From contig NZ_PVTX01000005.1 of NCBI RefSeq assembly GCF_003003075.1, positions 62,001 to 126,000 on the forward strand: 64,000 nt of DNA, in the 5' to 3' direction. The notes below the pieces were generated by a model, which saw nothing but the letters and a program-made list of their open reading frames with translations, made no database searches and was not told the origin of the DNA. The position numbers and the translations under genes are program-made. The stretch's first letter is position 1, and the number at the start of each line of letters is the position of its first letter. The DNA comes from Isoptericola halotolerans. Its GTDB lineage: Bacteria; Actinomycetota; Actinomycetes; Actinomycetales; Cellulomonadaceae. Below are positions 1 to 64,000 of this stretch, in pieces.

Positions 1-339
1 CGGACCGAGCGGCACGGCGAGGCCCCCGTGGTCACCGCGGCGGCGACGGTCGACGACGACGGCAGCCTGGGCCTGTTCCTCACCAACCGGTCGGACCAGG
101 TCGTCGAGGTGGACCTCGCACACGTCGGGGCGACGCTCTCCCTGACCGAGGGGCACCAGATGCTCGCGGACCACGAGACGGCCGTGCACGGCCCGGAGCA
201 CGCCGCCAAGGTCGCGGAGGCGTCCTGGTCGGCCGTCGACGTGGCCGGCGCCCTCGTCGGCTCCGCGGACGGGACCACGACGGTCCGTCTGGCGCCGGAG
301 TCGTGGACGGCGTTCGCGGGGACGTTCGCGCGCGCCTGA
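1..339 (+). CDS. alpha-L-arabinofuranosidase (GH51), C-terminal fragment
   Basis: The reading frame is open from the first base of the window, so the 5' part of the gene is missing. The visible 112 residues look like the C-terminal beta-sandwich of GH51 alpha-L-arabinofuranosidases: a strand reading DDGSLGLFLTNRS, then hydrophobic strands alternating with acidic loops, ending APESWTAFAGTFARA. The catalytic barrel is not in the window, so activity rests on family resemblance only. The full enzyme would release terminal arabinofuranosyl groups from arabinan or arabinoxylan oligosaccharides. That fits the arabinose island that begins about 3 kb downstream. A large bidirectional hairpin follows the stop codon almost at once. 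No secretion signal can be judged. Confidence 0.72.
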   Translation, partial: RTERHGEAPVVTAAATVDDDGSLGLFLTNRSDQVVEVDLAHVGATLSLTEGHQMLADHETAVHGPEHAAKVAEASWSAVDVAGALVGSADGTTTVRLAPESWTAFAGTFARA

Positions 340-344
340 GCACC

Positions 345-425
345 CGCGAGAGCGACCCGCGTCCCGGGACCGACCGGCACCGACCGGCGCGGTCGGTGGA
401 TCCCGGGACGCGGGTCGCTCTCGCG
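345..425. terminator. 25-bp perfect inverted repeat between convergent genes
   Basis: Arms 345-369 and 401-425 are perfectly complementary. The 31-nt loop carries a further small stem (371-376 with 390-395). The hairpin fills the whole gap between the plus-strand GH51 stop and the minus-strand DUF2637 stop, so it probably terminates transcription from both sides. There is no clear U-tract. Confidence 0.7.
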
Positions 426-434
426 GCGGGCAGG

Positions 435-1997
435 TCAGGCCGGGGCGAGCGCCAGCTCGTCGTCAGGCTGCTCGGAGCCGGGCTTCTGGTCCTCGAACCG
501 GCGCAGCACCCGGCTGACGGTCGACCGGGACGCCTTGACCTCGTCGGCGATCTCGCGCTGGTTCAGGCCGGCGCGGGCGAGCATCAGGATGCGGCGGTCG
601 CGGCCGGACGGTTCCTCGCTCCCCTCGCCCGCGCCGTCGGTCACCGCCGTGCTCTCGTCGTCCTCCGACGGCTTCTCGGCGCTCTCGGCGTCCTCGGGGG
701 CTGCGCTCGGCGCGTCCGTCGGCAGCTCGGAGGTGCCGTGCAGGTTGGACCAGGTGGGCACCCGGGGGATCGCGCCCGTCGCGGTGTCGGAACGGCCGAC
801 CAGGTCGAACACCTCGACCCGGCGGGTGTGCCCGGTCTCCGGCAGCGGCTCGGACGGCTGCGGCGCCTCGCTGTGCGCCTCCGCCGGGCCGTGCTCGCGC
901 GCGACGGTCTCCGGCTCGTCCTCGGTCTCGCGCGGACCCGTGCCGTGCGTACCCGTGGGCTCACCGCCCAGTGCGGCGCCGAAGTCCTCGGCGAACGGCT
1001 CCGGCTCGGCGGTCCGCTCGCCGTCGTCCTCGTCGCGCGACGCGACGGCCGCCGTCGTGACCGGCTCGACGACCGGCTCGGCCTCGACAGGCTCAGCGGC
1101 GACGGGCTCAGCGGCGACGGGCTCAGCGGCGACGGGCTCAGCGGCGACGGGCTCAGCGGCGACGGGCTCAGCGGCGACGGGCTCGGTGGCGGCCACGGTC
1201 GACGCGGAGCCTGCCGGCCGCGCATCGGCCGGTGCCGGGTCCTCGGCCAGGACGGTTCCGCGGGCCATACCGCGCTTGACCGAGCTCGCGCCGATGGTGT
1301 CGAGCCGGCTGCCGTGACGCTCGGCAGCCTCCAGCCGCTCGACCCAGACCTGCATCCGCCGTTCGAAGTCCTCCACGGTCAGCAGCTTCAGCGCGCGGTC
1401 GCGCGCGGCACGCTGGCGCTCGTGCGACGCGCGGATCTTCTTCGTGGCACGACGGCTGCCCGAGCTGTCGAGCCGCGCGTCGCGCCACATCTCCAGGGCC
1501 GTGACGTACTGGTGCACGCGGTGCTCGCGACGGCGCTCGTCCAGGGTGTGCCCCGTGACGAGGTGCCGCTCGCCGACCAGCGCCAGGTGCCACATCAGCG
1601 CCGCGACCAGCGGCGGCACGAAGCGGAAGACCACCATGTAGGGCGTGCTGGCGGTCGGCACCGCCACCTCGTGGAGCGCCGCGAAGACGCCGGAGGTGCC
1701 GGACAGGACCCACGTCAGGGTCAGCAGGACCCCGTACGGCCGCCCCTCGAGCGCGGCGTTGCGCGCCATGAGGGCGACGGCGACGAGGCTGACCTCCAGG
1801 AATCCCGCGAGCGCATAGGCCTCGAGCGGTTCCATGTGGGCGACCTCGAGGCCGAACAGCACCATGCCGCTGTAGGCCAGCGCCGTCGCGATGAAGGCGG
1901 CGATGACCACGGCCACCATCGGCAGGTGCCGGCCGCGATAGCGGGGTCTCGAGGTGGCGTCGCCCGCCGTGGTCGCCGACACGTCCTGCTGAGTCAC
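435..1997 (-). CDS. DUF2637 membrane protein with C-terminal HTH
   Basis: This 520-residue protein starts at GTG with the SD GGAGGA about 6 nt upstream. Four predicted membrane segments (roughly residues 28-50, 60-79, 88-108, 122-142) form a DUF2637 (SpdB-like) domain. A charged cytoplasmic region follows (about 145-250), then a long Glu/Pro/Ala-rich low-complexity linker with six EPVAA units (residues 273-303). The last ~55 residues contain a helix-turn-helix (GLNQREIADEVKASRSTVSR). DUF2637 is best known from transfer proteins of actinobacterial plasmids and integrative elements, but no other transfer gene is nearby. A membrane-anchored DNA-binding protein is the plain reading of the architecture. 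Partner and target are unknown. An inverted repeat lies in its promoter region. Confidence 0.8.
   Translation of the reverse strand: MTQQDVSATTAGDATSRPRYRGRHLPMVAVVIAAFIATALAYSGMVLFGLEVAHMEPLEAYALAGFLEVSLVAVALMARNAALEGRPYGVLLTLTWVLSGTSGVFAALHEVAVPTASTPYMVVFRFVPPLVAALMWHLALVGERHLVTGHTLDERRREHRVHQYVTALEMWRDARLDSSGSRRATKKIRASHERQRAARDRALKLLTVEDFERRMQVWVERLEAAERHGSRLDTIGASSVKRGMARGTVLAEDPAPADARPAGSASTVAATEPVAAEPVAAEPVAAEPVAAEPVAAEPVAAEPVEAEPVVEPVTTAAVASRDEDDGERTAEPEPFAEDFGAALGGEPTGTHGTGPRETEDEPETVAREHGPAEAHSEAPQPSEPLPETGHTRRVEVFDLVGRSDTATGAIPRVPTWSNLHGTSELPTDAPSAAPEDAESAEKPSEDDESTAVTDGAGEGSEEPSGRDRRILMLARAGLNQREIADEVKASRSTVSRVLRRFEDQKPGSEQPDDELALAPA
1090..1179. repeat. six perfect 15-bp tandem repeats inside a gene
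   Basis: The unit ggctcagcggcgacg is repeated six times without a mismatch and is flanked by degenerate copies. On the minus strand each unit encodes one EPVAA block in the linker of the DUF2637-HTH protein. The 15-bp period keeps the frame, so copy number could vary between strains and change linker length without disrupting the gene. Confidence 0.95.
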
Positions 1998-2010
1998 GTA
2001 TTCCTCCGAA

Positions 2011-2030
2011 ATATGGTGATGACTCCATAT
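2011..2030. promoter_or_regulatory. inverted repeat ATATGG-N8-CCATAT upstream of the DUF2637 gene
   Basis: An AT-rich palindrome (arms 2011-2016 and 2025-2030) sits 14-33 nt upstream of the GTG start of the DUF2637-HTH gene. On the minus strand TTGATA precedes it. Its position over the likely promoter suggests an operator, possibly for the gene's own HTH. The low GC content stands out in this genome. Confidence 0.45.
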
Positions 2031-2187
2031 ATCAACAGGTCGTCGCTCGGGAAGTCAACGCTCGTGCCGCGATCGGGAGCCGATCGTGACCCGCGGGCCA
2101 CACAGACCCCGTTTTCGCCCGCAGCCGCACTGGACATACCGCCCGGTCGGTTCGCTACGGTGGCCCCACGCCGTCGAGGAGGACGCC

Positions 2188-3594
2188 ATGACCGAACGGT
2201 CCACCGCCCCGCACGATGCCGGCACGGCCGGCGACCAGACCCGGATCGAGACCCCGCTCGGCACGTTCGCCGCACTGCGTCACAGCCACGACGTCGAGCA
2301 GGTCCGCAACATCCGCTACGCCCGCGCAGGGCGGTTCGAACCGCCGACTCCGGTCCCCCCGGAACCCGAGGAGTCCGCGGCGCGCCAGCTCGACCGCTAC
2401 GCGTGCCCTCAACCACCCAGCGCCGCCGACGAGGTGTACGGACCCCAGCTCGCGGGCATGACGTTCACCGAGGACTGCCTGCGGCTGAGCGTCACCCGTC
2501 CCGTCCGCAGCCCGGCCGACGACACACTGCTCCCGGTGCTCGTGTGGGTCCACGGTGGCGCCTACGTCTCCGGCGCCGGCGACCTCCCCGGCTACGACCC
2601 GGTCGCCCTGGTCCGCGAGCACGGGGTCGTCGTCGTGAACGTCACCTACCGGCTCGGCGCCCTCGGGTTCTTCGGGGACGACGGCGGAGCGGACGGACGG
2701 CCATCCCGGCCGGCCAACCTCGGCCTCCTCGACGTCATCGAGGCGCTGCGCTGGGTCCGGGAGCACATCGAGGCCTTCGGGGGCGACCCCGGCCAGGTGA
2801 CGGCGTTCGGTCAGTCCGCCGGGGCGGACCTGCTCGCACACGTCCTGGGTGCCGACGGCACCGAGGGGCTGCTGCGGCGCGCCATCCTGCAGAGTCCGCC
2901 GCTCGGCGTCCGCGGCGGCCGCGCGGAGATCCACGACGCCCTGGTCGGCGCGGCGGGCGACCTCACCGCCGGCTCCCCGGTCACCGACGTCGTGGCCGCG
3001 CAGGTCCGTGCGGCCGCCGCCGTGGCGGGGATGAACGACCGTGCCGGGATGCCGTTCGCCCCCGAGTACGGCCGCGCTCCCCTGCCGCCGGAGGACGAGT
3101 TCCTGGCCACGTGGCGCCGTCGGGCACCCGGGCTGGAGCTCCTGGTGACCTGGACGAGGCAGGACGGCAGCGCGTTCGTCCAGCTCGACCCGAGGGGTCG
3201 CGCCCTGCGGGCGAGGCCGGTCGTCGGCCCGTTGCTGTTCCGGCTCGTGGCACGCCGCGTCACCGACACCCTGTTCCGCCGGGGGGCCCGGGCGTTCGCG
3301 AAGAACATGGCTGCCGCCGGTGCCGCCGTCGTCGCCGCCGAGCTGTCGACGCGCCCCGACGGCAACCCGCTCGGGGCCACCCACGCCGTCGAGCTCGGGC
3401 TGCTCTTCCCGAACGCGGAGCGGTGGGCCGAGGCCCCGGTGATCGGGCCCGACGGCGCCACGCACCTCGTCGAGGCCGGTCGCGCCCTGCGCGCCGCGTG
3501 GGTCGAGTTCGCCAAGACCGGACGCCTGTCCGCCGACCGGGTCGGTGTCGGCCCCGGGTGGAGCGGCGGGCTCCGCGTCACCCGCCGCTCCTGA
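2188..3594 (+). CDS. type-B carboxylesterase (para-nitrobenzyl esterase family)
   Basis: A 468-residue alpha/beta-hydrolase of the carboxylesterase type-B family. The start is the ATG at 2188, preceded by GAGGAGG; the frame is open further upstream but has no comparable SD. Visible motifs are EDCLRLSV, the oxyanion-hole segment WVHGGAYVSG, the nucleophile elbow FGQSAGA with Ser210, and GATHAVELGLLF with the likely catalytic His399. There is no signal peptide, so it is probably cytoplasmic. It should hydrolyse carboxylic esters. A role in removing acyl groups from plant-derived oligosaccharides is possible from context, but the sequence does not show it. It converges on the large GH43 gene with only 12 bp between stop codons. 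Confidence 0.85.
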   Translation: MTERSTAPHDAGTAGDQTRIETPLGTFAALRHSHDVEQVRNIRYARAGRFEPPTPVPPEPEESAARQLDRYACPQPPSAADEVYGPQLAGMTFTEDCLRLSVTRPVRSPADDTLLPVLVWVHGGAYVSGAGDLPGYDPVALVREHGVVVVNVTYRLGALGFFGDDGGADGRPSRPANLGLLDVIEALRWVREHIEAFGGDPGQVTAFGQSAGADLLAHVLGADGTEGLLRRAILQSPPLGVRGGRAEIHDALVGAAGDLTAGSPVTDVVAAQVRAAAAVAGMNDRAGMPFAPEYGRAPLPPEDEFLATWRRRAPGLELLVTWTRQDGSAFVQLDPRGRALRARPVVGPLLFRLVARRVTDTLFRRGARAFAKNMAAAGAAVVAAELSTRPDGNPLGATHAVELGLLFPNAERWAEAPVIGPDGATHLVEAGRALRAAWVEFAKTGRLSADRVGVGPGWSGGLRVTRRS

Positions 3595-3606
3595 CCCGCC
3601 CACCCG

Positions 3607-6600
3607 TCAGCTTTCGGTCAGCGCCCACGGACCCCACGGCGAGGCGCCGGGCTCGGAGTTCCGGGTCCACCACCGGGCCTCGTAGCGGAGATCGCCGTGC
3701 ACGACGACGTCGCCCGCGATGAAGATCCGCGACGGCGTCCAGACCGCGGTCCCGTCGGAGGCCTCGGCGATCTCCTGCCACGCACCCCACGGCGACGCAC
3801 CCGGCTCCTGAGCACGCGTCCACCATGTCGCCTCGAAGGTCCGCCCGTCGAACGACACCCGGTCCCCGGCGGTGTACACGGCCGAGGCGTCCCACGCCGG
3901 GTGCACCACGACGGGGTCGACGCTCGTCAGCGTCGGCACCACCTGTTCGATGAGCCCGTCCTCGCCGAACGTCAGCCGGTCGATCGTGGTCTCCCGGTGG
4001 GTACCGTCGCCGCCCGGGATCGCGAACCGGTGGTAGGCGATGTACCAGTCGTCCGTGCCGGCCACCTCGAGGATCGAGCTGTGGCCGGTCCCGAGGATGC
4101 CCTGCGAGACGTCCTTCGACAGGATGACGCCCTGGTAGGTCCACGGGCCTGCCATGCTCGCGGCCGTGGCGTACCCGACCCGGTAGTTCTCCGACCCCGT
4201 GTCGTCGATCGAGTACGTCAGGTGGTAGACGCCCTCACGGTGGTTGACGAACAGCCCCTCACGGAAGCCGTCGAGCCCCTCGATCCGCTGCAGCGTGGCC
4301 TCGTCGACCGAGACCATGTCGTCGTTCAGCTCGGCCATGACCGGACCGTCGCCGGGACCGCCGTTGCCCCAGAGCAACCAGTGCTTGCCGGTCTGCGGGT
4401 CCCGGAACGTCGCCGGGTCGATGGCCTGCCCCGACGTCACGGCCTCGGTGTTCGTGATCATCGCCTCGGGCTCGGCCGTGAACGGACCTTCCGGGTGATC
4501 CGCGACGGCCACCCCGATGGTCTTGCGGTCGTAGGTCGGGTTGTGGCCGGAGAAGTAGAAGTAGTACTTCCCGTCCCGCTCGGTGACGGTCGGCGCCCAG
4601 GCGTTGCCCGTGGCCCACGGGACGTCCCCGTCCGCGCCGTCCAGCGTGAGGATCGGTGCGTCCGACCGCTCCCAGTCCACCAGGTCGGTGGACCTCCAGA
4701 CGTAGAACTCCTTGCCGCCCCAGCCCGCGAAGCCGTCCGAGGTCGCGTAGAGGTAGAACGTGTCGCCGAACTGGGCGATGTTCGGGTCGGCGAACTGACC
4801 CGGCAGCACGGGGCTGCCCATCTCGACGGCCCGCACGGTCCACGTGCGCTCCGCCCCCTCGGGGCCGGTCAGCGTGTACTCCACCGGCGCGGTGAAGTCC
4901 TGGACAGACCCGTTCGACGGAGTCACCTCGGTCGCGCCGGAGACCGCGAGCGTCGGCGCGAGTGCGGTGAGGTCCGTACCGGGCTCGACGGGGAGCGTGA
5001 CGGTGCTGCCGGCGTCGTCGACGATCGCGTCCACCTTCAGCTCGTCGAGCGCGGCGCCCGTGACGCCGGTGTGGTCGACGCCGATCGCCGCGACCTCGTC
5101 CGGCGTCAGCGCCCGGTCGTAGAGGCGGAAGTCCGCGACGTCGCCGGCCAGGTACCGGTCGCCGGAGTACAGCGACCGCCCGAGGTAGTTGGCGGCGGTC
5201 TGCCCGTCGCCGATGTCGGCCGGGTCGATCGTGACGCCGGTCTGCCGGGCGACCTCCATGCCGTCCTCGTAGAGCGTCGCGGTGTCCCCCTCGAGGGTGT
5301 AGGTCAGGTGCTTCCACACACCGCGGGCGAGGTTCGACCCCGTCGAGACCGTCTGCTCGGTGCTCCAGTTCCCCGTCGCGATCGAGGTCCGGTAGGCGTT
5401 GCCCGTGGTGAACAGGTAGCCGTCGCCGGCCGACCCGCTGGAGTTGCCCAGCCCGTAGACGAAGTAGGGCGTCGGCTGCGAGTCGTCGATGCGCACGTCC
5501 AGCGCCACGGTGACGTCGTGCACGCCGGCGAGCAGGTCGTCCGGCAGGTCCACGAAGTCGTCGGTGCCGTCCAGCGCCACGCCGTCACCGGTGAACGACG
5601 CGCCGCCCGCGAGCGTCGCGGCGCCGAACGTGCTGTCCGGTGCGGTGTTGGCCGCCGTCGTCCCGGTCGTCTCGTCGAGCGGATAGCGGACCACCAGCCC
5701 CGGGATCTGCGTGGTGACGTCGACGGGGACGTCGACGGCGAACCCACCGTCCGCCGTCGTCGCCGTCACCGTCGTGGTGCCCTCGGCCACGCCCGTCACG
5801 ACACCGTCCGCGGTGACGGAGGCGATGGCTTCGTCGGCGACCGACCAGGTGATCCCGCGTGCGCTCGCGTTGGCGGGCGTCACGGTCGCCGTGAGCGACC
5901 GCTCGCCGCCGACCGCGAGCTCGAGGCTCTCCGGCCGCACGGACAGGTCGGCGACCGGGACCGGCTCCGCCGTGACCGTCACGACGGCCCGCGCCGGCAG
6001 CGACGTCCCGACGCCGAGCGTGCCGGCGACCTCGAACGTCCCGGGCTGCGCCACGGCCGCCGGATCGACGTCGTCCCACGTCACCGCAGCCGTGCCGGCG
6101 GATCCGTCGGCGTACGCGACCGGCACCTCGTCCGGTAGCACCGGGGTGTCGCCCACCTGCACCGTCACCGCCACGTCGTCGACCGACTCGACGAACGCGT
6201 CGGGCTGGTAGGTGCGCAGCAACCGGTCGTGCTCGGCCTGCGTCACGGGCAGCACGGTGCCGTGACGCGGGCGCGAGGGCATCTCGTAGTCGGCGGACAT
6301 GGTCCACTCCTCGGCGTCGAGGTCGGTGGTCTCGAACGGCACGTAGCCGCGACCGCCGAACTCGTCGATGAACAGGTACCACTTCTCCTCGGTGTTCGAC
6401 TTGAAGATGGTCGGGCCCTCGCCCTGGTTGATCCCGTCCGAGATCGAGTTCTCCTTGCCGATGCACTCGGTGATGTGCTCGTAGTCGGTCGAACGCAGCT
6501 CGGTCGACTTCTCCGCGGTGATGAACTTCGAGCACGGTGTGGACGAGGTGTTGTTCCGCTCGTCCTTGGTGAAGCGGTAGTACTCGCCGTCGTGCAGCGT

Positions 6601-8454
6601 CACGGTGGAGTCGATGACGGAGTAGCCGGGGTCGATCCACACCTGGGGCTCGGTGAAGGTCACGAAGTCGCGCGTCGTGGCGTACATCATCCGGTTGTAG
6701 GAGCTGCCGGTGTGTTCCGGGTCGTCCTCCGCGTAGAGCTTCGAGGCCCAGAACACCACGTAGGCGCCGATGCTCTCGTCGTAGTACGCCTCAGGGGCCC
6801 AGGTGTTGCCCGCGGTGTCCGGCGAGACCTGCACGAGCCGCTGGTCGGTCCAGTTCACGAGGTCCGTGGACTCCCAGACCATGATCGACTTCGAGCCCTG
6901 ACGCTGCGCCGCGTCCCACCCGTCGCCGTCGTAGATCCGCAGGTCGGTGGCGATCTGGTAGAACTTGTCGCCCTCCGGGGAGCGGATGATGAACGGGTCG
7001 CGCAGCCCCTCCTCCCCCAGCTCGGACGTCAGGACCGGCTCGTTGTCTTTGAGGTCCTGGTAGTTCAACGGGTCGTCACCCCGGGAGAGGCCGAAGTAGA
7101 CCTGCTCGCCGTCCGCGGAGCCCTCCCCGAGGAAGTACGAGAACAGGTAGCCCGCGTAGTCCTCCTCGGCGGGCAGCGCCGGGACGTGCGCGGTGAACGT
7201 GCGCTCCGCCGTCGCCTCCCCCACGGTCACCGTGGCCGTGAGCTCCACGTCCTGCGCCGGCTCCCCGTGAGCCGGCCGGGTCACCTCACCCGTGGGGGCG
7301 ATGGTGTCCGACGACGGTGCCCAGGTGACGCTCGCGCCGTCGTCCCCCGTGGTGGGCAGCGTCAGGTTGCCCCGGACGTCGTCGAGGTTCGTCACCTGGA
7401 GGGCGTCGGCCGCCGCCTGCGCCTTCTCGGCGTCTCCCGCGGCCGGCAGCACGGTCACGGCGAAGTCCGCCGTCGCGGTCGCACCTCGGCTGTCGAGGGT
7501 CGCCGTGAGCGTGACGTCCGAGGCCTCGGAGGGTGCCCCGTAGGTGCCGTCGGCTGCGAGCACCGACTCGTCGGAGCTGGCCCACGTCACCGTCGAGCCG
7601 CCCGGCGCGGTGGTCGGCAGGTCGAGGTCGCCACGCACCGCCGTCGTGTCCCCGAGGTCGAGGGCCGTCGCGTCCGCAGCGAGCACCGGTGCCGCGTTCG
7701 CGACCACCAGGTCGGTGACCTCGGTGCCGTCGAGCGCGCGGTCGTAGAGCCGGACGTCTTTCATCCGGCCCTCGAAGAGGCCGTCGGCGTCGTACGCGGA
7801 CCGCCCGAGGAAGTTCGAGACGGTCGACCCGCCACCGATGTCCGACGGGGTCAGGGTGACCGTGTCGTTGCTCGCGACGACCTCACCGTCCCGGTACAGC
7901 GTGCCCGTCCCCTCGCTCACCGTGTAGGCCACGTGCACCCAGGCACCTCGGGGCAGGGCCTCGTCGGCCGAGGTGTTCTGCTCGGCGCCCCACGCGGCGT
8001 CGGAGATCGTGGCGCGATAGCTGGCGTCTCCCGTGCTGAACAGGTAGCCGTCGCCGGACTGCGGACTGCCGACGGCGGGGTTGCCGAACGTGTAGAGGAA
8101 GTAGCTGCCGGTCAGCTCCGGCTCGATCCAGACGTCGGCGGCGACGGTCACGTCGGTGACCCCGGCGACCAGGTCGTCCGGCAGGTCGACGAAGGTGTCG
8201 CCGTCGAACCCGAGGCCGAGGCCGCTCCAGTCGGCGGTGCCGTCCACCGTGCCGTCGGCGCCGTGGCCGGAGGCGTCCGTCGCGTCGCCGTCCAGGGGAT
8301 ACCAGGCGACGAGGCCGTCCTCGCTGGGCTCGGCGGCGTGGGCCGTGGGTGCCGTGGCGACCACCGGGGACGCCAGGGCCAACCCGAGCAGGCCGGCCGC
8401 TGTCCGACGTCCGCGACCGGTCCGGGCGCGTGGAGAGGGTGGACGTGAGGTCAT
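3607..8454 (-). CDS. secreted multimodular GH43 enzyme with two catalytic modules and tandem CBM5/12
   Basis: This 1615-residue secreted protein has the SD GAGGAG before ATG 8454 and a signal peptide ending near AHA-A41. Module order: LamG-like lectin fold (~47-250), two bacterial Ig-like domains (~255-336, 344-424), GH43-type propeller 1 (~432-755; GLRDPFII with Asp486, QGEGPTIF with Glu679), Big_4 (~757-828), BIG2 (~833-913), second LamG (~918-1125), a small beta domain (~1135-1210), GH43 propeller 2 (~1212-1515; FADPNI with Asp1223, DPATFRDP, EGLFVNH with Glu1399), then two CBM5/12-like modules (~1518-1562, 1570-1612). GH43 enzymes cleave arabinan or xylan side chains. With araBDA and arabinofuranosidases nearby, an endo/exo-arabinanase role is likely. 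A LacI-type operator lies 68 nt upstream. Confidence 0.85.
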   Translation of the reverse strand: MTSRPPSPRARTGRGRRTAAGLLGLALASPVVATAPTAHAAEPSEDGLVAWYPLDGDATDASGHGADGTVDGTADWSGLGLGFDGDTFVDLPDDLVAGVTDVTVAADVWIEPELTGSYFLYTFGNPAVGSPQSGDGYLFSTGDASYRATISDAAWGAEQNTSADEALPRGAWVHVAYTVSEGTGTLYRDGEVVASNDTVTLTPSDIGGGSTVSNFLGRSAYDADGLFEGRMKDVRLYDRALDGTEVTDLVVANAAPVLAADATALDLGDTTAVRGDLDLPTTAPGGSTVTWASSDESVLAADGTYGAPSEASDVTLTATLDSRGATATADFAVTVLPAAGDAEKAQAAADALQVTNLDDVRGNLTLPTTGDDGASVTWAPSSDTIAPTGEVTRPAHGEPAQDVELTATVTVGEATAERTFTAHVPALPAEEDYAGYLFSYFLGEGSADGEQVYFGLSRGDDPLNYQDLKDNEPVLTSELGEEGLRDPFIIRSPEGDKFYQIATDLRIYDGDGWDAAQRQGSKSIMVWESTDLVNWTDQRLVQVSPDTAGNTWAPEAYYDESIGAYVVFWASKLYAEDDPEHTGSSYNRMMYATTRDFVTFTEPQVWIDPGYSVIDSTVTLHDGEYYRFTKDERNNTSSTPCSKFITAEKSTELRSTDYEHITECIGKENSISDGINQGEGPTIFKSNTEEKWYLFIDEFGGRGYVPFETTDLDAEEWTMSADYEMPSRPRHGTVLPVTQAEHDRLLRTYQPDAFVESVDDVAVTVQVGDTPVLPDEVPVAYADGSAGTAAVTWDDVDPAAVAQPGTFEVAGTLGVGTSLPARAVVTVTAEPVPVADLSVRPESLELAVGGERSLTATVTPANASARGITWSVADEAIASVTADGVVTGVAEGTTTVTATTADGGFAVDVPVDVTTQIPGLVVRYPLDETTGTTAANTAPDSTFGAATLAGGASFTGDGVALDGTDDFVDLPDDLLAGVHDVTVALDVRIDDSQPTPYFVYGLGNSSGSAGDGYLFTTGNAYRTSIATGNWSTEQTVSTGSNLARGVWKHLTYTLEGDTATLYEDGMEVARQTGVTIDPADIGDGQTAANYLGRSLYSGDRYLAGDVADFRLYDRALTPDEVAAIGVDHTGVTGAALDELKVDAIVDDAGSTVTLPVEPGTDLTALAPTLAVSGATEVTPSNGSVQDFTAPVEYTLTGPEGAERTWTVRAVEMGSPVLPGQFADPNIAQFGDTFYLYATSDGFAGWGGKEFYVWRSTDLVDWERSDAPILTLDGADGDVPWATGNAWAPTVTERDGKYYFYFSGHNPTYDRKTIGVAVADHPEGPFTAEPEAMITNTEAVTSGQAIDPATFRDPQTGKHWLLWGNGGPGDGPVMAELNDDMVSVDEATLQRIEGLDGFREGLFVNHREGVYHLTYSIDDTGSENYRVGYATAASMAGPWTYQGVILSKDVSQGILGTGHSSILEVAGTDDWYIAYHRFAIPGGDGTHRETTIDRLTFGEDGLIEQVVPTLTSVDPVVVHPAWDASAVYTAGDRVSFDGRTFEATWWTRAQEPGASPWGAWQEIAEASDGTAVWTPSRIFIAGDVVVHGDLRYEARWWTRNSEPGASPWGPWALTES

Positions 8455-8521
8455 CGATGACTCCTCGTGATCGTGCCCGGCCTCGTCGCCGGTGCGGGTC
8501 GCGTCCGCCGTCGGACGCTGT

Positions 8522-8535
8522 TGTTAACGCTAACA
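8522..8535. promoter_or_regulatory. LacI-type operator TGTTAACGCTAACA
   Basis: A near-perfect 14-bp palindrome with a central CG, 68 nt upstream of the GH43 start. It matches the arabinose-island consensus TGTTA(G/A)CGnT(A/C)ACA seen at 14171, 19082 and 25923. Confidence 0.75.
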
Positions 8536-8598
8536 GGACCGGAGGCGCGGCTCCGCGTGATGATCAGAACCGATCACACGTCCGGGGAGACAACCGCG

Positions 8599-8680
8599 CC
8601 CCCGTGCCGCTGGGGGGGAGGAGATCTCCGGATCTCGGTGCGAGATCCTCGGAGATTCCCTCCCCACCGCCGCACGGGGG
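8599..8680 (-). terminator. long imperfect hairpin after the GH43-GH51 gene
   Basis: The two halves (8599-8635 and 8643-8680) pair along almost their full length with a few mismatches and bulges. The outer arms 8599-8607 and 8672-8680 are perfect. The hairpin lies 25 nt past the stop of the 1791-residue enzyme gene, upstream of the operator of the next gene. Confidence 0.6.
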
Positions 8681-8704
8681 CGATCCGGCCGGTGGGTCAG
8701 ACGG

Positions 8705-11700
8705 TCAGCCGGTGATCAGCTCCCAGGGGCCCCACGGCGAACCACCCGGTTCCTGGTTCCGCGTCCACCACCTCGCCGTGTACCTGGCGCCGTCGTGCTC
8801 GACGACGTCACCCGCGACGAAGATCCGCGACTCCGTCCAGAGGGCCGTACCGTCCGAGGTCGCGGCGATCTCCTGCCACGACCCCCACGGCGACGACCCC
8901 GGCTCCTGGTTCCGCGTCCACCACGTGGCCTCGAACACCGCGCCGTCGTGCGTCACCCGGTCCCCCGCGGTGTACACCGTCGAGGCGTCCCACGCCGGGT
9001 GCTCCGGCGGGCACTTTTCGTCCGAGTCGCCCTTCGTCCACGTCCACGACTCCGGGTTCTTCGTCGATGACGGCTTGTCGGTCAGGACGTAGCCCGCCAG
9101 CGGCGTGGCCACCACCTTCACCCCGCCGTCGTTCTTGCGGGTCTCGACGTACTCGACGCCCTCCACCACGGGCAGCGGTGCCCCCGTGATGTTCGCCGGA
9201 CCGCACTCGTCCGTCCACGTCGGACGTTCCGGCGTCACCTCGACGAGCTCCTCCTCGGCCTGCGCGAGGCGGAGGAACGTCACCGAGTGGGCCGGGAAGT
9301 CGTACGAGAACTCGTTCGCTCCCCCGTCCCAGGTGCGGTCGACGGGGACCACGGCGGTCTTGTCCGCCTTGGTGTTGGTGGCCGAGGGGTCGGCCACCAG
9401 CTCGGTGACGGCGACGTCGGAGGCGACCTCGAACGCGCCGGTGACCGCCACGTCGGTCCGTGCGGTCGCGGCGCCGGGGTTGACGACCTTGACGATCATC
9501 TCGCCGGTGTCGTCGTCGTGGGTGACCACCTGGTACAGCGACTTCTCCACCGGTGTCGTGTAGGTCATCTGCAGCTCGCCGTCGAGGTACAGCTCGATGG
9601 TGCGCCCCTCCACGACGACCTTGACGCGGTAGTCCTGGCCCGTGGTGACCGACGATCCTTCGATCGCGGCGACCTCACCGGCGTCACCGCCGGAGGCCCG
9701 CTGGAGCACCGAGCGGGTGTTGTTCCACCCGCCGAGGTTCCACCAGTAGTAGTCGTTCGGCCCGCCGGCGGCGAAGCCCACGAGGAACCCCTCGTTCCCG
9801 CCAGTCTTCCGGGCGTCGAGCTCGAGGGTGTAGTCCGACCAGTCGACGTCGTAGGCACCGCTCGGCACGGTGCGCGCGTCCTCGGCCGTCCCGGACTGGA
9901 CGTACTCGCCGTCCTGGACGGCCCACCGGCCGCCCACGGGCGACCACTGCGAGGCGTCGGCGAAGTCGTCCGAGAACAGCACCTCGCCGGTCTCGTTGTC
10001 CGTCACCACGACGTCGTCGTAGGCCGCCTGCGTGGCCCACGTCGACAGGAAGACGCCGCCGTCGAGGGGCGCGGCGTCGGTCGCACCGGTGTGGGTGCTG
10101 GGCACCACCTGGTCACCGACGTTGTTCATGAACAGGTGCTGGTTCCAGTAGTTGACCGAGGCCCAGGACTCGTCGTTGTCGAACCACATCATGTCCGGCG
10201 ACCACTGCACGTAGTCCTCGTTGGCGAACATGGGGGCGTAGGACGCCAGCTCGACGAGGTCGGAGTTGCGCTCCAGCCCCGTCATGTACGCCGCCTCCGC
10301 GAGCGCGTTGCCCCACGTGTTGCCGCGCGAGGCGTACTCGCCGAGGAACACGTGCGGACCCTCGCGGTCGTACGCGTCGTAGCGCTCGGTGTTCTGCAGG
10401 AACCACGCCGGGTCGTTGTAGTAGTGCTCGTCGACCATGTCGACGCCCTGCTCCCGGTTGAACTCCCACAGCTCGTCGAACCGGGCACCCGCGTCGTCCG
10501 GACCCGAGTTCGAGATGATGGTGACGTCGGGCCAGGCCTCGGCGACGGCGTCGCGGAAGGCCGGGAAGTTCTCCTGGAAGGTGTCGGTGTTCTCCTCGTT
10601 GCCGAGCCCGATGTACCGCAGGTCGAACGGCTCGGGGTGACCGAGCTCGGCGCGCACGGCGCCCCACTCGGTGTCGACGTCACCCTTGGCGAACTCGATG
10701 AGATCCACCGTGTCCTGGACCCAACGGTCGAAGTTCTCGTCCCCGCCGTGCATCTCGGGGATCGTCGACCCGCAGCCGTTGGCGCCCACGGAGACCACGG
10801 GCAGCGGCGTGGCGCCGAGGTCCTCGGCCCACTCCATGTACTCGAGGTACCCGAGCCCGTACGACTGGTTGTAGCCCCAGAAGTTCCAGTTGGTCGGTCG
10901 TTCCTCGACCGGCCCGATCGTCTCCTTCCACTGGTACGTCCGGGTGCGGTCCTGCCCGTCGGACCCGACGTAGGTGTCGAAGGTGCCGACGTTCGTGACG
11001 CAGCCGCCGGGGAAGCGCAGGAACTGGGGGTTCAGCTCCTCCACCATCTCGGCGAGGTCCTTGCGCAGCACGCTCCGGCCGTTGACCGGCCCGACCCAGG
11101 TGTCCTGCGGGAACAGGGACACCATGTCGAGACGCAGCGTGCCCTCGGCGCCGGAGACGACCTGGAAGCGTGCGTCGTTCGCGTCACCGGACACGGTCAG
11201 CGTGGTCTCGTACTGCTTCCACTCGTCCGAGCCGTCGACGGCGATCGTGCCGGTGGCGTACGTGGTCCCGCCGTCGCCGGAGACCACCTGCACCGTCAGG
11301 TCCTGGGCCACGGGGGTGCGGGCCCAGACCGACGCGTCGTACGACTCGCCGTCCGCGACGGCGACACCCTCGTTGTAGGAGGAGTTCGACACGCCCGTGC
11401 TGCCGTCCGAGTCCACCGTGAGGTAGTAGCGGTTGGACTCGTTGAGCCACTCGGCCTCGTCGGACTCGACGGCGATGTCGCCGCCGCCGACCTGCTCCCA
11501 GGCGGTGAGGCCGGTGAACGCGGCGTTGTCCGCGCTGTTGAACTCGAAGGACCTGTTGCGGACGAGCTCGGCGTAGATGCCGCCGTCGGCCGCATAGTTG
11601 ATGTCCTCGTAGAACGCGCCGTAGAGGTCGTCGCTCATCTCGGTGCGCTCGGCGTCCGCGTCGACGGTGAGCGTGTGCTCGCTGACCGAGACGGGGACGA

Positions 11701-14080
11701 GCACCAGACGAGCGGCGTCCGCCGGGTCGCCCAGCACGAGCGCACCGTCGGTGCCCTCGGCGAGCGCCCGGTCCCCGACCAGCACGGCGAGCTTGCCACC
11801 GCCCACGTCGGAGAGCCGGACGACGGCCGCGTCGTCAGCCTCGGCGCCCACGGTCAGCCGGTCGCCGTCGACCACCAGCGGGAGCCCGGTCGGCGTGGCC
11901 AGGGTGAGCGGCGAACCGTCACCCTCGACCGGCGTGGCCACGAAGCTCGTGGCGGACGCCGGACGCTGGTCGACCAGCGTCAGGCCGCCGTCGTCGACGA
12001 GGTAGCGGCCGTCCGACCCGGCGAGGGTGAACTCGCCGTCCGGCACGACGTCCGCGCCCTCGGGCTCGACGAGCGCGAAGTAGTCGAAGACCACCTCGTG
12101 GCTCGGGGCGCTGCCCGCGGCCAGCGCGTACAGGCCGATCTGCGTGGTGCCGGGTGCCAGCGTGGTGGTCGCGGCCTCGGTCCACCCCGCGCCGTCCCAG
12201 ACCGAGACGGTGAAGTCGTCACCCGTCCGCTCCATCCGGAGCGTCTCACCGGTGGAGCCTTCGCGGGCCAGGAACGTCGCCGCATAGGTCGCGGCGGTCT
12301 CTGTGCCGGTCTCGATGCCGACCGGGCCGGTCTCGAACACGGACGCGTGGGTCAGGCCGGCACGCACGTAGTTGTCGGCGTCCTGCCACGCCATGATGCC
12401 GGCGCCCTGGAAGTCCGCCGTCGGCGTGGCCTCCAGCGACGTCTGCGCGACGAAGTCCCCGGCGGGGACGTCGACGAGGAACATGTTCTCGTAGTTGTTG
12501 TCACCCTGGTAGGTGTCGCCGGGCTGCGACTGCAGCGTGAGCGCACCGTCACCGAGTGACCAGGCCGAAGCCTCCTCGCGGTCGATCGTCCACCGGGCGT
12601 CGAGCTCGGTCCCGTCGAACTGGTCGACCCAGGCGCCCTCCGGCAGCGGGGCGGGTGCGGCCGCCGCGACGGTGACGGTCGCGGACGCCGCGCCGTGGCC
12701 GCCGTTCGACGTCGCGGTGATCGTGGCGGACCCCTCGGCCACCGCCGTGACCACGCCGTCGGCGTCGACCGTGGCGACCGCCTCGTCGTCGGAGGACCAC
12801 GTCACCGCCCTGTCCTCGGCGGTGATCGGGGTGACCGTGGCGTCGAGGTCGGCGGTGTCGCCCGGCTCGAGCGCGAGCTCGGACCGGTCCAGCGCGACGC
12901 CCTCGGCGAGGAGGTCCGGCTGGTAGGCCTCGATGATCGCGGTCTGCTCCTCGGCGGTGATCGGCAGGACCGTGCCGTGCCGCGGGTTGCTGGGCAGCTC
13001 CACCTCAGGCCGCGAGGTCCAGTCCCCGGACGACAGGTCCTGGGTCTGGAACAGCAGGTAGCCCTCGCCGCCGTGGTACGACGGCTGGTCGATCATCAGG
13101 TACCAGGAGTCGTCGGTGAGCGAGGGGAACATGGTCGGACCCTCGCCGGACGTGAAGGTCCCGCCCCACGGGTTGGGCTCCCCGACGCCGATCTGCTCGC
13201 CGATGAGCTCCCAGCCGTCACCCTCGGTGACGCCCTGCGTGAGCCGCAGGTCGTCCGAGACCTCCTGACGGACGGTCATGTCCGCCTCGTCCTTGGTGAG
13301 CCGGTAGTAGGTGCTGCCACCGTCCCCGGGCAGCTCGGCGATCGTCGAGTCGATCATGCCGCGGCCCGTGCCGCGCTTCATGTCGATCCAGAGCTCGGGC
13401 TCCGAGAAGCTGCCCTCGGTGAAGTCGGGCGTGGTCGCGGACATCATCCGCTGGTAGGAGGTGTTGATGTCGCGGTCGGCGGGGGCGACGTCCTCCGGGT
13501 ACAGGGCGGAGGCCCAGTACACGACGAAGGCGCCGGCACCGTCGTTCGCCGTGGGGTCCCAGTGCGCCTCGGGCGCCCACAGGTTGCCGGCGTTCTCAGG
13601 TGCGAGCTCGATCTCGCGCTGCTCGGACCAGTTGACGAGGTCCGGCGACTCCCACACCATCATCGACCGGCTGCCGGTCTCCTGGGCGTCGCCGAAGTTG
13701 CCGCCACCGTAGATCTGCAGGTCGGTGGCGATGAGGTAGTAGACCCCCGTCTCCGGGTGCCGGACGAGGAACGGGTCGCGCAGGCCCTCGGCGCCCAGGG
13801 TGGACTCGAGGATCGGCTCGCCGTCGTTGAGCGTGTGCCACGTCGTCGGGTCGTCGGACTCGCTGACGGCCAGGTAGATCTTCTCGCCGTCCTCGCCCTC
13901 ACCGGCGAAGTACGGGAAGACGTAGGCGTCGTAGTCGGCGTCGTCCACGTCGACGGCGGTGGGGAGGGTGGACCGTGCGGTGGTCGCGGGCCCGGCCGCG
14001 GATGGACCGGCCAGGGTGGCAGGTATCGCCAGGGCCAGGGCCAACGCCACGGGCGTCGATCGTCGTACTGCTCTGTACAT
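8705..14080 (-). CDS. secreted GH43-GH51 bifunctional arabinan-degrading enzyme
   Basis: A 1791-residue protein starting at ATG 14080 (SD GAGGAG), with a signal peptide of about 30 residues. Order: GH43-like propeller (~48-385; GLRDPFLV with Asp102, SGEGPTMF with Glu313), BIG2 (~393-472), concanavalin-like beta-sandwich (~478-672), an unassigned beta-rich domain (~680-795), then GH51 (~803-1345). The GH51 part has a CBM4/9-like insertion (~855-988), acid/base Glu1162 in GLGNEENT and nucleophile Glu1248 in FLGEYASRG. A LamG-like sandwich (~1352-1535) follows within the GH51 C-terminal region, then a Cys-containing linker domain (~1610-1690) and two CBM5/12 modules (~1695-1738, 1746-1789). Propeller 1 is clearly paralogous to propeller 1 of the downstream gene. 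It would debranch and cleave arabinan outside the cell. Confidence 0.85.
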   Translation of the reverse strand: MYRAVRRSTPVALALALAIPATLAGPSAAGPATTARSTLPTAVDVDDADYDAYVFPYFAGEGEDGEKIYLAVSESDDPTTWHTLNDGEPILESTLGAEGLRDPFLVRHPETGVYYLIATDLQIYGGGNFGDAQETGSRSMMVWESPDLVNWSEQREIELAPENAGNLWAPEAHWDPTANDGAGAFVVYWASALYPEDVAPADRDINTSYQRMMSATTPDFTEGSFSEPELWIDMKRGTGRGMIDSTIAELPGDGGSTYYRLTKDEADMTVRQEVSDDLRLTQGVTEGDGWELIGEQIGVGEPNPWGGTFTSGEGPTMFPSLTDDSWYLMIDQPSYHGGEGYLLFQTQDLSSGDWTSRPEVELPSNPRHGTVLPITAEEQTAIIEAYQPDLLAEGVALDRSELALEPGDTADLDATVTPITAEDRAVTWSSDDEAVATVDADGVVTAVAEGSATITATSNGGHGAASATVTVAAAAPAPLPEGAWVDQFDGTELDARWTIDREEASAWSLGDGALTLQSQPGDTYQGDNNYENMFLVDVPAGDFVAQTSLEATPTADFQGAGIMAWQDADNYVRAGLTHASVFETGPVGIETGTETAATYAATFLAREGSTGETLRMERTGDDFTVSVWDGAGWTEAATTTLAPGTTQIGLYALAAGSAPSHEVVFDYFALVEPEGADVVPDGEFTLAGSDGRYLVDDGGLTLVDQRPASATSFVATPVEGDGSPLTLATPTGLPLVVDGDRLTVGAEADDAAVVRLSDVGGGKLAVLVGDRALAEGTDGALVLGDPADAARLVLVPVSVSEHTLTVDADAERTEMSDDLYGAFYEDINYAADGGIYAELVRNRSFEFNSADNAAFTGLTAWEQVGGGDIAVESDEAEWLNESNRYYLTVDSDGSTGVSNSSYNEGVAVADGESYDASVWARTPVAQDLTVQVVSGDGGTTYATGTIAVDGSDEWKQYETTLTVSGDANDARFQVVSGAEGTLRLDMVSLFPQDTWVGPVNGRSVLRKDLAEMVEELNPQFLRFPGGCVTNVGTFDTYVGSDGQDRTRTYQWKETIGPVEERPTNWNFWGYNQSYGLGYLEYMEWAEDLGATPLPVVSVGANGCGSTIPEMHGGDENFDRWVQDTVDLIEFAKGDVDTEWGAVRAELGHPEPFDLRYIGLGNEENTDTFQENFPAFRDAVAEAWPDVTIISNSGPDDAGARFDELWEFNREQGVDMVDEHYYNDPAWFLQNTERYDAYDREGPHVFLGEYASRGNTWGNALAEAAYMTGLERNSDLVELASYAPMFANEDYVQWSPDMMWFDNDESWASVNYWNQHLFMNNVGDQVVPSTHTGATDAAPLDGGVFLSTWATQAAYDDVVVTDNETGEVLFSDDFADASQWSPVGGRWAVQDGEYVQSGTAEDARTVPSGAYDVDWSDYTLELDARKTGGNEGFLVGFAAGGPNDYYWWNLGGWNNTRSVLQRASGGDAGEVAAIEGSSVTTGQDYRVKVVVEGRTIELYLDGELQMTYTTPVEKSLYQVVTHDDDTGEMIVKVVNPGAATARTDVAVTGAFEVASDVAVTELVADPSATNTKADKTAVVPVDRTWDGGANEFSYDFPAHSVTFLRLAQAEEELVEVTPERPTWTDECGPANITGAPLPVVEGVEYVETRKNDGGVKVVATPLAGYVLTDKPSSTKNPESWTWTKGDSDEKCPPEHPAWDASTVYTAGDRVTHDGAVFEATWWTRNQEPGSSPWGSWQEIAATSDGTALWTESRIFVAGDVVEHDGARYTARWWTRNQEPGGSPWGPWELITG

Positions 14081-14137
14081 CGTGACTACTCCTCGCTGAG
14101 CGTGTCTCGGTGCGTCCCGGGCGATGCCGGGCAGACC

Positions 14138-14159
14138 GACGGGGCGTCGTCGCCCCGTC
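14138..14159 (-). promoter_or_regulatory. 9-bp hairpin in the 5' leader of the GH43-GH51 gene
   Basis: The perfect stem 14138-14146 / 14151-14159 with loop TCGT lies between the LacI-type operator and the start codon. It would form in the untranslated leader. Possible roles are mRNA stabilisation or attenuation; no known riboswitch class fits. Confidence 0.4.
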
Positions 14160-14170
14160 CACTTCGTGCG

Positions 14171-14186
14171 ATGTTAGCGCTCACAT
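14171..14186. promoter_or_regulatory. LacI-type operator ATGTTAGCGCTCACAT
   Basis: This 16-bp palindromic site lies 91 nt upstream of the GH43-GH51 start. The same 16-mer occurs unchanged upstream of araB at 25923-25938, which is the strongest single sign of a shared regulator. On the minus strand a possible promoter (TTGATC, 17 nt, ACTGAT) sits just upstream. Confidence 0.85.
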
Positions 14187-14230
14187 CAGTGAGCGAGGTC
14201 CACCTCCGATCAAAGCGGGCGGATGAGGCA

Positions 14231-14263
14231 GGTCCGGACCACCGGCAGTCGGCGGTCCGGACC
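14231..14263 (-). terminator. hairpin after the permease operon
   Basis: The stem 14231-14244 / 14250-14263 has one mismatch and a 5-nt loop. Both arms contain the self-palindromic decamer GGTCCGGACC. It begins 10 nt past the stop of the last permease gene and would end the transporter operon. Confidence 0.6.
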
Positions 14264-14272
14264 GGACGAACG

Positions 14273-15322
14273 CTATGTGCGCCGCAGCGTGAGCACCCGC
14301 TGGAGGACCACGAACACCAGCAGGAGCGCGCCGATGACGATCTTGGTCCACCACGACGACAGGGTGCCCTCGAACGTGATGATGGTCTGGATCAGCCCGA
14401 GCACCAGGACGCCGAGCACGGAGCCCAGCACGAACCCGGTGCCGCCCGTGAGCAACGTGCCGCCGATCACGACGGCGGCGATCGCGTCGAGCTCCATCGC
14501 CACACCGGTCAGCGAGTAGCCCGACCGCGAGTACATCGCGAACAGCAACCCGCCCAGCCCGGCGCAGGTGCCCGAGACGACGTAGACGAGCACCTTGGTC
14601 CGCGCGACCGGCAGGCCCATCAGCCGGGCCGACTGCTCGCCGCCGCCGATCGCGTAGACCGTGCGTCCGAACTGCGTGTAGTGCAGCAGGAAGAACGCGA
14701 GCGCCACGACGACCAGGGAGACCACCACGCTGGAGGTCATGCGCCACTGCCCGCCCACCCAGGTGTCCCAGCCGGCGATGGCCACGAAGGTCTCGTCGGT
14801 GATCGGGATCGACTCGGGGGCGATGACGAAGCAGAGCCCGCGGGCGAAGAACATGCCCGCCAGCGTCGCGATGAAGGGCTGGACGTCGAAGACGTGGACC
14901 ATCAGGCCGATGAGGAGCCCGATGACCGACCCGATCAGCACCACCGCCGGCAGGACCACGGCCGCTGGGACCCCGGCGTCGAGCAGGTACGCGGCGCTGA
15001 CCGCGGACAGCGCCAGGACCGCGCCGACGGACAGGTCGATGCCGCCGGTCAGGATGACGAACGTCATGCCGACCGCGAGCACGATGAGGAACGAGTTGTT
15101 GATGAACAGGTTCGCCAGGACGCCGGCGGACAGGAAGTTCTCGTAGCGGGCACCACCGATCACGAGGATCAGGGCGAGCACCACGAACGTCCCGACGACG
15201 GGCATGTAGCGCCGGTCGATCCGCAGCCGGCGGGCGATCGCTCGCAGCCGCGACTCCTGCGGGCGTGGTCGGGACGGCCCGGGCGAGCCGGTCGTGGACT
15301 GTTCAGGGGCGACGGCGGCCAT
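14273..15322 (-). CDS. yjfF: sugar ABC transporter permease, YjfF type
   Basis: A 349-residue inner-membrane permease of the RbsC/BPD_transp_2 family. ATG 15322 overlaps the stop of the preceding permease as TGATG, so translation is probably coupled. About 35 N-terminal cytoplasmic residues are followed by 8-10 membrane segments; the family segment GGIDLSVGAVLAL is present. With its partner it forms the heterodimeric channel of a YtfQRT/YjfF-type importer. In E. coli that system imports galactofuranose. Here the arabinanases and araBDA suggest arabinofuranose or another pentose, which is an inference from context. It is the last gene of the operon, followed by a hairpin. Confidence 0.85.
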   Translation of the reverse strand: MAAVAPEQSTTGSPGPSRPRPQESRLRAIARRLRIDRRYMPVVGTFVVLALILVIGGARYENFLSAGVLANLFINNSFLIVLAVGMTFVILTGGIDLSVGAVLALSAVSAAYLLDAGVPAAVVLPAVVLIGSVIGLLIGLMVHVFDVQPFIATLAGMFFARGLCFVIAPESIPITDETFVAIAGWDTWVGGQWRMTSSVVVSLVVVALAFFLLHYTQFGRTVYAIGGGEQSARLMGLPVARTKVLVYVVSGTCAGLGGLLFAMYSRSGYSLTGVAMELDAIAAVVIGGTLLTGGTGFVLGSVLGVLVLGLIQTIITFEGTLSSWWTKIVIGALLLVFVVLQRVLTLRRT

Positions 15323-16350
15323 CAGGCAGCCACCTCCTCGGGACGGGCGGCCCGTTGCCGGGCGCGGGCGGCGAACGTCTCGCGGATGCGGGGCGACTGC
15401 AGGAGCGTCACCGCGATCACGACGAGAGCCTTGAACAGCGGCGTCACCAACGGCGAGATGCCGACGATCGTGACGGTCAGGGTCAGCGTGGTGATGATCA
15501 GGACGCCGACCAGGGTGCCGGAGAGCGAGAACTTGCCGCCCTGCAGCGAGGTGCCGCCGATGACGACGGCGAGGATCGCGTCGAGCTCGATGAAGAGCCC
15601 CGCGTTGTTGGCGTCGGCCGCCATCACGTTGGACGCGAGGATGAGTCCCGCCAGGCCGGAGAAGAGGCCCGAGAGCGCGAAGACCGTCCACACGATCGTG
15701 CGTGCCTTGACGCCCGCGAGCCGGCTCGCCGCCGGGTTGATGCCCACGGACTCGACCAGCATGCCCAGCGCGGTGCGCCGGGTGAGCAGCGCGACCAGGA
15801 GGAACACCCCGCCGGCCACCAGCGTGGCGACCGGCAGCCCGAGCCAGAAGCCCGAGCCGAGGGTCTTGAACGGCGCGCTCGTGACGGTGGTGATCTGCCC
15901 CTCCGTGATGAGCATGGCGATGCCCCGGCCCGCCGTCATGAGGATGAGCGTCGCGATGATCGGTTGGATGCCCACCACCGAGACGAGGAACCCGTTCCAC
16001 ACGCCGAGCACCAGCGAGACCCCGAGCGCGATGGCGATCGCGAGGAGCACCGTGGACACGGACCCCGGGTCCGGCGACGTCGCGATGAAGCTCAGCGAGA
16101 GCGCCCCGGAGATGGCGACCACGGCGCCCACCGACAGGTCGATGCCGCGCGTCGCGATCACCAGCGTCATGCCGAGCGCCACGAGCATCAGGGGTGCGGC
16201 GTTGCGCAGGATGTCGATCGGTGCGCCGAAGAGGTGTCCGTCCAGCACCGTCACCGCGAGGAAGTCCGGCCGGTAGACCGTGTTGGCGACCAGCAGGGCG
16301 ATCAGCGCCGCGACGGGCCAGAACAGGGCGTGCCGCGTGATCTCACGCAT
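15322..16350 (-). CDS. ytfT: sugar ABC transporter permease, YtfT type
   Basis: A 342-residue permease of the same family as its downstream neighbour, with the conserved RGIDLSVGAVVAISG segment and about nine hydrophobic helices. The C-terminus is basic and lies in the cytoplasm. Its ATG overlaps the stop of the ATPase gene as TGATG, and its own stop overlaps the next start in the same way, so ATPase, permease 1 and permease 2 are tightly coupled. It would pair with the YjfF-like protein as the transmembrane channel. Substrate specificity cannot be read from the permease itself. Confidence 0.85.
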   Translation of the reverse strand: MREITRHALFWPVAALIALLVANTVYRPDFLAVTVLDGHLFGAPIDILRNAAPLMLVALGMTLVIATRGIDLSVGAVVAISGALSLSFIATSPDPGSVSTVLLAIAIALGVSLVLGVWNGFLVSVVGIQPIIATLILMTAGRGIAMLITEGQITTVTSAPFKTLGSGFWLGLPVATLVAGGVFLLVALLTRRTALGMLVESVGINPAASRLAGVKARTIVWTVFALSGLFSGLAGLILASNVMAADANNAGLFIELDAILAVVIGGTSLQGGKFSLSGTLVGVLIITTLTLTVTIVGISPLVTPLFKALVVIAVTLLQSPRIRETFAARARQRAARPEEVAA

Positions 16351-17888
16351 CAGTGGTCTCCTCCGCTCGCGATGAGACCGACGACCTCGTCGACCCCCAC
16401 GTCCTCACCATTGACGATCTCGGCCACCTTCGCCCGGTCGCGCATGACGGCGATCCGGTGGCTCAGCCGCAGGACCTCCTCCAGCTCGGCGGAGATGAAG
16501 ACCACGGCCATGCCCTCCCCCGCCAGCTCGGCGACCAGCTTCTGGATCTCGGCCTTGGCGCCGACGTCGATACCGCGCGTCGGCTCGTCCAGGATCAGCA
16601 GCTCCGGGGCCGTGGCGAGCCAACGAGCCAGCAGCACCTTCTGCTGGTTGCCCCCGGACAGGTTGCGCAGCAGGGCGTCCGGGTCGGCGGGGCGGATGTT
16701 GAGCGCCGCGACGTACTTGTCGACGATCTCGTCGACCTGCCGGCCCGGCAGGCGCCGCATCCAGCCGCGACCCGCCTGCAGGCCGAGGACGATGTTCTCG
16801 CGCACGGTCAGGTCGCCCACGACGCCCTCGGCCTTGCGGTCCTCCGAGGAGAACGCGATGCCGCGGGAGATCGCCGCCCGCGGGTTGCGGAGCGGTGCCG
16901 GGGCGTCCTTGATGCGCGTCGTGCCGCTGTCGGCCCGGTCGGCTCCCGCGAGCAGGCGCGCCACCTCGGTGCGCCCGGACCCGAGGAGGCCGGCGAGGCC
17001 CACCACCTCGCCCGAGTAGACGTCGAGGTCGAACGGCTGCACGCTGCCCTTGCGGCCCAGGCCGACGGCCTGGAGGTACGGCGTCGAGCCCCGCTCGATC
17101 TCCACGGTGCGGTCCGTGCTCACGTGCAGGTCCTCCAGGACCTCCATCGACCGCCCGATCATCGTCGAGACGAGCTCGACGCGGTCGGTCGTCGCGGTCG
17201 CGTACTCGCCGACGAGCCGGCCGTTGCGCAGCACCGTCATCCGGTCCGAGATCTCGTAGACCTGCTCGATGAAGTGCGACACGAACAGGATGGCCACCCC
17301 CTCGTCGCGCAGGCGCCGCATGACGGCGAAGAGCTGCGCCACCTCCCCGGCGTCGAGGCTCGAGGTGGGCTCGTCGAGGATGAGGACCTTCGCCTCGACG
17401 ACCATCGCCCGGCTGATCGCCACGAGCTGCTGCAGGGCGATCGAGTGCGCTCCGAGGGAGGACGCCGGGTCGATGTCGAGGCCCATCGTGGCCAGGTGCC
17501 GGGCGGCCTCGCGCCGGGTGGCACGCCAGTCGATGGCGCCCAGCCGCCGGGGCTCGTTGCCCAGCATGATGTTCTCCGCGACGGTCAGGTTCTCGCAGAG
17601 GTTGACCTCCTGGTAGACCGTCGCGATGCCCGCGTCCTGGGACTCGCCCGGACCGGAGAAGCGGTGGGACCTGCCGTCGACGAGGATCTCGCCGGCGTCG
17701 ATGCCGTAGACGCCGGTGAGCGCCTTGATGAGGGTCGACTTCCCGGCACCGTTCTCGCCCATCAGGGCGTGGACCTCACCCGGGAACAGGCGGAGATCGA
17801 CCTGGTCGAGCGCCTTGACGCCGGGGAACTCGATCGAGATCCCCGTCATCTCGACGACAGGCCGCTCCGCGGTCTCGGAGCTCGTCAT
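16350..17888 (-). CDS. ytfR: sugar ABC transporter ATPase (two NBDs), YtfR type
   Basis: A 512-residue cytoplasmic ATPase with two fused nucleotide-binding domains, as usual for CUT2 sugar importers. NBD1 has Walker [10 protein letters not shown], Walker B LILDEPTSSLD and the switch His in FVSHFIEQ. NBD2 has the signature LSGGNQQ and Walker [14 protein letters not shown], with the degenerate Walker A region normal for this subfamily. ATG 17888 is preferred because GGAAGG lies 7 nt upstream; an in-frame start 39 nt earlier lacks an SD. It is separated from the binding-protein gene by a strong hairpin and overlaps the permease gene by TGATG. Confidence 0.88.
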   Translation of the reverse strand: MTSSETAERPVVEMTGISIEFPGVKALDQVDLRLFPGEVHALMGENGAGKSTLIKALTGVYGIDAGEILVDGRSHRFSGPGESQDAGIATVYQEVNLCENLTVAENIMLGNEPRRLGAIDWRATRREAARHLATMGLDIDPASSLGAHSIALQQLVAISRAMVVEAKVLILDEPTSSLDAGEVAQLFAVMRRLRDEGVAILFVSHFIEQVYEISDRMTVLRNGRLVGEYATATTDRVELVSTMIGRSMEVLEDLHVSTDRTVEIERGSTPYLQAVGLGRKGSVQPFDLDVYSGEVVGLAGLLGSGRTEVARLLAGADRADSGTTRIKDAPAPLRNPRAAISRGIAFSSEDRKAEGVVGDLTVRENIVLGLQAGRGWMRRLPGRQVDEIVDKYVAALNIRPADPDALLRNLSGGNQQKVLLARWLATAPELLILDEPTRGIDVGAKAEIQKLVAELAGEGMAVVFISAELEEVLRLSHRIAVMRDRAKVAEIVNGEDVGVDEVVGLIASGGDH

Positions 17889-17906
17889 CGTTGACCTTCC
17901 GTGGAT

Positions 17907-17936
17907 CGCGGCGGGGTGCGTCCGCACCCCGCCGCG
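17907..17936 (-). terminator. GC-rich hairpin between binding-protein and ATPase genes
   Basis: Arms 17907-17920 and 17923-17936 are perfectly complementary over 14 bp. Placed just after the binding-protein gene and before the ATPase SD, it probably acts as a partial terminator or mRNA stabiliser that gives more binding protein than membrane components. Confidence 0.6.
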
Positions 17937-17991
17937 GGTTCGAGGGGTGACCCCGGCGGGACGGGCCGGACCCGTTCCGCGGGGGTGCCTG

Positions 17992-19011
17992 TCAGTACTG
18001 GCGGTCGGGCAGGGCCTCGGCCGCCGCCTCCTGGTCGAAGGCCAGGTCCTCGACCACGATGCGCTTCTCGACCTCTTCGCCCGCGACGACCTTCTGGGCG
18101 ATCTCCGCGAGGTCCGGGCCGAGCAGCGGGTTGCACTCGACGATGTAGTTGATCTTGCCGTCGGCGAGCGCCTGCATGCCGTCCTTGACCGCGTCGATCG
18201 TGATGATCTTGATGTCCTCGCCCGGGACCATCCCCGCGGCCTCGATCGCCTCGATCGCGCCCAGGCCCATGTCGTCGTTGTGGGCGAAGACCAGGTCGAT
18301 GTCGTCGTACTTCTGCAGGAAGCCCTCCATCACCTGCTTGCCCTCGGTGCGGGTGAAGTTGCCCGTCTGCGAGTCGATGACCTCGATGTCGCTGCCCTCG
18401 ATCGCGGCGGCGAAGCCCTCCTTGCGGTCGATCGCCGGCGCGGAGCCCGTCGTACCCTGCAGCTCGACCATCTTGTAGCCCTCGCCGTCGTACTGCTCGA
18501 CGGCCCACTCACCGGCCATCTCGCCCTCGAGGACGAAGTCGGAACCGATGAACGACTCGTAGAGGGTGTCGTCCTGGGAGTCGACGGCACGGTCGGTGAG
18601 GATCACGGGGATGTCCGCGGCCTGCGCCTCCTGGAGGACCGGGTCCCAGCCGCTCTCGACCACCGGGGAGAACGCGATGACGTCCACGCCCTGCGCGATG
18701 TAGGACCGGATCGCCTGGATCTGGTTCTCCTGCTTCTGCTGTGCGTCGGAGAAGCTGAGGTCGAACCCGTTCTCCGCCGTCAGGGTGTCTTGGATGGACT
18801 TGGTGTTCGCCGCGCGCCAGCCGGACTCCGCGCCGACCTGCGAGAAGCCGATCGAGATGACGTCGTCGCCCTCGGCCATCTCCTCCTCGCCGCTCGCGGT
18901 CTCCTCGCTCGAGCCGGACGGGGCCTGCTCGCTGCTGCAGGCGGCCAGGGTCAGCATCGCCGCCGCCGACACGGCCGCCACCGTGCCGCGCATCCACATC
19001 TTCCGTGTCAT
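17992..19011 (-). CDS. ytfQ: sugar ABC transporter substrate-binding lipoprotein, YtfQ type
   Basis: A 339-residue periplasmic-binding-protein-like lipoprotein. The N-terminus has a basic segment, a hydrophobic core and the lipobox LTLAAC, followed by a Ser/Glu-rich linker. The mature part closely follows YtfQ family landmarks: IGFSQVGAESGWRAANT, a QQKQENQIQAIRSY stretch, SPVVESGWDPVL, VELQGTTGSAPAIDRKEGF and FAHNDDMGLGAIEAI. YtfQ of E. coli binds furanose sugars, mainly galactofuranose. The arabinanase/araBDA setting suggests arabinofuranose or a related pentose. Two LacI-type operators precede the gene, so it starts its own transcription unit inside the cluster. Confidence 0.88.
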   Translation of the reverse strand: MTRKMWMRGTVAAVSAAAMLTLAACSSEQAPSGSSEETASGEEEMAEGDDVISIGFSQVGAESGWRAANTKSIQDTLTAENGFDLSFSDAQQKQENQIQAIRSYIAQGVDVIAFSPVVESGWDPVLQEAQAADIPVILTDRAVDSQDDTLYESFIGSDFVLEGEMAGEWAVEQYDGEGYKMVELQGTTGSAPAIDRKEGFAAAIEGSDIEVIDSQTGNFTRTEGKQVMEGFLQKYDDIDLVFAHNDDMGLGAIEAIEAAGMVPGEDIKIITIDAVKDGMQALADGKINYIVECNPLLGPDLAEIAQKVVAGEEVEKRIVVEDLAFDQEAAAEALPDRQY

Positions 19012-19081
19012 GTGTGTTCTCCTCCTCGAGACGCCAGGCCACCGGTGCTCCCGGTCCGCGGGTCAGCTCCGACCCTTGGCT

Positions 19082-19118
19082 TGTGACCGCTAACATAGCG
19101 CAGATGTGACCGGTCACA
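19082..19118. promoter_or_regulatory. two adjacent LacI-type operators upstream of the binding-protein gene
   Basis: Site A (19082-19096, TGTGACCGCTAACAT) is the reverse orientation of the arabinose-island consensus. Site B (19105-19118, TGTGACCGGTCACA) is a perfect palindrome made of the TGTGACC half-site. Centres are about 22-23 bp apart, two helical turns, which favours cooperative binding on one DNA face. Confidence 0.75.
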
Positions 19119-19165
19119 AAGAGGCCTGAGCGCACAACACATCACGATCCCGTAACAGCGACAGG

Positions 19166-20737
19166 TCAGTCCGCGTCGCCGGCGGCCGGCCCGTCCAGCT
19201 CGGCCGCGATCATCTCGACGATGGTGTCGACGGTGACACCGGGCCCGTTGCTCAGCTCGCCGATCTTCTCCCTGTCCTTGAGCACCACGATGCGGTCGCT
19301 CAGCCGGACCACCTCGTCGAGCTGGGAGGAGATGAAGACGACGGCGACCCCCTCGCCGGCCAGCTTGGCGACACGGCGCTGGATGTCCAGCTTGGCGGCG
19401 ATGTCGATGCCGCGGGTCGGCTCGTCGAGGATCAGGACGTGCGGCCGCGTGGCCAGCAGGCGAGCCAGCATGACCTTCTGCTGCGTCCCGCCCGACAGCT
19501 CGCCGGCCGGTCGGTCCAGGTCCTCGTGCGACAGGCGCAGGGCGTCGAGGTACGTGTCCACCACCGCCTCCTGCTCGGCGCGGGACAGGGGCCGGGTCCA
19601 GCCCCGGAGCGCCTGCAGCGCCAGGACGATGTTCTCGCGCACCGTCAGCCCGGCGACGATGCCCTCGTTGCGGAGGTTCTCGCTCGACACCGCGATCCGG
19701 TGCCGCAGCGCGGCCGCCGGGCCGCGCAGCTGCACGCGGGAGCCGTCGAGCCAGAGCTCGCCCCGGTCGGCGCGCTCCACCCCGCTCATCAGGCGGGCCA
19801 GCTCGGTGCGTCCCGAGCCGCGCAGACCGGCGAACCCGACGACCTCCCCCCGGACGAGGTCGACGTCGGTGGGCTCGAGCGTCCCGTGGCGTCCGATCGA
19901 CGTCGCCCGCAACGCCACCTGGCTCGAGCCCGCGTAGTGGTGCGACAACCGCTGGGAGTGCAGCGCCTGCAGCGCGTCGATGTCCTCGCCGATCATCTTC
20001 GAGATCAGCTCGGCCCGCTCGACCTCCGCCGTGCAGTACTCGGCCACGACCCGGCCGTCCCGCAGGACCGTCATCCGGTTGCTCACCTCGAAGACCTGCT
20101 CGAGGAAGTGCGAGACGAACAGGATCGCCACTCCCTGGTCGCGCAGGCGGCGGACCACGCCGAGCAGCTGGGCGGCCTCCGCCTCGTCGAGGCTCGACGT
20201 GGGCTCGTCGAGCACGAGGACCCGCGGCTCCAGGACGATCGCCCGTGCGACAGCCACGAGCTGCTTGGTCGCCGGCGACAACGCCTCCAGGGGAGTCCGC
20301 AGGTCGACGTCCTCGATGCCCAGCGTGGCCAGCGCGGCCGCGGCGCGCTCCCGGCACCTCGCCCACCTGATGCCGAAGCGCCCACGCACCTCGTGACCGA
20401 TCATGATGTTCTCCGCCACGGACAGGTGCGGGCTCAGGTGCGACTCCTGGAAGACGGTCGCGATGCCCTCCGCCCGGCTGCGCGCGACGCCCGTGGGCGT
20501 CAGGGGCACGCCGTCGACGAGGATCCGACCGGCCACGATCGGCACCGTCCCCGTCAGCGCACCGATGAGGGTGGACTTCCCGGCGCCGTTCTCCCCCATG
20601 AGCGCGTGCACCTCGCCCGGCCGCAGGACCAGGTCTGCCGAGTCGAGCACCCGGACACCCGCGTACTCCACCGTGATCCCGTGCATCTCGACCACCGGCG
20701 CCGCCGGCTGCTCCATCGGTGCCGTCCGCGCCGCCAT
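19166..20737 (-). CDS. second two-NBD sugar ABC ATPase (no adjacent permease of its own)
   Basis: A 523-residue CUT2-type ATPase. Walker [10 protein letters not shown], Walker B LVLDEPTSSLDEAEAA and VSHFLEQVFEVS in NBD1; a family-typical NBD2 with LSGGTQQ and [13 protein letters not shown]. It is clearly paralogous to the YtfR-like ATPase 1.3 kb downstream; many blocks are nearly identical (GVAILFVSHF.EQV, RMTVLR.GR). ATG 20737 overlaps the stop of the LacI gene as TGATG. No extra permease pair exists in the island, so it may drive the same YtfT/YjfF channel under other conditions, or serve a channel encoded elsewhere. Both domains look intact, so it is not a pseudogene. Confidence 0.82.
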   Translation of the reverse strand: MAARTAPMEQPAAPVVEMHGITVEYAGVRVLDSADLVLRPGEVHALMGENGAGKSTLIGALTGTVPIVAGRILVDGVPLTPTGVARSRAEGIATVFQESHLSPHLSVAENIMIGHEVRGRFGIRWARCRERAAAALATLGIEDVDLRTPLEALSPATKQLVAVARAIVLEPRVLVLDEPTSSLDEAEAAQLLGVVRRLRDQGVAILFVSHFLEQVFEVSNRMTVLRDGRVVAEYCTAEVERAELISKMIGEDIDALQALHSQRLSHHYAGSSQVALRATSIGRHGTLEPTDVDLVRGEVVGFAGLRGSGRTELARLMSGVERADRGELWLDGSRVQLRGPAAALRHRIAVSSENLRNEGIVAGLTVRENIVLALQALRGWTRPLSRAEQEAVVDTYLDALRLSHEDLDRPAGELSGGTQQKVMLARLLATRPHVLILDEPTRGIDIAAKLDIQRRVAKLAGEGVAVVFISSQLDEVVRLSDRIVVLKDREKIGELSNGPGVTVDTIVEMIAAELDGPAAGDAD

Positions 20738-21756
20738 CAGTCGCCCTTCCGCGGCGGCGCGCTCGACGCGCGCTCGACGATCTCGGCCGGGATGCGGGTC
20801 AGCTCCGGGATCTCACGCTCCTCGATGGCGGCCCGCAGGACGTCGACCACCGAGACACCGAGCGCGTCGAAGTTCTGTCGCACGGTCGTCAGCGGAGGGA
20901 TGACGTGTCGCGCCAGCGGGATGTCGTCGAACCCGACGACACTGACGTCGTCGGGCACCGAGAACCCCCGCTCGTGCAGGCCGTGGACGAGCCCCACGGC
21001 CATGTCGTCGTTCGCGACGAAGACCGCCGTGTACTCGGGGAGCTCGCGGATCCCGCGCGCGAAGTCGTAGGCGAAGTCGGCCGTCCAGTCGCCGACGACG
21101 ATCGGGCGCTCGCGCAGGCCCCACGACTTCGCCCGGGCCCGGAAGGCCCGTTCGCGCGTCCTGGCGTCGAGCCAGTCGAGCGGACCGGCCAGGTGCAGGA
21201 TGTCGCGGTGCCCCAGCGAGACCAGGTGGTCGACGGCGAGCGCCGTCCCGGCCTGCTGGTCCACCGTCACCGTGAGGAACGTCGGGTCCTTGTCGGGCTT
21301 GACGACGAGCACGGGGACACCGACGGCGATGCGCCGCAGCGCCGCGATCGACGACGACCGCGGCGCGACGACGCACAGCGCCTCGATGCCCAGCGCGATG
21401 AGGTGGTCGACGGCCTCCTGCGGGCTGATCTCCTCACCGGCGCGCAGGAGGACCGAGCTGACCTCGTAGCCCGAGGCACGGGCGGCGGACTCGACGGCGT
21501 ACAGCGTGCTGGTCGGGCCGAACGTCATCGCGCTCTCCACCAGGACGCCGATGCGGCGGCTGCGCTGGGTGGCGAGGGCTCGCGCCGTCATGCTGGGGCG
21601 GTAGCCGAGCTCCTCGATGGCCTCCTCGACGCGACGCCGGGTGGCCTCCCGGATGTTGGGGTGGTCGTTGAGCACCCGCGACACGGTCATGTGGGACACG
21701 CCGGCGAGCTGCGCGACCTGCCGGATGTTCGGCTTGTCGACACCGGGACTCGCCAT
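20737..21756 (-). CDS. LacI-family transcriptional regulator
   Basis: A 339-residue regulator starting at ATG 21756 with GGAGG 6 nt upstream; the frame runs further upstream through a hairpin and is not coding there. The N-terminal LacI HTH reads IRQVAQLAGVSHMTVSRVLN, followed by the hinge region and a periplasmic-binding-protein-like effector domain. It is co-transcribed and translationally coupled to the second ATPase. It is the better candidate for controlling the transporter and possibly the whole island through the TGTTAGCG.T(A/C)ACA operators. The effector, probably arabinose or an arabino-oligosaccharide, is inferred. Confidence 0.85.
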   Translation of the reverse strand: MASPGVDKPNIRQVAQLAGVSHMTVSRVLNDHPNIREATRRRVEEAIEELGYRPSMTARALATQRSRRIGVLVESAMTFGPTSTLYAVESAARASGYEVSSVLLRAGEEISPQEAVDHLIALGIEALCVVAPRSSSIAALRRIAVGVPVLVVKPDKDPTFLTVTVDQQAGTALAVDHLVSLGHRDILHLAGPLDWLDARTRERAFRARAKSWGLRERPIVVGDWTADFAYDFARGIRELPEYTAVFVANDDMAVGLVHGLHERGFSVPDDVSVVGFDDIPLARHVIPPLTTVRQNFDALGVSVVDVLRAAIEEREIPELTRIPAEIVERASSAPPRKGD

Positions 21757-21850
21757 GAGGCCTCCATCGGATTCCGCCGGACGGCCGACGGGCGGCGCGG
21801 CGACCACAGGATACCGCCGGCAGCGAACGACCCCACGCCCACCCCCCGGT

Positions 21851-21908
21851 TGTGGGTGCACGACACGCCGCCGAACCCGAAGGTTCGGCGGCGTGTCGTG
21901 CACCCACA
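21851..21908 (-). terminator. 27-bp perfect hairpin after araA
   Basis: Arms 21851-21877 and 21882-21908 are perfectly complementary, with the tetraloop CGAA. The structure lies 54 nt past the araA stop and upstream of the LacI gene, so it should end the araBDA transcript and insulate the regulator gene. Confidence 0.75.
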
Positions 21909-21961
21909 GCGGAGGGCGGGGTGGGGTGGAGTGGGGTGGGGCGGGCGTCAGGGGTGGGTGG

Positions 21962-23473
21962 TCACAGCCCCCGGGCCATCCGGTAGTACACCTGGTTCCA
22001 GCGCACCTGGTCGGTGAAGCCGCGCCGGGTCGTCGACTCGTCGATCACCAGCAGCTCGGTGCCCGCGATCTGGGCGAAGACCTCGAAGGCCTCGATCCCG
22101 GCGGCGGTCGACATCACCGTGTGGTGCGCGCCGCCGGCGGTCAGCCAGGCCTCGGCCGACGTCGCGAAGTCCGGTCGCGGCCGCCACACGGCCCGGGCCA
22201 CGGGCAGGTTCGGCAGCTCCTCGGTGGGCGGCACGACGTCCACCACGTTCGCCGTGAGGCGGAACCGGTCGCGCATGTCGGCCAGCGAGACGACGACGGC
22301 GCCCTCGGTGGGGTCCGCGTCGAACACCATGCGCACCGGGTCCTCCTTGCCACCGATGCCGAGCGGGTGGATCTCCACCCGGGGCTTCGACGTCGTCAGG
22401 GAGGGGCAGATCTCCAGCATGTGCGCGCCGAGGATCAGCTCGTTGCCGGGCGTCAGGTCGTAGGTGTAGTCCTCCATGAGGGAGGCACCGCCCGGCAGGC
22501 CCTCGCCCATGACCTTGGCGGCGCGGACCAGCACTGCCGTCTTCCAGTCGCCCTCGGCGCCGAAGCCGTAGCCCTTGCTCATGAGCCGCTGCACCGCGAT
22601 GCCGGGGAGCTGGCGCAGGTCGCCGAGGTCCTCGAAGTTCGTGGTGAAGGCCTTCGCCCCGCGCTCGACGAGGAACGCCTCCATGGCGATCTCCTGGCGC
22701 GCGGCGTACCGCAGCGAGTCGTGGCGCTCCCCGCCCGCGCGCAGCTCCGGCGCCACGTCGTAGAGCTCCTCGTACTCCGCCACCAGCGCGTCGACGGCGT
22801 CGTCCGAGACCTCCGCGACGGCGGCGACGAGCTCGTTGACCCCCCAGGTGTTGACCGAGACGCCGAACTGCAGCTCGGCCTCGGTCTTGTCGCCCTCGGT
22901 GACGGCCACGTTGCGCATGTTGTCGCCGAACCGGACGAGGGTGAGCTCGTGCGTGGCGGCCCAGCCGGCGGCGCCCCGGACCCAGGTGCCGACCCGGCGC
23001 TGCACGGCCGGGTTCGAGACGTGGCCCACCACCGTGGTCCGCGCGACGCCGAGGCGGGACAGCATGTACCCGTACTCGCGGTCGCCGTGCGCGGCCTGGT
23101 TGAGGTTCATGAAGTCCATGTCGATCTCGGACCAGGGCAGCTCGACGTTCGCCTGTGTGTGCAGGTGCAGCAGCGGCTTGCGCAGGGCGTCGAGCCCGGC
23201 GATCCACATCTTCGCAGGGCTGAAGGTGTGCATCCAGGTGATGACGCCGAGCACGTTGTCGTCGCTGTTCGCGTCGAGCATCGCGCGGCGGATCGAGCCG
23301 GAGTCCTTGAGGACCGGCTTCCACACGATGTTCGCGGGGACCTCGCCGGCGGCGTGCAGGGCCTCGGCGACCTCGCGCGACTGCTGCGCGACCTGCTCCA
23401 GGGTCTCGGGTCCGTACAGGTCCTGGCTGCCGGTGAGGAACCAGACCTCGCGGTCGCCGTAGGGCTTGCTCAT
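21962..23473 (-). CDS. araA: L-arabinose isomerase
   Basis: A 503-residue cytoplasmic enzyme converting L-arabinose to L-ribulose, close to the usual ~500 residues. ATG 23473 has AAGGA about 7 nt upstream. Recognisable AraA segments include [15 protein letters not shown] at the N-terminus, [15 protein letters not shown]-like [35 protein letters not shown], and [20 protein letters not shown]. It is the last gene of an araB-araD-araA operon, 45 bp after araD, followed by a 27-bp hairpin. The product feeds the ribulokinase encoded upstream. Confidence 0.96.
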
Positions 23474-23518
23474 GTGCTTCCTTTCGAGAGGGACGTTCGG
23501 GGCCGACGCCGGCCGGGG

Positions 23519-24238
23519 TCAGCGCTGGCCGTACACGTTCTGGTAGCGGTCGTACAGCGAGTCGACGTGCTCCTGCGCGATGGGGAGCGGCTCGCCGAGC
23601 TGGCGCGAGACGTGCACCGCGCGGGCGACCTCCTCGCACAGGACGGCGGCCTTGACGGCCGCCTTGGCGTCGGAGCCGATGGTGAACGGGCCGTGGTTCT
23701 GCATGAGCACGGCCTTCGAGCGGGAGCCCTGCAGCGTCTCGACGATCCCGCGGCCGATCGAGTCGTCGCCGATGATCGCGAACGGGCCCACGGGGACCGG
23801 TCCGCCGAACTCGTCCGCCATCATCGTCAGCACGCAGGGGATCTCCTCCCCGCGGGCGGCCCACGCCGTGGCGTAGGTGGAGTGCGTGTGCACCACGCCG
23901 CCCACCTCGGGCATGTGCGCGTAGACGTAGGCGTGCGCGGCGGTGTCCGACGACGGCGCCCGGTCGCCCTCGACGAGGTTCCCGTCCAGGTCGCACACCA
24001 CCATGGCGTCCGCCGTGATGTCGTCGTAGGACAGCCCCGAGGGCTTGATGACGAGCAGGTCGCCGTCGGTGCCGGGCGCCTGGTCGTCGGCCACGCGCTC
24101 GGAGACGTTGCCCGCGGTCCACACCACGAGCTCCCAGCGGGGCAGCTCGGCATGGAGCGCCGCGACCTTCTCCTTGGCGGCGTCGACGGCGGCCCGCAGG
24201 TGGGCGGGTACCTCGGTGATGGGCCCGTTGATCGGCAT
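23519..24238 (-). CDS. araD: L-ribulose-5-phosphate 4-epimerase
   Basis: A 239-residue class-II aldolase/epimerase fold protein that converts L-ribulose 5-phosphate to D-xylulose 5-phosphate. ATG 24238 (MPINGPITEVPAHLR) is chosen because family similarity begins there; the frame stays open upstream inside araB without an SD. Metal-binding and substrate motifs are present: WTAGNVSERV, VIKPSGLSYDDI, GGVVHTHSTYATAWA with the zinc histidines, and LMQNHGPFTIG. It lies 34 bp after araB and 45 bp before araA, so the three genes should be one transcript. Confidence 0.95.
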   Translation of the reverse strand: MPINGPITEVPAHLRAAVDAAKEKVAALHAELPRWELVVWTAGNVSERVADDQAPGTDGDLLVIKPSGLSYDDITADAMVVCDLDGNLVEGDRAPSSDTAAHAYVYAHMPEVGGVVHTHSTYATAWAARGEEIPCVLTMMADEFGGPVPVGPFAIIGDDSIGRGIVETLQGSRSKAVLMQNHGPFTIGSDAKAAVKAAVLCEEVARAVHVSRQLGEPLPIAQEHVDSLYDRYQNVYGQR

Positions 24239-24272
24239 CGGGGTGGTTCTCCGTTCCTCGGTCGGGACGGCG

Positions 24273-25889
24273 CTACAGCGCCGCGGTGGCGGCCCGCTCG
24301 ACCGCGAGGCCGGCGGTGTACCGCTCCAGGTAGGTGGCGAAGCCGGCCACGTCGTCGGCGTCGGGCTCGGCGACCTCGAGGACGGCGTCGGCGAACACGC
24401 GCTCGTCGAGGTAGTCGGCGAGGGACTCCGCGTCGGCACCGGCTGCGGTGGCCGCGGCGGCGTGCGCGGCCAGCACGGCGATGCCCCAGGCGCCGCCCTC
24501 CCCCGCGGTCTGCCCGACGGAGACGGGCGCGCCCACCGCGGCGGCGAGGAGCCGCTGGGCCACGCCGGCGGTCCGGAACACCCCGCCGTGCGCGAACAAC
24601 GAGTCGATGGCGACACCCTCGCCGTGGAGCACGCGCATGCCGAGGGCCAGCGTGCCGAAGGCGCCGTAGATCTGCGCGCGCATGAAGTTGGCCAGCGTGA
24701 GCCGGCTGCCGGGCGTGCGCACGACGAGGGGCCGGCCCTCGTCGAGACCGGTGATGGGCTCGCCGGCGAGGTAGTTGTAGGCGAGCAGGCCACCGCCGTC
24801 GGGCTCTCCCTCGAGGGCCGCGCGGAAGAGCGCGCCGAACACCTCGTCCGCGCCGCCGTCGTGCCCCAGCGCGGTGGCGAGCTCGCCGAACATCCCGGCC
24901 CATGCGTCGAGCTCGCTCGCGCCGTTGTTGCAGTGCACCATCGCGACGAGGTCGCCGGCCGGGGTGGTGACCAGGTCGAGCTCGTGGTGGACGCTGGTGA
25001 GCGGCTGCTCGAGGACGACCATGGCGAAGACGGAGGTGCCCGCGCTGATGTTGCCGGTGCGGGGCGCCACCGCGTGGGTGGCGACCATGCCGGTGCCCGC
25101 GTCGCCCTCGGGCGGGCAGAGCAGGACCCCGGGCTCGAGGGTGCCGGTCGGGTCGAGCAGCGCGGCGCCGGCGGGGGTGAGCCGCCCGGCCTCCGTGCCG
25201 GCCGTCAGCACCTCGGGCAGGAGGCCCTCGACCTGCAGGCCGGGCCGCTCGGCGGCGACCAGGTGGCGGAACTGGCCCAGCATCCGCTGGTCGTAGTCGC
25301 GCGTCGCGGGGTCGATCGGGAACATGCCCGAGGCGTCGCCGACCCCCAGCACGTGGCGGCCGGTGAGGGCCCGGTGCACGTAGCCGGCCAGCGTGGTGAA
25401 CGAGGCGATCTGCGGCACGTGCGGCTCGTCGTCGAGGATCGCCTGGTAGAGGTGCGCGATCGACCAGCGCAGCGGGATGTTGTACCCGAACAGCTCGGAG
25501 AGCTCGGCGGCGGCGGGCCCGGTGCTCGTGTTGCGCCACGTGCGGAACGGCACGAGCAGCTCACCGGCGGCGTCGAACGGCAGATAGCCGTGCATCATCG
25601 CGGAGACGCCCAACCCCGCGTACGTGGTGGGCCGGACACCGTAGCGCTCCTCGACGTCGGCCACGAGCGCCGCGTAGGCGCCCTGGATCCCGGCGTGCAC
25701 CGCCTCGAGGGAGTACGTCCACACCCCGTCGACGAGCTCGTTCTCCCAGGCGTGGGACCCACCGGCGATCGGCGTGTGGTCCGGGCCGACGAGACAGGCC
25801 TTGATGTTGGTCGAGCCGAGCTCGATGCCGAGCGTCGTCCGCCCGGCCGTGATGGCGTCCCGCACGGTCGCCTGGTCCTGCAGCGTCAT
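24273..25889 (-). CDS. araB: ribulokinase (FGGY family)
   Basis: A 538-residue FGGY carbohydrate kinase. The N-terminal ATPase fold begins TTLGIELGSTNIKACLVG, and the C-terminal FGGY domain includes the nucleotide-binding GGVFRTAGVAQRLLAAA. It should phosphorylate L-ribulose for AraD. ATG 25889 is preferred over the in-frame GTG at 25901 because AAGGAG directly abuts that GTG and is correctly spaced only for the ATG. It is more xylulokinase-like than the E. coli AraB type, so assignment to ribulose rests partly on the araD-araA context. A perfect copy of the island operator lies 34-49 nt upstream. Confidence 0.88.
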   Translation of the reverse strand: MTLQDQATVRDAITAGRTTLGIELGSTNIKACLVGPDHTPIAGGSHAWENELVDGVWTYSLEAVHAGIQGAYAALVADVEERYGVRPTTYAGLGVSAMMHGYLPFDAAGELLVPFRTWRNTSTGPAAAELSELFGYNIPLRWSIAHLYQAILDDEPHVPQIASFTTLAGYVHRALTGRHVLGVGDASGMFPIDPATRDYDQRMLGQFRHLVAAERPGLQVEGLLPEVLTAGTEAGRLTPAGAALLDPTGTLEPGVLLCPPEGDAGTGMVATHAVAPRTGNISAGTSVFAMVVLEQPLTSVHHELDLVTTPAGDLVAMVHCNNGASELDAWAGMFGELATALGHDGGADEVFGALFRAALEGEPDGGGLLAYNYLAGEPITGLDEGRPLVVRTPGSRLTLANFMRAQIYGAFGTLALGMRVLHGEGVAIDSLFAHGGVFRTAGVAQRLLAAAVGAPVSVGQTAGEGGAWGIAVLAAHAAAATAAGADAESLADYLDERVFADAVLEVAEPDADDVAGFATYLERYTAGLAVERAATAAL

Positions 25890-25922
25890 CGCCGTGTTCA
25901 CTCCTTGAATCGGGTCGTGATG

Positions 25923-25938
25923 ATGTTAGCGCTCACAT
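25923..25938. promoter_or_regulatory. LacI-type operator ATGTTAGCGCTCACAT upstream of araB
   Basis: Identical over 16 bp to the site upstream of the GH43-GH51 gene at 14171. It lies between the second LacI gene and araB, close enough to the start to overlap the promoter or transcription start. Confidence 0.85.
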
Positions 25939-26007
25939 GGTGTCGGTTCCAACCCGGCCCCGACGGCGCTGGTCGCGGCACCGGACGCCGTCCCGCCGGG
26001 CACGCCG

Positions 26008-27081
26008 TCAGCGCGGCGGCGCCGTCGACGAGCGCACGACCAGGCGCGGCTCGATCCGCTCCACCGCCACGGTCTCGCCCGCCAGCGACGCGAGCACCAT
26101 CGCGACGCACTGCGCGCCGAGCGCCGCGAAGGGCTGCCGGACCGTCGTCAGCGGCGGTACGAAGTAGGCCGCGCCCGCCACGTCGTCGAACCCGACCACC
26201 GAGACGTCGTCGGGCACCCGCAGGCCGCGCTCCCACAGCGCCCGCAGGATCCCCAGCGCGAGCTGGTCGTTCCCGGCGAGCACCGCCGTCGGCCCCTCCC
26301 CCGCCACCACGGCCTCCGCCAGGTCCTGCCCCGCGTGGTAGCCGTCCTCGGCCGACCAGCTGCAGGTCCGCGGCCGGGTCGGCTCGATGCCGTGCGCCGC
26401 CAGCGCCTCCCGCCAGCCCGCGGCGCGCTCGCGCGCGTCGAACCAGTCCTGCGGCCCCGCGACGTGCACCACGTCGGCGTGGCCCAGGCCGAGCAGGTGC
26501 TCGGTCGCCGCCCGTGCCCCCGCCCGCTGGTCCACGGCGACGGACATCGTGGCCGACGCCGGCTCCGCGGCCGCGCTGCCCGCCCTGGTCTCCGCCGTGG
26601 CCTCTCCCAGAGCCGCCACGACCACCACCGGGACCGGTGCGCGGAACGACTCGACCGCCGCGGCCACGTCGTCGTGCGGGGCGATGACGACGATGCCGTC
26701 CACGCCCTGTGCCATGAAGTGCTCGAGCGCCTCGTGCATCGACCTCGTGTCGTAGGTGCGCAGCGTCGCGACGGACACGAAGTAGCCCTTGTCGCGGGCT
26801 GCCTCCTCCACCGCGATGAGGGTGCTCGTCGGGCCGAAGAGCGCCGACCCCGTGGTCACCACGCCCAACGTGCCCGAACGGGACGTCGCCAGGGCCCGTG
26901 CCGCGCTGTTGCGCCGGTAGCCGAGCTCCTGGATCGCGGCCTGCACCCGTTCGCGGGTCTCCCCGCGGACGCTCGCGTGCTCGTTGAGCACGCGTGAGAC
27001 GGTCTGGTGCGAGACCCCGGCGACGGCCGCGACGTCGGCCATCGACGGCCGCCGGACCCGGTCGGTCCCGTGGCCGCTCAC
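26008..27081 (-). CDS. LacI-family transcriptional regulator
   Basis: A 357-residue regulator with the HTH MADVAAVAGVSHQTVSRVLN, a hinge segment RALATSRSGTLGVV and a sugar-binding effector domain. The start chosen is GTG 27081, which overlaps the stop of the upstream acetyltransferase gene as GTGA; the next candidate is the ATG 39 nt later. Its HTH differs from the other LacI protein of the island at the SHQT versus SHMT position, a site that contacts the operator, so the two may read slightly different half-sites. It lies directly upstream of the araBDA operon on the same strand. Confidence 0.85.
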   Translation of the reverse strand: MSGHGTDRVRRPSMADVAAVAGVSHQTVSRVLNEHASVRGETRERVQAAIQELGYRRNSAARALATSRSGTLGVVTTGSALFGPTSTLIAVEEAARDKGYFVSVATLRTYDTRSMHEALEHFMAQGVDGIVVIAPHDDVAAAVESFRAPVPVVVVAALGEATAETRAGSAAAEPASATMSVAVDQRAGARAATEHLLGLGHADVVHVAGPQDWFDARERAAGWREALAAHGIEPTRPRTCSWSAEDGYHAGQDLAEAVVAGEGPTAVLAGNDQLALGILRALWERGLRVPDDVSVVGFDDVAGAAYFVPPLTTVRQPFAALGAQCVAMVLASLAGETVAVERIEPRLVVRSSTAPPR

Positions 27082-27659
27082 GGCCGGTCGGCGGAGGAAC
27101 CCGCGGCGGAGTCGTCCACCGGCTGCGCGTCGACCGCGTGCAGCACCCGGCGCAGGTAGGTCATCGTCAGCTGGCCGGCGGCCTCGTCGTACTGCGCCTC
27201 GTAGCCGTGCTTCGTGTACAGCGCGAGGTTGTGCTTGGAGTCCTTGCCGGTGAACGCCCAGATCTCGGTGACGTGCTCGGGCAGGTAGTTGAGGATCGCG
27301 AACATCAGCGTGGTGCCCAGGCCCTTGCCCTGCTGGTCGGGCGCGACGGCGAGACGGCCCAGCGTCGCCTTCGGGCCCTCGACCTCGACGCGGATCGACC
27401 CCACCAGCCGGTGACCCTCCCACGCGCCGATCGTGACGATGTCGTCGCGTGCCATGTCCTCGCGCAGCTCCGCCAGCGTCTGGGTCAGCGGCGGGATGTG
27501 CGGGTCGTCGTACAGCTGCGCCTCGGAGACGAACGCCGCACGCCGCAGCGTCAGCAGCTCGCCGGCCTGGTCGTCGGTGACCAGGGCGATCCGGGTGGAC
27601 TTGTCGGGCGCCGAGGCGCCGCCCGCGGCGCCGTCCGGGACGGCGGTCGTGTCGCTCAT
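27078..27659 (-). CDS. GNAT-family N-acetyltransferase
   Basis: A 193-residue protein with a GNAT core: TIGAWEGHRLVGSIRVEV, then LGRLAVAPDQQGKGLGTTLM carrying the acetyl-CoA pyrophosphate-binding Q-x-x-G-x-G/A pattern, and a C-terminal NLALYTKHGYEAQ strand. ATG 27659 is used because family similarity starts after it. It overlaps the LacI gene by 4 nt, so the two are translated together. The 38-nt gap to the divergent purU leaves room only for compact promoters. Substrate is unknown; the pairing with a sugar regulator is unexplained. Confidence 0.8.
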   Translation of the reverse strand: MSDTTAVPDGAAGGASAPDKSTRIALVTDDQAGELLTLRRAAFVSEAQLYDDPHIPPLTQTLAELREDMARDDIVTIGAWEGHRLVGSIRVEVEGPKATLGRLAVAPDQQGKGLGTTLMFAILNYLPEHVTEIWAFTGKDSKHNLALYTKHGYEAQYDEAAGQLTMTYLRRVLHAVDAQPVDDSAAGSSADRP

Positions 27660-27684
27660 GGCCCCATCGTGGCAGACCGTGGGC

Positions 27685-27690
27685 GACAAT
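27685..27690 (+). promoter_or_regulatory. -10 box of a probable leaderless purU promoter
   Basis: GACAAT is followed after 7 nt by the GTG at 27698, so transcription would begin on the start codon. There is no SD before either that GTG or the ATG at 27689. Confidence 0.5.
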
Positions 27691-27697
27691 GGCGTGC

Positions 27698-28600
<903 letters not shown>

Positions 28601-28628
28601 GGCCGACCGACGCGGCGCGGCCCCCGGG

Positions 28629-29750
28629 TCAGCCGACGGTGATCTCGTCGTCCGTGTAGTACCCGCTGTCCACCAGGACCTCGTCGATGTCGCCGCGGTT
28701 CACCGTCGACACGCCGAGCAGGTACGTCGGCACGACCTTCACCCCGTTGTCGTACGTCGTGGTGTCGTTGACCTCGGGCTCCTCGCCGTCCAGGTAGGCC
28801 AGCGCCGCCTTGACGGCCTCCTCGGCCAGCGCGCGCGTGTCCTTGAACACCGTGGAGTACTGCATCTTCTCGCGGATGAGCTTGACCGACGCGGCCTCGG
28901 CGTCCTGGCCGGTCACCACGGGCATCCCGTCCGCGATCTTCGGGCCGTGGCCCTCGAGGGCGAGGGCGGTGATGGCACCGCGCGAGACGCCGTCGTACGG
29001 CGAGAGGACGCCGTGCAGCTCGGTGCCGTCCGCGTAGTACTGCGCCAGGAGGCTCGTCATCCGGTCCTGGGCCAGGTCCTTGGACCAGCGCCAGGTCTCG
29101 GCCTCGACGATGTCGACCTGCCCCGACGGCACCGTGACGACGCCGTCGTCGAGGTACGGCTGGAGCGTGTCCATCGCGCCCTGCCAGAAGATGTGCGCGT
29201 TGTTGTCGTCCAGGGAGCCGGCGAACAGCTCGATGTTGTACGGGCCCTCGTCGCCGGTGGGTTCGCCGTCGGCGTCGACAACGCCGAGGCCCTGCAGCAA
29301 CGAGGTGGCCTGGGCGACCCCGACCTCGTAGTTGTCGAAGGTCACGTAGTGGTCCACGCCCTCGCTCTCGAGCAGCAGGCGGTCGTAGGCGATGACCGGG
29401 ATGTCCCGGGCTGCGGCGGCCTCCAGCTGGTCGGTGAGCCCCGCGCCGTCGACGGCCGCGATGATCAGGAGCTCGGCGCCGCCGTCGATCATCGCCTGCA
29501 CCTGGTCGGCCTGCTTGAAGCCGGCGGTGTCGTCCCCCGCGTACCGCAGGTCGACGGCGTAGCCCGCCTCCTCGAGACCGGCCGCGAGGGTCTCGCCGTC
29601 CGAGATCCAGCGCTCGGACGTCTCGGTCGGCATCGCCACACCGATCGTGCCCGCTCCGGTGGCCTCCTCCTCGTCGGCCCCGCAACCCGACAGGACGAGC
29701 GCAGCGGCCGTCCCCACGACGGCAGCACCTGCTGCCAGTCGTCGATTCAT
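28629..29750 (-). CDS. second ChvE-like sugar-binding lipoprotein
   Basis: A 373-residue lipoprotein with GGAGG before ATG 29750, a signal peptide and the lipobox LVLSGC. The mature protein is a CUT2-type sugar-binding protein that is strongly paralogous to the ChvE-like protein 5 kb upstream: both have VAMPTETSERWI, YDRLL/I, ELFAGSLDDNNAH.FW, LHGVLSPYDG and VVTGQDAE. It probably binds a monosaccharide outside the cell. It is the last gene of the ROK-ATPase-binding-protein set, which lacks a permease, so it may deliver sugar to the MmsB channel. Two hairpins precede it, so its expression may be uncoupled from the ATPase. Confidence 0.87.
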   Translation of the reverse strand: MNRRLAAGAAVVGTAAALVLSGCGADEEEATGAGTIGVAMPTETSERWISDGETLAAGLEEAGYAVDLRYAGDDTAGFKQADQVQAMIDGGAELLIIAAVDGAGLTDQLEAAAARDIPVIAYDRLLLESEGVDHYVTFDNYEVGVAQATSLLQGLGVVDADGEPTGDEGPYNIELFAGSLDDNNAHIFWQGAMDTLQPYLDDGVVTVPSGQVDIVEAETWRWSKDLAQDRMTSLLAQYYADGTELHGVLSPYDGVSRGAITALALEGHGPKIADGMPVVTGQDAEAASVKLIREKMQYSTVFKDTRALAEEAVKAALAYLDGEEPEVNDTTTYDNGVKVVPTYLLGVSTVNRGDIDEVLVDSGYYTDDEITVG

Positions 29751-29766
29751 CGCGTTCCTCCGTTTC

Positions 29767-29821
29767 AGTCCGCCGCACCTGGGGCGGACTCCGTGTCTCG
29801 ATCGCACGCCGAGCGGCGTGC
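29767..29821 (-). promoter_or_regulatory. two consecutive hairpins between ATPase and binding-protein genes
   Basis: Stem 1 pairs 29804-29810 with 29815-29821 (loop GAGC). Stem 2 pairs 29767-29774 with 29783-29790. They lie in the 89-nt gap after the single-domain ATPase gene. The first could terminate that transcript; the second would lie in the leader of the binding-protein mRNA. Confidence 0.45.
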
Positions 29822-29839
29822 GCTGATCACATCGATCGG

Positions 29840-30595
29840 TCAGGCGGCCCCGGTGATCGCGGCCAGGATCGACTCGTGGCTGGCCGAGGCCGGGAAGGAC
29901 CCGTTGTTGCGCCCGTGCCGCAACACCTCGATCCGGTCGGAGACGGCCCGGACGTCGTTGAGGTTGTGGCTGATGAGGATGACGCCCAGGCCCAGCTCTC
30001 GCAGCCGTTCGATGTGGGTGAGCACCTCCGCCGTCTGCGCCACCGAGAGGGCCGCCGTCGGCTCGTCGAGCACGACGATGCGCGGCTCTCCGATCAACGT
30101 CCGCGCGATGGCCACCGCCTGCCGCTGGCCCGCGGAGAGGCTCCGCAGCGGTGTGCGCACCGACGGGATCCGCACCGTCAGGTGTTCGAGCAGACGGCGC
30201 GTGTCGACCTCCATCTGCCCGTCACGGAGCATGCCGGCCCGGCCACGGATCTCCTGGCCGAGGAACACGTTGGCCGTGACGTCCAGGTTCTCGCAGACGG
30301 CGAGGTCCTGGAACACGCTGGCCACGCCCAGGGCGTTGGCGGCCGACGGCGAGTGGATCGTCACCGGCTTCCCGGCGATCTCCACCTGGCCGGCGTCCGG
30401 CGTGAGCACGCCCGCCACGATCTTGGCGAGCGTCGACTTGCCGGCGCCGTTGTCCCCGACCAGGGCGACCACCTCGTGCGAGCGGACCTCGAGGTCGACG
30501 CCGACGAGCGCCTCGACGGCACCGAAGTTCTTGCTCACCTCACGCAGCGCGAGCAGGGGCGAGCGCCGGCGCGTGCCGTCGGTGGGCAGCGTCAT
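29840..30595 (-). CDS. single-domain sugar ABC ATPase, FrcA-like
   Basis: A 251-residue protein with one complete NBD: Walker A GDNGAGKST, signature LSAGQRQAVAIART, Walker [12 protein letters not shown] and switch His in LISHNLND. Most CUT2 ATPases in this window have two fused NBDs; single-domain forms such as FrcA of the fructose system exist. ATG 30595 overlaps the stop of the ROK gene by 4 nt (ATGA). No permease gene accompanies it; the nearest is mmsB, 1.3 kb upstream on the same strand. It could homodimerise on MmsB, which is an inference. Confidence 0.85.
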   Translation of the reverse strand: MTLPTDGTRRRSPLLALREVSKNFGAVEALVGVDLEVRSHEVVALVGDNGAGKSTLAKIVAGVLTPDAGQVEIAGKPVTIHSPSAANALGVASVFQDLAVCENLDVTANVFLGQEIRGRAGMLRDGQMEVDTRRLLEHLTVRIPSVRTPLRSLSAGQRQAVAIARTLIGEPRIVVLDEPTAALSVAQTAEVLTHIERLRELGLGVILISHNLNDVRAVSDRIEVLRHGRNNGSFPASASHESILAAITGAA

Positions 30596-31776
30596 CGTCC
30601 CGCTCCCTCGTCGTCGGTGCTGTCGGGTCGCTCGAACAGGTCGGTGCTCGCCAGGGCGAGCGCGATCGCACCCAGGAGCTCGGCACGCAACCCTAGCGCG
30701 GCCGGCACCACGTCGGGACCACCGGACCGGCTCAGCACCGTGCGACGCCGCAGGGCCTCGCGCAGCGGGGCGAGGAACGCCTCGCCGGTCTCGGCGAGCT
30801 CCCCGCCGACGACGACGCGCTGAGGTCCCAGGCCCGTGGCGAGCGCCGCGACGACCCCGCCGACGGTCGCCCCGGCGTCGGCCACGATCTCCCGGCAGCC
30901 CGGGTCGTCGTCCTTGGCCAGGCGCACCACGTCCCGCAGCGTGAGGTGGCCGTAGCTGGCGTACAGCGGTTCCAGGAGCGCCGCGCCGCCGACGACCGTC
31001 TCGAGGCAGCCGCGGCTGCCGCAGGCGCAGATCCGCCCCGCGGGGTCGACCTGCACGTGCCCGATCTCGCCCGCGGTCCCGTCCGCGCCACGATGGACGC
31101 GGCCGTTGACGACGAGGCCGGCGCCCACGCCCTGGGAGGCGTTGACGTAGAGGATGTCGCGCAGCTCACGGCCGGCGCCGAGCGTCGACTCGGCCAGCGC
31201 CCCGAGGTTGGCGTCGTTGTCCACGAAGACGGGGCGGGCCAGGCGCTTCTCCAGCACCTGGGAGATCTGGACGGAGTCCCACCCGCGCAGCACGCCGCGC
31301 AGGCCGATCATGCCCGTCGCGGGGTTGACGGGGGCGGGCAGCCCTACGCCGATGCCGAGCAGCTCGCCGAGGTCGGAGCCGACCCGTTCCACCAGGTCCA
31401 CCACGAGCAGGGCGACCCGGTCGAGGCTGGTGTCCGAGCGGTGGTCGGCCGGCAACGGCAGCACCTGCTCCGCGAGGACCTCGTGCGAGACGTCCGCGAT
31501 CGCCACCCACAGGTGCCGGTAGCCGACGACCACGCCCGCCACGAGCCCGACGCGGTGCGACAGCGTCACCAGCTGTGCCCGGCGCCCGGAACGGACGGTG
31601 CTGCGGACCTCGGCGATCTCGGCGGCGACGAGCTCCTTGACGATCGCCGAGACGGTCGCGGCGGACAGCCCGGTGGCACCGGCCAGCTCGACCTGCGTCA
31701 GGCCGCCGTGCCTCTTGACCGCGTCCACGACGCGGGCTCGGTTGGCCTCGCGCAGCGACGACTGGGATCCCGCCAT
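30592..31776 (-). CDS. ROK-family transcriptional regulator
   Basis: A 394-residue NagC/XylR-type regulator. An N-terminal winged HTH (GGLTQVELAGATGLSAATVS) is followed by an ROK sugar-kinase-like domain with GIGVGLPAPVNPATG, FVDNDANLGALAE and the zinc motif CACGSRGCLE. ATG 31776 has AAGGGA 9 nt upstream. An in-frame GTG at 31794 sits exactly 7 nt after a TACACT -10 box and could be a leaderless alternative start. Translationally coupled to the ATPase gene. It probably controls this module in response to a monosaccharide; the FrcR regulator of fructose transport belongs to the same family. Confidence 0.88.
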   Translation of the reverse strand: MAGSQSSLREANRARVVDAVKRHGGLTQVELAGATGLSAATVSAIVKELVAAEIAEVRSTVRSGRRAQLVTLSHRVGLVAGVVVGYRHLWVAIADVSHEVLAEQVLPLPADHRSDTSLDRVALLVVDLVERVGSDLGELLGIGVGLPAPVNPATGMIGLRGVLRGWDSVQISQVLEKRLARPVFVDNDANLGALAESTLGAGRELRDILYVNASQGVGAGLVVNGRVHRGADGTAGEIGHVQVDPAGRICACGSRGCLETVVGGAALLEPLYASYGHLTLRDVVRLAKDDDPGCREIVADAGATVGGVVAALATGLGPQRVVVGGELAETGEAFLAPLREALRRRTVLSRSGGPDVVPAALGLRAELLGAIALALASTDLFERPDSTDDEGAGR

Positions 31777-31801
31777 CGGGTGCCGTCCCTTCACGCCCCG
31801 G

Positions 31802-31807
31802 AGTGTA
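31802..31807 (-). promoter_or_regulatory. -10 box TACACT of the ROK gene
   Basis: TACACT on the minus strand would start transcription near 31795, giving either a leaderless GTG start (31794) or an 18-nt leader with an SD for ATG 31776. Confidence 0.5.
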
Positions 31808-31810
31808 GGA

Positions 31811-31856
31811 GACGACGGCGGCGGGCGGGCGGTCGAACCGCCCGCCCGCCGTCGTC
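31811..31856 (-). terminator. very GC-rich hairpin after mmsB
   Basis: The right arm 31838-31856 (19 nt) pairs with 31811-31832 with one 3-nt bulge, loop TCGAA. It begins 7 nt past the mmsB stop and lies upstream of the ROK promoter, so it should separate the two transcription units. Confidence 0.7.
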
Positions 31857-31863
31857 GGGTGGA

Positions 31864-33038
31864 TCAGCGCGCGGCCGCGGCGCGGCGCTTGTTCCAGATG
31901 TCGAACGCGACGGCGAGCAGGAGCACGAGGCCCTTGACCACCTGCTGGATCGACTGCGGGACACCCATGAGCTGCATGCCGTTCGACATGACCGCCATGA
32001 TCAGACCACCGATCATGGCGCCGCCGACGCGGCCCACACCACCCGTGGTCGAGGCGCCACCGATGAAGCAGGCGGCGATCGCGTCCAGCTCGAACATGTT
32101 GCCCGCAGCGGGCTGCGCGGCGTTCATGCGGGAGGAGTACACGACGCCCGCGACCGAGGCGAGGACACCCATGTTGACGAAGACCCAGAAGTTGATCCGG
32201 CGGACCTTCACACCGCTCAGCTCGGCCGCGTGCCGGTTGCCGCCGACCGCGTAGATGTGCCGGCCGAACACCGACTTCTGCGTCACCAGCGCGTACACGA
32301 TGATCAGCACGGCCAGGATGACCAGCACCAGCGGCAGGCCGCGATACGTGGACAGCTGGTAGCCGAACCACATGACGACGGCGGCGACGGCGACGATCTT
32401 CACGATGAACGTGGGCATCGACTCGACCGACTGCTGGTAGGCGATCTTGCCCTGGCGCGAGCGCCACTGGGACACCGCGTAGCCCGCCACGGCGATGCCG
32501 AAGATGACGAGCGTGAAGACGTCGAAGCCCATGCCGCCGAGGAGCCCGTTGAAGAACCCGTTGGCGATCTCGTAGTACGTGCCGCCGAACGGCGAGAGCG
32601 AGACGTTGTCCAGCACCAGGTACGTCAGGCCGCGGAAGAGCAGCATGCCGGCGAGCGAGACGATGAAGCCGGGGATGCCGACGTACGCGACCCAGAACCC
32701 TTGCCACATCCCGACGAGCAGCCCGACCACGAGGGCCGCGATCACGCCGACGTACCACGGCATGCCCATCCGGATGACGACCACGGCCGAGACCGCGCCC
32801 GTCAACGCGACCACCGACCCGACGGACAGGTCGATCTGGCCCGCCACGATCACCATCACCATGCCGATCGCGAGGATCAGGATGTAGGAGTACTGCAGGA
32901 TGATGTTGGTCAGGTTGTTGGCGCTGAGGAAGTTCGGGTTCAGCGCGGCGAAAAGGATCACGAGCGCCGCGAACGCGACGAAGATCCCGCTCTCGCGCAG
33001 GTGCCGGGTCATGAGGTCCCGGGCTCCGGCGATGACGT

Positions 33039-33042
<4 letters not shown>
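31864..33042 (-). CDS. mmsB: multiple-monosaccharide ABC transporter permease
   Basis: A 392-residue permease of the GguB/MmsB type: longer than YtfT/YjfF, with about 10-12 membrane helices, the [19 protein letters not shown] segment, and the conserved [19 protein letters not shown] and FFIGG-like [12 protein letters not shown] regions. Its ATG overlaps the mmsA stop as ATGA. It forms the membrane channel of the ChvE-MmsA-MmsB importer, which in other bacteria takes up several aldoses such as glucose, galactose, arabinose and xylose. It is the only permease available to both binding proteins of this region. Confidence 0.9.
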
Positions 33043-34598
<1,556 letters not shown>

Positions 34599-34665
34599 GT
34601 GCGCCCTCGTCCCTCCTTCTGGGGTGTGCCTGCCGCCGGCGACCACGCCGACGGCAGAGCCCTGG

Positions 34666-34710
34666 CCGGGCCCGCCGCCGGCACCCGGTGGGTGCCGGCG
34701 GCGGGCCCGG
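34666..34710 (-). terminator. 21-bp perfect hairpin between chvE and mmsA
   Basis: Arms 34666-34686 and 34690-34710 are perfectly complementary, loop GGT. It lies 15 nt past the chvE stop. As at 17907-17936, it separates a binding-protein gene from its ATPase gene, consistent with partial termination or 3'-end protection that raises binding-protein levels. Confidence 0.7.
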
Positions 34711-34724
34711 TGGTCAGGATCGGA

Positions 34725-35885
34725 TCACTCGGCCTGACCGGCGTCGATCTCTTCCTGGGTCCAGTAACCGCTGTCGACCAGCAGCTCCGTGATGTTGTCC
34801 GCGTAGACGGTGTCGACCTCGAGCAGGTACGACGGCACGACCTTCACGCCGTTGTCGTAGGTCTCGGTGTCGTTCGCCTCGGGCTCCTCGCCCGCGAGGT
34901 AGGCCTCGGTGGCGACGACGGCCTGGTCGGCGAGCTTGCGCGTGTCCTTGAAGATCGTGGACTGCTGCACGTCGTCCTGGATCAGCTTGACCGAGGCGAT
35001 CTCGGCGTCCTGACCGGTGACGACCGGCAGGCCCTCCTCCATCGTCGGGCCCATGCCGACGCCCTGGAGCGCCGTGATGATGCCGCGGGAGAGGCCGTCG
35101 TACGGCGAGAGCACGCCGTGCAGCTCGGTGCCGTCGTTGTACGTGGAGGTGAGCAGGTCCTCCATGCGCTTCTGGGCGGTCTCCTGCTGCCAGCGCAGGG
35201 TGGCGGCCTGGTCGATGTCCGTCTGGCCCGAGGGGACCACGAGCGAACCGTCGTCCATGAACGGCTTGAGGGTGTCCATCGCGCCGTCCCAGAAGAAGTG
35301 CGCGTTGTTGTCGTCCAGCGAGCCGGCGAAGAGCTCGACGTTGAACGGGCCCTCCTCACCGGTGGGCTCGCCGGCCTCGTCCGTCAGGCCGAGCCCGGAC
35401 AGCAGGGCGGTCGCCTGGGCGACGCCGACCTTGTAGTTGTCGAACGAGACGTAGAAGTCCACGTTCTCGCTGTCACGGATCAGGCGGTCGTAGGAGATGA
35501 CCGGGATGTCCGCGGCGGCAGCGGCCTCGAGCTGGCTCGTGAGGGCCGTGCCGTCGATCGCGGCGATGATGAGCGCGTCGGCGCCACCGGTGATCATCGC
35601 GTCGATCTGCTGGGTCTGGGTGGGGATGTCGTCGCCCGCGAACTGCAGGTCGACGGAGTAGCCGGCCTCCTCGAGGCCGGACTTGACGGCGTCGCCGTCG
35701 GCGATCCACCGCTCCGAGGTCTCGGTGGGCATCGCCACACCCACGGAGAGGTCGCCGTCGGCCGCAGCCTCGGTGTTGTCCTCGCTGCCGCTGTCGCTGC
35801 CCGCGCCTTCGCCCGCGCACGCAGTCAGGGTGAGCGCCAGCGCCGCACCCGCGGCGACCACGCCCATCTTCTTGCCGAGTCGCAT
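34725..35885 (-). CDS. chvE: multiple-monosaccharide-binding lipoprotein
   Basis: A 386-residue lipoprotein. ATG 35885 has AAGGAG 8 nt upstream; the signal peptide ends in the lipobox LTLTAC, followed by a Gly/Ser/Glu/Asp-rich linker. The mature part has ChvE family landmarks: VGVAMPTETSERWIADG, YDRLIRDSENVDFYVSFDN, FAGSLDDNNAHFFW, LHGVLSPYDGLSRGI and VVTGQDAEIASVKLI. ChvE-type proteins bind several pyranose sugars. First gene of the chvE-mmsA-mmsB unit. A promoter with a palindrome in its spacer lies about 100 nt upstream. Confidence 0.92.
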   Translation of the reverse strand: MRLGKKMGVVAAGAALALTLTACAGEGAGSDSGSEDNTEAAADGDLSVGVAMPTETSERWIADGDAVKSGLEEAGYSVDLQFAGDDIPTQTQQIDAMITGGADALIIAAIDGTALTSQLEAAAAADIPVISYDRLIRDSENVDFYVSFDNYKVGVAQATALLSGLGLTDEAGEPTGEEGPFNVELFAGSLDDNNAHFFWDGAMDTLKPFMDDGSLVVPSGQTDIDQAATLRWQQETAQKRMEDLLTSTYNDGTELHGVLSPYDGLSRGIITALQGVGMGPTMEEGLPVVTGQDAEIASVKLIQDDVQQSTIFKDTRKLADQAVVATEAYLAGEEPEANDTETYDNGVKVVPSYLLEVDTVYADNITELLVDSGYWTQEEIDAGQAE

Positions 35886-35984
35886 CCTCGCGCTCCTTCT
35901 CGTCGTCGAGGGTCCTCCGGCGGCGACCTTCACCACCAGTGCCCGTTGGGCCGGACCGAAGCCTCCGGAAGGAGGCCGGGGACA

Positions 35985-36013
35985 ACTTTCCTGTCTTCGA
36001 GTCTCGAAGTCAA
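35985..36013 (-). promoter_or_regulatory. candidate chvE promoter with an operator-like palindrome in the spacer
   Basis: On the minus strand TTGACT (36013-36008), a 17-nt spacer and GAAAGT (35990-35985) form a plausible promoter. The spacer contains CTTCGAG-n-CTCGAAG (35995-36009), a 7+7 palindrome that would block RNA polymerase if bound. A further small stem-loop (35961-35976) lies in the leader. Confidence 0.5.
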
Positions 36014-36073
36014 CGCGCGGGCATCACGATCTGGTCACGACCTACGACGCGACACTTCGGGCATTCACCGGCA

Positions 36074-36120
36074 AAAGCCCGCACCTTGACTTCGTTGCGC
36101 GAAGTCAAGGTGCGGGCTTT
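36074..36120 (-). terminator. intrinsic terminator of the amylopullulanase gene
   Basis: Perfect 21-bp stem (36074-36094 / 36100-36120), 5-nt loop, starting 20 nt past the stop codon. On the minus strand it ends in TTTT, one of the few hairpins here with a U-run. Confidence 0.8.
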
Positions 36121-36139
36121 CCGAGCGAGCTCGTGCTGT

Positions 36140-39100
36140 TCAGCCCTGCGGGTCCTCCAGCACCGCCACCGTCCGGGCCGGCACCGTGACCTGCCCGGTC
36201 GCCGCGTCCCAGGTGGCCTCCCGCACGACGGCGTCTGCCCCGTCACGCTGGACCGGCGACAGCGCGAAGTCGCGACCGGCGAGCTCGTCCAGCGTCACCG
36301 TCACAGGTTCCGGCGAGGCGTTGAACACGGTGAGCAGCCCGTCCAGCGCCGGGTCGACGTCGGTGCTGCCGGCCGTGTCGTCGACCGACATCGCGATCAC
36401 GCCCGGCAGGGCGTCCGGACCGGACGCGGGGAACGACACCTTCTGCTCGATGAGCTCTGCCGACCCGAGCCGGAACAGGTCCGTGGACCCACGCAGCGCC
36501 AGCAGCTCGCGCGCCTGCGCGGACGCCTCCTCGATGTCCGCCGGTGCCGGCTTCAGCGCCGGGTCGGCCAGCAGCGGCGCCATGAGGGGCCACTTCTCGG
36601 CGTTGTCCGCGGCCATCGGCAGCCCGCGGGCGAACCCGTTGTCCTGGCCCGACCAGTCGATGGCGTTGAACCAGTCGCCCGAGTCGTAGGAGTTCCGGTC
36701 GAGGGACTTCGACCGCAGCAGGTCCGTGCCCGCGTGCCAGAACGAGGGCGTCTGGGCCAGCGCCGTGGTGGCCAGGGACACGGTGTTCATGCGCACCCGG
36801 TCGGCCATCGACGTCTCGGTCGGCAGCTTGAGCGCCAGCAGGTCGAAGAGCGTCTCGTTGTCGTGCGCGTCGACGTAGGTGACCACCTCCTCCGGGGAGT
36901 CGGCGTACCCCGCCGGCGACCCGCGGTAGTCGAGGTCCTCGCCCCGGGTGGGCTCGCCGTCGGAGGCCACGAACGAGAAGTCCCGGAGGTTGCCGGCCAG
37001 CCCGAGGCGCACCAGGTCGGTCTGGTGGCCGAGGTCGGCCGCCTCGTCGTCCCCGCCGTCGTTCACCGTGCCGGGCTCACCCGTGCGCGCCTCCCGCCCG
37101 TTCGGGTCGGTGAACAGCCCGGTGCCGAAGCCCTGCGTGAACGTCGAGGACCCGTCGACCGGCGAGCCGCCGTGCACGGCGTCGCGCAGCCGGTCGCTGA
37201 ACGTGCCGATCCCGGTGCCACCCAGGTTGCCCTGCGTGGCCTGCTCGAACAGGGCACCGTCGGCGACCTCCCCGAAGTTCCAGCCCTCGCCGTAGAGGTA
37301 GACCGCGGAGCCGTCCACGCCGTCCTCCGCCGGGGTCAGCTCGTCCAGCGCCTCGCGCACCGCGAGCATGTTCTCCCGGCTGTGGTGGCCCATGAGGTCG
37401 AACCGGAACCCGTCGACCTTGTAGTCGCGGGCCCACGTCACCACGGAGTCCACCATCAGCTGCTCGGCCATCGCGTGCTCCGTGGCGACGTTCTGGCAGC
37501 ACGTGCTGGTCTCCACGGCCCCCGTGGTGGGGTCCTGCCGGTGGTAGTAGCCCGGCACGACCTGGTCGAGCACGCTCTTCGCGTCCTGCCCGCTGGCCGC
37601 CGTGTGGTTGAACACCTGGTCGAGCACCACCTGGAGGCCGGAGTCGTGGAGCGAGCCCACCATGGTGCGGAACTCCGCCACCCGGGCCCCGCCGTCGGCC
37701 CGGACCGCGTACGACCCCTCCGGCGTCGTGAAGTGGTACGGGTCGTAGCCCCAGTTGAAGGCGTCGGTGGCCTGCACCTCGGCCACCGCGGCCTGCTGCT
37801 CCTCGGAGTCCGGCGCGTAGCCGCTCAAGTCGCCGGTGGTCTCCTGGTCGGCCGGGTCCTCGGGGATCGTGGCGATGTCGAACGTCGGCAGCAGGTGCAC
37901 CGTCGTCATGCCGGCCGCGGCCAGCTCGCGCAGGTGCGTCATGCCGTCCGAGCCGTCCTCGGCGAAGGCCAGGTACGTGCCGCGCCGCTCGGCGGGCACG
38001 GTCGTGTCCGCGATCGAGAAGTCCCGCACGTGCAGCTCGTAGATCGTCTGGTCGACGGGGCGTTCCACGACCGGCTGCGGCGTGGTCCGCCACACCTTCG
38101 GCTGCCAGCGCTTGTCGTCCAACGAGACCACCACCGAGTGGGTCGAGTCCCGCGTCAGGGCGACGGAGTACGGGTCCGTGACGACGTTCGTCTCCACCTG
38201 ACCGGTGCCGGGGACGTACACCTCGACGGCGAACCGGTATCGGGCGCCGACCCAGGGGTACTTCTTGTCCTCCCGCTTGCCGTCGAGGGTCCAGGCCCCG
38301 TCGCTCTGGCGTGCGGTGTCGAACCGGTCGGGGTCGGCGTCCAGGTCCCGGCCCTCCGGCCAGACGAGCAGGTCGACGTCCTGGGCCGTGGGTGCCCAGA
38401 GCGCGAAGGACGCCCACTTGCGGTTCGGGTGCACGACGGTGCCCCATGTACGGTTCGCTGCGGCTTCGGCGTACAGGTCGTCCAGCACGCCGGGGAGCTG
38501 CACGCCGGTGGCGGCCGTGAGCGTGTCACCGTCGGAACGGGTCAGCAGCAGCTGGCCCGTCATCAGCGCCTCGACGGTCTCGCGGTCCAGCGGTTCGCCG
38601 TCCGACGTCGGCACGAGCGTCGCGTGGCCCGCCAGCGCCGGGAAGTCGGCGGCGACGTCGTCGGGCACGTCACCGCCCGCCTCCAGGGCGTACGAGGCCG
38701 CGCCGTCCGGCAGGTCGCCGCCGTCCGGGCCGGTCACCGCGCCGTCGGTCACCTCGAGGCCACCGGACGGGGCCGTCCACAGCGTCCACCCGTCGCCCGT
38801 GCCCAGGTCGGCGGGCGCGAGCAGCAGGCCACCGCGCACCCAGTGCGCCGCCTGCTGCCCCGTGCCGGCGAGCGGTGGGTTCGCCACCTCGATCGTCAGC
38901 TCGTGCGTGGCGAGGTCGTAGGAGAACTCGACCGTCTCACCGTCGCCGACGCTGAAGGAGTAGTTGGCGCCGTCCGGCGCTCCGCCGACGCCGTAGTTCT
39001 CGGCCCAGCTCAGGCCGTGCGCGACCTTCGTCTCGTAGGCGCCGCCGTCGAGCGCGTCGGTCGACCAGGTGTACGTGCCGTCGCCGTCGGGGTCCTTGAG

Positions 39101-41944
39101 CCAGGTGGCGAGGCAGTCCGGCGCCCACGCCGCGGGGCAGCCCACCTGGTCCTGGTACGAACCAGGGAGGGTGACGATCGGCCCCTGGGCCGTCGAGGAG
39201 AAGTCCTTGCTCGCCGGGTCCCAGAAGAAGGTGATCTCGCCGCCGTCATGGGTGTACGTCGCGTTGGCTCCGCCCTGTACACCGCCTGCGCCGTAGTTCA
39301 CGTCCCACGAGCCGTTGAGGGCGACCTTGTACTCGTACTCCCCGGCCGGCACGTCGAAGGTGCCGGACCAGACGCCGTCGGCCCGCTCGGTCAGCCGGGC
39401 TCCCTCGCAGTCCGGCGTCCAGTCGCCCGCACAGCCCATCTCGCTGTTGTGGCTGCCGGGCACCGTGACCATGTCGATCTCGGGCTCGGGCTCGACGTCG
39501 CCGACGGCACCCGAGACGTCGACCCCGACGGAGGCGAACGTCGAGGCGGCCGACCGGTCACCGTCGGCGTCGACGGTCACCGCGCGGTACTCCACGAGGG
39601 TGCCCTCGGGCAGGCCGTCGACGTCGTGGAAGACCCGCGGCGTGGTGTCCTCGGCGGTGCCGAGGTGCTGCCACTCGGCCGTGCCGACCTCGCGCCAGGC
39701 GAAGGACGTCTCGGCCCACGCGTCGTCGACGGTCGCCGCGACCGGCGCGGTGCCGGTCACGGCGGCGCCGGCGGCCGGCACCTCGACGGCGATGCTGCCG
39801 TCGGCGTCGGCACCCACGGCGCGGTCGGCGACCAGGACGACGGCGGAGGTCGCCGGGACGTCCAGCGTCACGGTGCCCTCGGCGTCCGCGGTGACGGGCT
39901 CGGCGTCGCCGTGCAGCACGTCGTACGAGGCGCCCGGCGTGAGGGTCGTGAACGTCGCCGCACGCGCCTCCGCCGCGTTGTTCAGCGCGACGAGGTGCTC
40001 GATCTTCTCCTCGCGGTCGATGCGGCTGAAGGCGTAGACCCCCGCGCCGTCGGCGACGTGCCGCTCGACCTGCGCGCCGGTTGCCAGCGCCGGGTGCGCG
40101 TCACGCAGCGCGGCGAGCTCGGCGATGTGCGCGTACAGCGGGGCGTCGGTCCCGTAGCGGTCCTGGCTGCCGGCGGTCTCGCCGGTGACGAGCGGCTGGT
40201 CCGCGTACGAGTCCACCTGCGTGGCGAAGAGCGTCTGGCGGGCGTCCTTGTCGCCGCCGGAGCCCGCGAAGCCCTGCTCGTCGCCGTAGTAGACGACCGG
40301 CTGGCCACGGGTGAGGTACATCAGCTCGTGGGCGAGCTCGTCGCGGGCGAGCGGGTCGTCGGTGTTGGCGAGCATGAAGCCCACGCGGCCCATGTCGTGG
40401 TTGCCCAGGAAGGTGGGCAGCGCCGCGGCCGAGGTGTCCGGGGTGGTGTACCGGTCGTCGCTCGCGAAGAGGCTCGCCAGGCCCTTGGCGCTGTTGCCGC
40501 TCGCGAAGCTGGTGGCCGACGCCTGGAAGGCGAAGTCCAGCACCGAGCTCATCTCCGTGTCACGCACGTACGGCGAGAGCAGGCGCGCGTCGGCGTCGTA
40601 CACCTCGCCGAACATGAAGAACTCGTCGTTGCCCTGCGCGCGGGCGTAGTCCATGACCTCGGCGGACCAGGTCTCCCAGAACTCCGGGTTCACGTGCTTG
40701 ACCGTGTCGATGCGGAAGCCGTCGATGCCGAGGTCGATCCAACCCTGGTACACCTCGACGAACCCGTTCACGACCGTCGGGTGCTCGGTCATCAGGTCGT
40801 CGAGCCCGTCGAAGTCGCCGTAGGTGACCGACTCCCCGCTCCAGGTCGAGTTGCCGCGGTTGTGGTACAGCGTCGGGTCGTTGAGCCAGGCCGGGACCTT
40901 GACGTCCGCGTCCTCCGGGGCGACGACGGGCGTGTACGGGAACGACGTCGCGGCGTCGAGCGCGGGGAAGTCGGCGGTGCCCGCGACGTCGGCCGGGTCG
41001 AACACCTGGCCGTCGGCGTCCGTGTACGGCGAGGTGGCCTGGTCGACGTAGGAGTACTCGCCCTCGGCGTAGTCGACCACGTCGGCCGTGTGGTTGGTGA
41101 TGATGTCGAAGTAGACCTTGATGCCGCGCTCGTGGGCGTCGGCGATGAGGGCCTCGAGCTCGGCGTTGGTGCCCAGGTGCGGGTCGATCTGCGTGAAGTC
41201 GGTGATCCAGTACCCGTGGTAGCCGGCGCTGGCGTCGTCGCCCGTGCCCTGCACGGGGCGGTTGAGGAAGGACGGCGTCAGCCAGATCGCCGTCGTGCCC
41301 AGCCCCTCGATGTAGTCGAGGTTCTCGTGCAGACCGGCCAGGTCGCCGCCCTGGTAGAAGCCCTTGTCCGTCGGGTCGAACCCGTGGTCGAGCCGGTCGC
41401 CCTCGAGCCCGCCGGTGTCGTTCGACGGGTCGCCGTTGGCGAACCGGTCGGTCATGACGAAGTAGAACCGCTCGTCGGACCCGGCCTGGCGCACGGGCGG
41501 CACCACGAGCCCGCCGTCCGCGGCGTCGTCGTACTCCCCGGCGAGACCGAGCGGGGTGAGGGCGGTGCGGTGCGTCGCGTCGTCGTAGGTGACCCGGACG
41601 CGGGCGTCACCGCCGAGGACGAGCGGGGCGTCGGCGTCGGTGCCGTCGCGTCCGTAGGCCTCGTCCCAGGCGCCGTCGAGGGCGACCTTGTACTCGTAGC
41701 TGCCGGCCGGCAGGTCGTACTCGGCGGTGTAGGTGCCGTCGCCCGCGGGCTCCAGCGTGGTCGCCGCGCAGGTCGGGTCCCAGTCCTCGGCGCACCCGAG
41801 CGCCGTCTGGAGGTCGCCGACGAGCGTCGCGGTGCGCTCCTCGTCGGCGGCCGCCGTGGTCGCCACGGCGACTCCGGCGGCGGTGGTGGCGAGCAGGGCG
41901 GTGGCGGCGAGCGCCGCGACACCGCGGCGCAGGGGTGGGCGCAT
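36140..41944 (-). CDS. secreted amylopullulanase (alpha-amylase plus pullulanase)
   Basis: A 1934-residue secreted enzyme with SD AAGGAG and a signal peptide (~1-33). Order: X25-like starch module (~38-130), GH13 alpha-amylase (~150-700; DIITNH, GFRIDTVKH with Asp413, FGEV with Glu447, FLGNHD with Asp517), a fibronectin-like segment (~710-805), two more X25-like modules (~817-910, 912-1012), pullulanase N-terminal/CBM48-like region (~1025-1265), GH13 pullulanase (~1285-1800; YELHVRDFS, YNWGYDPYHF-like FNWGYDPYHF, DQVFNH, GFRFDLMGH with Asp1506, YGEGWNFGE with Glu1543) and a C-terminal beta domain. It would cut both alpha-1,4 and alpha-1,6 bonds of starch or pullulan outside the cell. A LacI-type palindrome upstream suggests control by a maltose-type repressor. 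Confidence 0.92.
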   Translation of the reverse strand: MRPPLRRGVAALAATALLATTAAGVAVATTAAADEERTATLVGDLQTALGCAEDWDPTCAATTLEPAGDGTYTAEYDLPAGSYEYKVALDGAWDEAYGRDGTDADAPLVLGGDARVRVTYDDATHRTALTPLGLAGEYDDAADGGLVVPPVRQAGSDERFYFVMTDRFANGDPSNDTGGLEGDRLDHGFDPTDKGFYQGGDLAGLHENLDYIEGLGTTAIWLTPSFLNRPVQGTGDDASAGYHGYWITDFTQIDPHLGTNAELEALIADAHERGIKVYFDIITNHTADVVDYAEGEYSYVDQATSPYTDADGQVFDPADVAGTADFPALDAATSFPYTPVVAPEDADVKVPAWLNDPTLYHNRGNSTWSGESVTYGDFDGLDDLMTEHPTVVNGFVEVYQGWIDLGIDGFRIDTVKHVNPEFWETWSAEVMDYARAQGNDEFFMFGEVYDADARLLSPYVRDTEMSSVLDFAFQASATSFASGNSAKGLASLFASDDRYTTPDTSAAALPTFLGNHDMGRVGFMLANTDDPLARDELAHELMYLTRGQPVVYYGDEQGFAGSGGDKDARQTLFATQVDSYADQPLVTGETAGSQDRYGTDAPLYAHIAELAALRDAHPALATGAQVERHVADGAGVYAFSRIDREEKIEHLVALNNAAEARAATFTTLTPGASYDVLHGDAEPVTADAEGTVTLDVPATSAVVLVADRAVGADADGSIAVEVPAAGAAVTGTAPVAATVDDAWAETSFAWREVGTAEWQHLGTAEDTTPRVFHDVDGLPEGTLVEYRAVTVDADGDRSAASTFASVGVDVSGAVGDVEPEPEIDMVTVPGSHNSEMGCAGDWTPDCEGARLTERADGVWSGTFDVPAGEYEYKVALNGSWDVNYGAGGVQGGANATYTHDGGEITFFWDPASKDFSSTAQGPIVTLPGSYQDQVGCPAAWAPDCLATWLKDPDGDGTYTWSTDALDGGAYETKVAHGLSWAENYGVGGAPDGANYSFSVGDGETVEFSYDLATHELTIEVANPPLAGTGQQAAHWVRGGLLLAPADLGTGDGWTLWTAPSGGLEVTDGAVTGPDGGDLPDGAASYALEAGGDVPDDVAADFPALAGHATLVPTSDGEPLDRETVEALMTGQLLLTRSDGDTLTAATGVQLPGVLDDLYAEAAANRTWGTVVHPNRKWASFALWAPTAQDVDLLVWPEGRDLDADPDRFDTARQSDGAWTLDGKREDKKYPWVGARYRFAVEVYVPGTGQVETNVVTDPYSVALTRDSTHSVVVSLDDKRWQPKVWRTTPQPVVERPVDQTIYELHVRDFSIADTTVPAERRGTYLAFAEDGSDGMTHLRELAAAGMTTVHLLPTFDIATIPEDPADQETTGDLSGYAPDSEEQQAAVAEVQATDAFNWGYDPYHFTTPEGSYAVRADGGARVAEFRTMVGSLHDSGLQVVLDQVFNHTAASGQDAKSVLDQVVPGYYHRQDPTTGAVETSTCCQNVATEHAMAEQLMVDSVVTWARDYKVDGFRFDLMGHHSRENMLAVREALDELTPAEDGVDGSAVYLYGEGWNFGEVADGALFEQATQGNLGGTGIGTFSDRLRDAVHGGSPVDGSSTFTQGFGTGLFTDPNGREARTGEPGTVNDGGDDEAADLGHQTDLVRLGLAGNLRDFSFVASDGEPTRGEDLDYRGSPAGYADSPEEVVTYVDAHDNETLFDLLALKLPTETSMADRVRMNTVSLATTALAQTPSFWHAGTDLLRSKSLDRNSYDSGDWFNAIDWSGQDNGFARGLPMAADNAEKWPLMAPLLADPALKPAPADIEEASAQARELLALRGSTDLFRLGSAELIEQKVSFPASGPDALPGVIAMSVDDTAGSTDVDPALDGLLTVFNASPEPVTVTLDELAGRDFALSPVQRDGADAVVREATWDAATGQVTVPARTVAVLEDPQG

Positions 41945-41981
41945 GAGGGACTCCTTCGTCGACTGGCCGCCCTGACTGTAA

Positions 41982-42005
41982 CCTTGCAGAACGCTTGCAG
42001 CAAGG
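41982..42005. promoter_or_regulatory. LacI-type palindrome upstream of the amylopullulanase gene
   Basis: The outer arms CCTTGC / GCAAGG (41982-41987, 42000-42005) flank TGCAGAACGCTTGCA. A central CG with TTGCA half-sites is typical of maltose-regulon LacI operators in Gram-positive bacteria and differs from the arabinose-island consensus. It lies 38-61 nt upstream of the start codon. Confidence 0.5.
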
Positions 42006-42013
42006 CCTCAGCG

Positions 42014-45000
42014 TCACCCGGCCAGGTGCGACCACCTCGCCGCCAGCTCGCGCCAGGGCCCCACGGCGGCCACCCGGCCCTCGGTCAGCACGACGACGCG
42101 ATCGGCCCGGGCCAGCGCCGCCCGCTTCGAGGTGGAGCCGATCACCGTGGTGCCCCGCTCGCGCAGCGACACCCACAGCTCGATCTCCGTGGCGGCGTCC
42201 AGGGCGCTCGACACGTCGTCCGCGAGGAGCACCTCGGCGTCCGTCGCCAGAGCCCGCGCCAGAGCCAGCCGCTGCACCTGACCACCCGAGAGCCGCACGC
42301 CCCGGTGCCCCACCAGCGCGTCCGGGCCTCCCGCGTCCGCGACGTCGGCGCCAATGCGCGCCGCCTCGAGCGGTCCGGCCACCTGCCGGTCGTGGTCCAG
42401 GCGCACGTTCTCGGTGAACGTCCCGGACAGCACCCGGGGCACCTGGGCGACGTGGGCCACCCGGCCCGGCCGCAGGAACACCTCGGGATCGGTCACCGCC
42501 GTCCCGTTCCAGGCGATCGTGCCCCGGTGCGCCATCAGGCCCGCCAGGGCGGACAGCAGGCTGGACTTGCCCGACCCGACCTGCCCGAGCAGCAGCACCA
42601 GCTCGCCGCGCCGCACCTCCAGCTCGACGCCGGTGACACCGATCGTGCCGTCGTCGTGCACGGCCTCCAGCCCGCGCAGCGCGAGCCGCTCGAACCGGTC
42701 GGCACCGACCGCCGTGCCCGTCGGCACCCGTGCCGGCGCCGGCGCCGTCCCTGCCGTCAGGTCGACGCCGGCCGGCAGCCGGGTGAGGTCGGCGCCCGCC
42801 GCGAACGACGACGTCGCGCGCAACCAGCTCCGCGTGCCCGGCGCCTCGGTGATGACCGCGCCCGCGACGACGCCGAAGTAGGCGAACCCGCCCACGGCGG
42901 CGGTGACGAGCAGCGTCGTCGCCAGGTCCCAGGTCCCGGCGAGCAGCAGCGCCCACGCCGCGACCACGCCGGCCTGCACCATGACCGTCGGGATGCCGTC
43001 CAGCACCGCCTGCACCCGGTGCTCCCGGATCGCGGCCCCCACGCGGCCCGCGTCCACCTGCCGCAGGTGCCGGTGCACGTCCGGGGTGCGGGCGGCGAGC
43101 TTCACGGTGCGCGCGGCGTCCAGCGCCGAGACCAGGGCTCGCCCGAAGCCGGCCCGGGCCTCTGCCGACCGCGTGGCGGTCCGCCCGGCGATCGGCCGGC
43201 CGGCCAGCGCACTGACCGCCGTCACCCCCATGACCGCCAGCAGCACCACGCCGGCCAGCGCCTCGCCGCTCACGAGCCAGGTGACCAGCACGACGACGAA
43301 CCCGTTGAGCAGGTCGACCCACCGGTCGACGTAGAGGACGAACCGGTCGGCGTCGAGGGCCCGGGCGACCACCTCGCCGGGCGGCGTCCGCCGCAGCCGA
43401 CGCTGACGCGTCTGGCCCTCGAGCACCGCCACCCGCACCCGCAGGAGCAGCTCGATCCACCACGACGGGTACAGCCGCACCGCCAGCGCCAGGCACAGCG
43501 GCGCCACGATCAGCATCACCGCGAGCAGCCCGGTCAGGAGCCACGGTTCACCGCCCTCCGCCAACGACTCGACGGAGCGGCCCCACAGGAACCCGGCGAG
43601 CGCCCCCTGCGCGGCGAACAAGCTCGCCAGCAGGAACAGCACGGCGCCGCCGGCGCCCCAGCGAGGCTTGGTCACCAGCGCGTGCAGGACGCTCCGGGTC
43701 AGGCTCGGACCGTGGCCCGGCTCGTCGAGCACGGGCGGCTCCCCCGTCCGCCGGCGGGCGCCGATCCCCCCGGGGCGCGCGGCGGTCGTGTCGCCGTCGT
43801 CGACGTCGTGCGCCGCGCGCGGTGCGGGACCGTCGAGGACGTCGTCCCCGCCGGTGCGGCTCGCCAGCAGCAGGTCCCGGAACGCGCCTTCCTGCCCGGC
43901 GAGCTCCGCCCGCGGGCCCTGCTGCACGACGCGGCCGTGGTCCAGCACCACCACACGGTCCGCGCGCTCCACGGTGCCGAGCCGGTGCGCGACGACGACG
44001 CCGGTCCGCCCGGTCAGGAGGCGGTCGGCCGCCGCGACCACGCGCGCCTCGGTGTGCGGGTCCATCCGTGCCGTGGCCTCGTCCAGCACGACGACGCGGA
44101 CGTCCCGGACCAGGAGCCGCGCGAACGCCACGAGCTGCTCCTCGCCCGCGGACAGCGACGTCCCGCCCGGACCCAGGAGGGTGTCGAGGCCGTCGGACAG
44201 ACCGGCCACCCACTCGGTCAGGCCGAGCTCGACCACGGCCTCCTCGACGTCGCGACGCGGCAGGTCGGCGAACAGGGCGATGTTCTCCGCGAGCGTCCCG
44301 GCGACGATCTCGGTGCGCTGCGTGACCACCCCGATCCCGGCTCGCAGCTGCTGCAGGTCGGCGTCACGGACGTCCACGCCACCGAGGAGCACCGCGCCCC
44401 GGGGCGGTTCGACGGCACGGGACAGCAGCGACGCGAGCGTCGTCTTGCCCGACCCGGTGCGCCCCACGAAGGCCACCGTCTGCCCCGCCGGCACCGACAG
44501 CGAGACGCCTCGCAGCGCGAACGTGCCCTCGGTGTAGGCGAAGTCCAGGTCCCGCACCTCGATCTCGAGCGGCCGCTCCGGCAGCGGGAGCCCGCCCACC
44601 GGCTCCGGCTCCGTGTCCAGGAGCTGGCGGATGCGCACCACCGCGCCGAGCCCCTCCTGGAGGTCGGGCAGGTGCTGCGCCAGCCGGTCGATCTGCCCGA
44701 CGAACAGCGAGGTGACGAGGAACAGGGTGACGAGCCGCTCGACGGACATGTCGCCCGCGACGGCGAGCGCCACGCCCGACACCACGACACCGGCGAGCAG
44801 CGCGTGCAGCAGCACACCGACCCGGGCCATCATCCGTGTCTCCACCCGCACCACGTTCAGCAGCGCCCCGTGCACGACGGCGGACATCTCGGCCAGCCGG
44901 CGCAGCGCGAAGGCCTGACCACCCGCGGTCCGCAGGTCGTCGCGCGCTGCGACGCCCTCCTCCAGGACGGCGGCGTCGTCCGTCCAGGCCCGCTCCTCGA

Positions 45001-45583
45001 CCACCTTGCGGCGCGCGATCTCCCCCAGGAGCGACCGCACCGTCCACCACGTGCCCACCCCGAGCACCGGGAACAGGAAGAAGGCGGGCCACCACGTGAC
45101 CCCGGCCACCACCCAGATCGGCACCACCCCGACCACGGTCCGGCCCATGCTCCACAGCTGGCGGCGGGCGAGCGCGCCGACGGCGTGCGTGTCGTCGTCG
45201 ACCCGGTCCAGCACCTCGCCCACCGCCTGCTCGCCGAGGACCTCGATCGGCTGGTGCAGCGCGGCGCTGAGCAGGTCGCCGCGCAGGCGACCCTCGGCCC
45301 GGTCCACGACACCGGCCCAGGCGACCTGACCCGCGGCGTCGAGCAGCGCGCCGCCCACCAGGCAGAGGGCGAGCAGCACGACGCCGGTGGTCCCCGGCGA
45401 CGCGGCGAGCTCGCCGGCCACCACCGTCCCGACGGCGGTACCGACCGCACCCAGCGTCAGGGCGACGACGGCCGCCGTGGAGACCGGGCTGCGCAGCCGC
45501 CGCCAGTCCAGCCGGCGTGACGGGTCGTCGGCCGGGACCGGGACGTCCGGTATCGGCGGTGCTGAGGTGGTCGCGTCGATCAC
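42014..45583 (-). CDS. four-domain ABC exporter (TMD-NBD-TMD-NBD in one chain)
   Basis: An 1189-residue membrane protein that fuses two exporter half-transporters. NBD1: Walker A GRTGSGKT (374-381), signature altered to LSAGE (477-481), Walker B VVVLDE with Glu502, switch His533. NBD2: Walker A GQVGSGKS, intact signature LSGGQ, but Walker B VLLADD with Asp at the catalytic position (~1123) and Ser/Thr where the switch His should be (GSTSKRA). So the site built from NBD1 Walker and NBD2 signature is canonical and the other is degenerate. The start is GTG 45583, 6 nt after a TAGTCT -10 box. The exported substrate is unknown; drug, lipid or peptide export are possible. Confidence 0.85.
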   Translation of the reverse strand: MIDATTSAPPIPDVPVPADDPSRRLDWRRLRSPVSTAAVVALTLGAVGTAVGTVVAGELAASPGTTGVVLLALCLVGGALLDAAGQVAWAGVVDRAEGRLRGDLLSAALHQPIEVLGEQAVGEVLDRVDDDTHAVGALARRQLWSMGRTVVGVVPIWVVAGVTWWPAFFLFPVLGVGTWWTVRSLLGEIARRKVVEERAWTDDAAVLEEGVAARDDLRTAGGQAFALRRLAEMSAVVHGALLNVVRVETRMMARVGVLLHALLAGVVVSGVALAVAGDMSVERLVTLFLVTSLFVGQIDRLAQHLPDLQEGLGAVVRIRQLLDTEPEPVGGLPLPERPLEIEVRDLDFAYTEGTFALRGVSLSVPAGQTVAFVGRTGSGKTTLASLLSRAVEPPRGAVLLGGVDVRDADLQQLRAGIGVVTQRTEIVAGTLAENIALFADLPRRDVEEAVVELGLTEWVAGLSDGLDTLLGPGGTSLSAGEEQLVAFARLLVRDVRVVVLDEATARMDPHTEARVVAAADRLLTGRTGVVVAHRLGTVERADRVVVLDHGRVVQQGPRAELAGQEGAFRDLLLASRTGGDDVLDGPAPRAAHDVDDGDTTAARPGGIGARRRTGEPPVLDEPGHGPSLTRSVLHALVTKPRWGAGGAVLFLLASLFAAQGALAGFLWGRSVESLAEGGEPWLLTGLLAVMLIVAPLCLALAVRLYPSWWIELLLRVRVAVLEGQTRQRRLRRTPPGEVVARALDADRFVLYVDRWVDLLNGFVVVLVTWLVSGEALAGVVLLAVMGVTAVSALAGRPIAGRTATRSAEARAGFGRALVSALDAARTVKLAARTPDVHRHLRQVDAGRVGAAIREHRVQAVLDGIPTVMVQAGVVAAWALLLAGTWDLATTLLVTAAVGGFAYFGVVAGAVITEAPGTRSWLRATSSFAAGADLTRLPAGVDLTAGTAPAPARVPTGTAVGADRFERLALRGLEAVHDDGTIGVTGVELEVRRGELVLLLGQVGSGKSSLLSALAGLMAHRGTIAWNGTAVTDPEVFLRPGRVAHVAQVPRVLSGTFTENVRLDHDRQVAGPLEAARIGADVADAGGPDALVGHRGVRLSGGQVQRLALARALATDAEVLLADDVSSALDAATEIELWVSLRERGTTVIGSTSKRAALARADRVVVLTEGRVAAVGPWRELAARWSHLAG

Positions 45584-45589
45584 CTCCCG

Positions 45590-45595
45590 AGACTA
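45590..45595 (-). promoter_or_regulatory. -10 box TAGTCT of the ABC exporter gene
   Basis: Followed after 6 nt by GTG 45583, the geometry of a leaderless transcript. A GGGAG partly overlaps the start and is too close to act as an SD. Confidence 0.5.
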
Positions 45596-45653
45596 GGTCG
45601 CCGGGCCGACGGATCTCGACGCCTTTTCCGCGCCCGGGCCGCCGTCCGGCGGG

Positions 45654-47985
<2,332 letters not shown>

Positions 47986-48001
47986 CCCGGTCCCTGCTCG
48001 T

Positions 48002-48036
48002 CCCTCGCGGCGGCGCTCCGAGCGTCGCCGCGAGGG
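48002..48036. terminator. bidirectional hairpin between aqpZ and the DUF3017 gene
   Basis: The perfect outer stem 48002-48012 / 48026-48036 continues inward (48013-48017 / 48021-48025, one G-U) to a 3-nt loop, about 16 bp in all. It lies between convergent stop codons at 47985 and 48057. Confidence 0.7.
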
Positions 48037-48056
48037 CTGACGGGGCACCGAGCCGG

Positions 48057-48389
48057 TCAGACCCCGGGAGCGGTCAGCGCCAGCACGCCCATCACGCTGG
48101 CCACGGACAAGCACAGGAAGACGTCGAACCCGCGGCTGCGGATGGCCAGGCCCACGGGGCCGGAGGGCGACACGGCCCGCCAGACTCCGGCCACGGCGAG
48201 GGTCGCGGCGATCGTCAGCGAGCCGAGCCGCGCGCCGACCGTCATACCGAGCAGCACGGCCAGGACGATGCCGGCCAGGACGACGAGGATCGCCGGCACG
48301 GGGCTGCGCACCGGACGTGCCCCGGCGTGCGGGGCGGCGTCGACGGCGTGCCAGTGCGGCTGCGCGCGGGCGTCGGCATCAGGGACCAC
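48057..48389 (-). CDS. DUF3017 membrane protein
   Basis: A 110-residue protein with three hydrophobic segments after a short polar N-terminus: PAILVVLAGIVLAVLLGMTV, the SLTIAATLAVAGVWR region and DVFLCLSVASVMGVLALTA. Size and helix pattern match the DUF3017 family, which is usually found next to purH and mdh in actinobacteria, as here. Function unknown. GTG 48389 is chosen because TAGGCT lies exactly 7 nt upstream, indicating a leaderless start; no SD is present and the frame upstream belongs to the divergent gene. Confidence 0.8.
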   Translation of the reverse strand: MVPDADARAQPHWHAVDAAPHAGARPVRSPVPAILVVLAGIVLAVLLGMTVGARLGSLTIAATLAVAGVWRAVSPSGPVGLAIRSRGFDVFLCLSVASVMGVLALTAPGV

Positions 48390-48396
48390 GGCTTCG

Positions 48397-48437
48397 AGCC
48401 TACCTGCCACGGGACGCTCGCCGGCCCGCGCTAGCGT
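48397..48437. promoter_or_regulatory. divergent pair of leaderless-type promoters
   Basis: TAGGCT (minus, 48402-48397) lies 7 nt before GTG 48389. TAGCGT (plus, 48432-48437) lies 6 nt before GTG 48444. The two -10 boxes are only 29 bp apart, so the promoters must share or overlap their upstream regions. Confidence 0.6.
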
Positions 48438-48443
48438 GGGTCC

Positions 48444-49691
48444 GTGCTGCCTGACGCCTCCCCCACCCCTCGTTCCGTCGTCGTGGTCGGCGCCGGTCTC
48501 GCCGGTGCCCGGACGGTCGGCGCGCTGCGCGACCACGGGTTCGACGGACCGGTCACCCTGCTGGGCGACGAGGGCGTCCCCCCGTACGACCGTCCCCCGC
48601 TGTCCAAGGAGCTCTTCGCGCGCCCCGAGCCGGCCTGGCTCTCCGGGGAGCTCGACACCGACGTGACCGAGCTCGCCGACGCCCGGCTGGCCGCGCGTGC
48701 GACCGCCCTGGACGTCCGGGACGACGGCGTGCGGGTCAGCACCGACGACGGGGACGTGACGGCGGACGCGGTGGTGCTCGCCGTCGGCTCCCGCGCGGTC
48801 TCCCCCTGGGCCGACGCCCTGACGCTCCACTCCGCCGCGGACGCGGACCGGCTGCGCGACAGGCTCCGGCCCGGCAGCCGGCTCGTCGTGGTCGGTGCCG
48901 GCTGGGTCGGGGCAGAGGTCGCCGGGGTCGCCGCCGCCCGGGGCGTCGACGTGACGGTCGTCGAGGCGGCGGCCGCCCCGCTGGAGCGCCAGCTCGGCGA
49001 CGTCGGGGCGCGGACGGTGCCGTGGTACGCCGAGGCGGGGGTGGGCCTCCGGCTCGCGACCCCGGTCCTGGACGTGGACGCCGGCGGGGTCCGGACGGCC
49101 ACGGGGCGCCTCGGCGCCGACGTCGTCCTGGCCGCCGTCGGTGCCCGCCCGGCGACCGCGTGGCTCGAGGCCTCCTGGCCCGACCTCGCCCTGACGGCGG
49201 ACGGACGGGTCCCGGTGGACGGTGCAGGCCGGTGGCGCTCCGACGCCGCGCCGGAGCTCCGGCAGCGCGTGTGGGCGGTCGGCGACTGCGCCGCCCGCCC
49301 GCACCCGGTGTTCGGCACGGTCCCCGGCGGGCACTGGAGCAGCGCGCTGACCGATCCCGACGCCACCGTGCGCGAGCTCCTGGCACTGCCCGCCGTCCCG
49401 CACCCGCCGGCGCCGTACGTGTTCTCGCAGCAGCTCGGGCACGACCTCGCGTTCTTCGGCGTGCGGCACGGTGACGAGGACGTCGTGGTCCGGCCGCTGG
49501 GGGCGGGCTGGGCCGCGCTGTACCTCGCCCCGGGGGCCGGGCCGCGACGGGTGCTCCGCGCGGCCGTGGTCGCCGACTCGCCGCGCGACGTCGGCGGTCT
49601 GCGCCGCCTGCTGGGCGGGGCGGGCGCGGTCGAGGTGGACCTCGACCGCGCCGCGGACCCGGCCGTGCGCTGGCGTGACCTGCCCCTGTAG
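48444..49691 (+). CDS. FAD/NAD(P)-dependent oxidoreductase (ferredoxin reductase-like)
   Basis: A 415-residue flavoprotein of the ferredoxin/rubredoxin/rhodocoxin reductase family. It has the FAD motif VVVVGAGLAGARTVGALR, PPYDRPPLSKELF, the NAD(P)-binding motif LVVVGAGWVGAEVAGVAA and the second FAD motif VWAVGDCAARPHPV. It would pass electrons from NAD(P)H to a small iron-sulfur partner, typically for a P450 or dioxygenase; no such partner is in the window. GTG 48444 follows a TAGCGT -10 by 6 nt. Its stop at 49691 abuts the purH stop at 49692, so the two convergent genes have no spacer. Confidence 0.87.
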   Translation: MLPDASPTPRSVVVVGAGLAGARTVGALRDHGFDGPVTLLGDEGVPPYDRPPLSKELFARPEPAWLSGELDTDVTELADARLAARATALDVRDDGVRVSTDDGDVTADAVVLAVGSRAVSPWADALTLHSAADADRLRDRLRPGSRLVVVGAGWVGAEVAGVAAARGVDVTVVEAAAAPLERQLGDVGARTVPWYAEAGVGLRLATPVLDVDAGGVRTATGRLGADVVLAAVGARPATAWLEASWPDLALTADGRVPVDGAGRWRSDAAPELRQRVWAVGDCAARPHPVFGTVPGGHWSSALTDPDATVRELLALPAVPHPPAPYVFSQQLGHDLAFFGVRHGDEDVVVRPLGAGWAALYLAPGAGPRRVLRAAVVADSPRDVGGLRRLLGGAGAVEVDLDRAADPAVRWRDLPL

Positions 49692-51317
49692 TCAGTGCGC
49701 GAAGTGGCGGGTCCCCGTGAGGTACATGGTCACGCCGGCCGCCTGTGCGGCCGCGACGACCTCCTCGTCGCGGATCGATCCGCCGGGCTGGACGACGGCG
49801 CGCACCCCGGCGTCGAGCAGCACCTGCAGGCCGTCGGCGAACGGGAAGAACGCGTCGGAGGCCGCGACCGCGCCGCGGGCCCGCTCGGCGCCGTCCGCGA
49901 GGGTGTTGGCGCGCTCGACGGACAGGCGGCAGGAGTCCACGCGGTTGACCTGCCCCATGCCGATGCCGACGGCCGCGCCGTCGTGGGCGAGCAGGATCGC
50001 GTTGGACTTGGCCGCCCGGACCGCGCGCCAGGCGAACACCAGGTCCGCGAGCGTGGCGTCGTCGGCCGCCTCACCGGCGGCGAGCGTCCAGGACGCCGGG
50101 TCGTCGCCGTCGGCCTGGAACCGGTCGACCTCCTGGACGAGCAGACCGCCCGAGACGGGACGCATCTCGACGGCGGCGGGGGTGGCCCCAGCGTCGATCG
50201 TCAGCAGGCGCACGTTCTTCTTGGCCTGCAGCACCTCGAGGGCCGCGGGCTCGAACCCGGGGGCCACGACGACCTCGGTGAACACCGGGGCGATCTGCTC
50301 GGCCGCGGCCCTCGTGACCACGCGGTTGGCCGCGACGACGCCGCCGTAGGCGGAGACCGGGTCGGTCGCGTGGGCGCGCGCGTGCGCCTGGGCGACGTCG
50401 GCGCCGACGGCGATGCCGCACGGGTTGGCGTGCTTGATGATGGCCACCGCCGGCTCGGCGTGGTCGTGCGCTGCCCGCCAGGCGGCGTCGGCGTCGACGT
50501 AGTTGTTGTAGCTCATCGCCTTGCCGTGGAGCTGGGTGGCCTGCGCCAGGCCGACCGTGCCGTCGGTCCGGCCGTACAGCGCTGCCCGCTGGTGCGGGTT
50601 CTCGCCGTAGCGCAGCACGTCGCTGCGTTCCCAGGTGGCGCCGGTGACGTCGGGCAGCCCCGACTCGACGGCGGCCTCGTCCGGTGCGTACACCGAGGCG
50701 AACCACGACGAGACGGCGACGTCGTACGCCGCGGTGTGCGCGAACGCCGCCGCTGCGAGCCGCTTGCGCTGGGCGAAGGTGAAGCCGCCGTCCCGGACGG
50801 CCGCGGCGACGTCGTCGTACCGCGCGGGGTCGACGACGACGGCGACGCTCGGGTGGTTCTTCGCGGCGGCCCGGACCATGGAGGGGCCGCCGATGTCGAT
50901 CTGCTCGACGACGTCGTCCGGCGCGGCACCCGAGGCGACCGTCTCGGCGAACGGGTAGAGGTTCACCACGACGAGCTCGAAGGTGTCGATCTCCAGCTCG
51001 GCGAGCTGGCGCAGGTGGTCCTCCTTGCGGGTGTCCGCGAGGATGCCGGCGTGCACGCGGGGGTGCAGCGTCTTGACGCGGCCCTCGAGGCACTCGGGGA
51101 ACCCGGTCAGCTCCTCGACGCGCGTCACGGGGACGCCCGCGTCGGCGATGCGTGCCGCCGTGGACCCGGTCGACACGAGCTCGACGCCCGCGGCGTGCAG
51201 GGCGGTGGCGAGCTCGGTGAGCCCGGACTTGTCGTAGACGCTGAGCAGCGCGCGGCGGACGGGTCGCCGGGCGTCGTCGGCGAGCTGGACGTCGGGGGAC
51301 GTGGGGGCACCGGACAT
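49692..51317 (-). CDS. purH: bifunctional AICAR transformylase / IMP cyclohydrolase
   Basis: A 541-residue PurH catalysing the last two steps of IMP synthesis. The N-terminal MGS-like cyclohydrolase domain shows [38 protein letters not shown] and VVVNLYPF. The C-terminal transformylase domain shows [42 protein letters not shown] and the C-terminal [16 protein letters not shown] 51317 with GAGGAG is used rather than an upstream in-frame start. It belongs with purN 2 kb away; a TetR/SDR pair separates them. Confidence 0.96.
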
Positions 51318-51468
51318 CGTGGTGGTCTCCTCGGGTGTGGCCTTCGCGGAAACCCTGGCACCCAGGCGGGCGGCGCGCACGGTGGTCCGTCCCGACGCCG
51401 TGCACGCCGGTCGGATCGGCCGCTCCCCGGTGGTTGTCCACCTTCGCCAGTCACGACCGGGGCCGATC

Positions 51469-52056
51469 CTACCGGCCGGGGGCCGTCACCTTCATCCCGA
51501 GGAGCTGCCAGGCACGCTGCGCGTAGCGCTCCCGGTCGGCCGCGGGTCGGCGGGTGAGCGCGGCGGCGACCATCTCGACGCCGAGGAGGACGTCCTCGAC
51601 GGTGGTCCCCGGCCGGACGTCGCCGTCGGCGAGCGCCCGGTCGAGCCGGGAGCCGAGGACGTCGGCGGTGCGGTCCCGCAGGTCGACGAGCCGGGGGTCG
51701 GGGCGCGACTCGGGCGATGCCGTCGCGAGGTCGATGCTGACCACGGACTCGATGGCGTGCCGGGTGACCAGGCCCAGGAGGTCCGCGAGGGTCACCTCGG
51801 GGTCGTTCGCGATCTCCTCGACGGTGCTGACCTGCTCCTCGAAGAGGGCGAGCACCAGCGCGATCCGGTCGGGGAAGTGGCGGTAGAGGCTCCCCTGCCC
51901 CACACCGGCCCGGCGGGCGACGGCGTTGAGCGGCGCATGGGCCCCGTGCTCGGCGAAGATCTCCCGCGCCGCCGCGAGGAGCGCCGCCCGGTTGCGCGCG
52001 GCCGCCCGGGGGCCCGCGTTCGCCCTCCGCGAGGCCTCGCCCGCCTGTGTGCTCAC
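51469..52056 (-). CDS. TetR-family transcriptional regulator
   Basis: A 195-residue regulator. N-terminal Tet[40 protein letters not shown], then a helical ligand-binding domain. GTG 52056 follows TAAAGT by 6 nt, a leaderless arrangement. It is divergent from an SDR gene across a 66-bp gap that carries a perfect 20-bp palindrome, so it most likely represses itself and the SDR gene. The ligand is unknown. Confidence 0.9.
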
Positions 52057-52062
52057 GGTGCT

Positions 52063-52068
52063 ACTTTA
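52063..52068 (-). promoter_or_regulatory. -10 box TAAAGT of the TetR gene
   Basis: Six nt before GTG 52056 on the minus strand. The adjacent palindrome at 52079-52098 covers the expected spacer and -35 region. Confidence 0.55.
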
Positions 52069-52078
52069 GGTGGAAAGA

Positions 52079-52098
52079 ACCGGACAGGCGTGTCCGGT
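52079..52098. promoter_or_regulatory. TetR operator candidate ACCGGACA-GGCG-TGTCCGGT
   Basis: A perfect 8+4+8 palindrome in the divergent TetR/SDR promoter region, 24 nt before the SDR start. Length and symmetry fit a TetR dimer site able to block both promoters. Confidence 0.8.
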
Positions 52099-52122
52099 GC
52101 GATCCGGAGGAAGTGCGTCACC

Positions 52123-53214
52123 ATGTCCGACCTGACCCTGAAGAACACCGTCGCGCAGTGGCTCGCCGACCCCGTCGGGGAGCAGGCGCTCACCGAGATG
52201 CTGACGGAGGCCGGCGCGAGCGTCGGCTCGCTCGCACCGGCCCGTCGGCTCAGCCTCGCCAAGCTCGTGAAGCTGTCACGCGGCAAGTTCTCCGTCCAGG
52301 CTGCCGAGGCCCTCGTCGCCCGCGCCGCGGAGCTGCGGGCGGCCGGAGCCGACGCGCCCGCGACGGCCGAGGCCGACGGCGACGGCGACGGTGCGGACGT
52401 GACCGCAGCGGCGGCCGGGAGCACCGGCAGCCCCGAGCCCGCCGAGTGGGTCGAGCACATCTCTGCCGGACGCTTCACGGGCCAGACCGTCGTCGTGACG
52501 GGAGCAGCCTCCGGCATCGGCCGCGCCACAGCCTCTCGCGTGGCACGCGAGGGTGGCCGCGTCGTCGCCGTCGACATGACCCGGGCCGGGCTGGACGAGC
52601 TCGTGGCGGAGACCGAGCTCCCGGCGGGGGCGACGATCGTCACCGTCGTCGCGGACATCACTGACGACGCCGGCGTCGCCCGCATCGTCGAGGCCGCCGG
52701 CGACCGGGTCCACGCCCTGGCGAACGTCGCCGGGATCATGGACCGGTTCGCGGCGGTGCACACCGTCGACGACGCGACGTGGGAGAAGGTGTTCGCGGTC
52801 AACGTCACCGGCACGATGAAGCTCATGCGCGCGGTCGTCCCCGGCATGCTCGCGGCCGCCGAGGGCCGGATCGTCAACGTCGCCTCGGAGGCGGGCCTGC
52901 GCGGGTCGGCGTCCGGCGCGGCCTACACGGCGTCCAAGCACGCGGTGGTGGGCCTGACCAGGAACGCGGCCTTCATGTACACCGGCACGGGGGTGCGGGT
53001 GAACGCCGTCGCCCCGGGCGGGGTGGCCACCGGGATGCAGCCGCGGGACGTCGACGAGTTCGGCATGGGCCGGGTCCGGTCGGCGATGGGGATCATGGCG
53101 GACATCGCGATGCCGGAGCAGCTCGCGGCGTCGATCACGTTCCTGCTGTCAGCCGACTCCACGAACGTCAACGGTCAGGTCGTCGCCTCCGACGGCGGGT
53201 GGTCCGCCGCCTGA
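52123..53214 (+). CDS. SDR-family oxidoreductase with an N-terminal helical extension
   Basis: A 363-residue protein with SD GGAGG before ATG 52123. Residues ~120-363 are a classical short-chain dehydrogenase: cofactor motif TGAASGIG (126-133), NVAG, Ser255, Tyr268 and Lys272 (YTASK). The first ~75 residues form a separate helical segment (TVAQWLADPVGEQALTEML, LVKLSRGKFSVQAAEALV) joined by an Asp/Ala/Gly linker (~76-108). A usual SDR is about 250 residues, so this is an extended form. It would oxidise or reduce a hydroxyl/keto group with NAD(P). Probably controlled by the divergent TetR protein. Substrate unknown. Confidence 0.87.
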   Translation: MSDLTLKNTVAQWLADPVGEQALTEMLTEAGASVGSLAPARRLSLAKLVKLSRGKFSVQAAEALVARAAELRAAGADAPATAEADGDGDGADVTAAAAGSTGSPEPAEWVEHISAGRFTGQTVVVTGAASGIGRATASRVAREGGRVVAVDMTRAGLDELVAETELPAGATIVTVVADITDDAGVARIVEAAGDRVHALANVAGIMDRFAAVHTVDDATWEKVFAVNVTGTMKLMRAVVPGMLAAAEGRIVNVASEAGLRGSASGAAYTASKHAVVGLTRNAAFMYTGTGVRVNAVAPGGVATGMQPRDVDEFGMGRVRSAMGIMADIAMPEQLAASITFLLSADSTNVNGQVVASDGGWSAA

Positions 53215-53223
53215 CCCCCGGGT

Positions 53224-53295
53224 GTTGTGGGCGCGAAATCTGGGGTGAAAATCCGCCCCTACGGTGCATTTCGGGCCAGATTTCGCGCCCACAAC
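53224..53295. terminator. 20-bp perfect inverted repeat with a 32-nt loop between convergent genes
   Basis: Arms 53224-53243 and 53276-53295 pair perfectly. The loop is comparatively AT-rich and can form a smaller stem. It fills the gap between the SDR stop and the purN stop and probably terminates both. The lower GC content is unusual for this window. Confidence 0.65.
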
Positions 53296-53301
53296 GTCGC
53301 G

Positions 53302-53946
53302 TCAGGGGCCGACGACGGCCTGTCGCCCCTCGACACGCAGCCCCTCGCGCGCGATGCGCCCCACGGTCTCCACGAGCAGCGACCGCTCGGCGACCTTGAT
53401 GCGCTCGTGCAGGGTCTCCTCGTCGTCGCCGTCCAGCACGGGCACCGCCGTCTGGGCGATGATCGGCCCGGTGTCGACGCCGTCGTCGACCACGTGGACC
53501 GTGCAGCCGGTGACCCTGACCCCGTAGGCGAGGGCGTCCCGGACGCCGTGCGCCCCCGGGAACGCCGGCAGCAGCGCCGGGTGGGTGTTCACGACCCGGC
53601 CGGGGAACTGCTCGAGGAACGTCGGGGCGAGGATGCGCATGAACCCGGCGAGGACCACGTGGTCGGGCTGGAACACCGCCACGGCCTCGCCGAGCCCGCG
53701 GTTCCACGCGGCGCGGTCCGCGAAGTCTCCCGGGGCCACCACGACGGACGGCACGCCGGCCCGGCGAGCCAGCTCGAGCACCCCGGCCCCGGGCTTGTCG
53801 GAGACGACGCCGACGACGCGCGCCCCGTAGGCGGCATCGTCGTGGGCGGCGAGCAGCGCCGCGAGGTTGGAGCCTCCGCCCGAGGCCAGCACGACGAGAC
53901 GCGCACCGGGCGCAGGGTCGACAGGGTGTCCGGAAGGGGTCTGCAC
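53302..53946 (-). CDS. purN: phosphoribosylglycinamide formyltransferase
   Basis: A 214-residue GAR transformylase that uses 10-formyl-THF in purine synthesis. Motifs: LVVLASGGGSNLAAL near the N-terminus, FMRILAPTFL, and the catalytic Asn120, His122 and Asp158 in VNTHPALLPAFPG and DDGVDTGPIIAQ. GTG 53946 is chosen because TAGGGT lies 7 nt upstream and the length then matches the family. The stop of the upstream DUF6350 gene lies within that -10 box. It is paired in pathway with purH and opposed by PurU, which consumes its cofactor. Confidence 0.94.
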   Translation of the reverse strand: MQTPSGHPVDPAPGARLVVLASGGGSNLAALLAAHDDAAYGARVVGVVSDKPGAGVLELARRAGVPSVVVAPGDFADRAAWNRGLGEAVAVFQPDHVVLAGFMRILAPTFLEQFPGRVVNTHPALLPAFPGAHGVRDALAYGVRVTGCTVHVVDDGVDTGPIIAQTAVPVLDGDDEETLHERIKVAERSLLVETVGRIAREGLRVEGRQAVVGP

Positions 53947-53953
53947 GGCCCCC

Positions 53954-53959
53954 ACCCTA
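53954..53959 (-). promoter_or_regulatory. -10 box TAGGGT of purN, sharing bases with a stop codon
   Basis: The first three bases (TAG) are also the stop codon of the DUF6350 gene (53959-53957). The box is 7 nt before GTG 53946, so purN can be transcribed as a leaderless mRNA. Confidence 0.55.
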
Positions 53960-55225
53960 CGTCGCGGGGCCGCCGCCGTCCCCGCGCCGCCACCGTTCCC
54001 GCAGGTGGCACCCCACGAGCACGACGGTGGCGCCTCCACCGATCTCCGCGGCGACGAGGCCGCCCGTGACCCACGCGTCGGCACCCACGACGGCGAGAGC
54101 GTCCCCGCCGACGGAGCCGCCGGCCGCCCACTGCAGCCCGAGGGTCAGCGCCCCCGCGGCGAGCGTCGCACCCCCGGCGATCCAGGCGATGTCGCGGGGC
54201 CGGACCAGGCCCGGTTCGAGGCGCTGCCACGCGAACCAGCCACCGACGGCTCCGCACGCCACGACCAGCACCGGCGCCCAGGCCGCGGCCGGCGTCGACC
54301 AGGACTCGCCGGGCAGGACGCCCAGCAGGGGCACGGCCGGCAGCGCGGCCGCCTCGGTCGTCGCCGTGGAGAAGGTGCTGCCCTCTCCCACCACGAACCC
54401 CGGCCCGGCGATCCACGCCGTCGCCCACACCACGAGGTTGGGCACCAGCGCCGCCTGCCCGAGACCGAGGAGCACCGCGCCGAGGCCGCTTGCCCCGAGG
54501 CCGGCGGCCACCAGCGACGTCGTCTCGCGCCCCAGCACCACCCACGCGGCGACGAGGAGGCCGCCGAGCCCCACGAGCAGCGCCACGCCGACGACGGCGG
54601 CCCGCATCCCCAGGCGGAGGGTGTCGGGCAGGTAGGGATTCATCCGCGGCGCGAGACCGGCGAGCAGCGGGCCGTCGGGCGCCGAGAACATGCCCAGCGC
54701 GAGCCCGCCCCCGCCGACGACCAGCCCGCCGACGACGGCGGCGCCCACCTGGACGACGACGTCCAGCGCCCCGCTGGCGGCAGCCGTCCCGCCCGCCACG
54801 TCCAGGGCGATCGCGAGGGTCGTGGTCACCGCCGTGTAGGTCAGCGTGCCCGCGACCCACGCCGCGAGCGTCGGCACCGCGGACCGCTTGGCCGCCACGT
54901 GCAGGGAGAACAGGGCCAGCGCGGTGATGCCGAGGGGAACCACGGTCACCGTCGCCCCGGCCGCTGACAACGGCACCCCGTGGCCGAGCAGCCACAGACC
55001 CGTCGCGACGGCGACGCCGGCGCCGAGCCCGCCGTCGACCCCGGAGGCCGAGGGTGCGTCGAGGACGGCGACCACGGCGAGCAGGCCCACGACGGCGTAC
55101 GACAGACCGATCGCCTGCACCGCCGCCCAGACCCCGCTCGAGCCGAGCGCGAACCGTTCCCGCAGCCGACCCGGCGCGGGCTGCTCGACGACGGGGGCGG
55201 TTCCGGTCCGGGGCGCTGCACTCAC
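53957..55225 (-). CDS. DUF6350 polytopic membrane protein
   Basis: A 422-residue integral membrane protein, rich in Ala, Gly, Val and Leu, with about ten hydrophobic segments and few charged residues outside the termini (basic RLRERF near the start, HLRERWRRGD at the end). It matches the DUF6350 family, which sits between sucD and purN in many actinobacteria; that location is kept here. Function unknown. GTG 55225 is the start; GACGAT lies 6 nt upstream, again compatible with a leaderless transcript. A strong hairpin separates it from sucD. Confidence 0.82.
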   Translation of the reverse strand: MSAAPRTGTAPVVEQPAPGRLRERFALGSSGVWAAVQAIGLSYAVVGLLAVVAVLDAPSASGVDGGLGAGVAVATGLWLLGHGVPLSAAGATVTVVPLGITALALFSLHVAAKRSAVPTLAAWVAGTLTYTAVTTTLAIALDVAGGTAAASGALDVVVQVGAAVVGGLVVGGGGLALGMFSAPDGPLLAGLAPRMNPYLPDTLRLGMRAAVVGVALLVGLGGLLVAAWVVLGRETTSLVAAGLGASGLGAVLLGLGQAALVPNLVVWATAWIAGPGFVVGEGSTFSTATTEAAALPAVPLLGVLPGESWSTPAAAWAPVLVVACGAVGGWFAWQRLEPGLVRPRDIAWIAGGATLAAGALTLGLQWAAGGSVGGDALAVVGADAWVTGGLVAAEIGGGATVVLVGCHLRERWRRGDGGGPAT

Positions 55226-55305
55226 GCGCTCATCGTCCCCCGCGGCCGGGGCGACGTCGTCGTCCCACGCCGGGCCCCGCCCTGCCGGGACGCTCCGGCG
55301 ACGAC

Positions 55306-55345
55306 GACGCCCGCCCGGTCCGGGGTTCCGGACGGGGCGGGCGTC
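55306..55345 (-). terminator. 18-bp hairpin after sucD
   Basis: Arms 55306-55323 and 55328-55345 pair with one mismatch, loop GGTT. It starts 19 nt past the sucD stop and should end the sucCD transcript. Confidence 0.75.
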
Positions 55346-55363
55346 GGTCGTGCGGCGCGGTGC

Positions 55364-56260
<897 letters not shown>

Positions 56261-56300
56261 GGCTGTTGTGTCTCTGCTTTCGACGTCGTCTCGGGGGCGA

Positions 56301-57473
56301 TCAGGCCGCGGCGGCCTTGGCGGCGGCCGCGTCCGCGCCACCGTCCATGGTCTCGGCCAGGGTCACCAGCGGGTGGGCGGCGTCGGCCAGGATCTGGCGG
56401 CCGAGCGCGACGTTGTTGCCGTCCAGGCGGACGACGAGCGGCTTGGTGGCCTCGTCGCCGAGGATCTCCAGCGCACCGACGATGCCCTTGGCGACCTCGT
56501 CGCAGGCGGTGATGCCGCCGAACACGTTGACGAACACCGACTTGACCTGCGGGTCGTGGAGGATGACGTCCAGACCGTTGGCCATCACCTGGGCGTTCGC
56601 GCCGCCGCCGATGTCCAGGAAGTTGGCGGGCTTGACGCCGCCGTGCTCCTCGCCGGCGTAGGCGACGACGTCGAGGGTGCTCATGACGAGACCCGCGCCG
56701 TTGCCGATGATGCCGACCTCACCGTCGAGCTTGACGTAGTTGAGGCCGTTGGCCTTGGCCTTGGCCTCGAGCGGGTCGGCCGACGCCTTGTCCTCGAGCT
56801 CCGCGTGGTCCGGGTGCCGGACCTCGGAGGCGTTCTCGTCGAGGGTCACCTTGCCGTCGAGCGCGATGATCTCGCCGTCCTCGGTGCGGACCAGCGGGTT
56901 CACCTCGACCAGGGTGGCGTCCTCGGCCGTGAAGACGGTCCACAGCTTTCGGATCGCGTCGGCGACGGGGGCCTTGAGCTCGTCGGCGAAGCCGGCGGCG
57001 TCGACGATCTCGGCAGCCTTGGCCTCGTCGATGCCGACGATCGGGTCGACCGCGACCTTGGCGAGCGCCTCGGGGCGCTCGACGGCGAGCTGCTCGATCT
57101 CCATGCCGCCCTCGACCGAGCACATCGCCAGGTAGTTGCGGTTCGAACGGTCCAGGAGCACCGAGAAGTAGAACTCCTCGGCGATCTTGGCGCCGGCCGC
57201 CACCATCACCCGGTGGACGGTGTGGCCCTTGATGTCCATGCCGAGGATCTCCTCGGCCTTCTGCGCCGCCTCCTCGGGCGAGTGCGCCAGCTTCACGCCG
57301 CCGGCCTTGCCGCGGCCGCCGGTCTTGACCTGGGCCTTGACGACGACGGTGCCGCCGCCGAGCTTCTCTGCACCTGCGCGAGCCTCTTCCGGGGTCGTCG
57401 CGACGACGCCCCCGAGCACGGGCACGCCGTGCTTCTCGAAGATGTCGCGAGCCTGGTATTCGAACAGGTCCAC
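56301..57473 (-). CDS. sucC: succinate-CoA ligase, beta subunit
   Basis: A 390-residue ATP-grasp subunit. The GTG 57473 start ([16 protein letters not shown]) has AAGGA 9 nt upstream and matches the family N-terminus and length; an ATG 18 nt earlier is possible. Motifs: [37 protein letters not shown] and [13 protein letters not shown]. The C-terminus has an Ala-rich extension. First gene of the sucCD operon. A near-palindrome (57531-57550) lies about 60 nt upstream. Confidence 0.96.
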
Positions 57474-57530
57474 CCTGCTGCGTCCTTCCATCGGTGTGAG
57501 CCCCTGGGTCGGCAGAGGCCGGCCTGAGCG

Positions 57531-57550
57531 ATGTCTCGACGTCAAGACAT
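57531..57550. promoter_or_regulatory. 20-bp near-palindrome upstream of sucC
   Basis: ATGTCTcgacgtcaAGACAT: arms 57531-57536 and 57545-57550 with a symmetric ACGT centre, broken only by one pair. It sits 58-77 nt upstream of the sucC start, where an operator would be expected. The regulator is unknown. Confidence 0.4.
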
Positions 57551-57652
57551 CTTGTCCAGAGTAGCCCTCCCCCGCTCGGCGGCGGTACGCCCCGGGGGAA
57601 ATCCCGACGGGACCGTGACCGATTCCACAGCCCGCCGACGGTGGCCGAGTCC

Positions 57653-57697
57653 GTCAACCTCGGTTGACAAACGGTGCGAGCGTCAACGAAGGTTGAC
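57653..57697 (+). promoter_or_regulatory. two GTCAAC-N4-GTTGAC palindromes before the HTH/Clp-N operon
   Basis: Two perfect 6+4+6 palindromes (57653-57668 and 57682-57697) with centres 29 bp apart; the second ends 2 nt before the start codon. The first contains TTGACA, a possible -35. Their location makes them likely autoregulatory operators for the HTH protein encoded immediately downstream. Confidence 0.75.
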
Positions 57698-57699
57698 GC

Positions 57700-57903
57700 A
57701 TGACGGAACAGACGCTCGCCGCGGCGTCCGGTGGCGATCCCACGCAGGGACTGCGAGCCGTGCGGTCGCTCCGAGAGCTCGCCGACCGGCTCGAGACGCT
57801 GCAGGTCCGCCGCGCCCGCGAGCTCGGCTGGTCGTGGCAGGAGATCGCCGACCAGCTCGGCGTCAGCAAGCAGGCGGTCCACAAGAAGCACGGGAGGCAG
57901 TGA
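57700..57903 (+). CDS. small HTH protein of a ClpC2-like pair
   Basis: A 67-residue protein: an N-terminal helix (LRAVRSLRELADRLETLQV) followed by a helix-turn-helix (GWSWQEIADQLGVSKQAVHKK). The ATG at 57700 has GAAGG 7 nt upstream. Its stop overlaps the next ATG as TGATG. The same order, a short HTH then a Clp N-domain, is found in one chain in mycobacterial ClpC2; here it is split in two. It probably binds the two palindromes just upstream of its start and represses the operon. Confidence 0.82.
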   Translation: MTEQTLAAASGGDPTQGLRAVRSLRELADRLETLQVRRARELGWSWQEIADQLGVSKQAVHKKHGRQ

Positions 57904-58448
57904 TGTTCGAGAGGTTCAGCAAGGAAGCGCGCGCCGTCGTCGTCGCGGCCCAGACGGTGGCGCGCGAGGCCTGCTCGCCGGCCGTCGACACCCGGCACGT
58001 CCTCGTCGCGCTCGCCGGCTCCCCCGGCGCGGCCGCGGCGGGGCTGCACGACGCCGGCCTGGAACCCGCCGCCGTCGCCCGGACGGTGCGCGACGACGTC
58101 GAGGCCGGCGCGCTCGACGCCGAGGCGCTCTCCTCGATCGGCATCGACCTCGACAGCGTGCGCCGGGAGACCGACGCGACGTTCGGCCGGGGTGCGCTCG
58201 CCCGTGCCGGCCGCCGAGCCCGCACGGGCCACGTGCCCTTCGCGCCGGAGGCGAAGAAGGCGCTCGAGCTCGCCCTGCGAGAGACGGTCCGGCTCGGTGA
58301 CAAGGGCATCGACGGCAGCCACCTGCTGCTCGGGATCCTGCGCGCCGACTGCTCCGGCGGGCGCGCGCTGGAGCGGGCGCTGCACGGCGCGGGCACCGAC
58401 GTGGCCGCCCTGCGCGCCACCGTCGAGCAGCGCCGCCGGGCGGCCTGA
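57903..58448 (+). CDS. stand-alone Clp N-domain protein (ClpC2-like)
   Basis: A 181-residue protein consisting of the two helical repeats of a Clp N-terminal domain and no ATPase module. It begins MFERFSKEARAVVVAAQ, the same pattern as the start of ClpC1, so Phe2 is kept. The second repeat has GHVPFAPEAKKALELALRE with Phe113 at the position of ClpC1 Phe80; these two aromatics form the cyclomarin-binding pocket in ClpC1. The region between the repeats is longer than in ClpC1. Likely roles are decoy or sensor for ClpC1-directed antibiotics or damaged proteins, or an adaptor. Translation is coupled to the HTH gene by TGATG. Confidence 0.82.
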   Translation: MFERFSKEARAVVVAAQTVAREACSPAVDTRHVLVALAGSPGAAAAGLHDAGLEPAAVARTVRDDVEAGALDAEALSSIGIDLDSVRRETDATFGRGALARAGRRARTGHVPFAPEAKKALELALRETVRLGDKGIDGSHLLLGILRADCSGGRALERALHGAGTDVAALRATVEQRRRAA

Positions 58449-58466
58449 CACCGGCGGCTTGACACC

Positions 58467-58530
58467 GGCGGCCCGAGACGGGCGGCCCGGGTGCCCGCGG
58501 CGGCCCGAGACGGGCGGCCCGGGTGCCCGC
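58467..58530. repeat. two perfect 32-bp tandem repeats in a convergent intergenic gap
   Basis: 58467-58498 and 58499-58530 are identical, each with internal complementary GCCC/GGGC stretches. They lie between the Clp N-domain gene stop (58448) and the helicase stop (58550). A shorter GACACCGGCGGC repeat precedes them. They may act as a terminator region. Confidence 0.85.
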
Positions 58531-58549
58531 GGCGGCGCGGACGGTCGGG

Positions 58550-61216
58550 TCAGAGCTTGGTGACCGGGGTGAAGCGCAGCAGCAGGCGCTTCGTCCCGTC
58601 GGCACCGAAGTCGATCTTCGCCACGGCGTTGCGGCCGGCACCCTCGAGGGACACGACCGTGCCGAGCCCGTAGGCGTCGTGGGTCACGCGGTCGCCGACG
58701 TCCAGCGAGGGGATGTCCGAGTCGTCGCGGGGCGTCGCCGACCCGAAGCTCGCGCCGCCCGACGACGGAGCGCCCGCCCGGGCAGACCGGGTCGCGGACG
58801 CGCGGCGCTCGCCCGACGACGTCGTGGTCACGCGGCCGGCCCGCGGGCCGCCGTACCCGCCGCCCCAGGCGGACGCGCCGCGTCGCAGCGACTGCGTGGC
58901 GGACTCGGCCCGCCGCCAGTCCCACAGCTCGTCCGGGATCTCGTCGAGGAACCGGCTGGGCGGGAACTCGTTCGCCATGCCCCACGCGGAGCGTGTGCCC
59001 GCCCGGGAGATGTACAGCCGCTCCCGGGCGCGGGTGATCCCCACGTAGGCGAGACGCCGCTCCTCGGCGAGCTCGGCGTCGTCGTGCAGGGACCGCATGT
59101 GCGGGAACGTGCCGTCCTCCATCCCCGTGAGGAACACCACGGGGAACTCCAGGCCCTTCGCCGTGTGCAGCGTCATGAGCGTGATGACGCCCGGGTCCTC
59201 CTGCGGCTCCTCGTCGTGCTCGTGCTCGGCGCCGCCGTCCGCGACGTCCTCGTCGGGGATCTGGTCGGCGTCGGCCACCAGGGAGACCCGCTCCAGGAAG
59301 TCGGCCAGGTCCCCCTCGGGGTCCATCTCGGTGAACTCCGCCGCGACGGCGTGCAGCTCGGCCAGGTTCTCCACGCGCGACGCGTCCTGCGGGTCGTCGC
59401 TCGCCCGGAGCTCGGCGAGGTAGCCGGTGCGGTCCAGGACCGCACCGAGGATCTCCGCCGGGGCGCCGCCGTCGTCCACGAGCGCCCGCAGCTCGCCCAT
59501 CATCGCGGCGAAGACGCGCAGCGGCTTGAGCGAGCGGGTCGTCATCCCGGGGATCTCGTCGACGCGCTCGAGAGCCGCCCCGAACGAGATCCGCTCGGCG
59601 TCCGCGAAGCCCGCCACGAGCGACTCGGCGCGGTCGCCCAGGCCCCGCTTCGGCACGTTGAGGACCCGACGCAGGTTGACGTCGTCGTCCGGGTTGGCCA
59701 GCGCCCGCAGGTAGGCGACGGCGTCCTTGACCTCCCGGCGTTCGTAGAAGCGCGTCCCGCCGACCACCTTGTAGGGCAGGCCGACACGGATCAGCACCTC
59801 CTCCAGCGCCCGGGACTGGGCGTTGGTCCGGTAGAAGATGGCGACGTCGCCGGGCCGCACACCGTGGCTGTCGCCGAGACGGTCGATCTCCTCGGCGACG
59901 AACCGCGCCTCGTGGTGCTCGTCGTCGGCCACGTAGCCGACGACCTTCGCCCCGGCCCCCGCGTCCGTCCACAGCCGCTTCGGCTTGCGGCCCGGGTTGC
60001 GCGAGATGACCTCGTTGGCCGCCGACAGGATGTTCTGCGTGGACCGGTAGTTCTGCTCGAGCAGGATCGTCGTGGCGTCCGGGTAGTCCTCCTCGAACTC
60101 CACGATGTTGCGGATCGTGGCGCCGCGGAAGGCGTAGATCGACTGGTCCGCGTCACCCACGACGGTGAGCTCGGCCGGGTCCAGCCCGGCCACGTCGTCC
60201 GGACCACCGGTGCCGTCGGGCGCCCCGCCCGCGGCGCTCCCCGGCTCGCTCCTCGCGGGGACGCCGGTGAGCTCCCGCACCAGCACGTACTGCGCGTGGT
60301 TCGTGTCCTGGTACTCGTCCACCATGACGTGCCGGAACCGGCGGCGGTAGTGCTCCGCCACGGCGGGGAAGGCCTGCAGCAGGTGGACCGTCGTGGCGAT
60401 GATGTCGTCGAAGTCCAGCGCGTTCGCCTGCGCCAGCCGCGCCTGGTAGCGACGGTAGACGTCGGCGAGCACCGCGTCGAACTCGACCGCCCCGGCGTCG
60501 GCGAGGCCACCGCCGGCCAGCGCGCGCTCCCGCCAGCCGTCGGGCGTGACGTCGCCGCCCGCCTGCTGGGCGTAGGTGTCGGGATCGATCAGCTCGTTCT
60601 TCAGGTCGCTGATCCGGTGCGCGAGCGAGCGGGCCGGGTACTTCTTGGTGTCCAGGTCCAGCTCGCGGCACACGAGCGTGATGAGCCGCTGGGAGTCCGC
60701 GGCGTCGTAGATCGAGAAGCTCGACCGCAGCCCGAGGGTCGTGGCCTCGCGGCGCAGGATCCGCACGCACGCGGAGTGGAACGTCGAGACCCACATGCGG
60801 CTCGCCGCCGGGCCGACGAGCTGCGCCACGCGCTCGCGCATCTCCGCCGCGGCCTTGTTGGTGAACGTGATCGCCAGGATCTGGCCCGGGTGGGCGCGTC
60901 GCGTGGCGAGCAGGTGGGCGATGCGGTGGGTCAGCACCCGTGTCTTGCCGGACCCGGCCCCCGCCACGATGAGCAGCGGCGAACCCGCGTGCACGACGGC
61001 GGCACGCTGGTTCGGGTTGAGGCCCTCCAGCAGGGCGTCCGCCGCCGCGTTCTCCGCCGTCTCGCGCCGGCCCTGCCGCTCCGACCCGACCGGCTGCGCC
61101 CAGTCCGGGGCGCCGTCGTCGTCCCACCGCGGCGCGGTCCGGGGCAGGCGGGCGGTGTCGTCGGACGGCGGAGCGTCGAAGCCGGGCAGCGAGAGGCTGT
61201 CGAAGAGAGAGGTCAT
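58550..61216 (-). CDS. pcrA: ATP-dependent DNA helicase UvrD/PcrA
   Basis: An 888-residue superfamily-1 helicase. Walker A AGAGSGKTRVL (85-), ITFTNKAAAEMRERV, the DEYQDTNHAQY box, GDADQSIYAFRGA, EQNYRST, LMTLHTAKGLEFP and the GITRARERLY motif are all present. The C-terminus ends in a small Tudor-like domain (VGDRVTHDAYGLGTVVSLEG) typical of PcrA. It unwinds DNA in repair and replication conflicts. ATG 61216 is used; the N-terminal ~65 residues are a low-similarity acidic extension. A TACGCT element 9 nt upstream implies a very short leader. The open frame upstream belongs to the divergent gene. Confidence 0.94.
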   Translation of the reverse strand: MTSLFDSLSLPGFDAPPSDDTARLPRTAPRWDDDGAPDWAQPVGSERQGRRETAENAAADALLEGLNPNQRAAVVHAGSPLLIVAGAGSGKTRVLTHRIAHLLATRRAHPGQILAITFTNKAAAEMRERVAQLVGPAASRMWVSTFHSACVRILRREATTLGLRSSFSIYDAADSQRLITLVCRELDLDTKKYPARSLAHRISDLKNELIDPDTYAQQAGGDVTPDGWRERALAGGGLADAGAVEFDAVLADVYRRYQARLAQANALDFDDIIATTVHLLQAFPAVAEHYRRRFRHVMVDEYQDTNHAQYVLVRELTGVPARSEPGSAAGGAPDGTGGPDDVAGLDPAELTVVGDADQSIYAFRGATIRNIVEFEEDYPDATTILLEQNYRSTQNILSAANEVISRNPGRKPKRLWTDAGAGAKVVGYVADDEHHEARFVAEEIDRLGDSHGVRPGDVAIFYRTNAQSRALEEVLIRVGLPYKVVGGTRFYERREVKDAVAYLRALANPDDDVNLRRVLNVPKRGLGDRAESLVAGFADAERISFGAALERVDEIPGMTTRSLKPLRVFAAMMGELRALVDDGGAPAEILGAVLDRTGYLAELRASDDPQDASRVENLAELHAVAAEFTEMDPEGDLADFLERVSLVADADQIPDEDVADGGAEHEHDEEPQEDPGVITLMTLHTAKGLEFPVVFLTGMEDGTFPHMRSLHDDAELAEERRLAYVGITRARERLYISRAGTRSAWGMANEFPPSRFLDEIPDELWDWRRAESATQSLRRGASAWGGGYGGPRAGRVTTTSSGERRASATRSARAGAPSSGGASFGSATPRDDSDIPSLDVGDRVTHDAYGLGTVVSLEGAGRNAVAKIDFGADGTKRLLLRFTPVTKL

Positions 61217-61285
61217 CGTGGACCAAGCGTAGGTGCCGGCGCCGACATCGCGGGACCTGCGCAGGACGACGGAGCCGCCCTCCGC

Positions 61286-61291
61286 TACTGT
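61286..61291 (+). promoter_or_regulatory. -10 box TACTGT of the DUF389 gene
   Basis: Six nt before ATG 61298, without an SD, so the mRNA is probably leaderless. Confidence 0.55.
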
Positions 61292-61297
61292 CGCGCC

Positions 61298-62902
61298 ATG
61301 GATCCCGTGGTCCGCGGCCCCGACCTGCTGCGGAGCCCCTCGCACCTGGTCAACCCGGCCACGGTCGGTGGCGCGGTCGCCGTCGCCGTCGGCCTCGTGC
61401 TCGTGCTGGTCCCGGCCATCTCCGTCGGGCTGACCGAGACCGTCGTGGGCCTCGGCCTGCTCGTCGCGGGGGTGAACGACTGGTGGAACGTCGGGCGGCG
61501 CCGTCAGGCCCGTGCGACGGCCCGCGCCGCCGCTCTGCTGCGTGGCCTCGCGTCGCTGGTGCTGGCCGGGGTCTTCCTGCTCTCCGGACGCGACGCGCTC
61601 ACCGCGACCCTGCTGCTCGGCGGCGCCTACCTGCTGTTCCGCAGTCTCGTCACGCTCCTGCTGGCCCTCTTCAGCCGGGACCGGGACCGCCGCGCGCCGC
61701 GGTACGCGAGCGGCGGGATCGGGCTGGTGCTCGGTGCGCTCGTGATCGCCGCGCCGGAAGTCATCGTGGACTGGTTCACCGTCACGCTGGGCCTGACGGC
61801 ACTGTGCGGCGGAGCCGTGACGCTCGCCTACGGGTACCGCGTCGCGGCCGGCCTCGTGCCCGCGCCCGAGGGCATGTACCCGTCGCTCACCGAGATCCTG
61901 TGGTCCTGGGTGGAGCACGTCGACGTCGGGACCCAGCGGCGCACCCTGCTGGCCGAGCAGCTCTACCTCGAGCGGCCTGAACGGGCGGCGAAGCAGGTGG
62001 CGTGGTGGACCATGCTCGTGCTGAGCGTGTGCATCGCCACCCTCGCCGTGCTCCAGGACTCCACCGCCGTCGTCATCGGCGCGATGCTCGTCGCACCGCT
62101 GATGACGCCGATCCTCGGGCTCGCCGCTGCCGTGGTCAGCGGCTGGCCACGCCGGGCGATCGGCTCCCTGGTGCTCATCGTGGCGGGCGCGACGGTCGCC
62201 GTGGTCATCGCGTTCGTCATCGCGTCGTGGGTGCCGGCCGTGGTGCCGTTCGACACGAACAGCCAGATCAGCTCGCGCGTGGACCCGACGCTCCTCGACA
62301 TGCTCGTGGCGGTGGCGGCCGGTGCGGCCGGGGCGTTCGCCACCGTCGACCGCCGCGTCGCGCCGTCGATCGCGGGGGTCGCGATCGCCGTCGCCCTGGT
62401 GCCACCGCTGTCCGTGGTGGGGGTCGCGCTGAGCGCGGGACGGCCGGGGGACGCCGCCGGCGCCCTGCTGCTGTTCTCGACCAACTTCGTGTCGATCGTG
62501 CTGTCCGCCTCGGTGGTGTTCGTCCTCGCGGGCCTGACGAACGCCCACCGCCTGCGCCGTGACGCCCGGCGGGTGCTGCTCACCCTCACGCCGTTCGTCG
62601 CGGCGGCCCTGCTGATCCTCTTCCCGCTGCTGCTGACCACCGACGGCCTGCTCTCCACGTCGGCGGACGAGCGGGCGGCGCAGACCGCCGTGAGCGACTG
62701 GCTCGGCGACGACCCCGCGCTCAGCACGACCGACGTGGCCGTCACCGACGCCACCGTGACGGTCGGGCTGGCGGGGTCCGCGGACGACCTGCCGCCGCTC
62801 GAGGAGCTGCAGTCGGCCCTCGACGACGCGCTGGACGGCAGCTACGCCGTCGAGGTCGCCGTCACCCCCGTGGTGACGCAGCGCCTGCCGGCGTCCGGCT
62901 GA
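61298..62902 (+). CDS. DUF308-DUF389 fusion membrane protein
   Basis: A 534-residue membrane protein. Residues ~18-185 contain six hydrophobic helices arranged like the DUF308/HdeD family. Residues ~225-460 form a DUF389 domain with the conserved VVIGAMLVAPLMTPILGLA segment, VDPTLLDMLVAVAAGAAGAFA and IAVALVPPLSVVGVAL. The last ~75 residues are soluble and acidic. DUF389 proteins are widespread but have no settled biochemical role. The start is ATG 61298, after a TACTGT box; the frame stays open far upstream only because it lies opposite the helicase gene. Confidence 0.82.
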   Translation: MDPVVRGPDLLRSPSHLVNPATVGGAVAVAVGLVLVLVPAISVGLTETVVGLGLLVAGVNDWWNVGRRRQARATARAAALLRGLASLVLAGVFLLSGRDALTATLLLGGAYLLFRSLVTLLLALFSRDRDRRAPRYASGGIGLVLGALVIAAPEVIVDWFTVTLGLTALCGGAVTLAYGYRVAAGLVPAPEGMYPSLTEILWSWVEHVDVGTQRRTLLAEQLYLERPERAAKQVAWWTMLVLSVCIATLAVLQDSTAVVIGAMLVAPLMTPILGLAAAVVSGWPRRAIGSLVLIVAGATVAVVIAFVIASWVPAVVPFDTNSQISSRVDPTLLDMLVAVAAGAAGAFATVDRRVAPSIAGVAIAVALVPPLSVVGVALSAGRPGDAAGALLLFSTNFVSIVLSASVVFVLAGLTNAHRLRRDARRVLLTLTPFVAAALLILFPLLLTTDGLLSTSADERAAQTAVSDWLGDDPALSTTDVAVTDATVTVGLAGSADDLPPLEELQSALDDALDGSYAVEVAVTPVVTQRLPASG

Positions 62903-62921
62903 ACCGGGCGGCCGGCACCGC

Positions 62922-63371
62922 TCACGCCGCTCGCCGCCGCAGGCGCATGGGGACGTGCGGGATGTCGTCCTCCAGGTACTCCGGGCCGTCGACGGCGAAC
63001 CCGAACGTCCCGTACCAGCCGGCCAGCGGGGCCTGCGCGCCCAGCACCACGTCCGCCTCGGGGGCGGCGGCCGACGCCGCGGCGAGCGCCGCGCGCATCA
63101 GCTCGCCCGACGCGCCGGTCCCCCGCACGTCCGGGTGGCACACGACGCGGCCGATGCGCTGGACCTCGCCGTCGTCGAGGACCCGGGCGGTGCCGACCAC
63201 CCGGTCGTCGTCCAGCAGGACCACGTGCCGGGTGTCGGCCTCGAGGTCCCGGCCGTCGAGGTCCGGGTAGGGGCAGTCCTGCTCGACGACGAACACGTCC
63301 TGGCGCAGCCGCCAGACGCCGTAGGCGGTGCGGGGGTCGAGCGCCTCGAAGGCCTGGGTCAGGGTGTGCAC
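62922..63371 (-). CDS. ElaA-type GNAT acetyltransferase
   Basis: A 149-residue GNAT protein of the ElaA subfamily: WRLRQDVFVVEQDCPYPDLDG near the N-terminus, VVGTARVL, IGRVVCHPDVRGTGASGELM carrying the acetyl-CoA loop, and a C-terminal FGFAVDGPEYLEDDIPHVPM typical of ElaA. It probably acetylates an amine; the physiological substrate is not known. Start GTG 63371, with GATCAT 6 nt upstream. It converges on the DUF389 gene with a 19-bp gap. Confidence 0.85.
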   Translation of the reverse strand: MHTLTQAFEALDPRTAYGVWRLRQDVFVVEQDCPYPDLDGRDLEADTRHVVLLDDDRVVGTARVLDDGEVQRIGRVVCHPDVRGTGASGELMRAALAAASAAAPEADVVLGAQAPLAGWYGTFGFAVDGPEYLEDDIPHVPMRLRRRAA

Positions 63372-63405
63372 GGCGCCATGATCACACGCGCGCCGGGTGC
63401 CCTGG

Positions 63406-63888
63406 TCAGGTGACGACGAGGCCGACGACCCATACCCCGGTCGCCAGCAGCCCGCCGAGCAGCTGCACGCCGATGGTGATGGCGGTGGCCTGCAGCGCGG
63501 CGACGGTGGCGCGCCAGGCGGCCCGGGCGTCCCGGCGACGCAGGTACTCCATCACCAGCACCGCGAGCGTGAAGAACAGGAACAGCCCCACCACGGGGAC
63601 GACGAAGAACCCGACGATGCCGGCCAGGCCCCCGACCGCGAGGGTCGACCACGGCACCTCGGCGCGGCGCATGTGGCGTCCCGCCAGCAGCCACTGGGCG
63701 GCCTCCGCGACGACGATCAGCAGCGCCGCGACGGCGAAGCAGACCCAGGCTGCGGTACCGCCGGTGGCCCAGGCCCACACCAGCACCGCGCCGAGCACCA
63801 GGGCGTTGCCCGGCAGGACCTGGACGACGATGCCGACCAGCCCGACGGCGATCGCCAGGCCGACGAGGACCTCTCCGAGCATGCTCAT
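63406..63888 (-). CDS. DUF456 membrane protein
   Basis: A 160-residue protein with four or five hydrophobic segments and Gly/Pro-rich turns (VLPGNALVLGAVLVWAW, GIVGFFVVPVVGLFLFF), a pattern matching the DUF456 family of small membrane proteins of unknown function. A basic loop (GRHMRRAE, YLRRRDARAAWR) faces the cytoplasm. ATG 63888 or the ATG two codons later could be the start. It is upstream of the ElaA gene on the same strand with 34 bp between them. Confidence 0.8.
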   Translation of the reverse strand: MSMLGEVLVGLAIAVGLVGIVVQVLPGNALVLGAVLVWAWATGGTAAWVCFAVAALLIVVAEAAQWLLAGRHMRRAEVPWSTLAVGGLAGIVGFFVVPVVGLFLFFTLAVLVMEYLRRRDARAAWRATVAALQATAITIGVQLLGGLLATGVWVVGLVVT

Positions 63889-63934
63889 CGGGCGCGTCCG
63901 CCCGGGGCGGGGGCCGGCGTCGTGCCGGGGCCGG

Positions 63935-64000
63935 TCACCAGAAGACGGCGACGACGATGTTGACGAGCGTCAGGGCACCGATCGTGTGCTTGAGGGCGGG
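63935..64000 (-). CDS. C-terminal fragment of a membrane protein
   Basis: An open frame enters from the right edge and ends at TGA 63937-63935 after 21 visible residues, PALKHTIGALTLVNIVVAVFW, a hydrophobic helix at the extreme C-terminus. Too short to assign to a family. The 46-nt spacing to the DUF456 gene on the same strand suggests an operon. Confidence 0.5.
   Translation of the reverse strand, partial: PALKHTIGALTLVNIVVAVFW

What the first reader, a model, noticed from the sequence alone, without database searches (positions are those of the whole stretch)
57653..58448. Split ClpC2-like HTH + Clp N-domain operon with twin operators
Sequence: a 67-residue HTH protein and a 181-residue stand-alone Clp N-domain protein overlap as TGATG, preceded by two perfect GTCAAC-N4-GTTGAC palindromes, the second ending 2 nt before the start. 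Family knowledge: mycobacterial ClpC2 joins an HTH-like segment and a ClpC1-like N-domain in one ~250-residue chain, represses its own gene, and is released by ClpC1-targeting antibiotics such as cyclomarin. The combined length here (248) and order match, and the two aromatics equivalent to ClpC1 Phe2 and Phe80 (Phe2, Phe113) are present. Inference: this is a two-protein version in which sensor and DNA-binding parts are separate chains, allowing relief of repression by dissociation.
Basis: partly seen in the sequence, partly recalled or inferred. Interest (0 to 1): 0.75.

Follow-up and report, generated by a model that had tools for sequence, protein, structure and literature searches.

The report
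Two-gene self-repressing Clp-decoy operon
This actinobacterium carries a two-gene operon that looks like a split version of the mycobacterial antibiotic-sponge gene ClpC2: a small DNA-binding protein that very probably shuts off its own promoter, and beside it a free-standing copy of the docking domain of the ClpC protease.

Summary
Two perfect GTCAAC-N4-GTTGAC sites (57653-57668, 57682-57697) precede a 67-aa HTH gene that overlaps by one base a 181-aa stand-alone ClpC-type N-domain gene; no other perfect site exists in the 3.85-Mb genome. The split is no error: 132 of 133 HTH loci of the first set are split, from Isoptericola to Streptomyces, and 124 of 129 unique loci carry twin N4 sites 27-29 bp apart. 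Fused ClpC2 genes have N5 sites (21 of 21) and coexist with the split operon in some genomes. Recognition-helix residues co-vary with operator bases and spacer, and some HTH genes without Clp_N keep the sites, so the HTH chain most likely reads the operator. The published ClpC2 model put DNA binding in the Clp_N part, but its two crystals end just before, and start after, the recognition helix. Pocket phenylalanines are kept (72 and 71 of 74). Inducer and contact between the chains are untested. New variant of a known kind.

The parts
57653..57668 (.). distal operator GTCAAC-N4-GTTGAC
   Evidence: perfect; twin N4 sites in 124 of 129 unique loci
57664..57669 (+). -35 hexamer TTGACA formed by the right arm of the distal operator
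   Evidence: TTGACA or TTGACG in 121 of 124 loci with two sites
57682..57697 (.). proximal operator GTCAAC-N4-GTTGAC, ends 2 nt before the start codon
   Evidence: perfect
57688..57693 (+). candidate -10 (GAAGGT, 18 nt after -35), weak in the window; TANNNT at this place in 101 of 124 relatives
   Evidence: implies a leaderless mRNA (inference)
57700..57903 (+). HTH protein, 67 aa: predicted autorepressor
   Evidence: D29 and R40 align with the ClpC2 D46-R57 dimer salt-bridge pair
57868..57891 (+). codons of the predicted recognition helix (residues 57-64)
   Evidence: AlphaFold2 model helix 57-64; co-varies with operator bases
57892..57897 (+). Shine-Dalgarno-like GGGAGG before the second gene
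   Evidence: sequence
57903..58448 (+). stand-alone ClpC-type N-domain protein, 181 aa
   Evidence: Clp_N; model matches ClpC1 N-domain, Foldseek E 9e-9
57906..57908 (+). codon of F2 (ClpC1 F2 / ClpC2 F96 equivalent)
   Evidence: F in 72 of 74 aligned relatives
58239..58241 (+). codon of F113 (ClpC1 F80 / ClpC2 F172 equivalent)
   Evidence: F in 71 of 74
58266..58268 (+). codon of E122 (ClpC1 E89 / ClpC2 E181 equivalent)
   Evidence: E in 54 of 74

Best explanation
It is a two-chain, self-repressed Clp-decoy operon that works like mycobacterial ClpC2. A dimer of the 67-aa HTH protein binds each of two operators that cover the -35 and -10 of a leaderless promoter and shuts it off (inferred from conservation, helix-operator covariation and promoter geometry). 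When repression is lifted, HTH and a free ClpC N-domain are made together by coupled translation. The free N-domain, with the ClpC1 ligand pocket kept, binds what would otherwise occupy ClpC's N-domain (peptide antibiotics, or misfolded or adaptor proteins), so it acts as a sponge, and probably reports back to the HTH chain (this last step is a guess). Step confidences: HTH chain reads the operator 0.93; Clp_N chain is a pocket-bearing decoy 0.7; Clp_N directly controls the HTH chain 0.5.
For: Architecture: 132 of 133 HTH loci split; 118 of 128 junctions lie between -1 and +5 nt, 65 of them a 1-nt overlap. Operators: 127 of 129 loci have an N4 site at up to 2 mismatches, 124 have two; all 167 perfect sites have spacer 4; 0 perfect in control stretches. 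Promoter: TANNNT 17-18 nt after the TTGAC arm in 101 of 124, shuffled control 9; -10 ends 6-7 nt before the start in 95 of 101 (the last T of the -10 usually belongs to the operator arm, so the control is lenient). Covariation: residue 59 A to S/T goes with GTCAG half-sites, 14 of 14 against 0 of 137; K63 to Q goes with a G at half-site position 6, 6 of 7 against 3 of 144; residue 61 Q/F goes with spacer 5, 38 of 38 against 0 of 162, also among HTHs without Clp_N (6 sites of spacer 5 in the QAxFQ, QAxQQ and QAxQM classes, 7 of spacer 4 in QAxHK). HTH genes without Clp_N that keep twin N4 sites: L224, L225, L227, L309, L312. The fused ClpC2 homologue aligns with the HTH through the recognition helix (hhalign 96.7%, E 3.3e-10); the PDB 8ADA chain ends at residue 72, just before it, and 8AD9 starts at 94 (PMC10030653). 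Pocket: F2 72/74, F113 71/74; the fold is that of the ClpC1 N-domain.
Against: PMC10030653 reports that a ClpC2 R185A/R189A mutant in the Clp_N part binds operator less well; the R185 equivalent (R126) is kept in 70 of 74 split proteins, though ClpC1 has an Arg there too; the R189 equivalent is kept in only 27 of 74. Counted as independent changes on supported branches the covariation is thin: 4 and 1 pairs (6 and 3 on all branches), none in the opposite direction, sign test not significant; 2 and 1 (10 and 2 on all branches). L273 and L290 have perfect twin N4 sites before an HTH with a different helix and were dropped. Of 7 solo HTHs with the QAxHK helix, 3 have twin sites, 1 has one and 3 have none. 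32 of 159 split Clp_N proteins lack one or both pocket Phe. The window's own -10 is poor. The HTH model has no significant PDB fold match (0 of 502 at E up to 0.001). No ligand, induction or binding data exist here.
Confidence: 0.7

Rival explanations
1. HTH alone represses; the Clp_N protein never touches it. Induction comes from another route, for example the HTH protein is itself turned over by ClpCP, so the operon reports ClpC activity.
For: Some HTH genes with no Clp_N partner keep the same twin operators (L224, L225, L227; L309, L312), so repression need not involve Clp_N.
Against: The pairing is kept in 132 of 133 loci of the first set, and fused ClpC2 links the two physically.
Confidence: 0.3
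2. The Clp_N part makes the specific DNA contacts, as proposed for ClpC2 (R185/R189), and the HTH part only dimerises.
For: Published mutant EMSA (PMC10030653); R126 kept in 70 of 74.
Against: Helix-operator covariation; same operators where no Clp_N was found; R189 equivalent kept in 27 of 74; neither published ClpC2 crystal of that paper contains the recognition helix.
Confidence: 0.06
3. The Clp_N protein is a general stress holdase or regulator of ClpC adaptors and substrates, with antibiotics irrelevant.
For: PMC10030653 discusses mild heat induction of clpC2 and a holdase role; ClpC N-domain structures with MecA and with phospho-arginine are listed.
Against: Patchy presence, read from close matches (12 of 18 genomes of the genus, 9 of 18 others of the family, 2 of 22 of other families in the order, 3 if a weaker frame in G049 counts), suits an accessory protective function better than core proteostasis; not decisive.
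Confidence: 0.35
4. A ClpC2 gene broken by a frameshift or sequencing error.
For: The two ORFs lie in different frames.
Against: Same split in 132 of 133 loci, with a ribosome-binding site and, in the window and most relatives, an M-F-E-R-F start.
Confidence: 0.01
5. A toxin-antitoxin pair, since the related HTH protein RelI is an antitoxin.
For: RelI is an HTH protein with partial similarity to ClpC2 (PMC13284704, passages).
Against: Partner is a ClpC-type N-domain, no toxin fold seen; no PADLOC hit.
Confidence: 0.02

Closest known systems
Mycobacterial ClpC2 (Rv2667 type; PMC10030653, sections 6, 7, 10, 11, 13 read)
   Same: HTH-bearing dimer part, then ClpC-like N-domain; same GTCAAC/GTTGAC half-site, often doubled, just before the ORF; pocket F/F/E kept; the D46-R57 pair aligns with D29-R40.
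   Different: One chain there, two here; spacer 5 there, 4 here; helix QAAQK there, QAVHK here; the two forms coexist in some genomes.
RelI antitoxin of RelS-RelI (PMC13284704, passages only)
   Same: Small HTH protein related to ClpC2's HTH region, encoded beside a partner protein.
   Different: Partner is a Rel-like toxin, not Clp_N; toxin gene first.
ClpC1 N-terminal domain
   Same: Fold, F2/F80/E89 pocket.
   Different: No ATPase rings; longer; separate small gene.
HTH plus PF00144 (beta-lactamase-family) operons, L224 and L225
   Same: Same HTH family and twin N4 operators.
   Different: Partner is a PF00144 protein.

Membership tests
ClpC2 (fused self-repressing Clp decoy) | HTH/dimer segment and ClpC-like N-domain in one chain | tested here: not met
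   Two ORFs, TGATG junction; split in 132 of 133 loci
ClpC2 (fused self-repressing Clp decoy) | operator CGTCAAC-n5-GTTGACG next to the start codon | tested here: not met
   Same half-sites and position but spacer 4, as in 124 of 129 unique loci; n5 in 21 of 21 fused loci
ClpC2 (fused self-repressing Clp decoy) | Phe-Phe-Glu cyclomarin pocket | tested here: met
   F2, F113, E122 in the window; 72, 71, 54 of 74
ClpC2 (fused self-repressing Clp decoy) | homologous HTH segment | tested here: met
   hhalign 96.7%, E 3.3e-10, 40% over 50 columns
ClpC2 (fused self-repressing Clp decoy) | represses own promoter, released by cyclomarin | not testable with these tools
   needs EMSA and reporter
Clp_N (PF02861), ClpC type | Clp_N profile and ClpC rather than ClpB kinship | tested here: met
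   41.6 bits; in PDB best chain 3fh2 E 6.4e-20, ClpC1 chains from 5e-19, ClpB 0.0015
HTH repressor | helix-turn-helix with recognition helix | tested here: met
   HTH_23; model helices 46-53 and 57-64, pLDDT 90; fold search itself not significant

The most novel reading that the evidence does not exclude
The HTH plus twin-operator unit is a portable sensor-repressor cassette that Actinomycetes pair with free-standing mimics of antibiotic targets: Clp_N for ClpC-directed peptides, a PF00144 (serine beta-lactamase/PBP-like) fold for penicillin-like drugs, each a self-regulated sponge; and ClpC2's DNA reading lies in its HTH helix, not where it was published.
Probability: 0.2. Interest if true: 0.85.

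Novelty: new variant of a known kind. Interest (0 to 1): 0.62.

Why it matters
ClpC2 blunts cyclomarin-type antitubercular peptides. A two-chain form, found in many harmless Actinomycete genera, separates repressor from ligand-binding domain, so which part reads DNA and how a ligand relieves repression becomes directly testable. The helix-operator covariation challenges the published DNA-binding site. The operon also suggests that many antibiotic-producing genera carry inducible ClpC decoys.

Tried and rejected
Sequencing error or pseudogene: rejected. Phage origin: no relative in viral contigs with P0001 (17 stretches matched a pattern, none confirmed). Defence system: no PADLOC hit. ClpC3 identity: I suspected PDB 8b9o was M. 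smegmatis ClpC3; it is titled ClpC2 and scores no better against a split N-domain than ClpC1 does. Whether ClpC3 (MSMEG_3761) is a split form stays open, because Hoi et al. 2023 is not held. 'Trp44 docks in the Clp_N pocket': W44 is in 142 of 149 split HTHs, 0 of 41 without Clp_N, 0 of 36 fused, but W44 persists where pocket Phe are lost, so not supported; the residue-44 labels printed are partly wrong (its pattern caught an earlier G), those are the ones used. N-domain tree: ClpC1 rows group at 100, fused rows at only 6.7, one split clade not rejected (AU p 0.934), with a long ClpB branch, so ancestry of split against fused is unresolved. Fold search of the HTH: nothing significant.

Selection to bear in mind: loci are best matches to split proteins, so fused ones would show only in deeper searches; the set holds some duplicate loci, and 'split' there means a Clp_N match on the same strand within 3 kb (the largest gap printed is 178 nt). 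The 129 unique loci had an HTH profile score of at least 80; L023 among them has no intact Clp_N. One search used 25 genomes chosen for many matches; fetched 60 of its hits. 'Without Clp_N' means no profile match within 600 nt downstream.

Full report
OBSERVATION. The two palindromes are perfect, 29 bp apart, and are the only perfect matches in the whole 3.85-Mb genome (52 sites per strand at up to 2 mismatches, 12 for the reversed control pattern, one other site at 1 mismatch). The operon sits between genes that I read as sucCD and pcrA/uvrD from their translations (names recalled, not searched), both on the other strand. The genome also has two long frames, 876 and 887 codons, with double Clp_N matches, which I read as ClpC and ClpB.

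THE SPLIT IS REAL AND COMMON. Using profiles built from 23 HTH and 22 Clp_N proteins, 133 of 140 loci L006-L145 hold the HTH; 132 are split, none fused, and one (L023) has a broken Clp_N frame; the 7 others, without HTH, were brought in by matches in long ATPase-size frames. The set includes some duplicates and is drawn from the best matches to split proteins. Over the class, 263 of 394 genomes have an HTH match at E up to 0.001, not all of them split. Of 128 junctions, 65 overlap by one base and 118 lie between -1 and +5. Presence is patchy: counting Clp_N matches clearly better than the ClpC background, 12 of 18 genomes of the genus (one with the broken frame; G007 and G015 are incomplete), 9 of 18 others of the family, and 2 of 22 of other families in the order (3 if a weaker 217-codon frame in G049 counts).

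RELATION TO CLPC2. In a genus reached through G059, whose fused proteins match the M. tuberculosis ClpC2 structures (L171: 8ADA E 6.7e-37, 8AD9 E 2.4e-65), 33 of 40 genomes have an HTH match. The 21 fused loci L155-L175 all have two perfect sites with spacer 5. Five of the 40 genomes carry a split operon (L146-L150). Four of these (G103, G450, G451, G452) also show HTH and Clp_N matches in one open frame elsewhere; the fifth, G464, has a 241-codon frame with an HTH match, not examined further. In the further set of 88 loci L206-L293 there were 33 split (22 with twin N4 sites at up to 2 mismatches of GTCAAC), 15 fused and 40 without Clp_N; 12 of the 15 fused have twin spacer-5 sites at up to 2 mismatches, L266 has one, L258 and L263 none. 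So split and fused are related forms of one kind, told apart by spacer. Which came first is unresolved.

OPERATOR AND PROMOTER. Among 129 unique loci, 127 have an N4 site and 124 have two, 27-29 bp apart; the near one ends 2-4 nt before the start in 119; all 167 perfect sites have spacer 4; the control stretches inside the Clp_N gene hold no perfect site (the two misses are L074 and L147, for L147 the chosen start was probably wrong since one search finds its site). The distal right arm is the -35 (TTGACA or TTGACG in 121 of 124) and TANNNT follows at 17-18 nt in 101 of 124, against 9 in shuffled controls, ending 6-7 nt before the start codon in 95 of 101; since the last T usually belongs to the operator arm this control is lenient. 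The window has a perfect -35 but a weak -10. A protein on both sites would cover the whole promoter.

WHICH CHAIN READS THE OPERATOR. Over 233 non-redundant HTH loci (9 loci whose helix did not fit the motif were dropped, among them the exceptions L273 and L290) the helix class predicts the site: QAxHK, 139 loci (132 split, 7 without Clp_N), 252 of 252 sites spacer 4, half-sites GTCAAC 423 and GTCAAT 73 of 504; QAxQK, 32 loci, all fused, 62 of 62 sites spacer 5, 124 of 124 GTCAAC; QTxHR, 7 loci, GTCAGC in 21 of 26 half-sites; QSxHA, 5 loci, GTCAGT in 11 of 16; QAxHQ, 7 loci, GTCAAG in 12 of 24. Not every locus has a site (10 of 139 QAxHK have none). On 151 split loci with a site the two residue-base links are 14/14 against 0/137 and 6/7 against 3/144. 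Related rows inflate such counts: on supported branches there are only 4 and 1 independent pairs, none against, not significant (2 and 1). Among 40 loci without Clp_N, five have twin N4 sites: L224, L225, L227 and the two exceptions L273 and L290, which have another helix; L309 and L312 add two more. Solo HTHs with the usual helix but no twin sites also exist (L235, L239, L246, L247). The genomes of L273 and L290 hold L235 and L239, whose proteins may act there in trans (inference). The published ClpC2 work located DNA binding in the C-terminal domain through a double Arg mutant and found dimer formation important (PMC10030653). Its N-terminal crystal ends at V72 and its C-terminal one starts at 94; the aligned recognition helix is about 73-81, so it was in neither. 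An HTH region in ClpC2 was noted later (PMC13284704, passages). I conclude that the HTH chain reads the operator, with the Arg mutant as the main published evidence to the contrary.

THE CLP_N CHAIN. Its model (pLDDT 94) matches ClpC1 N-domains solved with cyclomarin, rufomycin, ecumicin and lassomycin (62 of 182 matches at E up to 0.001, best 9e-9). Among 74 aligned relatives at 38% mean column identity F2 is kept in 72, F113 in 71, E122 in 54, R126 in 70, R130 in 27. In the wider 159, F2 is kept in 139, F113 in 129, and 32 lack one or both, 23 of these among the loci from L206 on (alignment of the most divergent ones is unsure). This fits a ligand-binding decoy but does not name the ligand.

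LITERATURE. Searches for Clp N-terminal domain with HTH, Streptomyces and ClpC (0 papers), Clp_N with HTH, Actinobacteria and operon (1 paper, unrelated passage), ClpC2 with Streptomyces, cyclomarin and resistance (6 papers), ClpC2 with operator, palindrome and leaderless (only PMC10030653) and Clp protease N-terminal domain with HTH showed no description of the split operon in what I saw; the library is open-access only and I opened few of the listed papers. A 2026 study (PMC12913811, passages) finds that only desoxycyclomarin, not ecumicin or ilamycin, raises ClpC2, so ligand specificity should be tested case by case.

Noticed in passing
L224, L225 (and by motif L309, L312): The same HTH family with twin GTCAAC-N4-GTTGAC-type operators directly precedes a beta-lactamase-family (PF00144) gene instead of Clp_N; Pfam was run on L224 and L225 only.
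   Followed up: partly
window 57829-57831 (HTH residue W44): Trp in the GWSW turn is in 142 of 149 split HTHs but 0 of 41 HTHs without Clp_N and 0 of 36 fused ones; it persists where the Clp_N pocket is lost.
   Followed up: partly
L151-L154: HTH proteins in frames of 212-236 codons without Clp_N in the ClpC2-bearing genus; three of four have spacer-5 sites with a GTCAAG arm.
   Followed up: partly
L273, L290: Perfect twin N4 operators before a related gene with a quite different recognition helix; possible regulation in trans by L235/L239.
   Followed up: no
L221, L230, L231, L233, L238, L240, L241, L242, L244: Divergent split operons whose operators changed to GTCAGC or GTCAGT together with the helix, with Clp_N partners that lack at least one pocket Phe: perhaps sensors for other ligands. 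L025 and L048 show GTCAGC with the pocket kept.
   Followed up: partly
L023: Split operon in a same-genus genome whose Clp_N reading frame is broken while the HTH and an operator remain.
   Followed up: no
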